From a virus, in IMG/VR virus record IMGVR_UViG_3300020187_000058, positions 1-47,632 of that record: a DNA stretch of 47,632 nt. The stretch is one strand, 5' to 3'. Below are positions 1 through 47,632 of the stretch, piece by piece. Both the position numbers and the translations under genes were made by a program. Each line of letters begins with the position of its first letter. Within the stretch, counting starts at the first letter, position 1. The notes under the pieces are model-generated. The model saw only the letters and a program-made list of their open reading frames with translations, was not told where the DNA came from and searched no databases.

Positions 1-71
1 TTATAAGAAGTAATTCCTTTTATAGTAAATCTAGCATTTCCTTTTTCAATAATTTCTCTAATTTTTGACAT
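1..71 (-). CDS. Partial CDS, N-terminus of an unknown small protein
   Basis: An ATG on the minus strand at 69-71 opens a frame that stays open to the window edge and reads MSKIREIIEKGNARFTIKGI plus three more residues. The start is supported by a TTG-N20-TATATT promoter module about 32 nt upstream and by the AAGGTT sequence directly before the ATG, which also precedes other genes of this region. The fragment is too short to assign a function. Confidence 0.6.
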   Translation of the reverse strand, partial: MSKIREIIEKGNARFTIKGITSY

Positions 72-102
72 AACCTTGATTGTTAATTATTAATACCCTA
101 TG

Positions 103-131
103 AATATACGAAAGATAGCCCGGGAAGCCAA
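103..131 (-). promoter_or_regulatory. Module promoter, copy 1 (TTG-N20-TATATT)
   Basis: On the minus strand TTG (plus 129-131) is followed after exactly 20 nt by TATATTCA (the TATATT is plus 103-108). This spacing fits the known Bacteroidota -33/-7 promoter (TTG ... TAnnTTTG). The spacer is conserved in sequence with the copies at about 422, 47005 and 47449. It would drive the gene starting at 71. Confidence 0.55.
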
Positions 132-139
132 GCCTCCCG
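121..139 (-). terminator. Stem-loop of the intergenic module, copy 1
   Basis: The minus-strand RNA is CGGGAGGC-UUG-GCUUCCCG, an 8-bp stem with a 3-nt loop, starting 11 nt after the stop of the 76-residue gene. Compared with the copy at 47467-47485, one A-U pair has become a G-U pair. That keeps pairing only in the minus-strand RNA, so the structure probably acts as RNA. No U-run follows, so it may be a 3'-end stabiliser or processing site rather than a classical terminator. Confidence 0.55.
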
Positions 140-149
140 TGCATTATTT

Positions 150-380
150 TTACCAGTTGTTAACATCATCTTCGCCACGTTTTTCGTGGTCATATTCAGT
201 ATAAACTCTTAAATTTAAGTACTCATTATCTCCTAGATAAGAGGTATCTTCTCTAATATCTTTATCATATGCAAAACAAAAATCATACTCCTCTTTTGTA
301 AGGATTTCTTTTGTATTCATAATCTCTTCAAACCTGTTGAACTCTTGTTCTGCAAAATAAATTTCTTCTGGACTCATCAT
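150..380 (-). CDS. Small acidic protein of unknown function (76 aa)
   Basis: A short reading frame begins with two ATG codons (380 and 377) preceded by AAGGTTAT, similar to the start context of neighbouring early-type genes. The protein is acidic, rich in Glu, Asp and Tyr, has no signal peptide or membrane segment, and ends in DDVNNW. I do not recognise a family. It is flanked on both sides by copies of the hairpin/promoter module, so it is probably its own short transcription unit. Small acidic early proteins are common in phages and often bind host proteins, but nothing in the sequence shows that here. Confidence 0.65.
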   Translation of the reverse strand: MMSPEEIYFAEQEFNRFEEIMNTKEILTKEEYDFCFAYDKDIREDTSYLGDNEYLNLRVYTEYDHEKRGEDDVNNW

Positions 381-393
381 ATAACCTTTATTT

Positions 394-420
394 ACCCGTT
401 GACTTAATTATCAACAGGGT
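394..420 (-). promoter_or_regulatory. Leader hairpin before the 76-aa gene
   Basis: In the minus-strand leader ACCC-T-GTTGA and TCAAC-GGGT pair as a 4-bp plus 5-bp stem with one bulged T and an 8-nt AT-rich loop. It lies between the promoter and the start codon, where it could affect translation or serve as an operator. Function is inferred only from position. Confidence 0.35.
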
Positions 421-421
421 A

Positions 422-451
422 AATATACGAAGGATATCCCGGGTAGCCAAA
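422..451 (-). promoter_or_regulatory. Module promoter, copy 2 (TTTG-N20-TATATT)
   Basis: Minus-strand TTTG (plus 448-451) and TATATTTA (TATATT at plus 422-427) are 20 nt apart. The spacer contains CCCGGG and ATCCTTCG as in the other copies. The left arm of the stem-loop is missing because the nuclease gene ends here, so only the right half of the module remains. Confidence 0.55.
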
Positions 452-454
452 TTT

Positions 455-1234
455 TTACACGGTTCTCTTTGAAGTTGTTTTAAACGTGTTAGTATATGGT
501 TTTGGTTTAGGATTTTCAATATCAAATAATGCTTTAACATGGTTGAATATTTCTATATTTTCTTCCTGAGTACGAGGTGATTCATATACTTCCCAATTTT
601 TACCTTTTAAACGTTTACCTGATTTATCTTCACCTCTTGATTTAGATTTTAGCCATAAAACACCTACTCTATCAATTTTCTTTCCATAACATTCTTCCCA
701 ACATTGGGCGTAGATTGCCCCTTGTAAGTCATAAGTGGTTTGTAAATGATTAGATGTTTTAAAATCTATAATCCAGCGTTCCATTTTACCATCTATTTCA
801 ATTTCACATACTAAATCACAGGTACCTGCTACTTTAATTTCATCTGAGAATAAATGTACTTCTGCTTCTATTAATGTTGGGTTATAAGTCTCCCAAAAAT
901 CTACAAATCTAAGGAACATTTGCCATACATGAGATGGCATTTTAGGGTTACCATCATCATACAAAAATTTAATTTCTTTACCGTTTAACCAGTCTTCAAT
1001 CATTTCATGTACTAATGTTCCTTCTTCTGCTGCTTTCTTAACAATCCATTCCGCACTGTATCCTACTTTTTTAAGCCAGTCTTCGAAGTACTTACCTTTT
1101 GGGTAGGAACCCAAAACATGAGTTACTGAAGGATAATAATTACCATTACGTCTATAATACCTTGAATCAGGCATTGTAACTTGTTGATAATCGTCTGAAA
1201 TTTCTAGTAATCTTTGGTATGATTTTTTGATCAT
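455..1234 (-). CDS. PD-(D/E)XK nuclease, RecB/Cas4-like
   Basis: This is a 259-residue nuclease of the PD-(D/E)XK superfamily. Its motifs occur in the expected order: GTLVHE around residues 72-77, GTCD with Asp140, IIDFKT with Asp157 and Lys159, and a QxxxYA motif with Gln171 and Tyr175. These supply the metal-binding acids, the catalytic lysine and the trailing helix of RecB/Cas4-like nucleases. No four-cysteine iron-sulphur cluster of the Cas4 type is visible. Its ATG overlaps the primase stop by 4 nt (ATGA), so the two are translationally coupled and probably act together in replication or recombination. The exact DNA substrate cannot be read from the sequence. Confidence 0.88.
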   Translation of the reverse strand: MIKKSYQRLLEISDDYQQVTMPDSRYYRRNGNYYPSVTHVLGSYPKGKYFEDWLKKVGYSAEWIVKKAAEEGTLVHEMIEDWLNGKEIKFLYDDGNPKMPSHVWQMFLRFVDFWETYNPTLIEAEVHLFSDEIKVAGTCDLVCEIEIDGKMERWIIDFKTSNHLQTTYDLQGAIYAQCWEECYGKKIDRVGVLWLKSKSRGEDKSGKRLKGKNWEVYESPRTQEENIEIFNHVKALFDIENPKPKPYTNTFKTTSKRTV

Positions 1235-2160
1235 ATAGCTAATTTTTGTTCCATTAAATCATAGTAGGTAAGTGGAACTGTTTTTTGTATTAATTTAGTG
1301 AAATTTTCGAAACCCATTTCACTTGGATCCTTATCTTGCATATCTACAAGATAGACTTCTTTACCTTCTGCCATTAATCGCTCACAGAATTTCAAAGCTT
1401 GTTTAATTGCATCCCTATCTAATGCAATATAAATTTTATCTACTACAGAGGTAACTATTTTTTTCATTAAACTACTCTGTATGTTTTTCCCTAATAAGGG
1501 AATTGCATTTCTTTTTATAGCAATAGCATCAAATAATCCTTCACACAAAATAACGGGAACATTCCAGTTTATTAAGTGTTCATTTGGTACTACATCTCTA
1601 CTTGCTGAGGGGTTTCTGTATTTAACATAGGGTTCTTTTTCAAATGAACGAGCAGTAAAGTAATTTAATCTACCATCTGCATCATATGTAGGGATTATAA
1701 TCATATTTTTATATAAACCTGTTTTACAGTAACCTATATTATATTTGAGAATATCGTATTTACTCACGTGTCTATTATTTAGGTACGCAGTAGCGTGCCT
1801 AGCCATTATATCGCTGTTATCAACGCCATTTAGGCTAATATATTCATCTGGTAGTACAACATTAGATATAACTTGTGTTTCTTTAATTGATTTAGAGGAC
1901 TTAACTAAACTACCTAGTTCTACAAATTTATCTGATGCTGCTTTAACCTGTCTAAACAAATTATATATTGTAGTTCCTCTAGCATCACAAGCCCAACAAT
2001 GCCAAGGGTTTTTACCTTCGCGATTTTCAGTTAAATTAACTTCTAATTTTGGTTTATGGTGATGACATAAAGGACAATGGTAAGCATAGTTGTTTCGGGC
2101 AGTAGCTTTGCCTGAACCCAATACTGAATTTACTAATGTAACTAATAACTGATTTACCAT
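1231..2160 (-). CDS. DNA primase with CHC2-type zinc finger and TOPRIM domain
   Basis: This 309-residue protein has the two domains of a DnaG/T4 gp61-type primase. Residues about 25-70 form a zinc finger with Cys29, Cys32, Cys55 and Cys58. Residues about 200-275 form a TOPRIM fold with CEGLFDA (Glu207, Asp211) and the metal-binding ALDRD (Asp248, Asp250). It should make RNA primers for lagging-strand synthesis with a replicative helicase that is not in this window. It lacks a helicase domain, so it is a stand-alone primase. It overlaps the following nuclease gene by 4 nt. A TATATT box ends only 7 nt before its ATG, which suggests a very short or leaderless mRNA. Confidence 0.92.
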   Translation of the reverse strand: MVNQLLVTLVNSVLGSGKATARNNYAYHCPLCHHHKPKLEVNLTENREGKNPWHCWACDARGTTIYNLFRQVKAASDKFVELGSLVKSSKSIKETQVISNVVLPDEYISLNGVDNSDIMARHATAYLNNRHVSKYDILKYNIGYCKTGLYKNMIIIPTYDADGRLNYFTARSFEKEPYVKYRNPSASRDVVPNEHLINWNVPVILCEGLFDAIAIKRNAIPLLGKNIQSSLMKKIVTSVVDKIYIALDRDAIKQALKFCERLMAEGKEVYLVDMQDKDPSEMGFENFTKLIQKTVPLTYYDLMEQKLAI

Positions 2161-2167
2161 AGATGGT

Positions 2168-2196
2168 AATATACGAAACTATATTTTGTCTGACAC
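2168..2196 (-). promoter_or_regulatory. Degenerate module promoter before the primase gene
   Basis: The minus strand has TTTCG-TATATT with TATATT at plus 2168-2173, followed by ACCATCT and the primase ATG. Twenty nucleotides upstream the triplet is GTG instead of TTG, and no stem-loop is present. If TATATT is the -7 element, transcription would start at or next to the ATG. Confidence 0.4.
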
Positions 2197-2661
2197 GAGA
2201 TCTTCAAATTCAAGGTCTTTTAGGTCTTTTGTAAAAAATTTACCTAAAATATTATCATTAAAAAATTCATCTGGTTTTTCTAGTACTTGATAAAGCATTT
2301 GATATTTAACTTCAAAATATGTCATTGATTTTTTGTCAGGACACATTTTTAATATAACACGCTCAAATTCATCTTTTTTACCTTCAAGTAATAATTGTTT
2401 AATGTCAGTTTGAGACCCATAATACTTGAGCCAATCTGATTCTTTAACTACTAATTTATATGAAGGTTTTCTTCCAACTACTGCTCCAAGAGCAGCTAGT
2501 TCTTTTTTGCCTAGTTTTTTCTTTTGATTATGAAATAGTACTTTCTTCCCAATATATGACTTACCCGAAGGTTTGTGTGTTGTCATGTAAACGAAACCGA
2601 ATGTATTTTCTGGGAATTGAGTGATATCTCCTATTTCATGTTGTTTATAGGTCCAACTCAT
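2179..2661 (-). CDS. GIY-YIG-like phage endonuclease
   Basis: The 160-residue protein has a GIY-YIG-type N-terminus: FGFVYM around residues 21-26, GKSYIGKK at 33-40 and WLKYYGS near 77-83. The C-terminal NDNILGKFF stretch also recurs, as far as I recall, in stand-alone phage GIY-YIG proteins. Such proteins cut DNA and often act as homing endonucleases or take part in nucleotide scavenging. The family's arginine and glutamate catalytic residues cannot be placed with confidence, so activity is uncertain. The gene lies between the dioxygenase and primase genes, without overlap. Confidence 0.7.
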   Translation of the reverse strand: MSWTYKQHEIGDITQFPENTFGFVYMTTHKPSGKSYIGKKVLFHNQKKKLGKKELAALGAVVGRKPSYKLVVKESDWLKYYGSQTDIKQLLLEGKKDEFERVILKMCPDKKSMTYFEVKYQMLYQVLEKPDEFFNDNILGKFFTKDLKDLEFEDLVSDKI

Positions 2662-2693
2662 AATTTATTGATTTGTTAATAAATATTAAATTT

Positions 2694-3416
2694 TTATTTG
2701 TACCAACCAGCCATTGAAAACCTTTGAACATTTTTATTTACTACATGGGACACATAATGTGGGTATCCTGTATCTGTTGAAGAATCAAATAATGTAAGAG
2801 AATTAAATTGTGGTACATAAGTATTAATAACCTTTGTTTTATCTTGTGATAAAGTATGTAATAACCCACCCCAATCTGGTTTCCAATTGGGGCATAAATT
2901 ATACACAAATCCTATTTTACCATTGGGCCCATCATGATGAATTGCTAAAAAATCATTATATTCATATAAACTACTAAATAAACTAGAAGAATTTATAACA
3001 CCATAATTTGTAATAGTGTTTATAAAATCTATACCCTTTTTAGAATTTAAAAATGATTTTAAATTACACTCCATACATGGACAATCCTTACCATGGTTAT
3101 CTATAGTCCTTTTAAATGAATATGAAAAATTACCTAACTGAAAATGTTCATTAGCTAATGAACTTTTATAAGATACTAAAGAATTTACTTCAGGGTTATG
3201 TTTAATATTAGATAATCTTAAATTATCGGTTTGTTCATTAATTCCCGGTCTTTTAGGCATAGTAGAATAATACCACCAATCTCGGGGCATTTCTTTGCTA
3301 TAAAAATTATATATCTTATCAGCATAATCTTTATCTAAAAAGTTTTCAATGCGAATTACTTTATTCTTTTTAAATGCCTTACTATATTTATTTAGATCTA
3401 ACTTAGGATTAATCAT
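2694..3416 (-). CDS. 2-oxoglutarate/Fe(II)-dependent dioxygenase (prolyl-4-hydroxylase-like)
   Basis: The 240-residue protein carries the double-stranded beta-helix signature of 2OG-Fe(II) oxygenases. The HxD iron motif is His160/Asp162 (AIHHDG), followed by DWGGLL near 181-186, a FNSLTLFD strand near 204-211, the distal iron ligand His224 (YVSHVV) and the likely 2OG-binding Arg232. A small CPCMEC cysteine cluster at 112-117 may bind a metal. It overlaps the upstream glycosyltransferase stop by 1 nt (TAATG), so the two are co-translated. Members of this family hydroxylate proline, lysine, nucleobases or sugars. Its placement beside glycosyltransferases and collagen-like fibres makes a protein substrate attractive, but that is inference. 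Confidence 0.83.
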   Translation of the reverse strand: MINPKLDLNKYSKAFKKNKVIRIENFLDKDYADKIYNFYSKEMPRDWWYYSTMPKRPGINEQTDNLRLSNIKHNPEVNSLVSYKSSLANEHFQLGNFSYSFKRTIDNHGKDCPCMECNLKSFLNSKKGIDFINTITNYGVINSSSLFSSLYEYNDFLAIHHDGPNGKIGFVYNLCPNWKPDWGGLLHTLSQDKTKVINTYVPQFNSLTLFDSSTDTGYPHYVSHVVNKNVQRFSMAGWYK

Positions 3417-4291
3417 TATTGTTTTTTTATAGATTCTATAATTTTATTTACATCAAATATTTCATTTAAGTTATTATAGGGAATAGTTGAAATATCCTGT
3501 GTTAGATTAAAAGGTTGGTAAATAGAATTTTGGATTTGAGGTTCTTTAGTAAATAAATTTGGTTTAATATTATCATGTAAATTATAACCAAATATTCCTG
3601 GTTTGGTAGATACCCAACAAACCGTGGATTTTTTACCCATTGCCCTAGCTAAATGTTGTGCAAAAGAGTCTATTAGTAATCTTTTTGAAGATAAATGTAA
3701 TAATATAGCTATACTTCTAAAGTTATCTAAAGCATGTAAAGTATCAGGGTATACTTTTTGATCTTCTCTTTTTATATGTACTATTGTGTACTGATTTTTA
3801 AATTCTTCTATTATTTTTAGTACTACAGGTTCTGGTATGTCTCTAGTCCATGAATAATTAAAACCTTGTCCTTGAGGTCCTCCGTTTGGTTGCATTACAA
3901 GTATAGGTTTTTCTACATTATAAAAGGGGGTATAATAATCTTTTTCAGGTTGGGTTAAATATAATTCAGGTTGTTCATTGTTATATTTTAAACCATATAT
4001 TTTACACCAGGTTTTAAGTAAATGTTCTTTTTCTGTGATAAACGAAGAGTGGTGATAAGGATCGGCAATAAAAACTTTACATTCTTGGTTATCAATATAT
4101 TTTAAATAGGCTCCACCCATTTGATTTGTATTAAAACATTCATCAATGTGGGGATTATTCAAAAATACGTCAGGGTATGCAGCTGCTACAACAATATGAG
4201 ATTTCTTATAACGTTTTCTTATAACTTTAACTATGGCGGTAGCCATAATATGTTTCCCTAGACCACCGTCTATTTGGAATATTATATTCAT
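3416..4291 (-). CDS. Glycosyltransferase family 9-like (GT-B) protein
   Basis: The 291-residue protein starts with IDGGLGKHIMATAIVKVIRK, the N-terminal loop and helix of GT9/heptosyltransferase-like enzymes. Residues about 133-180 hold the second Rossmann half (MQPNGG... followed by a VHIKRED strand). The LLHLSSKRLLIDSFAQHLAR region matches the family's DSGxxHlAxA nucleotide-sugar site, with Gly replaced by Phe. It should transfer a sugar from a nucleotide or ADP donor. The acceptor may be host surface glycan, phage DNA or virion protein. It forms a translationally coupled pair with the dioxygenase. The donor-site deviation means donor specificity should not be assumed to be ADP-heptose. Confidence 0.75.
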   Translation of the reverse strand: MNIIFQIDGGLGKHIMATAIVKVIRKRYKKSHIVVAAAYPDVFLNNPHIDECFNTNQMGGAYLKYIDNQECKVFIADPYHHSSFITEKEHLLKTWCKIYGLKYNNEQPELYLTQPEKDYYTPFYNVEKPILVMQPNGGPQGQGFNYSWTRDIPEPVVLKIIEEFKNQYTIVHIKREDQKVYPDTLHALDNFRSIAILLHLSSKRLLIDSFAQHLARAMGKKSTVCWVSTKPGIFGYNLHDNIKPNLFTKEPQIQNSIYQPFNLTQDISTIPYNNLNEIFDVNKIIESIKKQ

Positions 4292-4328
4292 ACAACTATT
4301 TTATTTAAAACTATTTAACTAAAAACTA

Positions 4329-4640
4329 TTAGTCCCAGGGAGTACCATTACTTTCTGTTACTAATGCTTCCTCTCTAATTCGAGTAGCAATTGAAGAAGA
4401 ATTTGCAACTTCAATAGAAGCTTCATCTATATTGCTATTTACCCAACCTAAAACATTTTCTTCAGTTAAATCATCAAAAGCAATAAATCCTTCTTCTCCT
4501 GGGGATCCATCTAAGGTTAGAGTACCTATTTTTCTTGTTGCTGTATAATCTTGTTGTGATTCACAGGCATATGTTACTTCTGTTACTAACCCATTAGATG
4601 TAATTCTTTTAAGATCGTAAATTTTCCAATTATGTGTCAT
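4329..4640 (-). CDS. Conserved small phage protein ending in GTPWD (103 aa)
   Basis: The protein begins with THNWKIYDLKRIT, alternates beta-strand-like segments and has a TEENVLGWVNSNID helix near residues 79-92 before a C-terminal SNGTPWD. From memory this organisation (about 100 residues, Trp-Ile/Lys strand at the start, a VIGWV-like helix, a final GTPW) recurs in small proteins of marine T4-like phages located next to structural genes. No enzymatic motif is visible. It probably belongs to the virion or its assembly, but the role is unknown. A TATTTATAA box lies 21 nt upstream. Confidence 0.65.
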   Translation of the reverse strand: MTHNWKIYDLKRITSNGLVTEVTYACESQQDYTATRKIGTLTLDGSPGEEGFIAFDDLTEENVLGWVNSNIDEASIEVANSSSIATRIREEALVTESNGTPWD

Positions 4641-4660
4641 TATACTATTATTTTGGTTTA

Positions 4661-4669
4661 TTATAAATA
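4661..4669 (-). promoter_or_regulatory. TATTTATAA box (candidate late promoter)
   Basis: Minus-strand AATATTTATAATAAA lies 21 nt before the ATG at 4640. It is one of seven near-identical boxes before structural-region genes. The complement contains TATAAATA, the T4 late-promoter octamer, but in the opposite orientation. Confidence 0.35.
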
Positions 4670-4687
4670 TTAATAAACATTGTTACA

Positions 4688-5611
4688 TTATAACTTTCCT
4701 TCTTTCTTAAGTTGTTTTTTATATTTTTCGTCTATAAACCAATCTTTATAAAAATCTCTCTTTTTAGTAATATAATCAAAATATTCATCTACCTTATCTT
4801 TCCAATTATTATCTATATAAGGATTAATTACCCCTGATTTGGGATTTGAGAATACTTTATTAATCCATTCTTTACCTTCTGCCTGGTTTGCAAATGCTTG
4901 AGTATTAATAGAATAAAAGGAGGCACGGTTTATATCATTATAAACATCAATAGCTTCTACTGGTATTCCTAATGCTACACAATTAATAACACTTTCACTC
5001 CAGTGGGTTGAATATACTTTTTTAGCTTTTACTACAAAATGGTATAAATCAGAATCACGAGGTAATATTGTTTCTTCCCCAAATAAATCTTTCAATTCAC
5101 CTATAACAGCATGAGTTGTAATAGGATGAGGTTTAAAATAAATGTTATCCCCATATTTTTTCTTTAGGAATTTTAGTTTATTTAAACAGGTATTACCCTT
5201 AAGTTTATTTGATCCTGGGAGTATTGCTAGATATTCAACATCTTTAAAATGAGATACATCTTGATCTCTATTTTGGTATTTATTAGCTGTTTTTTCTTTA
5301 ACTCTGTTTTCCATATGGGTAGCAAAGTCTATAATAGGATATTCATCTCTATCATAATATGCTTCTATAATAGATTCAAACCTAAGTTTAAAATTTAAGG
5401 GTTGAAGATAAAAATTACCAGCATGTTCTGTATACCCCATGGTTTTAAAGTAGGGCATTTCTTCAGCTAAAACATCATAACTGTATTCTATATCTAATTC
5501 TTTACATTTTCTTATGATATATCCTTCTACATCTTCTAAGTCACGTAAATTTTGATTTTTTTTAAGAGAACCAAGTCTTTCTTTTAAGACTTTTTTATTA
5601 AACATTTCCAT
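4688..5611 (-). CDS. Capsule-synthesis-type glycosyltransferase (KpsC/KpsS or CDP-glycerol transferase-like)
   Basis: The 307-residue protein has the C-terminal half of a GT-B enzyme. IYFKPHP at 157-163 is followed by THWSESVINCVALGIPVEA at about 202-220, the Ser/Glu and Gly-x-Pro pattern of the capsule polysaccharide synthesis and CDP-glycerol glycerophosphotransferase families. The LAILPGSNKLKG strand near 128-139 begins the second Rossmann domain. The N-terminal domain is short for KpsC, so the match is to a single-module enzyme. KpsC and KpsS transfer Kdo. This phage also encodes a Kdo-8-phosphate synthase, which makes a Kdo link tempting but unproven. It lies directly downstream of the giant fibre genes. 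Confidence 0.6.
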   Translation of the reverse strand: MEMFNKKVLKERLGSLKKNQNLRDLEDVEGYIIRKCKELDIEYSYDVLAEEMPYFKTMGYTEHAGNFYLQPLNFKLRFESIIEAYYDRDEYPIIDFATHMENRVKEKTANKYQNRDQDVSHFKDVEYLAILPGSNKLKGNTCLNKLKFLKKKYGDNIYFKPHPITTHAVIGELKDLFGEETILPRDSDLYHFVVKAKKVYSTHWSESVINCVALGIPVEAIDVYNDINRASFYSINTQAFANQAEGKEWINKVFSNPKSGVINPYIDNNWKDKVDEYFDYITKKRDFYKDWFIDEKYKKQLKKEGKL

Positions 5612-5673
5612 ATATAGTATAACTTTTTATTTTGTGGTAATATAATATTTGTATTTAGATAATCCAACCAATT

Positions 5674-8271
5674 TTACCCATCTTTGTTATTTTTACGACT
5701 ATTATATTTATCTCTTTCACCAAAACCCCATTTACTTTTAGTAGTATTTCTAGAGTATGATTTACCATTAGTTTTTGATTTTGCAGTATTCTTTTGGTAA
5801 TTTTTTCTTACTGTAGAATACCATCCTAAGGTATATTCGGTGTTTACATCTACCTCTGTAGATCTTCCAGTTCCTGTGAATGTGGAAGTATTCCATGTGG
5901 TAATAGTACTTCTAGTAGTATTCCAATAACTAATATAAGAAGTTGAAGTATCAGTATTTGTTGTCCACGTTGTAGTAGTACTTGAACTTGTAGACCAAGT
6001 TGTGGTTGTTGACCTAGTTGTAGACCAAGTTGTTGTCCAAGTTGTTGTAGTGAGTTTACTTGTGCTCCAAGTTGTTGTAGTACTTCTACTTGTTCCTTGA
6101 CTAGTATTAAATGTTGTAGTCGTTGAGGAATTGGTAATAAAAGTTGTAGTAGTACTTGAACTTGTATTCCAAGTAGTTGTCCACGTAGTAGTAGTAGATG
6201 ATGAAGTATTCCAACTAGTTGTAGTACTTCTAGATGTAGACCATGTTGTGGTTGTATTTTTACTAGTTGAGCTACTTGTTGTCCACGTTGTGGTTGTACT
6301 TCTAGATGTAGACCATGTTGTTGTTGTACTTTTACTGGTAGACCAAGTTGTTGTAAATGTTGTTATTGTACTTTTACTGGTAGACCAAGTAGTAGTTGTA
6401 CTTCTACTTGTAGCTTGATCTGTATTAAATGTTGTAGTAGTACTTTGGTTAGTATTAAACGTTGTAGTAGTACTTGAACTTGTACTCCAGCTTGTAATCC
6501 AACTTGTTGTTGTAGAACTACTAGTACTCCATGTTGTTGTAGTACTTCTGCTCGTCTTTTGACTTGTATTAAATGTTGTAGTAGTACTTGAATTTGTATT
6601 AAATGTTGTAGTAGTACTTCTAGTTGTATTCCAAGTAGTTGTTGTTGATCTAGATGTATCTTGACCTGTAGACCAAGTTGTTGAGGTTACTGAGGATGTA
6701 GCCCAAGTTGTTGTTGTTGACTTAGTTGTATTCCAGCTAGTAGTATAAACTGTTGTTGTGGAACTACTAGTTGCAAAGGTTGTTGTAGTACTTCTATATT
6801 CAGTTCTGGTTGTATTCCAAGCTGTTGCTGTGGTTGTTGTTGTATTAAAGGTTGTAGTTGTACTTTTACTTGTAGACCAAGTAGTAGTTGTTGATCTAGA
6901 TGTATCTTGACCTGTGTTCCAAGTTGTTGTAGTACTTCTAGTTGTATTCCAAGTTGTGGTTGTTTCCTTACTTGTATTCCAGCTGGTAGTATAAACTGTT
7001 GTTGTTGAACTACTAGTTGCAAATGTAGTAGTTGTAGATCTAGTTGTTCCTTGACTAGTATTAAATGTTGTAGTTGTTTTTAGGGTAGTATTAAACGTTG
7101 TAGTAGTACTTCTAGTTGTATTCCAAGAGGTTGTTGTTGATCTAGATGTATCTTGACCTGTAGACCAAGTTGTGGTTGTTGACCTAGTTGTAGCCCAAGT
7201 TGTTGTAGTACTTCTAGTTGTATTCCAATACGATCGGTATGTAGTAGTTGTTGAACTACTAGTTGCAAACGTTGTTGTTGTGAAAGTGGATGTACTTTGA
7301 CTAGTATTAAATGTTGTAGTAGTACTTGAACTAGTATTAAACGTTGTTAATGTTGTTTTAGTAGTATTCCAAGTTGTTGTAGTATTTTTAGTTGTATTTT
7401 GACCTGTGTTCCAAGTTGTTGTTGTCGCCTTACTTGTACTCCAAGTAGTGGTTGTTGACTTAGTTGTATTCCAATAGGTAGTATATAATGTAGTTGTTGA
7501 ACTACTAGTTGCAAACGTTGTAGTAGTACTTCTGCTCGTCTTTTGACTTGTATTAAATGTTGTAGTAGTACTTTTAGTTGTATTCCAAGTAGTTGTTGTT
7601 GACCTAGTTGTATTCCAAGTAGTCGTAGTACTTCTAGATGTATCTTGACCCGTAGCCCAAGTTGTTGATGTTGATTTAGTTGTAGCCCAAGTTGTGGTTG
7701 TTGACCTAGTTGTATTCCAATAGGTAGTATATGATGTAGTTGTTGAACTATTAGTTGCAAACGTTGTTGTAGTATTTCTATATTCAGTTCTAGATGTACC
7801 AAAAGTGGTTAATGTAGTTTTACTTGTGTTCCAACTTGTACTTGTGTTTTTACTTGTGTTCCAATAACTTCTATAACTAGTTAATGTAGTTTTACTTGTG
7901 TTAAATGTTGTAGTTGTATTCCAACTTGTAGATTTAGTAGTAGTAGTAGATTGGGAAGTATTCCAATAAGTAGCATAAGCTGTTAATGTTGTTTTAGTAG
8001 TATTCCAAGAAACTGTTGTTTTCTTTATTGTATTTCTACTTTCGAGTGTAGTTCTAGATGTGTTCCAACTTGTATTATAAGTTGTAGTTGTACTTTGACT
8101 AGTATTAAAGGTTGTAGTAGTACTTTTAGATGTATTAAAAGAGGTTGATGTCGATTTACTTGTACCTCTAGATGTAGATCTTTTAGGATAAGTATACTTA
8201 GAAGTACCTCGTGTAAAAGAAGTAGAACGGGTAGTATTCCAATAAGTCGTATAGTTAGTTCCTTTAGCCAT
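5674..8271 (-). CDS. Giant Thr-rich decapeptide-repeat protein with basic tail (865 aa)
   Basis: Almost the whole protein (residues about 5-790) consists of a decapeptide of the form S-T-T-T-T-[WF]-[NSA]-T-[ST]-[RKS], broken at intervals by longer variants containing YTTYWNT or GQDTSR. Each unit places one aromatic residue at a fixed position, and many contain an N-T-S/T triplet. The C-terminal ~60 residues are non-repetitive and strongly basic (many Lys, Arg and Asn). There is no signal peptide or enzymatic motif. It begins 3 nt after the stop of the paralogous Hint-containing gene, so the pair is translationally coupled. Placement at the end of the fibre locus suggests a long tail fibre or virion decoration. 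Structure and function are unknown. Confidence 0.75.
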   Translation of the reverse strand: MAKGTNYTTYWNTTRSTSFTRGTSKYTYPKRSTSRGTSKSTSTSFNTSKSTTTTFNTSQSTTTTYNTSWNTSRTTLESRNTIKKTTVSWNTTKTTLTAYATYWNTSQSTTTTKSTSWNTTTTFNTSKTTLTSYRSYWNTSKNTSTSWNTSKTTLTTFGTSRTEYRNTTTTFATNSSTTTSYTTYWNTTRSTTTTWATTKSTSTTWATGQDTSRSTTTTWNTTRSTTTTWNTTKSTTTTFNTSQKTSRSTTTTFATSSSTTTLYTTYWNTTKSTTTTWSTSKATTTTWNTGQNTTKNTTTTWNTTKTTLTTFNTSSSTTTTFNTSQSTSTFTTTTFATSSSTTTTYRSYWNTTRSTTTTWATTRSTTTTWSTGQDTSRSTTTSWNTTRSTTTTFNTTLKTTTTFNTSQGTTRSTTTTFATSSSTTTVYTTSWNTSKETTTTWNTTRSTTTTWNTGQDTSRSTTTTWSTSKSTTTTFNTTTTTATAWNTTRTEYRSTTTTFATSSSTTTVYTTSWNTTKSTTTTWATSSVTSTTWSTGQDTSRSTTTTWNTTRSTTTTFNTNSSTTTTFNTSQKTSRSTTTTWSTSSSTTTSWITSWSTSSSTTTTFNTNQSTTTTFNTDQATSRSTTTTWSTSKSTITTFTTTWSTSKSTTTTWSTSRSTTTTWTTSSSTSKNTTTTWSTSRSTTTSWNTSSSTTTTWTTTWNTSSSTTTTFITNSSTTTTFNTSQGTSRSTTTTWSTSKLTTTTWTTTWSTTRSTTTTWSTSSSTTTTWTTNTDTSTSYISYWNTTRSTITTWNTSTFTGTGRSTEVDVNTEYTLGWYSTVRKNYQKNTAKSKTNGKSYSRNTTKSKWGFGERDKYNSRKNNKDG
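5880..8250 (-). repeat. Imperfect 30-nt tandem repeat array A (Thr-rich coding)
   Basis: The array encodes the decapeptide described for the 865-residue protein. On the plus strand it appears as GTTGTAGTAGTACTT-like blocks. Units vary at synonymous positions, so the array is not a fresh slippage product. The long frames it creates on the other strand and in other frames are artefacts. Confidence 0.85.
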
Positions 8272-8274
8272 TAG

Positions 8275-11226
8275 TTATAATTCTTTATTATAAGTTAATA
8301 TACCATTTGCAAAATATGCATCACTTTCTTCTGTATCTAATTGATATACCGTATACGTATTTTCAAAATCTTCTTCTATGCTGACGATAGGTACTTCATA
8401 TCCATCTTTGTGATAAAAACTATCCCCTATTTCAACATCACTACCTCTTTTAACATACCATGATCCACTTCTATTAATTATATGAGAGTGATCAGTTGTT
8501 GATCTTAAAAGCCCATTATTAAAGTTTAAAATTCCAATAGCATAAAATGAAAATTGGTGTTCTACACTTTCAACACTAAGTGAACCTGATGTCATATTAA
8601 AACTTGATGTTAAATTTAAAGCATCAGATGAATCAAAAGGAGTATCTACTGTTAATACATTACTACCTGAGATTAGTGTTTCTATAGGTTGTTCTACAGT
8701 AGTAGATACACTAATTGGAGTTCCTTCTACAAAACAATTGAAACTATTTAAAGATAATCCACCTGTTGATCTAGAGGTTTGCCATGCTGTAATATTAGTT
8801 ACACTTGTTACCCATGATGTAAATACAGGGTAACTAGTTTGCCATGATGTATTATATGAGGTAGTTGTATTTTTACTAGTACTAAAAGTTGTTGTTGTCG
8901 CCTTACTTGTACTCCAAGTTGTCGTTGTAGTTTTTGTTGTTGATTTTGAAGTTGCGAATGTTGTTGTTGTATTCCAACTTGTTGATTTAGTTGTGTTTCT
9001 TAATGAAGAAGTTGAGAATGTTGTTGTTGTATTATGACTTGTTAATCTACTAGTTTGCCATGTAGTAGTTGTATTTTTAACTGTATTTCTACTTTCTGTA
9101 GTAGTTTTACTAGTACTCCATGTTGTTGTTGTATTTTTAGATGTGTTTACATAAGTTGAGAATGTTGTTGTAGTATTTTTACTAGTACTAAAAGTAGTTG
9201 TAGTATTTTTAGATGTATTCCATGTTGTAAACCAAGATGTAGCAGTTGCTTTAGTTGTATTCCAACTTGTTGTAGTACTTTTACTTGTTCCTTTACTAGT
9301 TTGGAATGTAGTAGTTGTTGACTTAGTTGTATTAAAAGTTGTTGTAGTATTTCTACTCGTATTCCAATAACTAATATAATAGGTAGTTGTTGAACTACTA
9401 GTTGCAAACGTTGTAGTAGTACTTTTAGTTGTATTCCACGTTGTGGTTGTACTTCTAGATGTAGACCATGTTGTTGTCCAACCCGTTGTTGTTAACTTAG
9501 AAGTATTCCAAGTTGTTGTAGTACTTCTACTTGTTCCTTTACTAGTTTGGAATGTAGTAGTTGTTGACCTAGTTGTATTAAAAGTTGTTGTTGTTGACCT
9601 AGTTGTATTCCAGTAACTAACATAGCTAGTGGTTGTTGAACTACTAGTTGCAAACGTTGTTGTTGTGTTTTTACTAGTTGCCCAAGTTGTTGTTGTTGCC
9701 CTAGATGTACTCCAAGTTGTTGTCCAAGTAGTTAAAGTGAACTTTGATGTATTCCAAGTAGTTGTTGTTGATCTAATTGTTGTTCTATTAGTTTCAAATG
9801 TTGTAGTTGTTGAACTAGATGTATTCCAAGTCGTTGTTGTGGCTTTGCTTGTATTCCAGTAACTAGTGTAATTGGTAGTTGTTGAACTACTAGTTACCCA
9901 AGTTGTTGTTGTTGCCCTAGATGTACTCCAAGTTGTTGTTGTTAATTTACTAGTTGCCCAAGTTGTTGTCCAAGATGTTGTTGTTGACTTAGTTGTATTC
10001 CAAGTCGTTGTTGTTGCTTTACTTGTAATAGAAGAGGTTGAAAAAGTTGTTGAAGTTTTTTTAGTTGTACTCCAAGTTGTTGTTGTTGCCCTGCTTGTAT
10101 TCCAGTAACTAATATAACTAGTGGTTGTTGAACTACTAGTATTAAAAGTTGTTGTTGTTGACTTAGTTGTATTATAAGTTGTAGTAGTATTTCTACTTGT
10201 ACCCCAAGTTGTTACCCAAGATGTAGCAGTTGACTTAGTTGTATTCCAAGTCGTTGTTGTTGCTTTACTTGTAATAGAAGAGGTTGAAAAAGTTGTTGTT
10301 GTTGACTTAGTTGTATTCCAAGTTGTTGTTGTGTTTTTACTAGTATTCCAGTAACTAATATAACTAGTGGTTGTTGAACTACTAGTTGCAAAAGTTGTTG
10401 TTGTGTTTCTACTAGTTGCCCAAGTTGTTGTTGTTGTCTTACTAGTTGCCCAAGTTGTTGTCCAACCCGTTGTTGTCGATTGGCTTGTATTCCACGATGT
10501 TGTAGTGGTGGTTGATGTTAATCGATCCGTACTCCAAGTTGTTGTTGTTGCTTTACTTGTACTCCAAGTTGTTGTTGTAGACTTTGATGTTTCCCAGGTA
10601 GTAATCCACCCTGTTGTTGTTGAACTACTAGTATTCCATGTTGTTGTAGTACTTCTACTTGTAGAACTATTAGTATTAAATGTTGTAGTAGTACTTTTAG
10701 TTGTATTAAAAGTTGTTGTTGTTGAACTACTGGTATTCCAACTTGTAGTAAATGTTGTAGATGTTAAACTACTAGTATTCCACGTTGTAGTTGTTGCCTG
10801 ACTAGTAATCCATGTAGTGGTAGTTGAGGATGATGTTACTGAGGATGTAGCCCAAGTTGTTGTTGTTGCTCTAGTTGTATTCCAGCTGGTTGTTGTTGCC
10901 TTACTAGTACTCCAAGTAGTTGTATAATTAGTAGTTGTTGAACTACTAGTATTAAAAGTTGTAGTTGTAGATTTAGATGTTTTAACAGACGTAGAAAATG
11001 TTGTTGTCGTTGCACTAGATGTATTCCAACTAGTGGTTGTTGATTGTGTTGTGTTCCAAGAAGAGGTAGTTGTAGTTGAAGTACCAGTTGAAGTATTCCA
11101 CGTTGTAGTGGTACTTTTAGTGGTATTCCAAGTTGTAGTAGTGTTAAAGTCTGTTGTTACACTATGTACTGTACTAACACTTGTATTCCAAGTTGGTGTT
11201 TTTATTCCTAATCCTAGTCCTTTCAT
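8275..11226 (-). CDS. Giant Thr-rich decapeptide-repeat fibre with C-terminal Hint domain (983 aa)
   Basis: After a short leader (MKGLGLGIKTPTWNTS) residues about 15-815 are the same Thr-rich decapeptide repeat as in the downstream paralogue, with several W-x-TTW and SYISYWNTS variants. Residues 831-980 form a Hint (Hedgehog/intein) domain. It starts at Cys831 (CFVEGTPI), has a block-B-like STTDHSHII near residues 909-917 and ends with YFANGILTYN before a three-residue tail KEL. Hint domains make a thioester at the first Cys and can cleave or ligate. Here a domain at the very C-terminus suggests processing of the fibre end rather than intein splicing. The gene sits between the collagen-like fibre and its paralogue, all in one direction. 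Confidence 0.82.
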   Translation of the reverse strand: MKGLGLGIKTPTWNTSVSTVHSVTTDFNTTTTWNTTKSTTTTWNTSTGTSTTTTSSWNTTQSTTTSWNTSSATTTTFSTSVKTSKSTTTTFNTSSSTTTNYTTTWSTSKATTTSWNTTRATTTTWATSSVTSSSTTTTWITSQATTTTWNTSSLTSTTFTTSWNTSSSTTTTFNTTKSTTTTFNTNSSTSRSTTTTWNTSSSTTTGWITTWETSKSTTTTWSTSKATTTTWSTDRLTSTTTTTSWNTSQSTTTGWTTTWATSKTTTTTWATSRNTTTTFATSSSTTTSYISYWNTSKNTTTTWNTTKSTTTTFSTSSITSKATTTTWNTTKSTATSWVTTWGTSRNTTTTYNTTKSTTTTFNTSSSTTTSYISYWNTSRATTTTWSTTKKTSTTFSTSSITSKATTTTWNTTKSTTTSWTTTWATSKLTTTTWSTSRATTTTWVTSSSTTTNYTSYWNTSKATTTTWNTSSSTTTTFETNRTTIRSTTTTWNTSKFTLTTWTTTWSTSRATTTTWATSKNTTTTFATSSSTTTSYVSYWNTTRSTTTTFNTTRSTTTTFQTSKGTSRSTTTTWNTSKLTTTGWTTTWSTSRSTTTTWNTTKSTTTTFATSSSTTTYYISYWNTSRNTTTTFNTTKSTTTTFQTSKGTSKSTTTSWNTTKATATSWFTTWNTSKNTTTTFSTSKNTTTTFSTYVNTSKNTTTTWSTSKTTTESRNTVKNTTTTWQTSRLTSHNTTTTFSTSSLRNTTKSTSWNTTTTFATSKSTTKTTTTTWSTSKATTTTFSTSKNTTTSYNTSWQTSYPVFTSWVTSVTNITAWQTSRSTGGLSLNSFNCFVEGTPISVSTTVEQPIETLISGSNVLTVDTPFDSSDALNLTSSFNMTSGSLSVESVEHQFSFYAIGILNFNNGLLRSTTDHSHIINRSGSWYVKRGSDVEIGDSFYHKDGYEVPIVSIEEDFENTYTVYQLDTEESDAYFANGILTYNKEL
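8278..8736 (-). other. Hint domain coding segment
   Basis: This part encodes residues 831-983 of the repeat fibre. Visible landmarks are the nucleophile Cys831, the TxDH motif with the His expected to assist the N-S acyl shift, and the terminal Asn980 of block G. The residue before Asn is Tyr instead of the usual His, which in inteins weakens Asn cyclisation. No homing endonuclease insertion is present, because the domain is only about 150 residues long. Confidence 0.8.
8790..11215 (-). repeat. Imperfect 30-nt tandem repeat array B (Thr-rich coding)
   Basis: This second array encodes the same decapeptide consensus as the array at 5880-8250. The two genes are tandem paralogues that share the repeat but differ at both ends. 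Recurrent longer super-units containing SYISYWNTS recur several times in this array, suggesting expansion in blocks. Confidence 0.83.
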
Positions 11227-11229
11227 TTC

Positions 11230-11586
11230 CTATGTAAAATTACCTATATAACTAACTAATATCTTGTCTGTTGCTGCAACGTAGTAAGACAACACTGAGG
11301 TTGTAGAACTAGCGGTAACAAATAAAATAGCGGCACCGTCAGGTGTCTTTGTTATATCAGGTAAAAGGTCAGGAGTAGAATCTGCTGTATTATTTATAAT
11401 AATAGTCCCGGATTGACCAATGTTGCTTCCACTTACTACCCAATCAAATTTATAATCTGCATCGGCATTTAATATAAAATTGTCATTGTTAGAAAACACC
11501 ACACTAGCTGTATTACTTACTATTGTGATTGTATCAGAGGTTCTTTCTAATGAACCTGATAAAATGGTGCTTTGTAATATCGCCAT
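11230..11586 (-). CDS. Small beta-rich structural protein (118 aa)
   Basis: The protein starts with MAILQSTILSGSLERTSDT and alternates short hydrophobic strands with Ser, Thr and Asn turns, ending with a DKILVSYIGNF strand. There is no signal peptide and no catalytic motif. The ILSGS motif resembles the LIISGS and VVSGS at the N-termini of neighbouring fibre proteins. It lies 4 nt downstream of the S74 fibre and 3 nt upstream of the Hint fibre, so it is probably a virion component or fibre adaptor. I do not recognise a named family. Confidence 0.65.
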   Translation of the reverse strand: MAILQSTILSGSLERTSDTITIVSNTASVVFSNNDNFILNADADYKFDWVVSGSNIGQSGTIIINNTADSTPDLLPDITKTPDGAAILFVTASSTTSVLSYYVAATDKILVSYIGNFT

Positions 11587-11590
11587 ATTA

Positions 11591-14500
11591 TTATTTTTTT
11601 AATTTATTAATTTCTTTTCTTAATTCTTCAATTTGTTCTTGTTGTTCTTGAAGTGCTTTTACTAATACTGATGTTATTTTTGAATATTGTACACCAGATA
11701 TTTCACCATCTTCTTCATATGCTACTAATTTAGGAAGTACTTTTTCTACATCTTCAGCAATAAATCCATAATCTTCTCTACCATCTTCTTTCCATGTAAA
11801 TTGTACTGGTTTTAAAGATTTAATATTTTCAAGTTGGGTTGATAAAGGAATAATACATTCTTTATATTTTTTAGCTGATGTTTCAACTAATGAGACTGTT
11901 CGAGTTGTACCTAATACACAAGCATTATTCATGAATGTATAATTTGTAGTAGTTGAGGTAATATTACACCCTATAATAAATGAATGGTTATGGGTTAATG
12001 AGTTACTATAACCTCCTAATATTCCATTACAAGAACCACCTGTAATGCAATTTTGGTATCCATTACCTATAATGCTATATGAACGGTAACCACCTCCTAT
12101 AACATTTGACCTTCCTCCTAGGATACTATTACCAGAAGAATATGAAGCACATATCTTATTACCTTGCCCTCCTAATATTGAATTTTCAGTTGTAGTACCA
12201 CCACATATTTGGTTTCCACATCCACCACCTATAAAGGGATGACATTGATAAGCACTAGCATTACATATTAAATTGTTTTTCCCACCTACTATAGCTCCTT
12301 TAGCAACAGCAAGAATACAGTTATTCTGTCCAGATCCAATAAATGAAAAATTTCCTGATCCTGAGTTACATTGTCCACCAGCTATGACTGCATAATCAGC
12401 TGCAAGGCAGTTTCTATCACCTCCTAATAATGAAGAATTAGTATGGGATACCATTGAAAAATCATTTTGAGAGGAACCAATCGAAACATTAGGACTTATA
12501 CAAACCCCACTTTCTTGACCACTTGACATCATTATACAAGAGCTACCACCAAATCCTCTAATATCTACGATAGAATCATTTTCTCCTGAGTTTATGCAAA
12601 CTCCAGCATCTACATCTAAGGTTGTACCATCAAATACTAATGAACCTTCACCGTTAATTGATGTACCACCTGTGGCTGTTAAAACTCTATTATTGAAATT
12701 ATTTGTAATAGAAGGTACTCCTGAGGGTCCTGCTGGTCCTGTTGCACCAGCTGCTCCTGTTGGTCCGGTAGCTCCCGTGGTTGCTGTTTGAGGTATACTC
12801 CAAAAATAGTTTGTACCATCATAATAAAATCCTAACACATCTACACCATTTGACGTGGTAGTAGTTGTATATGTTGCGCCTCCAATTATAAGAGACCCTG
12901 CTGGGAGTGTTAATGTGTGGGATGTTCCTGATCCTTGTTTTACTAATATCGTTCCTGTATCTCCTACTGCTACATTGGATATAGCTAAGGTTCTATTTCC
13001 TCCTAAAGTAACTTTAGAGTTTGAACCATTGGCAAGATTCCAGGATACTGTAGCAGCATCAGTTAAGGTTAATTGTGTTATATTTATTTTACTATCTACA
13101 CTTACAACACCACCAACATCTAAAGTATCTCCAATAATAGCATCTCCCTCTGTATCTAAGTTATTTACAAAAGTATAATTTGTTTTATCTGATGTTATAT
13201 TAGAACCTATAACGTGTGAGTTTGTATGGGATACTGTGTTAAATGCTCCTGCTAATATACTGGAAGAGTGGGAACTAATTGTATTATTTTTACCACCCCC
13301 TATAGTAGAATGTGCTCCACTTATTACATGAGCCGATCCTCCTAAAATGGCTGAAGTTGCTCCTGTAATACAGCTACTAACACCACCTGCAATAACTACA
13401 TTACCAGTATTTTCTCCTTTTATTGTGTTATTACCACCACCACCAATAGTATTTCTATCAGTGTTTGTATCAATAGTATTATCACGTCCAAAAATAGTAT
13501 TAGCATAATTGTGATCTCCAATAGTTGTTGAAGATGTTATTTGGTTATCATATCCTCCACCTATAAAGTTCCATCCTCTTGTTCCATCAATGTTGTTACC
13601 ACATCCCCCTACTATTATATTTCTACCTACATTACCAAATCCTGTTACTGTATTAATTGTACAGTTATTTTGACCAGCTCCAATGAAATCCATACAACCA
13701 TCTGTTTGGTTGTTAAGACCTCCTCCTATAACACCATAATGTTTAAATACATCATTACCAGAACCCCCACCAATAACCCCATAACAAGAATTTGCTATAC
13801 AGTTATTAATACCCGCTCCTATAAATGAACGACAACCAAATATTCCTTGAATCTGATTATTTCGACCCCCTACTATAGCAGAAGTACTTGAACCAATACA
13901 GTTTTCATGACCTGCACCAATAAAATTATATTGGGTTCCCAGGGGTATGTTATTTTCTAGACCACTTCCTATAAAGCCATAATTACCTGAACCTGTATTT
14001 CTAAGACCTCCCCCTATGGAAGTACAACCTCCTGTACTACAATGTGAAGATCCTATAACTGCTTTATTAGTTATAGTTAAAACTCCAGAAGAAAGTGTTG
14101 ATGTTTCTACTGTACCTGTACCATCACCATCATATGTAATTAAACCATTTGTGGTTGTTCCTGTTAAAGGTAAAATACCATCAGCACCCGTTGGACCTTG
14201 TGGTCCTGTTGGTCCTGCTACAGTTGAATCTGCACCAGTTGGTCCCGTAGGTCCTGCTACAGTTGAATCTGCCCCTGTTGGTCCCTGTGGACCTGTAGGT
14301 CCTGCTACTGTCGAATCAGCTCCTGTTGGTCCTGTTGGACCTGCCACAGTTGAATCTGCACCCGTTGGTCCTTGAGGTCCTGTTGGACCTGCCACAGTTG
14401 AATCTGCCCCTGTTGGTCCCTGTGGACCCGTAGGTCCTGCTACTGTCGAGTCAGCACCCGTTGGTCCTTGAGGTCCTGTTGGACCCGCCACTGTTGAATC

Positions 14501-14899
14501 TGCACCAGTTGGTCCTTGTGGTCCTGTTGGTCCTGCTACAGTTGAATCTGCACCAGTTGGTCCTTGAGGTCCTGTTGGACCCGCCACTGTTGAATCTGCA
14601 CCAGTTGGTCCCGTAGGTCCTGCTACAGTTGAATCTGCCCCTGTTGGACCTTGAGGTCCTGTCGGTCCTGCTACTGTTGAATCTGCACCAGTTGGTCCTG
14701 TTGGACCTGCTACTGTCGAATCAGCTCCTGTTGGTCCTGTTGGTCCTGTTAAGGATAAATTAGATCTTTTTTTAATGTTACCAGTGGCATCTGCTACTAG
14801 TATATCAGTTTCTGTAGTTCCGTCAGGTGTTCCTGTTAGTTGTAGAGTTTTTAGTTCAGCATTAGACCCGCTGATTATGAGTTTTTTCCAATTTGGCAT
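11591..14899 (-). CDS. Collagen-like, YadA-head-like tail fibre with S74 intramolecular chaperone (1102 aa)
   Basis: Domains in order: an N-terminal WKKLIISGS anchor (residues 1-51); a collagen-like region of 13 units of [13 protein letters not shown] or [16 protein letters not shown] (52-240); a first block of IGGGxxN-type repeats resembling trimeric autotransporter heads (about 280-570); a beta domain with a second short [10 protein letters not shown] stretch (about 600-735); a second IGGG block (about 790-985); and a C-terminal S74 chaperone (about 1005-1102). The S74 part shows SAKKYKE, with the Ser and Lys expected for autocleavage, then [12 protein letters not shown] and a terminal coiled coil. 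S74 domains trimerise fibres and then cut themselves off. The head repeats are unusually rich in cysteine. This is most likely a host-recognition fibre. Confidence 0.88.
14180..14746 (-). repeat. Collagen-like 39/48-nt repeat array
   Basis: Thirteen units encode [13 protein letters not shown] or [16 protein letters not shown]. Proline is always in the X position of the Gly-X-Y triplet and Thr or Gln in Y. Units differ at synonymous codon positions. Such an array is prone to length change by recombination. Confidence 0.9.
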
Positions 14900-15018
14900 A
14901 TCAATATTTTTATTATGGTTGGTTACTCAAAATGAGCCCACTTCCGTTATGGCCTATAATATCAGTTATAAATATTAAATAGTATATTCTAATTATAAAA
15001 AACTTAGAATGTTTTTAA
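14900..15018 (-). promoter_or_regulatory. 119-nt leader before the S74 fibre gene, with TATTTATAA box
   Basis: This is one of the two longest gaps in the structural and central region. It holds a TATTTATAA box at 14966-14974, an AT-rich 7-bp inverted repeat (ATTCTAA/TTAGAAT) at about 14986-15010 just after the upstream stop, and a more GC-rich patch with CTCA-AAA-TGAG around 14926-14936. It looks like a promoter region for the fibre gene with a weak structure behind the preceding gene. No open reading frame is present. Confidence 0.4.
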
Positions 15019-15651
15019 TTAAGGAATACAAACATTCCCCCAATTTATTTGTGATACTTTAAAAATTACCCCCCCAAAAGCTAAATCACCTACACTATAT
15101 TGAGATGTAGGAGAGAAAATTAAGGTTTTTTGAGGTCTTACAGCAAAAGTTGTAGATTTAGAAAATGAACTATTTGCTGTAATTTTTGCTGTAATAGCTC
15201 GATTTGCATTAGTTGATGATTGTGATGAAGACCAATAATAACCTGTTCCCACATTATCGCCACCAGCATTAGTTATAATAGTTTGTAAAGATGAATTATT
15301 ATATATATCTCTTATCATCCAACCTGTTTCTGTATTAGAACCTAAATACCAATCATAATATCCACCTGCATTAAAATCTAGACAATATTTAGCTGCACTA
15401 TTGGTATGACCTGATTGTTGTATAATTGCATTAGAATTTGTATCACCATTTTCAACTGGGTTAGCACAGGGATCCCAATTATAATTTATTGCTCCTGAAA
15501 CTGATGTCGTTGTTATATTACTCCAAGTTGAAGTTGTTTCAGTTAAAGCTGCTACAAATACAACGGTTCTTACTGTTCCTGCAGGAGGTGGTGATGATGC
15601 AGTTTCACCATTAATATTCATCCTTAGTCTAAAAAAGTTCCAATTGCTCAT
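15019..15651 (-). CDS. Tail adhesin with shared N-terminal anchor and DUF1566/Lcl-like domain (210 aa)
   Basis: The first 16 residues, MSNWNFFRLRMNINGE, are identical to those of the next upstream adhesin. Residues about 85-175 fit the DUF1566 (Lcl) pattern: YYDWYLGSNTETGW, then GYYWSSSQSS, then TTFAVRPQK. This is a C-type-lectin-like fold used in bacterial surface and phage adhesins. A C-terminal segment GDLAFGGVIFKV follows. No signal peptide is present, consistent with a virion protein whose N-terminus attaches to the tail. Its binding target is unknown. The same fold hosts variable regions in diversity-generating retroelements, but no template repeat or reverse transcriptase is visible here. 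Confidence 0.73.
   Translation of the reverse strand: MSNWNFFRLRMNINGETASSPPPAGTVRTVVFVAALTETTSTWSNITTTSVSGAINYNWDPCANPVENGDTNSNAIIQQSGHTNSAAKYCLDFNAGGYYDWYLGSNTETGWMIRDIYNNSSLQTIITNAGGDNVGTGYYWSSSQSSTNANRAITAKITANSSFSKSTTFAVRPQKTLIFSPTSQYSVGDLAFGGVIFKVSQINWGNVCIP
15604..15651 (-). repeat. 48-nt anchor repeat, copy 2
   Basis: This copy matches 16651-16698 except at three positions, all synonymous third- or first-codon changes (AGC/AGT, CTA/TTA, AGG/AGA). It encodes the shared anchor MSNWNFFRLRMNINGE. Confidence 0.9.
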
Positions 15652-15663
15652 TATAGTAGTTTT

Positions 15664-16698
15664 TTAGGATATTGTAAAAGGATAGGGATCATTATAATTA
15701 TTGTTTGTAATGTCATAAATTCTAAACCACCCCCCATTATTACTTCCCCCATTATAAAGGATGCTTTTTTGGTGAGTTTGGGTATATGTTGTACTCGTGA
15801 AAGTGTGAGTACCAAGGTTAGTATAATTATTACCTGAGTCATAACTAACCTCTATACGATATTGTAATGGGTTATTCCCTGATAGGTTTTCAACAGTAAT
15901 GTCTACTTGTATCGTTGAGGTAGTGTTAACATAAACAACATTAGAAATTTCTGCTGTTGAATATGGGTTATAAACTGTCCAACCTTTAGAAATTAAACTA
16001 GCTATGGCATTATTACTCGCTGATGTTCTTCTGTTAGCACTTTGGATTGTTAAAGTTCCATTAGATAACCCATGGGAATCTAAATCAATATATATGTCAT
16101 CATTACCTGATGCAGATAGTCTATTAGCTTGACCAAGTACATTTGTAAGTTTAGTATTAGACCCAATATCTAAAGTAGTTAATTGGCTGCTAGCCCCAAA
16201 ATTAAGGGATTCAAGTAATGTATTATTACTAATATCTAGTGTTGACCAATTATTATCGTAACCAGAGAAGTATGTTAGGTTTGTTAAAGTAGAGATATTA
16301 ATATCATCTCCTTTCCCAACCGTAACCCTTTTCAAGTCAGTATTATTCGTGAAATCTAAATCCATAAACCAAATACCACCGCTATTACCAATCCAGTGAA
16401 AATAATCAAATACTTGGGTTGAGCTTTTATAAACCGTAACAGTGATATAAGTAGTACCTGAAGCACTTGATAAATCAATCTCCACATTCTCACCCTCTGC
16501 ATTTCCCCCACTACTTACAAGCCCTCCAGTTGTAGTCCACGTAGTTGCCAATTTAGTATATGGGGTTTGGTTTGCAACACTAGAGAGTGTTATAAGTTGA
16601 GTACGTTTTGTTTCTATGGTAAAGGTTTCTGTAGTAGTTGGACCTGGACTTTCACCATTAATATTCATTCTTAATCTAAAAAAGTTCCAATTACTCAT
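15664..16698 (-). CDS. Leucine-rich-repeat tail adhesin with shared N-terminal anchor (344 aa)
   Basis: The protein opens with the same MSNWNFFRLRMNINGE anchor as the following gene. Residues about 60-115 are beta-rich. Residues about 115-245 contain leucine-rich repeats of the type common in Bacteroidota surface proteins (LTYFSGYDN, LDISNNTLLESLNF, LTTLDIGSNTKLTNV). The C-terminal ~90 residues form a beta-sandwich-like segment ending in PYPFTIS. LRR domains bind proteins or glycans, so this is a likely alternative or additional host-binding tip. It lies 12 nt upstream of the second anchor-bearing gene. Confidence 0.75.
   Translation of the reverse strand: MSNWNFFRLRMNINGESPGPTTTETFTIETKRTQLITLSSVANQTPYTKLATTWTTTGGLVSSGGNAEGENVEIDLSSASGTTYITVTVYKSSTQVFDYFHWIGNSGGIWFMDLDFTNNTDLKRVTVGKGDDINISTLTNLTYFSGYDNNWSTLDISNNTLLESLNFGASSQLTTLDIGSNTKLTNVLGQANRLSASGNDDIYIDLDSHGLSNGTLTIQSANRRTSASNNAIASLISKGWTVYNPYSTAEISNVVYVNTTSTIQVDITVENLSGNNPLQYRIEVSYDSGNNYTNLGTHTFTSTTYTQTHQKSILYNGGSNNGGWFRIYDITNNNYNDPYPFTIS
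16651..16698 (-). repeat. 48-nt anchor repeat, copy 1
   Basis: This is the 5' end of the LRR adhesin gene. Only three synonymous differences separate it from the copy at 15604-15651, after which the two genes diverge completely. Confidence 0.9.
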
Positions 16699-16702
16699 AA
16701 AT

Positions 16703-16924
16703 TTACTTTAATAATTTATTTGATTGTAAAAATACGAACATATTTTGGAGTTTCAAAGTTAAAGTATAGATTTGCTCCATTTCTTTTCCTTTAAAATCCA
16801 TACTTTGTAATTTTTCAAAAAGATATGAAAATTCTTCTTCCGAAAAAGATGGTAGACCCTTATATGGGTCTACCGATTCTTTTGGAAGTTGTTTATATAC
16901 TGTTTTTCCAGCTTTAAACCCCAT
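16703..16924 (-). CDS. Small helical protein of unknown function (73 aa)
   Basis: The protein begins MGFKAGKTVYKQLPKES and is then mostly helical with charged residues (FSEEEFSYLFEKLQ, EMEQIYTLTLKLQNMF). There is no membrane segment or catalytic motif. It sits between two fibre genes with short gaps and could be a fibre chaperone or adaptor. Small helical chaperones beside fibres are common in T4-like phages, but there is no recognised match to one. Confidence 0.62.
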   Translation of the reverse strand: MGFKAGKTVYKQLPKESVDPYKGLPSFSEEEFSYLFEKLQSMDFKGKEMEQIYTLTLKLQNMFVFLQSNKLLK

Positions 16925-16944
16925 CGTTATTTACCCATTTATTG

Positions 16945-18663
16945 TTATGAATAAATATAGATGTCTTGATTAGCACCTACAAATAGGTTACCTTTCTTAA
17001 CGTATTTAGTAGCAACTGCTGCTGGTGTATTTACACCTGCACCACCTTCTACTACAGCTGCCATAAATGCATCTGGAGAGAATGAACCTGCTGAAGCATC
17101 GAAATCTCCAAGTACACCAAATCTTTTGGTTGGGTTATCAAATCCAAATACTTCACCTGTACCATCAGCACTTTGTTGTACTACGATACCACCATCTCCA
17201 TTTGCTGAAGAACCTGAAGCTAATCGAATAAATCTATCAGCAACATCTAGGTTTGTTTCATGTTGGAATGAAGCTGTACCTTGTACTATTAAGTTTCTAG
17301 TTACTGTTAAATCTTGACTAATTGTTACGTCATCTGGTAAACCAATTTGTACTGCAACACCACCACCCATTGCTTGAGCAGTTGCGTCTGATACTGTAAC
17401 TTCGTTTGCTGTACCTGTAAATTGTGCAGTTTGAGAACCTTGTACTGCTGTATTATCAGCTGAGCCATAAGATACATCTATGTTACCATTACCATCTGCT
17501 GAAATACCATTTCCGATGATTGACTGAACATCTAAACCAACACCATTAGCTACAACTGAAACTGGTACTACGTCACCACCTGTAGAACTATCTGCTTGTA
17601 CTGCAAAAGTTCTAGCTGTATTACCATCATAAGCAGTACCTGATAAACCGTTTCCAGCTGTTAAATCTTCTAGGTTAATATCAACATCCCCGCTAAATGA
17701 ACCACTGAAGGAACCTGTAAAGCTGTTTACGCCAATTTCACCTAAAGAATCTGCGATTTCAGTTGTACCAACTGCTCCGGCTGCGATTTTAGCATTTGTA
17801 ACTTGATCATCTCCAATTTTTACTGTTGTTACAGCTCCATCTGCGAGTTGAGTAGTACCAATACCACCAGCTTTTACTCTTAGAGTATCTGTATCAATTT
17901 CAATTGTTGAATCATCAACATTTACACTTAATGCTGTACCAGCACCACCTGCTAAACCTGCTCCTGCTACTGCAGATGCAATTTGAGTTGCTGTAATTCC
18001 TGCATCTGCTACTTTTACACCATTTGCTCCTACTGCTAATGTAGAACCATCTAAATCTACAGCTACTGAAGCAGCACCTGAACCATCAAATGTAAAATCA
18101 ACAATACCATTACCATCGGTTAATGAATTTCCTAAAGTTGCAACAACTCCAGTTAAATCTGATCCATCTCCACTAAAAGAACCAGTTACTTCTGCTCCTG
18201 TTAATGTTACACCCGCTAGTGTAGTTACTGTAGCTCCTAGGTCTACTTGTGTTGTACCAATAATAGAGGCAGAATTTGAAAGAGATACATTTGGTATATC
18301 TCTTAAATTTCCTTCTACTACTTGAATTCCTCCTGATGCTACATCAATTGTAGTACCATTTGGTTTTACTCTGAATTTACCAGCGTTAGTTTCTAAACCG
18401 TTACCTGCTAATGAACCTGAGTCAATTGCTGCTGTTACTGCGGTTGTACCATCAAAGGTTCCACCGAAAATACCAGCGCCTAATGTAAGTGATTCTTCTA
18501 CTTGAGCAGAAACACCCGTTAATCCTGATCCATCTCCTTCGAATGAACCACTAAAAGATCCTGATAGTTGTATTCCGGAATCACCAGATACTAAGTATGC
18601 AGAATCGTTGTTTAATTGTGAAATATCCGATCCGGATACCACTAACTTTTTCCATGTTGCCAT
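16945..18663 (-). CDS. Tail-fibre-like structural protein with GDGSGLTGV repeats (572 aa)
   Basis: The N-terminal MATWKKLVVSGS matches the WKKLIISGS anchor of the S74 fibre. The body is low in charge and rich in Gly, Ser, Thr, Asp and Val. Repeated motifs such as SGSFSGSFEGDGSGLTGV and FSGDGSDLTGV, and ITATQIASAVAGAG-type segments, are typical of long trimeric phage fibres. The C-terminal ~110 residues form a distinct domain (LIVQGTASFQHETNLDVADRFIRLASGSS), a recurrent ending of marine phage structural proteins. No enzymatic motif is present. It is likely a major fibre or a fibre-base protein. Confidence 0.78.
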   Translation of the reverse strand: MATWKKLVVSGSDISQLNNDSAYLVSGDSGIQLSGSFSGSFEGDGSGLTGVSAQVEESLTLGAGIFGGTFDGTTAVTAAIDSGSLAGNGLETNAGKFRVKPNGTTIDVASGGIQVVEGNLRDIPNVSLSNSASIIGTTQVDLGATVTTLAGVTLTGAEVTGSFSGDGSDLTGVVATLGNSLTDGNGIVDFTFDGSGAASVAVDLDGSTLAVGANGVKVADAGITATQIASAVAGAGLAGGAGTALSVNVDDSTIEIDTDTLRVKAGGIGTTQLADGAVTTVKIGDDQVTNAKIAAGAVGTTEIADSLGEIGVNSFTGSFSGSFSGDVDINLEDLTAGNGLSGTAYDGNTARTFAVQADSSTGGDVVPVSVVANGVGLDVQSIIGNGISADGNGNIDVSYGSADNTAVQGSQTAQFTGTANEVTVSDATAQAMGGGVAVQIGLPDDVTISQDLTVTRNLIVQGTASFQHETNLDVADRFIRLASGSSANGDGGIVVQQSADGTGEVFGFDNPTKRFGVLGDFDASAGSFSPDAFMAAVVEGGAGVNTPAAVATKYVKKGNLFVGANQDIYIYS

Positions 18664-18723
18664 TTAATAGTTGTTTTTAATTGTTAATTATTATTATTAT
18701 TTATATTACATTTATACATATTA

Positions 18724-19701
18724 TTAATCTGATATTCCTGCATAGAAGTTTGAGCCACTATACATCATTCCTCCTCCTACAGGAGTTGGGGTATAATTAA
18801 AGTCTCCAAATACAGATACACCTTGAACATTAGCCTTAAAGGAAGTAAAACTAGCAGATTTAATTAAGAAAAAATCACTATTTAATCCTGGGTCTTTTAA
18901 AAATTCTGAACTTCCAGTTATATTTAAGCTACCTGTTATGTGTGCTGATCCTGAAAATGGGAATCCTGCTCCTGATCCTCCAGTATCAAGTTGAAGAACT
19001 GCTTCTTGCCACCCTGCAAATCCTGTACCTACTGCAGATAAACCTGTTAATACGTTAGTATCAAACATTGGTACCTTACGAGTAATAGGGGTTGTTTCAA
19101 CTATAGGTAAAACCCTTGATGTTGATAAATCTAAAGTATACCCACTTTCGGATTGAGTTCCATCAGCTCCCCATTTAATAAAACCTGATAGTTTTCCGTT
19201 TGTTCTGTCTGTTACTTCACTAATTTCATAATTTAAAAATACACCATTTTGTAAGGTGCTTCCTTTTTTGGCTCTACCTAATATAGAAAAAGAATTTGAA
19301 AGTGAAGAGTCAAAAATAGGCTCATCACTACCCGTGATATTTAATACGCTAATATTAGCATTAGGGTCTATAAATGTGGCTTCCTTAAAATAATACACAC
19401 CTGATGGTGTATCTGCTGGGAATATTTTTCCTGAACCATTTACATTAGCATCTTCCGATACTGTAATATTGGATCCATTTATTTCTAAAATGGTAACATT
19501 AGCTGTAGGAAAAACTGAATTGGCATCATTAAGTATTTGGCCTACTCTTAATAAACTAACATCAAAACTTGGGTTAAATGCTGCTATATTACTAATAACA
19601 GGGTTTCCACTTTGAACTGTACCCGTTATAACTGTAATGTTATCGTTTAGAGCAGTAAAACTGGTTAATTTTCCGTAAAAAAGTTGTGGAGTATAAGCCA
19701 T
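18724..19701 (-). CDS. Beta-rich virion structural protein (325 aa)
   Basis: The protein starts MAYTPQLFYGKLTSFTALND and is made of short beta segments with many Ser, Gly and Asn turns. It contains SGS and TGS motifs (HITGSLNITGSSEF) shared with the neighbouring fibre proteins and ends with MMYSGSNFYAGISD. No catalytic residues, signal peptide or membrane segment are seen. Position between two fibre genes supports a tail-fibre or baseplate-periphery role. No family is recognised. Confidence 0.7.
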   Translation of the reverse strand: MAYTPQLFYGKLTSFTALNDNITVITGTVQSGNPVISNIAAFNPSFDVSLLRVGQILNDANSVFPTANVTILEINGSNITVSEDANVNGSGKIFPADTPSGVYYFKEATFIDPNANISVLNITGSDEPIFDSSLSNSFSILGRAKKGSTLQNGVFLNYEISEVTDRTNGKLSGFIKWGADGTQSESGYTLDLSTSRVLPIVETTPITRKVPMFDTNVLTGLSAVGTGFAGWQEAVLQLDTGGSGAGFPFSGSAHITGSLNITGSSEFLKDPGLNSDFFLIKSASFTSFKANVQGVSVFGDFNYTPTPVGGGMMYSGSNFYAGISD

Positions 19702-19721
19702 TTGGTTTTTAGGTTTTGATT

Positions 19722-21506
19722 TTAAAATTTACATAATACCATAACATCACCCCCACTAAAGCTATTAATGGCTGTAATTTTGAATTGATTAAAATTACTT
19801 GGTAATCCGGCTCCTCCAAAAATTTCTACACCTGGAGTAATTGAGGTTCCATTGTGTAACATAAAACCAGATACTTGTGGTGGGAATAAATTACCAGAAT
19901 TGCTATTTCCTCCTGCTCCATTAGTAATATCAGTAGGAAGTTGTAGCATTATTGTTGTACCAAATCTTTGTCCACCATTTGTTAGGGTTATATCATGTAT
20001 TTGAATATTACCATTTGATGGAGAAGATATTGTACAAGCACTTTCAGTTACACTTGTTGCTTTAATTGCGGGTATATAAGCACCATCTGAACCAGAAGCT
20101 CCTCCTGAAGCTGCTACTGTACAAGTAAAAGTATTAGCTCCTGTACTTGTAATAGAAACATATTTATAATCTTCATTCATATTTCTAATTACAACATAAT
20201 CACCTGTTGATAAACCATGTCCCGTAGATGTTACTGTTAGTGTTGTACTTGATCTTGTCCAACTTAACCCAGCATATAAATTACCTGAAGTAGTAGCTGT
20301 TACTGTTTGTGTTGAATTATATAGTTGATATCTAATAGTTCCATTATATAAAGCACCACTTACTCCACCACTACCTGCTGGTCCTGGAGGTCCTATTGGT
20401 CCTGTATTTCCTGCTGGTCCTGGATCTCCTGTTGGTCCTGGATCTCCTGTTGGTCCTGGATCTCCTGTTGGTCCGGGTACTGTTGAAGTTGGTCCTATTG
20501 GTCCTGGATTTCCTGCTGGTCCTGGATCTCCTGTTGGTCCTGGATCTCCTGTTGGTCCTGCTACTGTTGAAGGAGCTCCTGTTGGTCCTATTGGTCCTGT
20601 ATCTCCTGTTGGTCCTGTTGGTCCTATCGGTCCTGGATCTCCTGTTGGTCCTGGTACTGTTGAATCATCTCCTGTTGGTCCTTGTGCACCTGGAGGTCCT
20701 TGTGGTCCTGGTACTGTTGAATCAGCTCCTGTTGGTCCTGTTGGTCCTGAATTTCCTGCTGGTCCTGGTACTGTTGAAGTTGGACCTGCTGGTCCTGGAT
20801 TTCCTGCTGGTCCTGGAGCTCCTGTTGGTCCTTGTAAACCTGGATTTCCTGTTGGTCCTGCTACTGTTGAATCAGCTCCTGTTGGTCCTGTTGGTCCTGA
20901 ATTTCCTGCTGGTCCTGGATCTCCTGTTGGTCCTGGTACTGTTGAAGGAGCTCCTGTTGGTCCTTGTAAACCTATAGGTCCTGTATCTCCTGTTAGTCCT
21001 ATTGGTCCTGTATTTCCTGCTGGTCCTGGAGCTCCTGTATCTCCTGCTGGTCCTGGGGCTCCTGTATTTCCTGCTGGTCCTGGAGCTCCTGTATCTCCTG
21101 CTGGTCCTGGTACTGTTGAAGTTGGACCTGCTGGTCCTGGAGGACCTGGTACGTTTGAAGGGTCTCCTGCTGGTCCTGGATCTCCTGTTGGTCCTTGTGC
21201 ACCTGCAGGTCCTGCTGGTCCTTGTGCACCTGAGCCTCCTACGGCTCCATAAGAACCTGTTATATATACTGCATTTGTAGATGGATCTACCACTAACACG
21301 TTTCCTGTTGCAACATCATCATTTCCAGATAATCCTGTAAGTTTTAAGGAACCTGAATGTAGTAATGATCCTGTTGTTTCTAATGAGCCTGAGATTGTAA
21401 TATCATATGCATGTGCACCTGTAAAGGCATCAACAGATTGGCTTACATGAAAGGCTTCCACGGTTAATCCGGTAGTAATCCCGGAATTTGATAAATTTTT
21501 AGCCAT
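19722..21506 (-). CDS. Collagen-like tail fibre (594 aa)
   Basis: Residues 1-92 form a beta-rich head ([23 protein letters not shown]). Residues about 93-380 are collagen-like Gly-X-Y triplets with [17 protein letters not shown] and [13 protein letters not shown] patterns. Residues 381-594 are a beta-rich C-terminal domain ending in MVLCKF, which probably nucleates the trimer. Unlike the S74 fibre, many triplets carry proline in the Y position (GDP, GAP, GNP, GPP), the position hydroxylated by prolyl-4-hydroxylases in animal collagen. Collagen-like phage fibres are well known. The C-terminal domain is a candidate receptor-binding tip. Confidence 0.85.
20367..21230 (-). repeat. Collagen-like Gly-X-Y repeat array
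   Basis: About 96 consecutive Gly-X-Y triplets, interrupted by STVPG-type linkers, are encoded here. On the plus strand the array reads as GGTCCTG-rich repeats. The long leucine- and valine-rich frames on the plus strand across this interval are artefacts of the repeat. Confidence 0.9.
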
Positions 21507-21524
21507 TATTTAGAGTTTATTTTA

Positions 21525-21533
21525 TTATAAATA
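21525..21533 (-). promoter_or_regulatory. TATTTATAA box (candidate late promoter)
   Basis: Minus-strand AATATTTATAATAAA is 19 nt before the ATG at 21506. It is nearly identical over about 14 nt to the box at 4661. Confidence 0.35.
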
Positions 21534-21542
21534 TTAATTTTT

Positions 21543-22595
21543 TTATTGTCTATCAAGGTTTATTAAAATAGTTGTATCAGTTGTTCTAGATGTAGGAAGT
21601 GATTTTGCTAATTTACCTACTGCTAATAAATTTTGATTGTTATCATACATACCTACGGTAGTAATATATGGATCAAAAAATGAAGATGTAGCCCAATTGT
21701 ATATAGACCCATCACGACTTGATGATATAATACTAGGGTTTAGTGTAAAATTAAATTCACTTTCTTCAATACTACATTTATATTGTGTTTCATATATCCC
21801 AAAAGAAGAAGAAAATGAAACTTCAATATTAGATCCAGTTGCAAAATTTTCAATATCATTATTTCCAATAGTTCTTCCCCCGTATATTCCATCTCCATAT
21901 TCTTCATCTCCGTAATTACCGGATTCACCTGTTCCTGTTTTTCTATCTCCACCAGTTAATATTATCATACCATGTTGATATATAACATTACCTGCGAATA
22001 CTTCTTTAGCAGAATTATATCTTATTAAACGTCCTTCACCATCGTCTTTATAACTACCACTATCTGTAGTAATATTTAAGGATTTAGGTTGAATATAATC
22101 CCCAAATAAATTTTTGGGAATTGACATAACTGCTAATTTAGGGACTCTATTTACAAAACCATAATTACTTTCACCATATCTATCTTGCCCATATAAAGCA
22201 GCATCTTTTACATAAGTAGTATAAGACCCTGTTGGGAAATATTTATGAGGATTTAAATTAGTTTGTTCAAAATTATAAAATAATGGGGAATAAATTTCTC
22301 CTGTAATAGTACCATCACGGTTAAAACTAGCAGTAGAAACAGTTGAAATTTCACCGTTACTACCTGATATATAGTTTGAGTAATAGAGTTGTTTTATTGA
22401 ATGATATATGCTAGATTGTAGTCTAGTTTGAATATATCCCGTGGTAAATAAAAATGAGGTATCAATTGCTAAGAATCTATCTATACCTACATTAGATTCT
22501 ATTAAAGTATCTCCCCCAGAAAAAGTAAATGATTTATTTACTTCTAAAGGGGATACTATTATATCTTCGGAATTAAATTGTTTATAAGCCGCCAT
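21543..22595 (-). CDS. Tail/baseplate structural protein, paralogue A (350 aa)
   Basis: The protein starts MAAYKQFNSEDIIVSPLEVNKSF and ends with a segment of about 75 residues (ESEFNFTLNPSIISSSRDGSIYNW, VGMYDNNQNLLAVGKLAKSL) that aligns with the end of the neighbouring 353-residue protein. The shared ends (KxF-x-x-EDxxVS at the start, SEFNxxxNPS and VGMYxxxxxLLAVxKL at the end) show an ancient duplication. No enzymatic motif is visible. It is probably a baseplate or tail-tube-associated structural protein; the exact subunit is not recognised. Confidence 0.7.
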   Translation of the reverse strand: MAAYKQFNSEDIIVSPLEVNKSFTFSGGDTLIESNVGIDRFLAIDTSFLFTTGYIQTRLQSSIYHSIKQLYYSNYISGSNGEISTVSTASFNRDGTITGEIYSPLFYNFEQTNLNPHKYFPTGSYTTYVKDAALYGQDRYGESNYGFVNRVPKLAVMSIPKNLFGDYIQPKSLNITTDSGSYKDDGEGRLIRYNSAKEVFAGNVIYQHGMIILTGGDRKTGTGESGNYGDEEYGDGIYGGRTIGNNDIENFATGSNIEVSFSSSFGIYETQYKCSIEESEFNFTLNPSIISSSRDGSIYNWATSSFFDPYITTVGMYDNNQNLLAVGKLAKSLPTSRTTDTTILINLDRQ

Positions 22596-22603
22596 TCCAT
22601 TTT

Positions 22604-23665
22604 TTAAAAATCTAATTTAACTCTAATAAGCGCTTCTTTTGTAAAATCTTTTGTTATAGGTTTTGATAATTTTGCTACTGCTAATAATTCATTACTATCA
22701 TTATACATTCCAACTGCTGTTGGGAATGATGTTGGATTATCAATAAAATAATTATAAATTACTTCTCCTGTTGATCCTGATATAAAGGAAGGATTTTCAG
22801 AATAATTAAATTCTGAGTTTCTTGCTCTAATAAATACAAAATCTGAAGTGATTGTTTCTTGTGAGTTTAATTGGAATACTTGTCCTGTAGAATCTCCTGT
22901 TGATCCTGATATGTGTCTATAAAGTTTAGAAGGATTATCTTGATTTTGAGAAGCATCTAAGCCGCTATCTAAATTAATTCCTACACCATCATCTGTTCCT
23001 GTTGTCCCAGGAGTAGAAGCATCATCTAAAGCCGCACCATTTAATAATACAGTTGAAATATCCGGAAGGAATAAACCGTAAGAACCACTAACTGAATACC
23101 CATTTCCATTCCATGCTCTACCACCTGAACCACTAATTACTTGATAAGCTCTTTGAGTACCATAGTATGTAGGTAAGTTTACCATATTAGAATCATCAGT
23201 TAAGTGTAAAGCAGATAATTGAGTATTACTACTTGATATTACTAAGTTCATTGAACCTGGGAATAGTTTTTCTTTATATCTAGCTCTTTCTACACTTATT
23301 GCATAAAAATGACTTCCAGTAAAACTAGACCCATATACGAAATTTGCATTTTCATCCTCTAAAACTAAGGTTCTGTATTGACCATATATTGTTTTTGATG
23401 GGGATACTCCTGGTACTCCACTATCAAAATCTACTGATCCTCTTCCTGTTTTGTCTCCAAAAGCGATACAAAATTGTGTTTCAGAACCATTTGCGTTTGA
23501 TGCTGTTTGATATACAGATAAATAATAAGGTCCCGAGGTTCCTTCTTTTTGTACAGAAGAGGTTGCATAAGTGTTTAGTGAAGGTTGAAAACCTGACCAT
23601 ACAGTTGATGTAACTGTGTCAGCACTTACTACGAAATCTTCTGGATCGAATCTTTTAAAGCCCAT
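22604..23665 (-). CDS. Tail/baseplate structural protein, paralogue B (353 aa)
   Basis: The protein starts MGFKRFDPEDFVVSADTVTS and shares its C-terminal region (ARNSEFNYSENPSFISGSTG, VGMYNDSNELLAVAKLSKPI) with the downstream 350-residue paralogue. The middle is beta-rich with ISGSGG and SGSYG motifs and no recognised catalytic site. The genes are 8 nt apart and presumably co-expressed. Together they may occupy related or alternating positions in the tail. The subunit identity is not known. Confidence 0.7.
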   Translation of the reverse strand: MGFKRFDPEDFVVSADTVTSTVWSGFQPSLNTYATSSVQKEGTSGPYYLSVYQTASNANGSETQFCIAFGDKTGRGSVDFDSGVPGVSPSKTIYGQYRTLVLEDENANFVYGSSFTGSHFYAISVERARYKEKLFPGSMNLVISSSNTQLSALHLTDDSNMVNLPTYYGTQRAYQVISGSGGRAWNGNGYSVSGSYGLFLPDISTVLLNGAALDDASTPGTTGTDDGVGINLDSGLDASQNQDNPSKLYRHISGSTGDSTGQVFQLNSQETITSDFVFIRARNSEFNYSENPSFISGSTGEVIYNYFIDNPTSFPTAVGMYNDSNELLAVAKLSKPITKDFTKEALIRVKLDF

Positions 23666-23671
23666 ATTGTA

Positions 23672-24334
23672 TTATGTTAAACGGTTTTGTGTTATTGTTA
23701 CTGGGATTGTCAATCTAGCTCCACTATCTAATCCTATTACTGTTAATGTAGTTCTTAATTGGGTTTGTTTTCCAAATAAGGTATTAACTGTAGTTGAAGT
23801 TAAGTTAATTTGAGTTCCTATTACGGTTTTAGATACGTTAGTACCAAGTGTTTGAGTTGAATTAGCACTTGCTGCCGCATCACTGTTAATTCCTGTTCCT
23901 TGGAATTGACCAAATAATCTAACATCTCCTAAAGTAGCAGCATAACCACTAGTTTCAAATGTTTGTTGGTTTCCTAAGTAATTAAGAGTTTGTGGAGTTA
24001 TAGCTAATTGAGCTCCTTGTTTTATATTGATGGCACTATATCCTAAATCTAAGATAGGTAGTTTTGAAGTACCTCTTGGTAAAGTTACCAATTTATACTT
24101 CATTATTTGTTGCTCATCCGGAAATGCTTCTAAAAGAGGCATACTGTTAATTGCTTCTCCATAATATGCAGAACCTGAGGGGTGATTTGGATTATATAAT
24201 GTATAATCTATTTCATCATCGGACAGTGCAAATTGTGTGATTTGGAATGAACCATCGTTTTTAGCTAACAGTTCTCTACCTTTTTTTGTAAGTATAGCAT
24301 CAACTGTTATTACTGAATTGTTTAAATATCCCAT
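23672..24334 (-). CDS. Conserved phage structural protein with LTKKGRELLAK N-terminus (220 aa)
   Basis: The N-terminal segment MGYLNNSVITVDAILTKKGR followed by ELLAKNDGSFQITQFALSDDEIDYTLYNP is a pattern I associate with a family of marine and Bacteroidota myovirus virion proteins encoded next to the baseplate genes. The C-terminal half is beta-rich with NLTSTTVNTLFGKQTQLRTTLTVIG. There is no catalytic motif. It lies between the giant baseplate protein and the paralogous pair, and a TATTTATAA box lies 29 nt upstream of the ATG. Confidence 0.72.
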   Translation of the reverse strand: MGYLNNSVITVDAILTKKGRELLAKNDGSFQITQFALSDDEIDYTLYNPNHPSGSAYYGEAINSMPLLEAFPDEQQIMKYKLVTLPRGTSKLPILDLGYSAINIKQGAQLAITPQTLNYLGNQQTFETSGYAATLGDVRLFGQFQGTGINSDAAASANSTQTLGTNVSKTVIGTQINLTSTTVNTLFGKQTQLRTTLTVIGLDSGARLTIPVTITQNRLT

Positions 24335-24362
24335 TGTTTTTTATATAAATGTTTGTTATATG

Positions 24363-24371
24363 TTATAAATA
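24363..24371 (-). promoter_or_regulatory. TATTTATAA box (candidate late promoter)
   Basis: Minus-strand ATATATTTATAACA lies 29 nt before the ATG at 24334, between the end of the giant gene and the 220-residue structural gene. Confidence 0.33.
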
Positions 24372-24381
24372 TATATTTTTA

Positions 24382-27300
24382 TTAAGATTGTATTATTCCT
24401 TTACTAATTAAATCATTTACTATTATAGAAGCACTAGTTTCTAACTCAGGTATTGGGTAACTTGGAAATAATATACCATCAGATGAAAAAGGTTTTGATA
24501 TATTTTGTTGTACTTTAGTTACTGTCCTTTGTATATCAAGTGGATTCAGTGTAATCTCTACCATTTCATCTGGGTCGATTTGGATGCTATCTATTCCTAA
24601 AATATCTCCATCTACATATCCACTTCCTGCCTCTGTTACTTGTATAAAAGATATAGGATAAAAGTTATTTACAGCAGAACCACTAACTATAATAGTAGCT
24701 TTTGCTCCCGTTCCTGTTCCTCCTGTTAATGGTACACTAATAAATGAACCTGAAATGTTATTAACTGAAGGGTCGATGTCATTGGTGTCAGATTGTGGTT
24801 GTTGAGTTATAGATTTTAATAAACTATCTTCTGCTTTTACTAATTTTCCATTACGAGTTTCACTTATTTGTTCACCTAAATCTAAGGTTTCATTAGTATA
24901 TGGGTATGGCAAATCTATAAATACACTACCAGCATTAGGTAAATATCTTCTAATTAAAAAGAAATCCTTATTTATAGAAGCAGGTACGGGTTTGTTTAGT
25001 TCTAGTTTTAGGTAACCTACATCATCTGGGTGTAAGTTAGATTGAGGTGGTTCTACAGAATTAATAATAAATGTAAAGTTTTCATTATTACCAAATCTAA
25101 TTTCATCTCCTTCTTCTATAACCAAAGTAGAATATGGTTTACCAATTTTAGTATTTTCTGGTTCTTGGCCTGTTGCAAAACCTTCATAAGGACCAGGAGT
25201 ATAAGGTAATTCTGCTTGGGCAAATGAATTCCCATATCCTTCATTAAATAATGAAGAAGACATATAAATAAAATTATGTGTAGTATCTGAGGTAGGTATT
25301 GATGCATTTTTCATACTATTACCAAACATAAAATATGGAGCCTTTGCTACATTATCTTCCGAGAGTAGATGGGTTTTAGAACCTAACATACTTATTTTGG
25401 TAGCACCTTTAGGACCCGTAAATGATGATGGCATAATTGTATTTTTACCATTATTACCAGCTAATATAGATGAATCTATTTCCCATTCTACTTTACTATC
25501 CTCAGCAAATATATTTTCACCAGAGTTTGCTTTAATTATCCATTCTAACCCTTCAATATTTCCACCAGCTTCAATACCCTTTCCATCTAACCCTTTAGAT
25601 GATAAAATATCTTTAACAACCTTTTCATTAATTTTAGCATGGATTTTATTTTCTCTATCTAGTTTTAACCCGCTGCTAAAATTGTAAATACTTGTAGTAC
25701 GTGATTTTCTCCAAATATTTCCTCTTTGGGTTTGTACCCTTGTTGGGGTAGCTTGTTCAAATACAATTTTATCAACTACAGACCCTGCATTGTAAGGAAC
25801 ACCACCTTTCCATACTCTTAAAGATATATCTTCAGCTACAAAAGGTATATAACTAACATCAGAACCATCTGTATATTTTAAACCTAATTTTAATGTAAAT
25901 TCTATATACTCCCTTGATTTAGATTTTTTCCAAAAATTACCTTTTTTATGATAATCACCAGAATATATATAAGTTGTTGGTAACGAAGTTACTAAACTAA
26001 TATATTGCATTTGAGATAATTCACCATTAATGGCATGAGCCTCTTGAGCAAAATCAATTTCTCCACTACTTATATTATAAGCTTGTTCATAATTAGTAGC
26101 ATCAGGTACTACTGGTTTATAATTTGATGATGGATTTAATGTCCCCTTTACATTTCTACCAGGAGTTAAAGAAGATGTTCCTTCAACTGAGAAACTAAAA
26201 TCAGTAAATCCTGTTCCTGGGTTGTCATATATGCTAATACGACCTGATCCTGTAAGTGGAATACTTTCTGCATATTGTCTACTACCTATTTGAGAATACA
26301 TAATAGGTACAGGATATTTACCTACAAATTTTACAGTATGCTGATCATTAATTTCTTCTAATTCTTGATTTTCAGCTGATAAACTTACAGCTAATTTGCT
26401 ATCTCCTTCTTTAGGGAAGGTTTTATCAATAATATCTAAGGCAACTCCTTGTAATGAAGGAGGTAATGCATTTCCTTGTGGGTCTATTAAATATGATAAA
26501 TTTAATCTAGTTGAATCATTTAGAATTGGGTATGAATCCTTCATGGAGCTAAAATACCCAAAATAGGCATTTCTTAATTCAAGTACTGGAAGTTGTCCAT
26601 ATGTTCCAAAATCGTTTGGAGTCCAACTATTAATATATTCACTTTGTGCCTTAGTACCATCATATCTTAAAGCCGTCCAAGATTCTTGGAAATAGTTAGA
26701 ATCAGGAACAGTTGCTTTAATAGCACTTCCTGATATGATTTGGTTAAAGTTAACAGGTATTATTGAACCACTTACATTACTATAATCAACATCCATTAGA
26801 TATGAACTACGTCTTTGATTATTATAATTGTTTATTAAAGGTTGACAATCAAGAGCTAAAGCAAAAGGTAAAACTCCATTTCCGTAATAACTAGGAACTA
26901 TTGTATCCGTTACTATTGGCACTGAATATTTACCATACCCTGGGGATAATACTACTGTATTACCACCATAATCATCCTCACCATATTCGGCACTAATAGC
27001 AGGTGTTTCTCCATAAAAAGAGAAATCATTAGTAATAGAACCAAATTTAGATTCTGATGGGAATAAACTCATTGTATATTCAGTAATATCTAAAAATGAT
27101 CCAAGATTTTTATCTGCTCTTACTACAAGTCTAAATGAATCATTATGTGAAAAATTTTTAATAAATGAACCACTTAATTGTATATTATTTGATACCCAAT
27201 CACTATTAGCAGGTGCTGATAAAGGGTCATATGATTCTCCTCTTGCAGATGCACTTGTAGGGACTATAAAACTTTGCTCGAAAATAATAGAACCATAAGA

Positions 27301-30300
27301 TGAAGTATCATCTTTATTTCCTTTAAATATTTGTATAGATCCTGTAAAGTCATAACCACTTTGGTCTGCTCTTATTTCATTATTAATAGTTAATTTAGGG
27401 TAAACTTCATCTAATTTAGGAGGCATTATTGTAAATTGAGGAGTTACAAGTGGATTTGAACTTGCTATACTTCCAGATGAAATTACAGTTTCTATAAAAT
27501 ACATACTACCCGTTGTATTAAAAGTAGGATATACTGTTTCAATACCTAAAGAATTAGATACAATATCACCAGCACCTCCAGTTTTTAATGGGGATGTACC
27601 TCCTTGTCTTATACCGAAATAACCATGACTACCTGATGTTAAGGTGGAGGTTATTAAATTTTCAGTATGGGGATCTGTGTATTGGAAAGTTACACTATCA
27701 CCTAAAGATTCTGTTATTGAAAATCTTTCTATACCATAAGAACTAGTCCTTAAAATATTGTTGATAGGACTATCAGGGAATAATATAGGGGCACCAGAAA
27801 AGAATTGATTTCTTACTTCATTTGATGCTGTAATTAATTGTTTTGGGTGATGGTGTGAGCCTGTTATATATAAATACTCTCTAACAGTACCATTAAAACT
27901 TGTATTTATGGATTCAGCAAAAAGGATTTGTTGGGAGAAAAAATCACCTTGAGATGCAATACCTAAAGTATCAGTATTTAATATGGATGCCCCAGTATAT
28001 ACTCCACCACCAACACCCCCAATTCCTTGATTTCCACTTCCTACATCATTTAAATCTATTGAATAGAATTGTAAGTCTATTTTAAAATTAGTTACAAAAT
28101 ATTTAAATACCTCAGTTGAAGGTATGGAATATTTTAATTTAATTCTTAATTTATCTCCTGGGTCGGGGTTTAATTGGGCTGAATTTAATGTGAGTTGAAT
28201 ATTATTTCTTGTACCATTTTGGGAACCTCCTCCAACGGCACTATAGGATAAAGTTCTAGTGGAATTTAATAATTTTATATCTTGGGCAATTGGAGCATTA
28301 TTAATAACATCTTGTCTGTAAATAGCAGATTCTACAGTATCGGGTACGTCACTTGCATCAGGAATAGCATTTTCAAAATATCCCTTTGTGACTGTTGTAT
28401 TATAGCTTATTTTTAATAATACAGGTTCACTAATATCTCTATCTAGATCATTCATATAGTCCTCTAACTCATTTAGGTCTATTTCGTAATAGAATTCTTC
28501 ATCTGTGTCTACAGCTGAAGTAAAATTAGTGAAAGTTGATGGTATATTAGCAATAATGTTGCTATTAGTTGATGGGGCATATTGTCCATTAGGTCCTGCA
28601 ATCGATCTTACTAATTTTGGTCTTGATGATGAATTTAGAGGATTTGGTCTACCAAATGTTAAACCTCCTGAAAGAATACTTCCACCAAAAACATTATAAG
28701 CATATTCATCAAAATTAAAGTTTAATGAACCAGTACCACCTTGCAATATTGTAGCATGACCTGAGGTATCTAATATTGTACTAGGTATAACTCTAATTTC
28801 ATCCTGGTCAGAAAAGGAATTTCCAAATTGTGTAGCATTACCAGCAGGGAATTGTTTAATTATCCATAAATTACCAGAATTTGCCCATATTGGAGTACTA
28901 CCATTTAGTAAAGTAGTTGCTCCTGTTATTGTAATACGATTAACATCTGTAGCAGGGTTATATATATTCCAACTACTAGCTTGGTTAAATTTTTGCATAT
29001 CAGCACTATTAAACCAAGTACCTCCTTCATCATCATATAATGATATAAGCATTTGGGTAGCTTGACTAATATTAGCATGATTAAATGCTACTTCTCTAAA
29101 CTGATTATTACCCCAATTAGTAGTATCTGTTGAAAATTTATATTTTATTCTATTGCTATTTAAAATATCACCTTCTATATTTTGATCAACAATATTTTTA
29201 AAAAATGTTGAATCTAGATTTTGTGAGCTATTATTAAATGGAGGTAAAGCAATACTCATAGTATTACCAAAATTACTTGAATCAAAGGTGTAGTTTCTTC
29301 TTTCACTATCTGCTCCGTAAAAACTACCAGTATGTAATATACCTTGAGTATATATTGGATCTATAGTTTCATTTCCTCCAGAAGCACTATATGCTATAGA
29401 AGCAGATAATACCCAAGGAATATTGGATGTTCTTGGTATGATATAACTACCCCAATCATATGCTTCAGGTATAATCCCATTATTAAAGGGACCATAAACT
29501 GTATAATCTGGAGATCCTGTGTTGAAAAACCCTAAAATATCTCCTTTTTTTCCATTATAATACCTAATAGGTTGTATTTGAAGCTCAGTTTGACCATGAA
29601 AATAATTTTGAGATAAGGAATCAAAACCTCCAGGTTGAGTAGAAGGTGTATAATGAGATCCAGATACATCTCCGGATACCAATAAACTCCAATTTTCTGA
29701 TCCACCATTTGAAGAAGATGCGAATAAATAATCTCCTCTATCTTGTTCTATAGTTAAAGTAGCAGATTTATCATTAATTACAGTACCTTCTGAGAAGAAC
29801 ATTTTAAATCCTTCAGGGAAAGCAAATTGTACAAACTCGGTTCCAATTAATGAATCTCTAATATCATTACCTCCTTTATCTAAGGCAGCTAATTTAATTT
29901 TTTCTACATTAACTACACCTGTTGTTTGATTTGTTCTAGTAAAAAACCAGGCATATCCTCTTTGTGGTTCATTTCTTCTATCACTCCAACCTTCTAAAGT
30001 AGTTGTACCAAATATAAAATCAGTAGAAGAATCAGAAAAGAATATTGGGTAATATTGTAGAGGAATATCTGGATTATCATGATATTTAATACAATCTGGA
30101 CTTAAGGATTGAGTGGTGGTTGTAATATTTGAACCACTAAATTCTCCATCATAAAATTCTTCTTGATCAGAAATATATATTATTCTTTTTCCTAAAGGCC
30201 CATTTATTGATTCAGAATATGCTTGATTTACACTACGGTCATTAGTTAAACCATTAAATACTTCAAAAGAACCTCCAGTTCCTCCTTTATATCTATATAG

Positions 30301-33300
30301 AGAAGAACCATTATTATATTCATATTGTCCTGTATCCCCAGATCCAGTATTATATTTTCTAGGTTGTGATTTAATTGAACCACTATGAGTTACATTTTCA
30401 TATGAAACTTGAGGTGGTTTAACTCTATTTCTTTCTAATAGGTGTTGTTTTACTACAACCCCAGATGTTAAACTTGTTCTTGCAGGGGTAAAATCCTTAA
30501 TCATTTTAAATAATGAATTATCAAAGAATTTCATTAATCTTACAAAGTCTATAAGATTATAACTGCTAATATATTTTTCAAAATATGAGTCTCTCAACGT
30601 ATCTAAATCGGGGTAATTACGATTTGATTGGGATATATGTCTTGGGTCTCCAATATATTCACCTAAATTAAAATACCCCATTTGTGCATTAATATCATCA
30701 TTAATTTGGTCTTGAGGGGAGAAAGCTACTTCTAAATAATTAATACTAGGAGTATAACTTGAAGATTCAATTGAATCCGATTGAACTGATATCATTGGGG
30801 ATAAAACATTTCCTTTAGGTAAAACTGTGGGGTTTGCTGTTATTTTATCCGTAATTCTATTTTTTATACCTGCTGAAACTTGGTCTTGGTATATATATTC
30901 TTTATTAGGAACAAAGTTAGGGTTACTAACATAATAATTACTATCAGTAGTAAAAGAGGAGGTTATGAAGTTACTAGATCCAGTAATTTTAGGATGAATA
31001 GATTTATAACTTCCAGTATTTAATTTAGAACCTAAATCTGCTCTAAAAATTAACTCTTCAGGGGTACTATTTATACTATTACCTTCAAATGAATAGGGAT
31101 TCATTGTATAATCTTTAAATACATTTGAAGAAATTGGAGTGTTGTAATATCGTATTTCTTGGTATAAACCTAAAAATCTAGTATAACTTTTACCTCCTAC
31201 TACTAAGTTATTACTATAATTTGGGAAACTAATTTTATCCGCACTATTATAATAAGAGGGTTGGAATGAACCTTCTATACTAGAAGAACCATAAAACCCT
31301 AAACTGTTATTAATTTGATTAGCAGCAAATAATGATGCTGTTGGGCTTGTTACGTTAATAGTAGTTTGGATTGACCACCATTCATTATTAAAAAATGGGA
31401 AATATAAACTAGCGCTAATCTCAGGTTTATTCATGTCAGGTACAAAAGACAGGGTTCCATATTCTCTATATAAATCTGCATTTGATCCTGAATATGAACC
31501 ACTACTTAAGCCGGAACCTGTATATTCTAGTATTAGAGCACTCCTATTAGGGTCTAGATAATATAAAGACTGGGATAATTGGGTTGGAATACCATCAGAT
31601 TTAAACCTAAATTGAATAGTTTGTGGTCTATTTGATCCAAAGTTTTCATTTACATCAAAAGAAGAGGTAATATAATTTCCACCTTTTGTATCAAAAGCAT
31701 AATTAAATACTTTTTGTTTTAAATCCCAATCATTAGAATTAATTTTATCCTTACTTCCAAACTCATTTATTCTTAAAATAGTATCGGGGATACCATATGT
31801 AGTAATTAATGCTCTAATACCCGCTATTGTACCCTTAGTTTTAAGTAAGTAAGGTAAATTATGGTAAATTCGTTTATAAAGGCGACTATCTATATCCTTT
31901 AATGGGATTATGTCACTCGATGATGATATTAAAGTATCTACATATTCTTGCCCAGAAGATACAGGGTATTCACTTGAAATTTCTGGGAATGGGAACAAAC
32001 CACCTGAAGGAGTAAGTCCTAAAAAGGCAGTATAGAGGTCGGCATTTGAGAAATTATTAGAATATAATTTAATACCAAAATCTTTAACAGCAGTACTAAT
32101 CAAGTCCTTAGATATTCCATACTCTAAACGATTATCAGCATTAAACTTATTTGTAATGTCTTTAGTATAGAGCCAAGTGTTATCATATTCTTGAGCAACC
32201 ATATCTACAAACAAATCATATTGTTTATTATTAGGGTCATCTCTTAGATATTCAGGAATTGAATTATAAAGATAATCAGGATTTGATTCATCATAATCCG
32301 AGGCAGTAACTGCTAATCCCCCATAATAAACACTTTCTGGATTTGTGCTACCAGCCCATTTTAATACCTCAATACTAGAAGTTGATTGTAATTGATAAGG
32401 AGGGTTTAAATTGGATTTAGGGTAAGAAAAATCGGAACCACTATTATAATATAAAAAATAATCATAACCATCAAATTTGTTGATTATATCATTTATTTTA
32501 CTTTCGTATAAAGCTTTACTAGAGCTGTATTCTGAGGTTCTGGAGGAATTATTTTGGATTGATCCTAAGGATGAAGAAATTACATTAGTATAAGATTCTA
32601 TTAATCCTGCTTTAAAAATAAAATTTTCTAAACGGGTTTTTGCTGAACTAAAGTGGATGAAATCCTCAAAGTTTTCATAGTTTATATTAATGTTAGTTCC
32701 TTGTTCATCTAACAAATTTAACAGTTGACTTTGGGAACTAGTTATTGGAGAATTCATTAAAGAATCAAGTGAAAAAACTTGAGAAGGTACTCCTAACCCA
32801 TTCTTTACATTTATATTTAAATTAGGACCTTGAATAAATTCAAAATCTTGATCTACTATAATATCAAATGGAAATTTAACTTCGTATAATAATGAATCTG
32901 ATATTTCTTCTACAACCCATAATTCTGTTTTTAATTCAAAATCCTCAGGTAAAGGTTCATATAATTTAATTAATATAGTAGGATCATCTAAAAATGTAGT
33001 ATCTAATTTAATGTTATTAGCTATAACACTTTTATTATCTCCAAAGTTTAATAGAAAATCTACAAAATATCCTTCTTTTTCTCTATGTTTAATAAATTCA
33101 TTACTTGTAGATATTATATCTTCATTACTAATAATATTACTATCTAAACGAATTTCTGTTCTATCAGATGAAATTTCTTTAATATAGTATTTATTTAAAT
33201 AATCCGATTTTAATCTTTTACGATAAAAATTATATAATATATAATAAGAATCACTATTTATACTGTGGTTTCTTAAATCTGTTTCAGGGAATAAATTAAT

Positions 33301-33522
33301 ATGACCTTCTATTACTGAGTAGGTAGTAAGGGGTAAAGTACCATTTTGAGGGAGAATTTTGTTTTGAGATTCATCAAATATATAATATTCTATATAATCA
33401 GAATCTTTATTAAAAACAGTATCTAAATTAGATATGGATATTAACTCATTATCTATATCTAAGTATTTTTGAAACTCAAAAGTTTTAGCATTAAGTTCTG
33501 TAATTTGTACTTTATCTTTCAT
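24382..33522 (-). CDS. Giant baseplate/tail structural protein with LamG-like insert (3046 aa)
   Basis: This single frame fills a fifth of the window. The N-terminal ~550 residues are a mixed beta/helical segment. At about residues 560-580, NLPYLLKTKGTIAGIRALIT and the following YGIPDTILRINEFG resemble a motif of phage tail protein I and related baseplate proteins. Residues about 600-790 look like a concanavalin/LamG sandwich (NEWWSIQTTINV ... FLGLYQEIRYYNTPIS). The remainder is a long series of SGS- and TGS-rich beta domains without catalytic motifs. Its position just downstream of gp6- and gp25-like genes fits a peripheral baseplate-wedge component, the position of T4 gp7. At three times the size of T4 gp7, the identity remains tentative. 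Confidence 0.78.
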   Translation of the reverse strand: MKDKVQITELNAKTFEFQKYLDIDNELISISNLDTVFNKDSDYIEYYIFDESQNKILPQNGTLPLTTYSVIEGHINLFPETDLRNHSINSDSYYILYNFYRKRLKSDYLNKYYIKEISSDRTEIRLDSNIISNEDIISTSNEFIKHREKEGYFVDFLLNFGDNKSVIANNIKLDTTFLDDPTILIKLYEPLPEDFELKTELWVVEEISDSLLYEVKFPFDIIVDQDFEFIQGPNLNINVKNGLGVPSQVFSLDSLMNSPITSSQSQLLNLLDEQGTNININYENFEDFIHFSSAKTRLENFIFKAGLIESYTNVISSSLGSIQNNSSRTSEYSSSKALYESKINDIINKFDGYDYFLYYNSGSDFSYPKSNLNPPYQLQSTSSIEVLKWAGSTNPESVYYGGLAVTASDYDESNPDYLYNSIPEYLRDDPNNKQYDLFVDMVAQEYDNTWLYTKDITNKFNADNRLEYGISKDLISTAVKDFGIKLYSNNFSNADLYTAFLGLTPSGGLFPFPEISSEYPVSSGQEYVDTLISSSSDIIPLKDIDSRLYKRIYHNLPYLLKTKGTIAGIRALITTYGIPDTILRINEFGSKDKINSNDWDLKQKVFNYAFDTKGGNYITSSFDVNENFGSNRPQTIQFRFKSDGIPTQLSQSLYYLDPNRSALILEYTGSGLSSGSYSGSNADLYREYGTLSFVPDMNKPEISASLYFPFFNNEWWSIQTTINVTSPTASLFAANQINNSLGFYGSSSIEGSFQPSYYNSADKISFPNYSNNLVVGGKSYTRFLGLYQEIRYYNTPISSNVFKDYTMNPYSFEGNSINSTPEELIFRADLGSKLNTGSYKSIHPKITGSSNFITSSFTTDSNYYVSNPNFVPNKEYIYQDQVSAGIKNRITDKITANPTVLPKGNVLSPMISVQSDSIESSSYTPSINYLEVAFSPQDQINDDINAQMGYFNLGEYIGDPRHISQSNRNYPDLDTLRDSYFEKYISSYNLIDFVRLMKFFDNSLFKMIKDFTPARTSLTSGVVVKQHLLERNRVKPPQVSYENVTHSGSIKSQPRKYNTGSGDTGQYEYNNGSSLYRYKGGTGGSFEVFNGLTNDRSVNQAYSESINGPLGKRIIYISDQEEFYDGEFSGSNITTTTQSLSPDCIKYHDNPDIPLQYYPIFFSDSSTDFIFGTTTLEGWSDRRNEPQRGYAWFFTRTNQTTGVVNVEKIKLAALDKGGNDIRDSLIGTEFVQFAFPEGFKMFFSEGTVINDKSATLTIEQDRGDYLFASSSNGGSENWSLLVSGDVSGSHYTPSTQPGGFDSLSQNYFHGQTELQIQPIRYYNGKKGDILGFFNTGSPDYTVYGPFNNGIIPEAYDWGSYIIPRTSNIPWVLSASIAYSASGGNETIDPIYTQGILHTGSFYGADSERRNYTFDSSNFGNTMSIALPPFNNSSQNLDSTFFKNIVDQNIEGDILNSNRIKYKFSTDTTNWGNNQFREVAFNHANISQATQMLISLYDDEGGTWFNSADMQKFNQASSWNIYNPATDVNRITITGATTLLNGSTPIWANSGNLWIIKQFPAGNATQFGNSFSDQDEIRVIPSTILDTSGHATILQGGTGSLNFNFDEYAYNVFGGSILSGGLTFGRPNPLNSSSRPKLVRSIAGPNGQYAPSTNSNIIANIPSTFTNFTSAVDTDEEFYYEIDLNELEDYMNDLDRDISEPVLLKISYNTTVTKGYFENAIPDASDVPDTVESAIYRQDVINNAPIAQDIKLLNSTRTLSYSAVGGGSQNGTRNNIQLTLNSAQLNPDPGDKLRIKLKYSIPSTEVFKYFVTNFKIDLQFYSIDLNDVGSGNQGIGGVGGGVYTGASILNTDTLGIASQGDFFSQQILFAESINTSFNGTVREYLYITGSHHHPKQLITASNEVRNQFFSGAPILFPDSPINNILRTSSYGIERFSITESLGDSVTFQYTDPHTENLITSTLTSGSHGYFGIRQGGTSPLKTGGAGDIVSNSLGIETVYPTFNTTGSMYFIETVISSGSIASSNPLVTPQFTIMPPKLDEVYPKLTINNEIRADQSGYDFTGSIQIFKGNKDDTSSYGSIIFEQSFIVPTSASARGESYDPLSAPANSDWVSNNIQLSGSFIKNFSHNDSFRLVVRADKNLGSFLDITEYTMSLFPSESKFGSITNDFSFYGETPAISAEYGEDDYGGNTVVLSPGYGKYSVPIVTDTIVPSYYGNGVLPFALALDCQPLINNYNNQRRSSYLMDVDYSNVSGSIIPVNFNQIISGSAIKATVPDSNYFQESWTALRYDGTKAQSEYINSWTPNDFGTYGQLPVLELRNAYFGYFSSMKDSYPILNDSTRLNLSYLIDPQGNALPPSLQGVALDIIDKTFPKEGDSKLAVSLSAENQELEEINDQHTVKFVGKYPVPIMYSQIGSRQYAESIPLTGSGRISIYDNPGTGFTDFSFSVEGTSSLTPGRNVKGTLNPSSNYKPVVPDATNYEQAYNISSGEIDFAQEAHAINGELSQMQYISLVTSLPTTYIYSGDYHKKGNFWKKSKSREYIEFTLKLGLKYTDGSDVSYIPFVAEDISLRVWKGGVPYNAGSVVDKIVFEQATPTRVQTQRGNIWRKSRTTSIYNFSSGLKLDRENKIHAKINEKVVKDILSSKGLDGKGIEAGGNIEGLEWIIKANSGENIFAEDSKVEWEIDSSILAGNNGKNTIMPSSFTGPKGATKISMLGSKTHLLSEDNVAKAPYFMFGNSMKNASIPTSDTTHNFIYMSSSLFNEGYGNSFAQAELPYTPGPYEGFATGQEPENTKIGKPYSTLVIEEGDEIRFGNNENFTFIINSVEPPQSNLHPDDVGYLKLELNKPVPASINKDFFLIRRYLPNAGSVFIDLPYPYTNETLDLGEQISETRNGKLVKAEDSLLKSITQQPQSDTNDIDPSVNNISGSFISVPLTGGTGTGAKATIIVSGSAVNNFYPISFIQVTEAGSGYVDGDILGIDSIQIDPDEMVEITLNPLDIQRTVTKVQQNISKPFSSDGILFPSYPIPELETSASIIVNDLISKGIIQS

Positions 33523-33530
33523 AAATTATA

Positions 33531-34049
33531 TTAAAAATATCCTACTCCGGATGATTTATCAACTTCTTTTTTTACCCTAGTTGCTTCAGCTGTTGCTTTT
33601 GCAGATTTTTCTTGTGCATCTGCTAAGGAGGCTTGATTAGCTTCTAAATTTGAACCTAACCCTGCTAGTTGATCTTTTAGGGCATCAGTATTAATATTTA
33701 ATGGTTGTCCTGTTTCTAACTCAATATTTTTTATTTGTTGAGCTAATAAATCTGTTCTTAAAATAGCAATTTCTTGTCTTAAGGCTTCTACTTCTTCTAT
33801 AGTATCATCAAAATCAATATACTCACCACTTTGTTCTGCTATATAACGATGAGAATTAGTTTCCCCTTCTGAAGGGATTTCATAAAATAATTCGTTGTAT
33901 AATTTAAAAAATTCTTCTATACTTGTTTCTTCTTGTAATTGTTCAGAAATAGTTTTAACACCTAATTCATTGAATTGGGTATCTATAGTTTTAGTATATT
34001 GAGGTTTACTAAAAACCTCTTTTTTTAAATCAATTTTTTCTCGACTCAT
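33531..34049 (-). CDS. Coiled-coil structural protein (172 aa)
   Basis: The N-terminal ~90 residues are acidic and helical. Residues about 85-165 contain heptad-like patterns (VEALRQEIAILRTDLLAQQI, then LEANQASLADAQEKSAKATA) ending in SSGVGYF. No catalytic motif is visible. The gene starts on the stop codon of the upstream gene (TAATG) and is followed 8 nt later by the 3046-residue gene, so it is probably a partner or chaperone of the baseplate periphery. The function is unknown. Confidence 0.7.
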   Translation of the reverse strand: MSREKIDLKKEVFSKPQYTKTIDTQFNELGVKTISEQLQEETSIEEFFKLYNELFYEIPSEGETNSHRYIAEQSGEYIDFDDTIEEVEALRQEIAILRTDLLAQQIKNIELETGQPLNINTDALKDQLAGLGSNLEANQASLADAQEKSAKATAEATRVKKEVDKSSGVGYF

Positions 34050-35200
34050 TACCCATTAATTATTTTAAAATAATAATCTTCATCTTTAACTATTACACTC
34101 CCATTTACTATAGTTTTTATTAAAATTTTATAATATCTTTCTGGTTCTAAACCATTCATATAAACATCAAAATAGTTACTATTATTATCACAACTAATTT
34201 TTGTAAATTGTGTATCAAAATCAATTACAAATTCATTAGTATCTAAGTCTTTAACAGCATAATATGATGTTTCTGGTAATGCAAAATTGCTAGTATACAA
34301 GGATGCAGTTTGGAATGTACGAACGGGGAATTCAGGACGCACGTTTAGTCTAAATCTGTTTATGCTTTCACTATAAAATATACCGGGATTAGAGTCTAAT
34401 CCTATAAATAAATCTGTAGTAGATATTTCATTTAGTGTGGTACTATAGTTTGAATCATCCCATTTAAATTCTAAAGTAGGAGGATATATAGTATTTGTAT
34501 CTACAGAGTAAAATTTTAATATAGGTTGTATTGCATTTGCAGCTGTAAATTCTATATTATCTTCCCATTTAATAATAAAACCATCATTATTTACTCTAAT
34601 ATATCCTAAATCTAAACTTTTAGAAGCTGAGTGCCATATTTTTATAGTATCTGTAACTGGTAGGTCTAAATCTTTAGTAGATCTAGAAGAAAAGTTTTGT
34701 GAACCTGTAAGGGATGTTATATTAACATTATTAGACCCTGTATACCATATTCCACCTCCACTATTATTTGTTGAGTATGAGCTTGTAACAAAAGCATTTG
34801 ATGCATTTACTTCCCATAAATGTCCCTCTTTGTAATCTGAGTATAACCAACTAGCACCATTTGTGGTTTGAGGTGAATCTAAGTATTGACCTGTACCATT
34901 ATTCCATGATCCACTGATAGGGTATACCTTAAGAGTTGAATTAAAATTTATTCCTTGTGCTAAGGAAACAGAAGATTTTAAACTTCCAGACCATTCATTC
35001 CCTAAAATTTTATTATCTAACACGTCGTCAATTTCATTTTGGTCAAATTTAATTAAACTTCGAGCTACTCTAGGTGATGGGGAAAGCATTTGAGGGTATT
35101 CATTAGTTACTTCTAATAATTCATCTAATCCTGTGTTCATAGAAGGATATCCAGAATATATAGTTGCATCTTGTATCGGAAATAATTTATATACTGCCAT
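34049..35200 (-). CDS. Baseplate structural protein with DNRLRE/CBM-like N-terminus (383 aa)
   Basis: The N-terminus MAVYKLFPIQDATIYSGYPS followed by MNTGLDELLEV resembles DNRLRE-type carbohydrate-binding beta-sandwiches (DATI...P..N.G...LEV). It continues with SLIKFD and SGSWNNGTGQYLDSP strands typical of that fold up to about residue 240. The C-terminal ~110 residues form a second beta domain. No signal peptide occurs, as expected for a virion protein. It overlaps the downstream coiled-coil gene by 1 nt and starts 2 nt after the gp6-like gene, so it most likely belongs to the baseplate. Confidence 0.72.
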   Translation of the reverse strand: MAVYKLFPIQDATIYSGYPSMNTGLDELLEVTNEYPQMLSPSPRVARSLIKFDQNEIDDVLDNKILGNEWSGSLKSSVSLAQGINFNSTLKVYPISGSWNNGTGQYLDSPQTTNGASWLYSDYKEGHLWEVNASNAFVTSSYSTNNSGGGIWYTGSNNVNITSLTGSQNFSSRSTKDLDLPVTDTIKIWHSASKSLDLGYIRVNNDGFIIKWEDNIEFTAANAIQPILKFYSVDTNTIYPPTLEFKWDDSNYSTTLNEISTTDLFIGLDSNPGIFYSESINRFRLNVRPEFPVRTFQTASLYTSNFALPETSYYAVKDLDTNEFVIDFDTQFTKISCDNNSNYFDVYMNGLEPERYYKILIKTIVNGSVIVKDEDYYFKIING

Positions 35201-35202
35201 AA

Positions 35203-37038
35203 TTATATTGTTACTACTCTACCAGTTATATCTTGGTTAGGGTTTTTAATTTCAAATACCATAGGGTCTAAAGATGGGTAAACTACTTTATTTTGAGTTG
35301 CCCCCTGTATGTCATAAGCATATTTAGAATATCCTTTATTTTCTCCTACTTTATTTATTATGTTAATTTGTTTTACAGTTTGTACCCCTATTATATTATC
35401 TAATAAATTTTCTAAGGTTTTAAGTATAATAGGTTTATTTATAGTCATTAAATCAATATCAAAAAAAGCTTGAAGAGAGGATATGCAATTTCTAATAACA
35501 TCATTATTATTAGATTCTATATCGGTGATTACTTCAAATTCAATTCCTATATTAACAATATAAGCATCTTTAATATTAATAACATCTCCTACCATTCTAT
35601 ATTGGTTTAGGTAAGTTTTTAAGTTGTTTTTTAAGGTACTACTAGTATAATCTAAATTTTTAAATCTATCATACCCTAAAACATATAAATCTAAGGTACT
35701 ATTACCTTCATTTGCTTTAGGTTTTTGAATATGAGCCTTTGAAACCATACCATAATCACTAGGCATACTTAAGGCTCTGATTAAATAATCATCTGCTGTT
35801 ACATTTCGTAACTGTGAAGAATAATTACTTAAAGTATTTTCTCTAATTTCATTAACATTATCTCCATCTTTACCACCCGTTGCTTTTTCTGGGTTATTAC
35901 TAGCTAGTGAAGAGAATATATAATTAGCTGTTACTGAGTTAAGATTAGGTTCAAGGAATCTTATACCGGTGGTATCTAAATTAGTTAAAGAGTTAGCACT
36001 AACATTAGACCCAACACCTCCACCTGATAGGTATTTTACAGAAATTGTAGTATTACTAGGGGCAACACCATAAGTATTTGTAAATATAAAATTAGAAGGA
36101 CTAAAAGCTGTTGTTAATTTATCTTTTTTAAAGGGTAAACCTAAACCAACATTATCTGGGTTTGGGATTTGTAATTCATCTGTATCCTCGGGTTTACCAG
36201 ATCCAAATTGGATTTGAGTAGTATTAGAGTTTAAATGTCTTGTTACAAACCTATATTGTGATTGTCGTGTTATAAGAATATAAGGTGAATCCCCAGAATT
36301 TTGGTAATTATTAGGGTCATTTATATTTGTATTTTTTATTTTATCAAATACTAATTCTTGGGCTAAATTGTCTACTTCATCATATACATTCCCATTAGAA
36401 TCTGTAACTGATATAATTTTAGCCAATGAACTATTTGAAATTTGAATCGTAGGGAATTCTTGATATTTCCCTAAATTAAACGTTTGGGTATTAATATTAC
36501 CTGAAACTGCTTTTCTGCTTTTCTTTAATAGAAAATAAGTAGGTTCATCATTTGCTATTTGTGCTACTGATGTTTCTGTTAAGTCCATGGAATTTGAAAC
36601 TGTAAAGTCTATAGAATCTTCTATTCTGAATCCTGCTCCATTATCTGCTGTTACTAATGTCCCACCTTCTATAAATAAGGCATAATCATAATCAGGAACT
36701 GCGGCCCCCATAACCATTTTAGCTGGGAGTAATTGGTAAAAATCTATATTAGTATTGGCTAAACCTGTTAGTTTTGGTTTATAACCAAACATATAAGCTA
36801 AATCATATATATTATTATCTTGTTTAGCATATTGTAAATAAGTTTCTTGTACCTGGTTGTCTAAGTAAAATGAAAGAACATCACTTACATAAGAAGCTTG
36901 TTCCATAAACATTATACCCGGAGAATTAGGGTCAAAATCTGTGTAGGTTGTAGGGAAATAAGTTTGTGAAAAATTAATTAATCTTTCTTTAATTCCTTCA
37001 AAATCCCTATTATTATAAGATACATTTCTTCTTGCCAT
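35203..37038 (-). CDS. 6: T4 gp6-like baseplate wedge subunit (baseplate J family)
   Basis: The 611-residue protein has the characteristic N-terminus of gp6/J proteins: MARRNVSYNNRDFEGIKERL, then DFDPNSPGIMFMEQASYVSD, VLSFYLDNQVQETYL, NNIYDLAYMFGYKPKLTG. The middle contains the YLSGGGVGSNVSANSLT loop, and a C-terminal domain (about 400-600) holds the ENTLSNYSSQLRNVTADDYLIRA core of the J family. It forms the inner iris of the baseplate and connects wedges to each other. It overlaps the gp25-like gene by 1 nt (TAATG), the usual gp25-gp6 order of contractile-tail phages. Length is close to that of T4 gp6 (660 residues). Confidence 0.92.
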   Translation of the reverse strand: MARRNVSYNNRDFEGIKERLINFSQTYFPTTYTDFDPNSPGIMFMEQASYVSDVLSFYLDNQVQETYLQYAKQDNNIYDLAYMFGYKPKLTGLANTNIDFYQLLPAKMVMGAAVPDYDYALFIEGGTLVTADNGAGFRIEDSIDFTVSNSMDLTETSVAQIANDEPTYFLLKKSRKAVSGNINTQTFNLGKYQEFPTIQISNSSLAKIISVTDSNGNVYDEVDNLAQELVFDKIKNTNINDPNNYQNSGDSPYILITRQSQYRFVTRHLNSNTTQIQFGSGKPEDTDELQIPNPDNVGLGLPFKKDKLTTAFSPSNFIFTNTYGVAPSNTTISVKYLSGGGVGSNVSANSLTNLDTTGIRFLEPNLNSVTANYIFSSLASNNPEKATGGKDGDNVNEIRENTLSNYSSQLRNVTADDYLIRALSMPSDYGMVSKAHIQKPKANEGNSTLDLYVLGYDRFKNLDYTSSTLKNNLKTYLNQYRMVGDVINIKDAYIVNIGIEFEVITDIESNNNDVIRNCISSLQAFFDIDLMTINKPIILKTLENLLDNIIGVQTVKQINIINKVGENKGYSKYAYDIQGATQNKVVYPSLDPMVFEIKNPNQDITGRVVTI

Positions 37039-37445
37039 TAGTTAAAATTTAATTCTAATTGATCATTTATGTCAGTATTTGATATACTATAATATAATTT
37101 TACTTCAATACTGTTATTATCTGGGTATTGTAGTATATCTACTCCTTGTAAAACCACATTTGGAAAATTAGAAATTATTTTTTCTTGTATATCTTCTTTA
37201 AGGTATTCTAAATTATCTTCTTCTATTTGAGAAAATATAAAAGCTCTTAACCCACCACCAAATTCAGGATTACCAGGTCTTTCCCCAGGATTAGTTAAGA
37301 AATAATTAATTAGGTTATTTTTAATTGCCTCTTGTGTTTGATAATTTGCATTAAAGACAGCCTCCCCATTCATAGGTAAATTAAAACCTATAGCTACTCT
37401 TGGTCTAAGGTCATTAGGAAATACTTGTCTTTGGTTAAATGCCAT
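37038..37445 (-). CDS. 25: gp25-like baseplate wedge protein (GPW/gp25 family)
   Basis: The 135-residue protein contains the GPW/gp25 core: AIKNNLINYFLTNPGERPGN followed by PEFGGGLRAFIF at about residues 40-71, then QEKIISNFPNVVLQGVDIL and a final strand VKLYYSIS. This short lysozyme-like-named but non-lytic subunit joins the baseplate wedge to the sheath. Size matches T4 gp25 (132 residues). It is co-translated with the gp6-like gene, and the next upstream structural gene ends 1 nt before its ATG. Confidence 0.93.
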   Translation of the reverse strand: MAFNQRQVFPNDLRPRVAIGFNLPMNGEAVFNANYQTQEAIKNNLINYFLTNPGERPGNPEFGGGLRAFIFSQIEEDNLEYLKEDIQEKIISNFPNVVLQGVDILQYPDNNSIEVKLYYSISNTDINDQLELNFN

Positions 37446-37446
37446 T

Positions 37447-37839
37447 TTATTTATTCATTAATCCCATTATTTGATCCATTGATACATTTCCTTCAGGTAA
37501 ACTACCATTAGGGCTTGTTGTATCTATTTTTCCACTTACTTGTAAAGGTATATTATTAGTAGTAGCACTCATAGTACCATTTTTACCTGGCATCATGCCT
37601 CCTAAAACACTTTGTATATTTTCTCTCATAGCCATTCTATTATCATTAGACATTGGTGTTTGAGCAACTGGGTTCATTGGTCCCGGTGTTCCTATACCAG
37701 TGGATGGTGATGATGGTTGTGTTTCAATAATTGTTTGTTTAGGTGAACGTACAGCCTCAAGAAGAATATCTTTTAATTCATCTTGGATTGCTTCCTTTAC
37801 AGCTTCTTTTACTATTGTTTTTAATTGACTAACTTTCAT
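37447..37839 (-). CDS. Tail-associated protein with N-terminal helix and disordered middle (130 aa)
   Basis: Residues 1-30 are a strongly helical KVSQLKTIVKEAVKEAIQDE followed by LKDILLEAV. The middle is Pro, Gly, Met and Asn rich (SSPSTGIGTPGPMNPVAQTP) and likely disordered. The end has VSMDQIMGLMNK. No enzymatic motif is present. Placement between the baseplate spike group and gp25 suggests a baseplate assembly factor or hub-associated peptide. A TATTTATAA box lies 16 nt upstream. No named family is recognised. Confidence 0.68.
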   Translation of the reverse strand: MKVSQLKTIVKEAVKEAIQDELKDILLEAVRSPKQTIIETQPSSPSTGIGTPGPMNPVAQTPMSNDNRMAMRENIQSVLGGMMPGKNGTMSATTNNIPLQVSGKIDTTSPNGSLPEGNVSMDQIMGLMNK

Positions 37840-37854
37840 ATGTATTATGATTTA

Positions 37855-37863
37855 TTATAAATA
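37855..37863 (-). promoter_or_regulatory. TATTTATAA box (candidate late promoter)
   Basis: Minus-strand AATATTTATAATAAA lies 16 nt before the ATG at 37839, in the 29-nt gap after the 517-residue gene. It would head the gp25-gp6 group. Confidence 0.35.
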
Positions 37864-37868
37864 TTAAA

Positions 37869-39422
37869 TTAATATGCTTTTAAATCGTTTTGTGTAATAT
37901 AGAATTTAAGTTCATCTATAAGAATTTGATCATTAGCACTAAACGATGATTCTCCTCTTAACATTATTACTCCCTCTTTATTTTTAGCAATAGCGTAACG
38001 TCTTTTAGTTTTACCTACCATTACTCTATTATCTTCTACTACACTTAAAACAAACCCATTAATAAAGGGGTCAAGTTTTATTTCTTCTTCAGTTTCTTCT
38101 AAAGATTCAAGTAATTCTGCGTCTATTTCTTCTAGGGTTATTTCTTCTTTTTCTAAATATTCATCAGCACAAATTTGTATCATTCCATCTAAACCTTTAA
38201 GTAAATCAAGTGCCATTTTAAGTACAGCTCTTAATACTGTTAAAATGGCTAAAACCATAATAGTTATCTTTTCATATTTTGCTACTTGTTTTTCAAACAA
38301 TTCAACAAAATTGGCATTGCCCAAGGTAGCACTCATAGGTTGAGATGCTATTAACCCACCATAATCTTTAGATGGGGGTGTTCCTATAGCTTGAGGTATA
38401 GGTAATGATACTACTATACTTTTTACTAACTTAAATATTTGAACTAAAGTTAACACTATACCCGCAGCTTTTACTAAAGCATCTACAAATTTATATATGG
38501 CGTTTAATATTTTAACTATTTTATTTCTTTTTTTAATTAGTTTTTTTAATTCCTCAGGGGTAGGACAATTTTTTTTATTGAAATTTTTAAAACCATTTTT
38601 TAAAGCTTCGGTTAATTTACTAATCCCAAATTTAACAATCATTGATATAATTAAGGGAATATACTTCATTATTAAATCCCTAATTTTTTTACTAACGGCT
38701 TTTTGTAATGCTTGAGTAGGATCTGTAGGTATCATGCTTTTAAGCTTGTTTACCTGTTCCATCCCAACATTTTTTAATTTAGTTGTTTGTTTTTTTAGAT
38801 CTGTTTCAAATATTTTCATTTGAACTATGTCTAAACTTGATTTTACAGTTTTAGAATCATTATCTCCGGTGTATGGTTTTTTTGATTCTTCACCATATTC
38901 GTTTTCTTCACTTGTAAATTTAAGAGAAGGAGTTTGGAGGACACTAAAAACATCGGGGGCTGTTTCTTCGGTTGTGGTTTTAAAAGTTAAAACATAATTA
39001 CCCTTTTCATCTGTTTTAGTTTCAAACCCTTGAGGTTCATTAACTGGGGGATCCTCATCATTAGGTAATGAGGAAGTTATTGATACCTTAATTCCAGGGA
39101 TTGGTTCTAAAGTATCTTTTTCTGCTACCCTTCCTTCTATTTTATATTCTTTTATAATAGGAGGAGTAGGTGGGTTAGGGGGGTTTATTGCTATAATAGT
39201 AGGAAGGGATTCCCAATTTTCTTTATCACTCTTTACACCCGTAGGTTGGAAATCGGTTATTATTTGGTTCACTAAGTCCGGTTCAGGGGCAAAAACAGTT
39301 TTTGGTCCCTTTTGAAGAGGAAACCCAAAAGGATCAGTTAATAATGTCCAATTCTGAATACCATCTGTTTGGATCTCAACAACATAATCATTTGATAATA
39401 CATAATAGTTCTTTATTCTCAT
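37869..39422 (-). CDS. Baseplate-region protein with carboxypeptidase-regulatory-like domain and hydrophobic helices (517 aa)
   Basis: Residues about 92-148 (YKIEGRVAEKDTLEPIPGIK ... FETKTDEKGNYVLTFK) form a beta-sandwich of the carboxypeptidase-regulatory/transthyretin type. Three hydrophobic helices follow at about 248-266, 316-341 and 385-408, separated by Lys-rich and amphipathic segments. The C-terminal ~75 residues are a soluble beta domain (VVEDNRVMVGKTKRRYAIAK). No signal peptide precedes these helices. The gene overlaps the gp5-like spike gene by 1 nt, so it belongs to the tail-tip operon. The helices could be buried in the hub or contact the host membrane during injection. The role is inferred only from position. 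Confidence 0.7.
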   Translation of the reverse strand: MRIKNYYVLSNDYVVEIQTDGIQNWTLLTDPFGFPLQKGPKTVFAPEPDLVNQIITDFQPTGVKSDKENWESLPTIIAINPPNPPTPPIIKEYKIEGRVAEKDTLEPIPGIKVSITSSLPNDEDPPVNEPQGFETKTDEKGNYVLTFKTTTEETAPDVFSVLQTPSLKFTSEENEYGEESKKPYTGDNDSKTVKSSLDIVQMKIFETDLKKQTTKLKNVGMEQVNKLKSMIPTDPTQALQKAVSKKIRDLIMKYIPLIISMIVKFGISKLTEALKNGFKNFNKKNCPTPEELKKLIKKRNKIVKILNAIYKFVDALVKAAGIVLTLVQIFKLVKSIVVSLPIPQAIGTPPSKDYGGLIASQPMSATLGNANFVELFEKQVAKYEKITIMVLAILTVLRAVLKMALDLLKGLDGMIQICADEYLEKEEITLEEIDAELLESLEETEEEIKLDPFINGFVLSVVEDNRVMVGKTKRRYAIAKNKEGVIMLRGESSFSANDQILIDELKFYITQNDLKAY

Positions 39423-40672
39423 TATTCTACTTTTGATTTAGAGGATAATAAAGGGGATTTTTCATCTTTAACTAAACTTAAAATAGTTTCTATTATAGTA
39501 TTAGTAGCAGTAGCCATAGGTGGTATCATTGCATTTGGAATTGGTACACCACCAGGCCAATCTTGTGTAAATTCTAAAGCAGAAGTTAAATTCTTTAGAG
39601 CTTCAAGTAATTGCTCAAATTGTTCCATAAAATCACTACCTCTAATTATAGGTTGGTTTGCAAATTTACTACCTAACCTAATTTGGTTAGAATCTACTAT
39701 GAAATTTTTTCTTGAAGATATACCTATAGTTTGTTCTGCAGATAATGCTATTTTGTTTTTTGATGTTAATATAATATCATCAGATGTTGTATTAAATACT
39801 AAACGTCCTGAATTTAATATGATTTGTGGTTTAGAAAATTCTCTTTGTAGAGTTGGTGGTTTTTTAAAAGCTTTATAGTTTTCTACACTATTAGTTAAGG
39901 GTATTTTTTGGTTTGATGTTAAATATATAGATGAAAGATCTCTATTTATATTTTCAGATACAGGTACCCATCCTTCTTCTGATGAATTAGGATCTTGTCC
40001 ATTACGTAATATAGTAATAGGATTCCCATTTTCTCCACTTAAGGACCAATTATTTTTATATAAAGATTTAGTTTTAGAAGTATTACCTAATCTAAAAGAA
40101 TTACCAAATCTACCTTCTATTATGTTGTCTCCTGCAAAAGATAATAAAGGATGAATATTTGATTTTTCAATAAAGGTTCCGCCTGCTAAAGGAGAGTTTA
40201 AATCTATTTCACTAGAACCATCTTTAATTCTTCTTACTTGACCTCCCTCAATTTCTTTATAATCGGCATTTTGGGCATCAGTAGGTTCTTTTTTATATAC
40301 ATCTGGATAGGCATTATGGTGTGGGTGATTCCACAGGTTAATAGGGTTTAAATAAAAGTAACTTTTAATATTAGATTTTTTACTAATATTCCTATCAGGT
40401 AAAGCAAATATTAATACCGTTTCATTAACTAAAGGATAGTTTTTTAAATGAGGTAGTAAAGGAGAAGCTTTAGATGATTCTTTTTGATTTGAATTCTCTA
40501 ATAAACTAAAACTAATAGTCCCAATACCATTCCATCCCCCTGAATCCAAGAAATCTGGATGTTTTTCATCTAATATAATATCTGTAACCCTAGCATGTAC
40601 TATTAACCCATCTTCTTTGGGAGTAATGTTAACGTTATTATTATTATTTAATGATTGAAAACCCTTAGCCAT
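39422..40672 (-). CDS. gp5/VgrG-like baseplate spike protein (416 aa)
   Basis: The N-terminal half (residues about 20-115: GLIVHARVTDIILDEKHPDF ... NETVLIFALP) reads as an OB-fold like those of gp5 and VgrG. The C-terminal part (about 285-345) shows the beta-helix pattern of a spike: IILNSGRLVFNTTSDDIILT, then SKNKIALSAEQTIGISSRKN. A helical, Pro-rich tail follows. The lysozyme domain of T4 gp5 is absent. The protein should form the trimeric needle that pierces the outer membrane. It overlaps an upstream small gene by 8 nt and the downstream gene by 1 nt. Confidence 0.8.
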   Translation of the reverse strand: MAKGFQSLNNNNNVNITPKEDGLIVHARVTDIILDEKHPDFLDSGGWNGIGTISFSLLENSNQKESSKASPLLPHLKNYPLVNETVLIFALPDRNISKKSNIKSYFYLNPINLWNHPHHNAYPDVYKKEPTDAQNADYKEIEGGQVRRIKDGSSEIDLNSPLAGGTFIEKSNIHPLLSFAGDNIIEGRFGNSFRLGNTSKTKSLYKNNWSLSGENGNPITILRNGQDPNSSEEGWVPVSENINRDLSSIYLTSNQKIPLTNSVENYKAFKKPPTLQREFSKPQIILNSGRLVFNTTSDDIILTSKNKIALSAEQTIGISSRKNFIVDSNQIRLGSKFANQPIIRGSDFMEQFEQLLEALKNLTSALEFTQDWPGGVPIPNAMIPPMATATNTIIETILSLVKDEKSPLLSSKSKVE

Positions 40673-41018
40673 CAGTATCTTTATTTTCGTAGCTTTCGTT
40701 AAGCTTATCTAATTCAGCCATTAACTCCGCTTTTTCTTCATCTGTAATACCTAATGAATCTTCACTTGAACTATTATTAAGTGCACGTTGTATTATAGTG
40801 GACATTTTAATTAATTGTTCATCGTTTCTGATGCCAATATCCATATATTCTTTAATTAAGGGTACAATTAATGTTGCATCACCTATATCATTTATAAGGG
40901 GTTTAAGTTCTGATATTAAACCTGATATTTGTTTTTCTTTCTTTTTTTGGTTATCGTAAATTTCTCCAAGTATATCAGAGAATTTTTTCTTTCCAAAAAT
41001 TACACTGTCTAATCCCAT
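40665..41018 (-). CDS. Small helical baseplate-region protein (117 aa)
   Basis: The protein is all-helical and charged (FSDILGEIYDNQKKKEKQIS, VPLIKEYMDIGIRNDEQLIK, DEEKAELMAELDKLNESYE), with no membrane segment or catalytic motif. Its 3' end overlaps the spike gene by 8 nt, so translation is coupled. It may be a spike chaperone or a hub assembly protein. A TATTTATAA box lies 13 nt upstream, marking it as the first gene of the tail-tip transcription group. Confidence 0.68.
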   Translation of the reverse strand: MGLDSVIFGKKKFSDILGEIYDNQKKKEKQISGLISELKPLINDIGDATLIVPLIKEYMDIGIRNDEQLIKMSTIIQRALNNSSSEDSLGITDEEKAELMAELDKLNESYENKDTDG

Positions 41019-41030
41019 AATATTATTTTA

Positions 41031-41039
41031 TTATAAATA
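41031..41039 (-). promoter_or_regulatory. TATTTATAA box (candidate late promoter)
   Basis: Minus-strand CATATTTATAATAAAA lies 13 nt before the ATG at 41018, directly after the sigma-factor gene. It would start the baseplate operon. Confidence 0.38.
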
Positions 41040-41055
41040 TGGATATAAAAAATTT

Positions 41056-41769
41056 TTAGAATCTAGCGTAACCGTTTTCTAAGTAAAATATATATTGTTC
41101 TTTAAATATAGAATGTAATTTATCTGCAATTTTAGTTATTTTAGGGGTTTTAGCATCTACTTGCTCTCTGATGTAAATATAAAGTGCTTTTTTATTAAAT
41201 ATTTCTATATTCTCTCTATTCCTAAATAATTCAAGTATAGCATCCGCTATTTGGGCATCATTTTTCTTTGGAAATAACTTATATATATTTTCGGATACAT
41301 GGTTTACATAAATATCCATATATTTATCTAAATCACTTTTGACTTTTTCTTCACCCATATAGTAAGTATGAGTAGAATTTTCACCGGTTAAAACATCAAC
41401 AGGTACCTTTTTAATTTTTTTAGAATAATTTTTTGTATTATATAAAATTAACCAACGTTTTACTATAGTACCAAAATAAGAATATGCTTTAGTTCCCCTA
41501 GTAGGATCAAATAAATGAAATTTAGATAAACAAAAAGTAATTATCTCATGTTGTAAATGTTCTAAATTTTCAACCTCAGTATGATAAAATTTAAATGTGT
41601 GGATTATATTCTGGGTTAGTTTAAAGAAGGCATAATGGATCTCTGATTCGTATATTTTACTTCGGATTTCAGGATCTGGTTCATTATTATATCTTACAAT
41701 AGCATTTTCCGTATCTTTAGTAAAGTAGTTTTTACTTTTTGGTCTCCTTTTTTTTTTAATTGGCTCCAT
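41056..41769 (-). CDS. 55: gp55-like late-transcription sigma factor (237 aa)
   Basis: The protein has a region-2-like core at about residues 40-115. The helices IYESEIHYAFFKLTQNIIHT and LEHLQHEIITFCLSKFHLFD are followed by PTRGTKAYSYFGTIVKRWLI, the core-binding and promoter-melting segment of sigma-70-type factors. The extremely basic N-terminus (KKKRRPKSK) and a C-terminal helix-turn-helix-like segment (about 195-235) resemble gp55-type factors of marine T4-like phages. In T4 gp55 redirects host RNA polymerase to late promoters with sliding-clamp help. It is the most likely reader of the TATTTATAA boxes of the structural genes. It lies between the HD gene group and the baseplate operon. Confidence 0.78.
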   Translation of the reverse strand: MEPIKKKRRPKSKNYFTKDTENAIVRYNNEPDPEIRSKIYESEIHYAFFKLTQNIIHTFKFYHTEVENLEHLQHEIITFCLSKFHLFDPTRGTKAYSYFGTIVKRWLILYNTKNYSKKIKKVPVDVLTGENSTHTYYMGEEKVKSDLDKYMDIYVNHVSENIYKLFPKKNDAQIADAILELFRNRENIEIFNKKALYIYIREQVDAKTPKITKIADKLHSIFKEQYIFYLENGYARF

Positions 41770-41774
41770 ATATT

Positions 41775-42050
41775 TTATAGGTTGATCCTAAATTGAGATA
41801 GATCATTTTGTATTTTTTTTATTTCATTAAAAAACCATCCTATTTCATCATCACCTTCAAATGTTCCTTTGCTATCTATTTCTGTTAACTTTTCAGAGGA
41901 TGCTTTAATTTGAGTTGATAATTTATCCAAAAATTTAGATTGAGATATTATTATGTCTTCTGTCTTTTCAATCTTGCGAAGAAGATTAATGGTCGTATAT
42001 CCTAAGATAACGACCAATATTCCTAATATAATTACAAAAGTTAACATCAT
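41775..42050 (-). CDS. Single-pass membrane protein with coiled coil (91 aa)
   Basis: Residues 3-24 (LTFVIILGILVVILGYTTIN) are one transmembrane helix near the N-terminus. Residues about 27-60 form a coiled coil (KIEKTEDIIISQSKFLDKLS). The C-terminus is acidic with a conserved-looking GTFEGDDEIGWFFNEIKKIQ. The tail is predicted to be cytoplasmic. The start overlaps the HD hydrolase stop by 4 nt. The function is unknown; small membrane-anchored coiled coils in phages sometimes act in lysis control or exclusion, but nothing specific is visible. Confidence 0.7.
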   Translation of the reverse strand: MMLTFVIILGILVVILGYTTINLLRKIEKTEDIIISQSKFLDKLSTQIKASSEKLTEIDSKGTFEGDDEIGWFFNEIKKIQNDLSQFRINL

Positions 42051-42823
42051 AAACTATCTAACATATTTTTCAACCCCGGGCTCTGTATTGAACTGAGTGC
42101 CTTAGATTGTGTATTGGTTTTTTTATTGTCACCCAATATATAATTCTTCTTTGGCGCATCCACGCTATTCTTAGAAAACTTTGGTAACCATTCAATTTCG
42201 AATTCAATACGCGCCGCCATCATGTCAGCTTGGTGCAAAATAAATGGAAGTGATGTGCGAGGTTTCTGCTCTGGCATGAATGCTTTTAAATATTTTTCAT
42301 TTGCTGAATCATATAAACCATCATGTGTCTGGATAGCAATCATTTCATTGAATGTATATTTAATATCATGTTGCTGGAGTAAAAATAATCCACGATCTGG
42401 AACGGATGCGAATGGTAATGCTTTATTAAACATATAATCTTCACCTAACTTATCACGTCTCCAATTATCTGTCTGAGGCACATATGCTTCTTCAGTATCA
42501 GATCCCATTTTACCTAAATCATGGTTAATCGCCGAAAATACCAATTCTTCCTGGGTAAATGTCGTCATATCACAACCAAACCCTTCCCATACAGCGGACA
42601 TGGATAAAGCTGCTTTTACTACTCTATTAACGTGATCTACGTACCCACCTGGGAATGCTGAATGGTATTCTTTCTTATGTGCTGCTGGCATTAGAATAAT
42701 ACGGTCCTCATACTTTTGATAGAAATCAAGTAATTTTTGTTTACGATCTCCAGTAATGTATGTTTCAATATTAGTGTTAAATTCGATCCAATTTGCTTGA
42801 ATTTGTTCTGCTGTTAACTTCAT
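42047..42823 (-). CDS. HD-domain phosphohydrolase (258 aa)
   Basis: The H...HD...D metal signature is present: His64 (GGYVDHV), His101-Asp102 (INHDLGKMG) and Asp200 (HQADMMAARIEFE), with an extra HD at 167-168 (IQTHDGLY). Residues about 50-205 form the all-helical HD domain, and the C-terminal 50 residues are a disordered Lys/Ser tail. HD enzymes hydrolyse nucleotides or cyclic nucleotides. In a phage the likely roles are dNTP metabolism or removal of host signalling nucleotides, but the substrate cannot be read here. AAGGTT directly precedes the ATG, as in the early-type genes. Confidence 0.87.
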   Translation of the reverse strand: MKLTAEQIQANWIEFNTNIETYITGDRKQKLLDFYQKYEDRIILMPAAHKKEYHSAFPGGYVDHVNRVVKAALSMSAVWEGFGCDMTTFTQEELVFSAINHDLGKMGSDTEEAYVPQTDNWRRDKLGEDYMFNKALPFASVPDRGLFLLQQHDIKYTFNEMIAIQTHDGLYDSANEKYLKAFMPEQKPRTSLPFILHQADMMAARIEFEIEWLPKFSKNSVDAPKKNYILGDNKKTNTQSKALSSIQSPGLKNMLDSL

Positions 42824-42841
42824 AACCTTAATTTTAAATGT

Positions 42842-43039
42842 TTAAATTTTATTTAATTCCTTAGGAGACATTGGTTCACTTTCAACCATATCTCTTAAAT
42901 CTTCTACTAATGCTTGTGCTTTACCAATATTAGTTCTATAAGACTCAATAGGGGATTGTCTATTAACTATTTGTTGTAGTGTGATTAAAGTAGTTTCTAA
43001 TTGATCTAACTTTCTTGTAACTAAATTTCTATTTCTCAT
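42842..43039 (-). CDS. Small helical protein (65 aa)
   Basis: The protein is basic at the N-terminus (MRNRNLVTRKLDQLETTLIT) and then helical with coiled-coil-like spacing (LQQIVNRQ, ALVEDLRDMVESE). There is no membrane segment and no recognised domain. It has its own 97-nt leader with a degenerate module promoter, so it is probably an early-type gene that starts the HD-sigma group. The function is unknown. Confidence 0.62.
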   Translation of the reverse strand: MRNRNLVTRKLDQLETTLITLQQIVNRQSPIESYRTNIGKAQALVEDLRDMVESEPMSPKELNKI

Positions 43040-43166
43040 GACTTATTTATTATATGTGATACGGGGTATACCTTATACCTTTTATTCCCTTTATTTCCAT
43101 TCCTATTTATTCCTTATTCCCTAAATCTGTAATTAGAATATACGAGAGGAATTTTGGGGAGCCTAA
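43040..43166 (-). promoter_or_regulatory. Intergenic leader with degenerate module promoter and inverted repeat
   Basis: This 127-nt gap contains CTCG-TATATTC (TATATT at plus 43137-43142) with TAG instead of TTG 20 nt upstream and no stem-loop. Downstream in the leader is a perfect inverted repeat GGTATA-CCT-TATACC at 43065-43079, a plausible operator or leader hairpin. A run of TATTCC-like units fills the middle. No reading frame is present. Confidence 0.4.
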
Positions 43167-43616
43167 TTATCTTTTACTTTCTCTTAATATTTGTTGAATC
43201 TTAAAAATTTGCGCACATTTAAGGTATTCTTCTCTATCCTGAAAGTAGAGTAAAGCGCTTTCTAAAGCCTTATTTAATAACTTGGGATTAAAATCTAATA
43301 TGGCGAAGATATCTTCTCTTTTACTTATATCTACTTGATTTAAATAATACCACGCTCTATTATACACAACAAACTCAGAAGATTCTTTAGTTGAACTAAC
43401 ATCATAGTTAGGTTCTTCTTGTTTTAAAAACTTTTTTAATTTCTCATGAAATACTTGGTGGTTTAATATTAACTTAGTAAACATACCTATCTTAACCGTT
43501 GGGCTATTATCAAAGTCTTCTAATTTCTTGCTAAGTTTTTGAGCATTTTGTAAGGTATTATAATCACCTTCAAATAACCCAAATATATTATCCTTATTTA
43601 TTCCACCTTTTCTCAT
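43167..43616 (-). CDS. Helical protein of unknown function (149 aa)
   Basis: I use the ATG at 43616; an in-frame TTG one codon upstream is a less likely start. The protein is helical and charged. It contains NIFGLFEGDYNTLQNAQKLS, a central KIGMFTKLILNHQVFHEKLK helix and a C-terminal FAILDFNPKLLNKALESALL region. No catalytic or membrane motifs are visible. A TATTTATAA box abuts the start codon (43620-43628). No family is recognised. Confidence 0.65.
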   Translation of the reverse strand: MRKGGINKDNIFGLFEGDYNTLQNAQKLSKKLEDFDNSPTVKIGMFTKLILNHQVFHEKLKKFLKQEEPNYDVSSTKESSEFVVYNRAWYYLNQVDISKREDIFAILDFNPKLLNKALESALLYFQDREEYLKCAQIFKIQQILRESKR

Positions 43617-43619
43617 CAA

Positions 43620-43628
43620 TTATAAATA
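43620..43628 (-). promoter_or_regulatory. TATTTATAA box next to the 149-aa gene
   Basis: Minus-strand ATATATTTATAATTG runs directly into the ATG at 43616. Because it is too close for a leader, this copy may be a chance match or give a leaderless transcript. Confidence 0.25.
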
Positions 43629-43647
43629 TATTCTAAAATAAAAAATA

Positions 43648-43857
43648 TTAATCAATCTCACTCAGCCCCTTTAATTCTAATTCTATATCACCCTGCACCT
43701 TTGATAACTGGTTATACTCGGCAATAACATCTTGTTGTTTAGGGTTATCTGGATGGTATCTCCATAATTCATCTAATACTGTTCCTACTGCCATTAAATC
43801 ATTAATTAATTCTGATTTTTTAATGTCTAATTCTTCTTGTTTTGTTAATCCTTCCAT
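43648..43857 (-). CDS. Small helical protein with LWRYHPDNP motif (69 aa)
   Basis: The protein is acidic and helical: TKQEELDIKKSELINDLMAV, LDELWRYHPDNPKQQDVIAE, VQGDIELELKGLSEID. The WRYHPDNP turn between two helices is distinctive and, from memory, recurs in small T4-like phage proteins of unknown function. It begins 3 nt after the kdsA stop, so it is probably in the same transcript. Confidence 0.62.
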   Translation of the reverse strand: MEGLTKQEELDIKKSELINDLMAVGTVLDELWRYHPDNPKQQDVIAEYNQLSKVQGDIELELKGLSEID

Positions 43858-43860
43858 TTT

Positions 43861-44613
43861 CTAATTATTTAATTTATTTATATTATTTACAATCCAATTT
43901 AATTCTACCTGACTTCCAGAATCTGAAATGGCATTTTCAGGATAAGGGTGTGTTTCAATAAATACTCCATCATATTCAAATATGTGAGCTACTTGGGAAT
44001 ATTGTTTTGCTAATTTACGACTTCCACCAGTTATTCCTTCACCCGCCATTTGTGTTGAATGGGTACAATCAAATATAACTTTATCTGAAAATTCTTTCAT
44101 TACATCAACACCCCTAAAATCTACAATTAATCTATCATACCCAAAATTAGAACCTCTTTCAGTAAGCCAAACTTTACATTTAGGGTTTATTTCTTTAATT
44201 TTAGTAACAGCATGTTTCATAGCATCTGCTGATAGCCATTGTCCTTTTTTAATATTAATGGTATTAAAATATTTTGCACATTCTACTAATAAATCTGTTT
44301 GTCTACATAAAAATGCAGGAATTTGAATTACATCTACTACCTGAGATAGGATTGGTGCTTGGTTGGTCTCATGGATATCAGTAATTATTTTAATATCAGG
44401 AAATTTATTTTTAACATTTCTCATAATATTAATACCTCCTTCTAAACCTGGACCTCTATTAGAGTGGATGGATGTTCTATTAGCTTTATCGAAACTACCT
44501 TTAAGATACCAATCTTTTCCCTTCATTAAAGGATAAAGTGTTTCCGCAACTAACATAAAATTATTCTCATTTTCAATACTACAAGGACCTAATATGTATG
44601 TATAATCTTTCAT
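43861..44613 (-). CDS. kdsA: 3-deoxy-8-phosphooctulonate (Kdo-8-P) synthase, metal-dependent class
   Basis: KdsA condenses phosphoenolpyruvate with arabinose-5-phosphate to give Kdo-8-phosphate, the precursor of the LPS inner-core sugar Kdo. The 250-residue protein matches the family throughout: GSFDKANRTSIHSNRGPGLE at 39-58, KIITDIHE at 75-82, IQIPAFLCRQTDL at 96-108, and GSNFGYDRLIVDFRG at about 154-168. The metal ligands of the metal-dependent class are all present: Cys11 (ILGPCSIE), His185, Glu220 and Asp231. It is slightly shorter than E. coli KdsA. It lies in an accessory gene group with a membrane protein and small unknown genes. No kdsB, kdsC or kdsD is visible. It probably boosts or alters host surface sugar supply. 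Confidence 0.93.
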   Translation of the reverse strand: MKDYTYILGPCSIENENNFMLVAETLYPLMKGKDWYLKGSFDKANRTSIHSNRGPGLEGGINIMRNVKNKFPDIKIITDIHETNQAPILSQVVDVIQIPAFLCRQTDLLVECAKYFNTINIKKGQWLSADAMKHAVTKIKEINPKCKVWLTERGSNFGYDRLIVDFRGVDVMKEFSDKVIFDCTHSTQMAGEGITGGSRKLAKQYSQVAHIFEYDGVFIETHPYPENAISDSGSQVELNWIVNNINKLNN

Positions 44614-44619
44614 AATTTT

Positions 44620-45069
44620 TTATTTAAACCATAAACTTCCAAGTATTACACCCATTCCAATAATTTCCCACCAGAATATTGATAATTTAAATGGTTTACG
44701 TTGAATTAACTTAACATACAAATAAAAAGGTATAATTAATACTAAACCTACCCATGATATTGATCTAGTATAGAATAGCATCAAACCAAAAAATACCCCA
44801 GCAAACGCGTAGTGGAAATATGTTATTGGTTTCTTTTGAAAATTCCCAAATATTGGGACTAAAATTAATGATACAGCTGCTATCCTAGGTATTACCTCTG
44901 GGAATATAAACCATATAGTCATTCCTACCATAGAGGCAAAACTCCCCCATAGTATATCTGTTTCTCTACCTTCATAATACGAAAAAGAAATTGATCTGTT
45001 TGTGATTGATTTATCTAAGAATACTAAGTAAGTTATATAAATAACTGAAATTAATGTTAAAAATGTCAT
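44620..45069 (-). CDS. Polytopic membrane protein (149 aa)
   Basis: Hydrophobicity suggests about five transmembrane helices: residues 1-17, 39-60, 63-75, 82-100 and 103-120, with a final one at 130-147. Loops are short and carry a few charged residues (FLDKSITNRSISFSYYEGRE). No catalytic motif or transporter signature is visible. It sits 6 nt upstream of kdsA and 3 nt downstream of the T5orf172 gene, so it is co-transcribed with both. It could be an exclusion protein, an acyl- or sugar-related membrane enzyme fragment, or a holin-like protein; the sequence does not decide. Confidence 0.68.
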   Translation of the reverse strand: MTFLTLISVIYITYLVFLDKSITNRSISFSYYEGRETDILWGSFASMVGMTIWFIFPEVIPRIAAVSLILVPIFGNFQKKPITYFHYAFAGVFFGLMLFYTRSISWVGLVLIIPFYLYVKLIQRKPFKLSIFWWEIIGMGVILGSLWFK

Positions 45070-45072
45070 ATT

Positions 45073-45549
45073 TTATTGTTTAAATTTATTACCTATTAAT
45101 ATAATATTATTTTTTGCTTCTTCCAAACTAATATGGAAAAATTCTTTCCTGTTGTTAACTCTAAAAGCTTTTAATTTCTCATGAGTCATTCTTTCTACCA
45201 TTTCACCATTAAAACACTTATAAGCCCATTCTACTTTATAAGGTGTAGGAACACCTGTAGCAGATGATATTTGGATTGCTCTTTCTTCAGGTTTTAATTT
45301 AGTATACCCAATTTTTAGATATTCTTTAGGTAATGATGGGTTTGATAATACATATACCCATTGATCTCCTTCACCTTGATCTGCATAAAGTCCATACTTT
45401 TTTTCGGTATAATACGTTACGTCTTCCCACCCCTCACCCCGTTCACTTGGTGTGATGGTAAAGAAAGCTGCGTTTTCAAGACCGGTATTTCCATAATTTT
45501 CCTTTAAAGGAATAAAATTTTTAGCCTCTAATTGTGTTAATCTTTTCAT
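45073..45549 (-). CDS. T5orf172/GIY-YIG-type nuclease-like protein (158 aa)
   Basis: Residues about 63-140 fit the T5orf172 (MUG113) branch of the GIY-YIG superfamily: DQWVYVLSNPSLPKEYLKIG followed by YTKLKPEERAIQIS-SATGVP, then VEWAYKCFNGEMVERMTHEK and KEFFHISLEEA. The predicted active residues are Tyr in VYVL, the IGYT motif, Arg90, the Glu/His of ERMTHEKL and the Asn/Glu near 133-136. The N-terminal ~60 residues are an unrelated extension. The family is found in phages and mobile elements and is thought to cut DNA. Its start overlaps the lipoprotein stop by 4 nt. Confidence 0.8.
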   Translation of the reverse strand: MKRLTQLEAKNFIPLKENYGNTGLENAAFFTITPSERGEGWEDVTYYTEKKYGLYADQGEGDQWVYVLSNPSLPKEYLKIGYTKLKPEERAIQISSATGVPTPYKVEWAYKCFNGEMVERMTHEKLKAFRVNNRKEFFHISLEEAKNNIILIGNKFKQ

Positions 45550-46163
45550 TCGAATATTATTTTAAATTCCTTTTCTACCTCTATATTGTTGGGGAATATA
45601 GTTTTTATAAAAACCTTAGCAGTATCTCCTACCATTTGGTTATCAAAAAATATTTGTTGTTGGGGTTCATAATTATATTTACTATAAGTACCTAAACTTT
45701 GGATGTCTGAATTGGTATTATATGAATATCCTGTAATATTTAAAGGGGGGAAATTATTAGCCATGTCTTCTATAGTATAGGTTAAATTACCTATAGGAAT
45801 AGGATTAGTAAAATCATTACCTGTAAAATATCCTAAAACACTATATAAAGGAACTGTAAAAGTAATCCCATCTATCCATACCCAGTAATCAGAATCAAAT
45901 ATTGTTTCAATTAAAGGTACCCCATTTACAACATAATCCGGGTGTAATTCACTTGTATTTCCTTTTAAAGTAAAATATTGTATACCTTGGTGTGAAATAT
46001 GCCAATAATCATTACTATCTTGGTATACCCCCGGGGATACTAATGGATCTATTGCAAATTCTACATTACAATCACCTTCAATACAAGGATAATTATTAAT
46101 AAGCTCCTCTGGGTTACATGCCCAAAGGAAACTTATTAAACTAATAAAAACAAACTTTCTCAT
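45546..46163 (-). CDS. Predicted lipoprotein (205 aa)
   Basis: The N-terminus MRKFVFISLISFLWAC has a basic start, a hydrophobic core and a lipobox-like LWAC with Cys16, so the mature protein would be lipid-anchored at Cys16. The remainder is beta-rich, with aromatic and Asn/Pro-rich segments (DSNDYWHISHQGIQYFTLKG, DSDYWVWIDGITFTVPLYSV) and no catalytic motif. It overlaps the DUF932-like gene by 1 nt and the T5orf172 gene by 4 nt. Phage lipoproteins such as T5 Llp block receptors against superinfection. That role is an analogy, not shown here. Confidence 0.75.
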   Translation of the reverse strand: MRKFVFISLISFLWACNPEELINNYPCIEGDCNVEFAIDPLVSPGVYQDSNDYWHISHQGIQYFTLKGNTSELHPDYVVNGVPLIETIFDSDYWVWIDGITFTVPLYSVLGYFTGNDFTNPIPIGNLTYTIEDMANNFPPLNITGYSYNTNSDIQSLGTYSKYNYEPQQQIFFDNQMVGDTAKVFIKTIFPNNIEVEKEFKIIFE

Positions 46164-46972
46164 TATGCTACAAATTCTAATGCTTTACTAAACATCTTTT
46201 TATTTACATCTTGGTCTTGCTTGAAATTTTTAATAACTCGAGCTTGACGTTTTTTTCCTGTTTTTGTAATATATTCGAAATTTCCTTCAATTATATTCTC
46301 TTGAACACGATTAAATACTTCCCAAAGCATATTACCTTCATCTTCTTTACGTTGAGCTTCTAGAACTTCCTCAATTGCTTGATTATTAAAAGTATTTTCT
46401 GTACCTTCTACTCTAATATCTAAAAACGATTTAGCAAGGTTGAACATTTGCTCTTCTTGCAATTCAACTTCTTTCATCTTATTCATTGCTTCAACAGTTA
46501 AAGGTAATCTTTCAACCATCTCTTTAATAGTATCTTGTAAAGTTGAAAAATCATAACCCATATGACGGATCTTTACATCTTCAAATGTATCTGTAGCTAT
46601 AACTAAACCATTTTCACAAATCATTCTAAATAATCCAGCTGTAAATTGGAATGAATTTTTACCATCGTGAGAATTTGTAAGTAATACTTGTGGGTAAACA
46701 GTATCACCATCTTCTCCATTAATTACAACATCATTATTTCTGAAAACAACTAAGTGCTTTTGAAAACCATTTGTTGACTCTTTTCTTGATTGAACTTCTT
46801 TTGCATCAACCACTCCCCAACCTAATAATTCCATATCTTTGATCACTTGATCAGTTGGAATGTGGGTGTACTTATCACTCGTATTTTCTGAACCAACTTT
46901 GGTAAAAATACTTGGAGCGATTTCTCTTAACTCTTCTAAACTCTTAAAATTTTGACTTTCGTAATTTAACAT
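46163..46972 (-). CDS. DUF932-like phage/plasmid protein (269 aa)
   Basis: The protein shows the DUF932 core: a HIPTDQVIKDMELLGWGVVD helix-strand, a VFRNNDVVINGEDGDTVYPQ-VLLTNSHDGKNSFQFTAG segment, and FRMICENGLVIA around residues 131-142. The TNSHDG and CxNGL motifs are the family's hallmarks. A helical C-terminal half follows (LPLTVEAMNKMKEVELQEEQ, ... QARVIKNFKQ). The molecular function of DUF932 is not established; it is common on phages and plasmids. It starts behind the second hairpin/promoter module with AAGTT directly before the ATG, and heads the operon running through kdsA. Confidence 0.82.
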   Translation of the reverse strand: MLNYESQNFKSLEELREIAPSIFTKVGSENTSDKYTHIPTDQVIKDMELLGWGVVDAKEVQSRKESTNGFQKHLVVFRNNDVVINGEDGDTVYPQVLLTNSHDGKNSFQFTAGLFRMICENGLVIATDTFEDVKIRHMGYDFSTLQDTIKEMVERLPLTVEAMNKMKEVELQEEQMFNLAKSFLDIRVEGTENTFNNQAIEEVLEAQRKEDEGNMLWEVFNRVQENIIEGNFEYITKTGKKRQARVIKNFKQDQDVNKKMFSKALEFVA

Positions 46973-47004
46973 AACTTTGATTTATTTAATTATTAATATA
47001 CTTG

Positions 47005-47033
47005 AATATACGAAGGATAGCCTGGGAAGCCAA
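47005..47033 (-). promoter_or_regulatory. Module promoter before the DUF932-like gene (TTG-N20-TATATT)
   Basis: Minus-strand TTG (plus 47031-47033) is followed after 20 nt by TATATTCA (TATATT at plus 47005-47010). The spacer is almost identical to copy 1. It would drive the operon from the DUF932-like gene onward. Confidence 0.55.
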
Positions 47034-47040
47034 GCTTCCC
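47024..47040 (-). terminator. Stem-loop of the intergenic module, DUF932 upstream copy
   Basis: The minus-strand RNA GGGAAGC-UUG-GCUUCCC is a perfect 7-bp stem with a 3-nt loop, 11 nt after the stop of the 115-residue gene. The outer C-G pair found in the other two copies is C/A here. No U-run follows. Confidence 0.55.
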
Positions 47041-47051
47041 GTGCATTACCT

Positions 47052-47399
47052 TTAAATTGTTTTAAATGTTTTTTTAACTAATAAACTTGGTGAAACTCTC
47101 ATCATGGCACCATTCGCACCTTTAACTCCAATATTTTTAGAATTAATTTTGTAAATAGTAAATGTATCATTAGGATTAACTTTCTTATGATCAATACCAA
47201 CTATATCTCCAACTTGGAAATCATCTTTAGTTGCTTTTACAATCTTTTCTCCTTTTCTAGCTGTCATTTTACCTCTTAACTCACTTCCATCAAAACTGAT
47301 AGTACCTAATGAGATATTACAACCATACTGCTCTTCTAATTTAGCAACTGCTAATTGAAAATCACTTCTAAACTCTTTAACATTTTGTCTGTTGAACAT
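47052..47399 (-). CDS. Conserved small phage protein (115 aa)
   Basis: The protein begins MFNRQNVKEFRSDFQLAVAK and has the segments NISLGTISFDGSELRGKMTA and DDFQVGDIVGIDHKK, then a beta-rich C-terminus. The N-terminal helix followed by YGxNISLGxIxFDxxExRGKMTA is, from memory, shared with small proteins of several marine phages. The VGDIVGIDHKK part resembles a KOW/SH3-like barrel, which could mean nucleic-acid binding. No enzymatic motif is present. It is flanked by two module copies and is preceded by AAGGTT at the ATG. Confidence 0.7.
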   Translation of the reverse strand: MFNRQNVKEFRSDFQLAVAKLEEQYGCNISLGTISFDGSELRGKMTARKGEKIVKATKDDFQVGDIVGIDHKKVNPNDTFTIYKINSKNIGVKGANGAMMRVSPSLLVKKTFKTI

Positions 47400-47448
47400 A
47401 ACCTTTATTTTTAATTAATTTTAATCGCTCGAACCATTCGAACACCTA
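47400..47448 (-). promoter_or_regulatory. Leader with TCGAA-CCA-TTCGA inverted repeat
   Basis: The 49-nt leader of the 115-residue gene contains a perfect 5-bp inverted repeat at 47429-47441 just downstream of the predicted transcription start, and AAGGTT directly before the ATG. The inverted repeat could be an operator or leader hairpin. Confidence 0.35.
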
Positions 47449-47477
47449 AATATACGAACTCTAGCCCGGGAAGCCAA
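47449..47477 (-). promoter_or_regulatory. Module promoter before the 115-aa gene (TTG-N20-TATATT)
   Basis: Minus-strand TTG (plus 47475-47477) and TATATTTA (TATATT at plus 47449-47454) are 20 nt apart. The spacer differs from the other copies only in GAG replacing TCC/TCT near its end, so the promoter geometry is kept. Confidence 0.55.
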
Positions 47478-47485
47478 GCTTCCCG
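47467..47485 (-). terminator. Stem-loop of the intergenic module, copy at window end
   Basis: The minus-strand RNA CGGGAAGC-UUG-GCUUCCCG is a perfect 8-bp stem with a 3-nt loop, 11 nt after the stop codon of the partial gene. The loop UUG is also the -33 TTG of the promoter for the next gene. Confidence 0.58.
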
Positions 47486-47495
47486 TGCATTACTT

Positions 47496-47632
47496 TTAAT
47501 TTTGGATAAAAACTTTACTAGCCCACGTTTTAGCATTTACTGCTTTATATTGTTCATGACTGTAAAGAGAAGTTTTAACCATTTGACTCCCATCATTAAT
47601 ATCAGCAACAGTAATATCTTTAGCTAATTCCG
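47496..47632 (-). CDS. Partial CDS, C-terminus of an unknown protein
   Basis: A frame enters from the window edge and ends at TAA (plus 47496-47498). The visible 44 codons read ELAKDITVADINDGSQMVKT and SLYSHEQYKAVNAKTWASKV followed by FIQN. The stop lies 11 nt before the module stem-loop, the same distance as in the other two copies, which supports the frame. The fragment resembles no family that I recognise. Confidence 0.65.
   Translation of the reverse strand, partial: ELAKDITVADINDGSQMVKTSLYSHEQYKAVNAKTWASKVFIQN

Follow-up and report, generated by a model that had tools for sequence, protein, structure and literature searches.

Genes in the tail region

The window, i.e., the complete stretch of 47,632 nucleotides analyzed here, represents a viral tail region and contains matches to baseplate-wedge proteins. 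The gene of fibre 1 (8275..11226, minus strand) is an ORF that stays open over 983 codons. By analysis of composition and spacing, residues 1-820 of the 983 aa product were identified as a repeat rich in Thr (46%) and Ser (19%), in which aromatic residues lie mainly 10 or 14 positions apart. A Pfam match of the full-length protein to rve_2 falls in this Thr repeat and was rejected as a composition artefact. The fibre 2 gene (5674..8271, minus strand) begins 3 nt past the stop codon of fibre 1 and encodes 865 aa with the same Thr-rich repeat and no Hint domain. Both fibres (5674-11226, minus strand) have a mucin-like composition, with 46-51 N-x-S/T sequons and 44-46% Thr.

The third cassette gene, MEMFN (4688..5611, minus strand; 307 aa, phrog_26179), encodes a protein with 55-63% identity across otherwise diverse cassettes, in which KPHPITTH is invariant. 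A search of this protein against the PDB gave no usable match. By eye, KPHPITTH resembles a glycosyltransferase-type motif, and MEMFN could glycosylate the Thr-rich fibres. A 2OG-Fe(II) oxygenase gene (2694-3416, minus strand; 6e-16) lies near the fibre genes, and its product might hydroxylate fibre or collagen-like residues. Upstream of fibre 1, a collagen-like tail protein of 1102 aa (11591..14899, minus strand) carries its own C-terminal S74 chaperone domain. An ORF of 3046 aa between the tail-fibre and baseplate genes (24382-33522, minus strand) gave no Pfam match.

Identification of the Hint domain

Residues 831-983 of fibre 1 form a Hint domain, which is BIL-like and extends from Cys831 to Leu983 (8278..8736, minus strand). 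The original prediction had placed a Hint domain at the end of the Thr-rich fibre with exactly these coordinates, an assignment now backed by a family profile, an AF2 model and Foldseek. The motifs it had named, i.e., Cys831 within CFVEGTPI, TTDH, and FANGILTYN three residues before the stop, were all found in the translation. Cys831 (8734..8736, minus strand), the sole Cys of the domain, corresponds to Cys1 in the alignment of active-type relatives and is the predicted nucleophile of an N-S acyl shift. TTDH (residues 910-913; 8488..8499, minus strand) is the block-B TxxH motif according to the alignments. Tyr979-Asn980 (8287..8292, minus strand) aligns with the His-Asn end of inteins; FANGILTYN ends at Asn980 and is followed by a C-extein stub of three residues, Lys-Glu-Leu (8278..8286, minus strand), and the stop codon of the translated ORF.

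With the window domain alone, both halves of the Hint domain were matched in Pfam, yet below the cut-off: Intein_splicing at the C-terminal end (0.0018) and Hint_2 at the N-terminal end (0.024). Hom_end_hint also scored below its cut-off (0.0074). The curated cut-offs of the Hint/intein models were missed with 18.5 bits vs. 35.8 and 15.5 vs. 28.4. A phmmer search of the single domain against the PDB found no match, and searches for close relatives found none in IMG/VR, INPHARED or GTDB. Alignment-based scans of IMG/VR did yield relatives; the same type of scan of GTDB genomes revealed no relatives. A family profile of 23 rows, searched against the PDB, gave significant matches to the solved BIL domains 2lwy (8.7e-10) and 6tmm/6y75 (~1e-9), and weaker ones to inteins.

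Structure prediction with AF2 from 23 sequences resulted in a horseshoe all-beta Hint fold (pLDDT 91.3, pTM 0.87); an earlier model from 6 sequences (pLDDT 45) was not used. Foldseek returned 60 PDB matches at E<=0.001; the 50 of these that were listed consist of structures of BIL domains, inteins and hedgehog. The best matches were BIL2 (8.6e-10) and BIL4 (1.5e-8), followed by the DnaB, RecA and gp41-1 inteins and then hedgehog 1at0 (3.5e-5). Among viral structure models, the best named matches were phage proteins described as 'Hint domain containing'.

Active-type relatives and catalytic residues

Scans for the fibre repeat yielded 180 loci with such ORFs, and several of the fibres there end in the same Hint domain with a canonical THN. 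Together with the window domain, the active-type set comprises 18 distinct domains that share <90% identity, and their pairwise identity has a median of 38%. Cys1, Gly9, the Thr and His of TxxH and the final Asn are invariant in the active-type alignment A2 of 9 sequences, the block-B His also in alignment A3, and one further active-type relative (L244) has Ser1 in place of Cys1. Cys/Ser1, the block-B His and Asn are kept in all active-type relatives. Because these residues persist at 38% identity, while a clade fused to a methyltransferase lost Cys1 and HN (see below), the alignments suggest that they are retained for catalysis rather than for folding.

None of the 18 domains has Cys, Ser or Thr at position +1, which is Lys in the window, and the domain is therefore considered BIL-like and not a splicing intein. 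Asn is followed by 2-10 residues in 13 of the 18 domains (full range 2-44). A strong trend in these sequences is Lys at +2, present in 15/18 domains compared to a background of 4.2% (binomial 1.6e-18, with relatedness ignored). In the window, Lys occupies +1 and Glu +2; two other active-type domains likewise have Glu at +2. In L004, L019, L022 and L208, Asn of the fibre 1 Hint domain precedes a Cys-rich tail of 25-44 aa, and some of these tails carry CxRG-like patterns reminiscent of the CxRGC tail found on Hint-less fibres.

The replacement of the penultimate His by Tyr, already recognized in the original prediction, is evident from both translation and alignment and is confined to the window; all other active-type relatives keep His-Asn. 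Since inteins without this His can function via compensating changes (PMC7664689), Tyr does not settle that the domain is inactive. In the tree, the branch of the window copy is long (0.94 changes per column), and support for its precise position within the active types is weak. Measured against the described classes, the family shows the His-Asn end of A-type BIL domains, of which the window copy retains Asn alone, together with the lack of Cys, Ser or Thr at +1. A class 1 intein would have ligated exteins and a +1 nucleophile, where the window has Lys and a C-extein of 3 residues, and a class 3 intein would have WCT, a block-F Cys and no Cys1, which is present here.

Fibre cassette and exchangeable fibre 1 tail

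The gene order fibre 1, fibre 2, MEMFN is conserved at loci with a complete fibre pair, and at these loci the type of the fibre 1 tail is strictly linked to what comes after it. Counted once per distinct tail, a fused Hint domain is followed directly by fibre 2 without an intervening gene (10/10), and a CxRGC tail by a gene in which a homologue of guanidinoacetate methyltransferase is joined to a dead Hint domain (11/11). A Gly-rich tail with a single RGG precedes the methyltransferase alone (3/3), and an S74 chaperone tail, identified by motif, precedes a gap of 557-577 bp (9/9). As closely related members occur within a class, these cases are not independent events. L136 is an additional member of the CxRGC class; its tail is hidden by a shadow ORF, and its own ORF ends in GGGCARGCQ. 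The closest relative of fibre 2, L156 (contig G001), lies so near the end of its contig that its fibre 1 tail was not readable.

The methyltransferase-Hint gene lies between two Thr-rich fibres, e.g., in L219 (805-1854), and occurs also in L012, L018, L052, L061, L062, L084, L108, L204, L232 and others. Its methyltransferase part matches guanidinoacetate N-methyltransferase (3e-15). In the fused Hint domains Cys1 is absent from 22/22 aligned proteins and the HN end from 21/21 proteins reaching it, L059 being cut by the contig end; they form one clade (100/99). The fibre upstream of this gene ends in a Gly run and CxRGC, which suggests that the arginine of this tail is methylated by the neighbouring methyltransferase. 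The methyltransferase without Hint domain was found in L226-L228, L235, L236, L238 and L175, where the Gly-rich tail of the fibre holds the single RGG.

Judged from these sequences, the tip of the fibre appears to be a chemically modified module that can be exchanged. If phages swap the fibre end along with the adjacent gene (self-processing Hint, chaperone or predicted arginine-methyltransferase substrate), tip chemistry would be an exchangeable phage trait. The modules that replace the Hint domain in sister phages, i.e., S74 and the methyltransferase-linked tails, point to fibre maturation, and the attachment to a host surface that had been envisaged originally received no specific support.

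Proposed function of the Hint domain

Fold, catalytic residues, a fixed C-terminal place and a conserved cassette with exchanged end were established by computation. On this basis, the BIL-like Hint domain at the fibre 1 end is considered, at slightly better than even chance, a self-removing C-terminal maturation module. After translation, Cys831 would attack the Asn830-Cys831 bond to form a thioester, from which water or an amine would free the fibre from the Hint domain of ~17 kDa, so that the released fibre would end near residue 830. Cyclisation of Asn980, probably slowed by Tyr, would remove KEL only. With Lys at +1, splicing in the strict sense is unlikely. The originally proposed fold, Cys1, TxxH, Asn and position all stood, and a dominance of N-terminal chemistry over Asn cyclisation is plausible from the sequences, given the absence of Cys, Ser and Thr from +1 throughout the family and the short stretch of 2-10 residues after Asn in most of the domains. 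The models for the proposed release are BIL and hedgehog domains as well as the S74 chaperone of endosialidase, a domain that cleaves itself off, as proposed for Hint. That S74 occupies the Hint slot of fibre 1 in nine other loci was counted in favour of release. Against release stand the Tyr of the window, its long branch and weakly supported placement, and the catalytically dead cousins, which leave room for a role of the fold in structure or binding; moreover, Asn would hardly need keeping if N-terminal release alone mattered.

The main rival is a transfer, in which the fibre C-terminus would pass from the thioester to the amine of a lysine, be it the conserved Lys after Asn or one of a neighbouring subunit or partner, resulting in an isopeptide-capped or cross-linked tip. 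The +2 Lys trend agrees with this, as does the closest solved fold, Tetrahymena BIL2, for which formation of a Lys isopeptide has been reported (PMC8616854), but Lys could simply help folding or the local environment, and Glu takes the +2 position in the window and two more domains, so that transfer is considered unlikely. An extended form, in which active Hint domains of an exchangeable tip cassette pass the C-terminal thioester to the conserved nearby Lys and sister dead Hint domains dock the CxRGC tail to the fused guanidino methyltransferase for a methylated-Arg tip, is distinctly doubtful.

The second rival is a purely structural role, in which the Hint fold would remain on the fibre and serve, like its degenerate cousins, as a non-catalytic tip or docking domain. 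In its favour are the loss of catalysis in the sister clade, where 20 relatives without Cys1 and HN keep the domain beside the same fibre pair, and the Tyr that stands for His in the window. However, no active-type relative, the window copy included, has lost Cys/Ser1, the block-B His or Asn, and such a role appears improbable. A mobile intein inserted in the fibre gene and splicing two exteins would share the fold and motifs, but the +1 residue, the short stretch of merely 2-44 residues after Asn, the missing endonuclease domain and the invariably C-terminal position make it highly improbable, and a splicing intein was rejected on account of the +1 residue, tail length and absent endonuclease. 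The family also supplies new Hint domains for testing release or ligation without a +1 nucleophile.

Comparison with known systems

Hint domains, BIL domains and, in databases, Hint-ended phage tail proteins are already known; the place of a BIL-like domain on a Thr-rich fibre and its modular exchange are new. In the open-licence literature, no description of Hint-ended phage Thr-rich fibres or of a swap with a methyltransferase-pseudoHint gene was found, a weak negative. What is known of post-translational processing at phage fibre tips comes mainly from S74-type chaperones. These are C-terminal modules like the Hint domain and take the same fibre 1 slot in sister phages, whereas their fold and chemistry are unrelated and S74 additionally aids fibre trimerisation.

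A-type BIL domains (2lwy of C. thermocellum; 6tmm/6y75, Tetrahymena BIL2) share with the window domain the fold, a length of ~150 aa, Cys1, TxxH, the terminal Asn, the lack of a +1 nucleophile and an occurrence in variable proteins. In contrast to them, the domains described here form the very C-terminal end of phage fibres that belong to a conserved cassette, the window has Tyr for the penultimate His, and its relatives conserve the +2 Lys. The hedgehog Hint domain (1at0) resembles the window domain in fold and C-terminal position and in an N-S acyl shift followed by release of the upstream part, which would apply to the window domain by inference; unlike it, the window domain lacks a sterol-recognition region and has the terminal Asn. 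In phage NCTB (LT598654, 'large intein domain protein'), Hint domains with Cys1 and HN also end large tail-region proteins, and their AF2 folds match that of the window domain closely, but the carriers have no Thr repeats and a Gly-rich linker, and the domains form a separate tree branch with ~23% identity.

Carriers outside the Thr-rich fibres

Active Hint domains also end proteins without Thr repeats (L239-L245, L248, L252), and in L244 this applies to two adjacent genes. The domain preceding Hint in these carriers was found in Hint-less proteins as well, five of which (L192, L084, L045, L074, L169) stop within -2 to +3 residues of the Cys1 position, so that cleavage at Cys1 would recreate a normal protein end. 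Other Hint-less proteins with the same preceding domain continue for 11-22 residues as a Gly-rich tail. L003, a human-gut record, was rejected as a fibre, being a YD-repeat protein with an internal Hint domain. Two Thr-rich proteins of 1517-1659 aa (L100:9306-14285, minus strand; L158:3037-7590, plus strand) end in two tandem Hint domains, for which double processing is possible.
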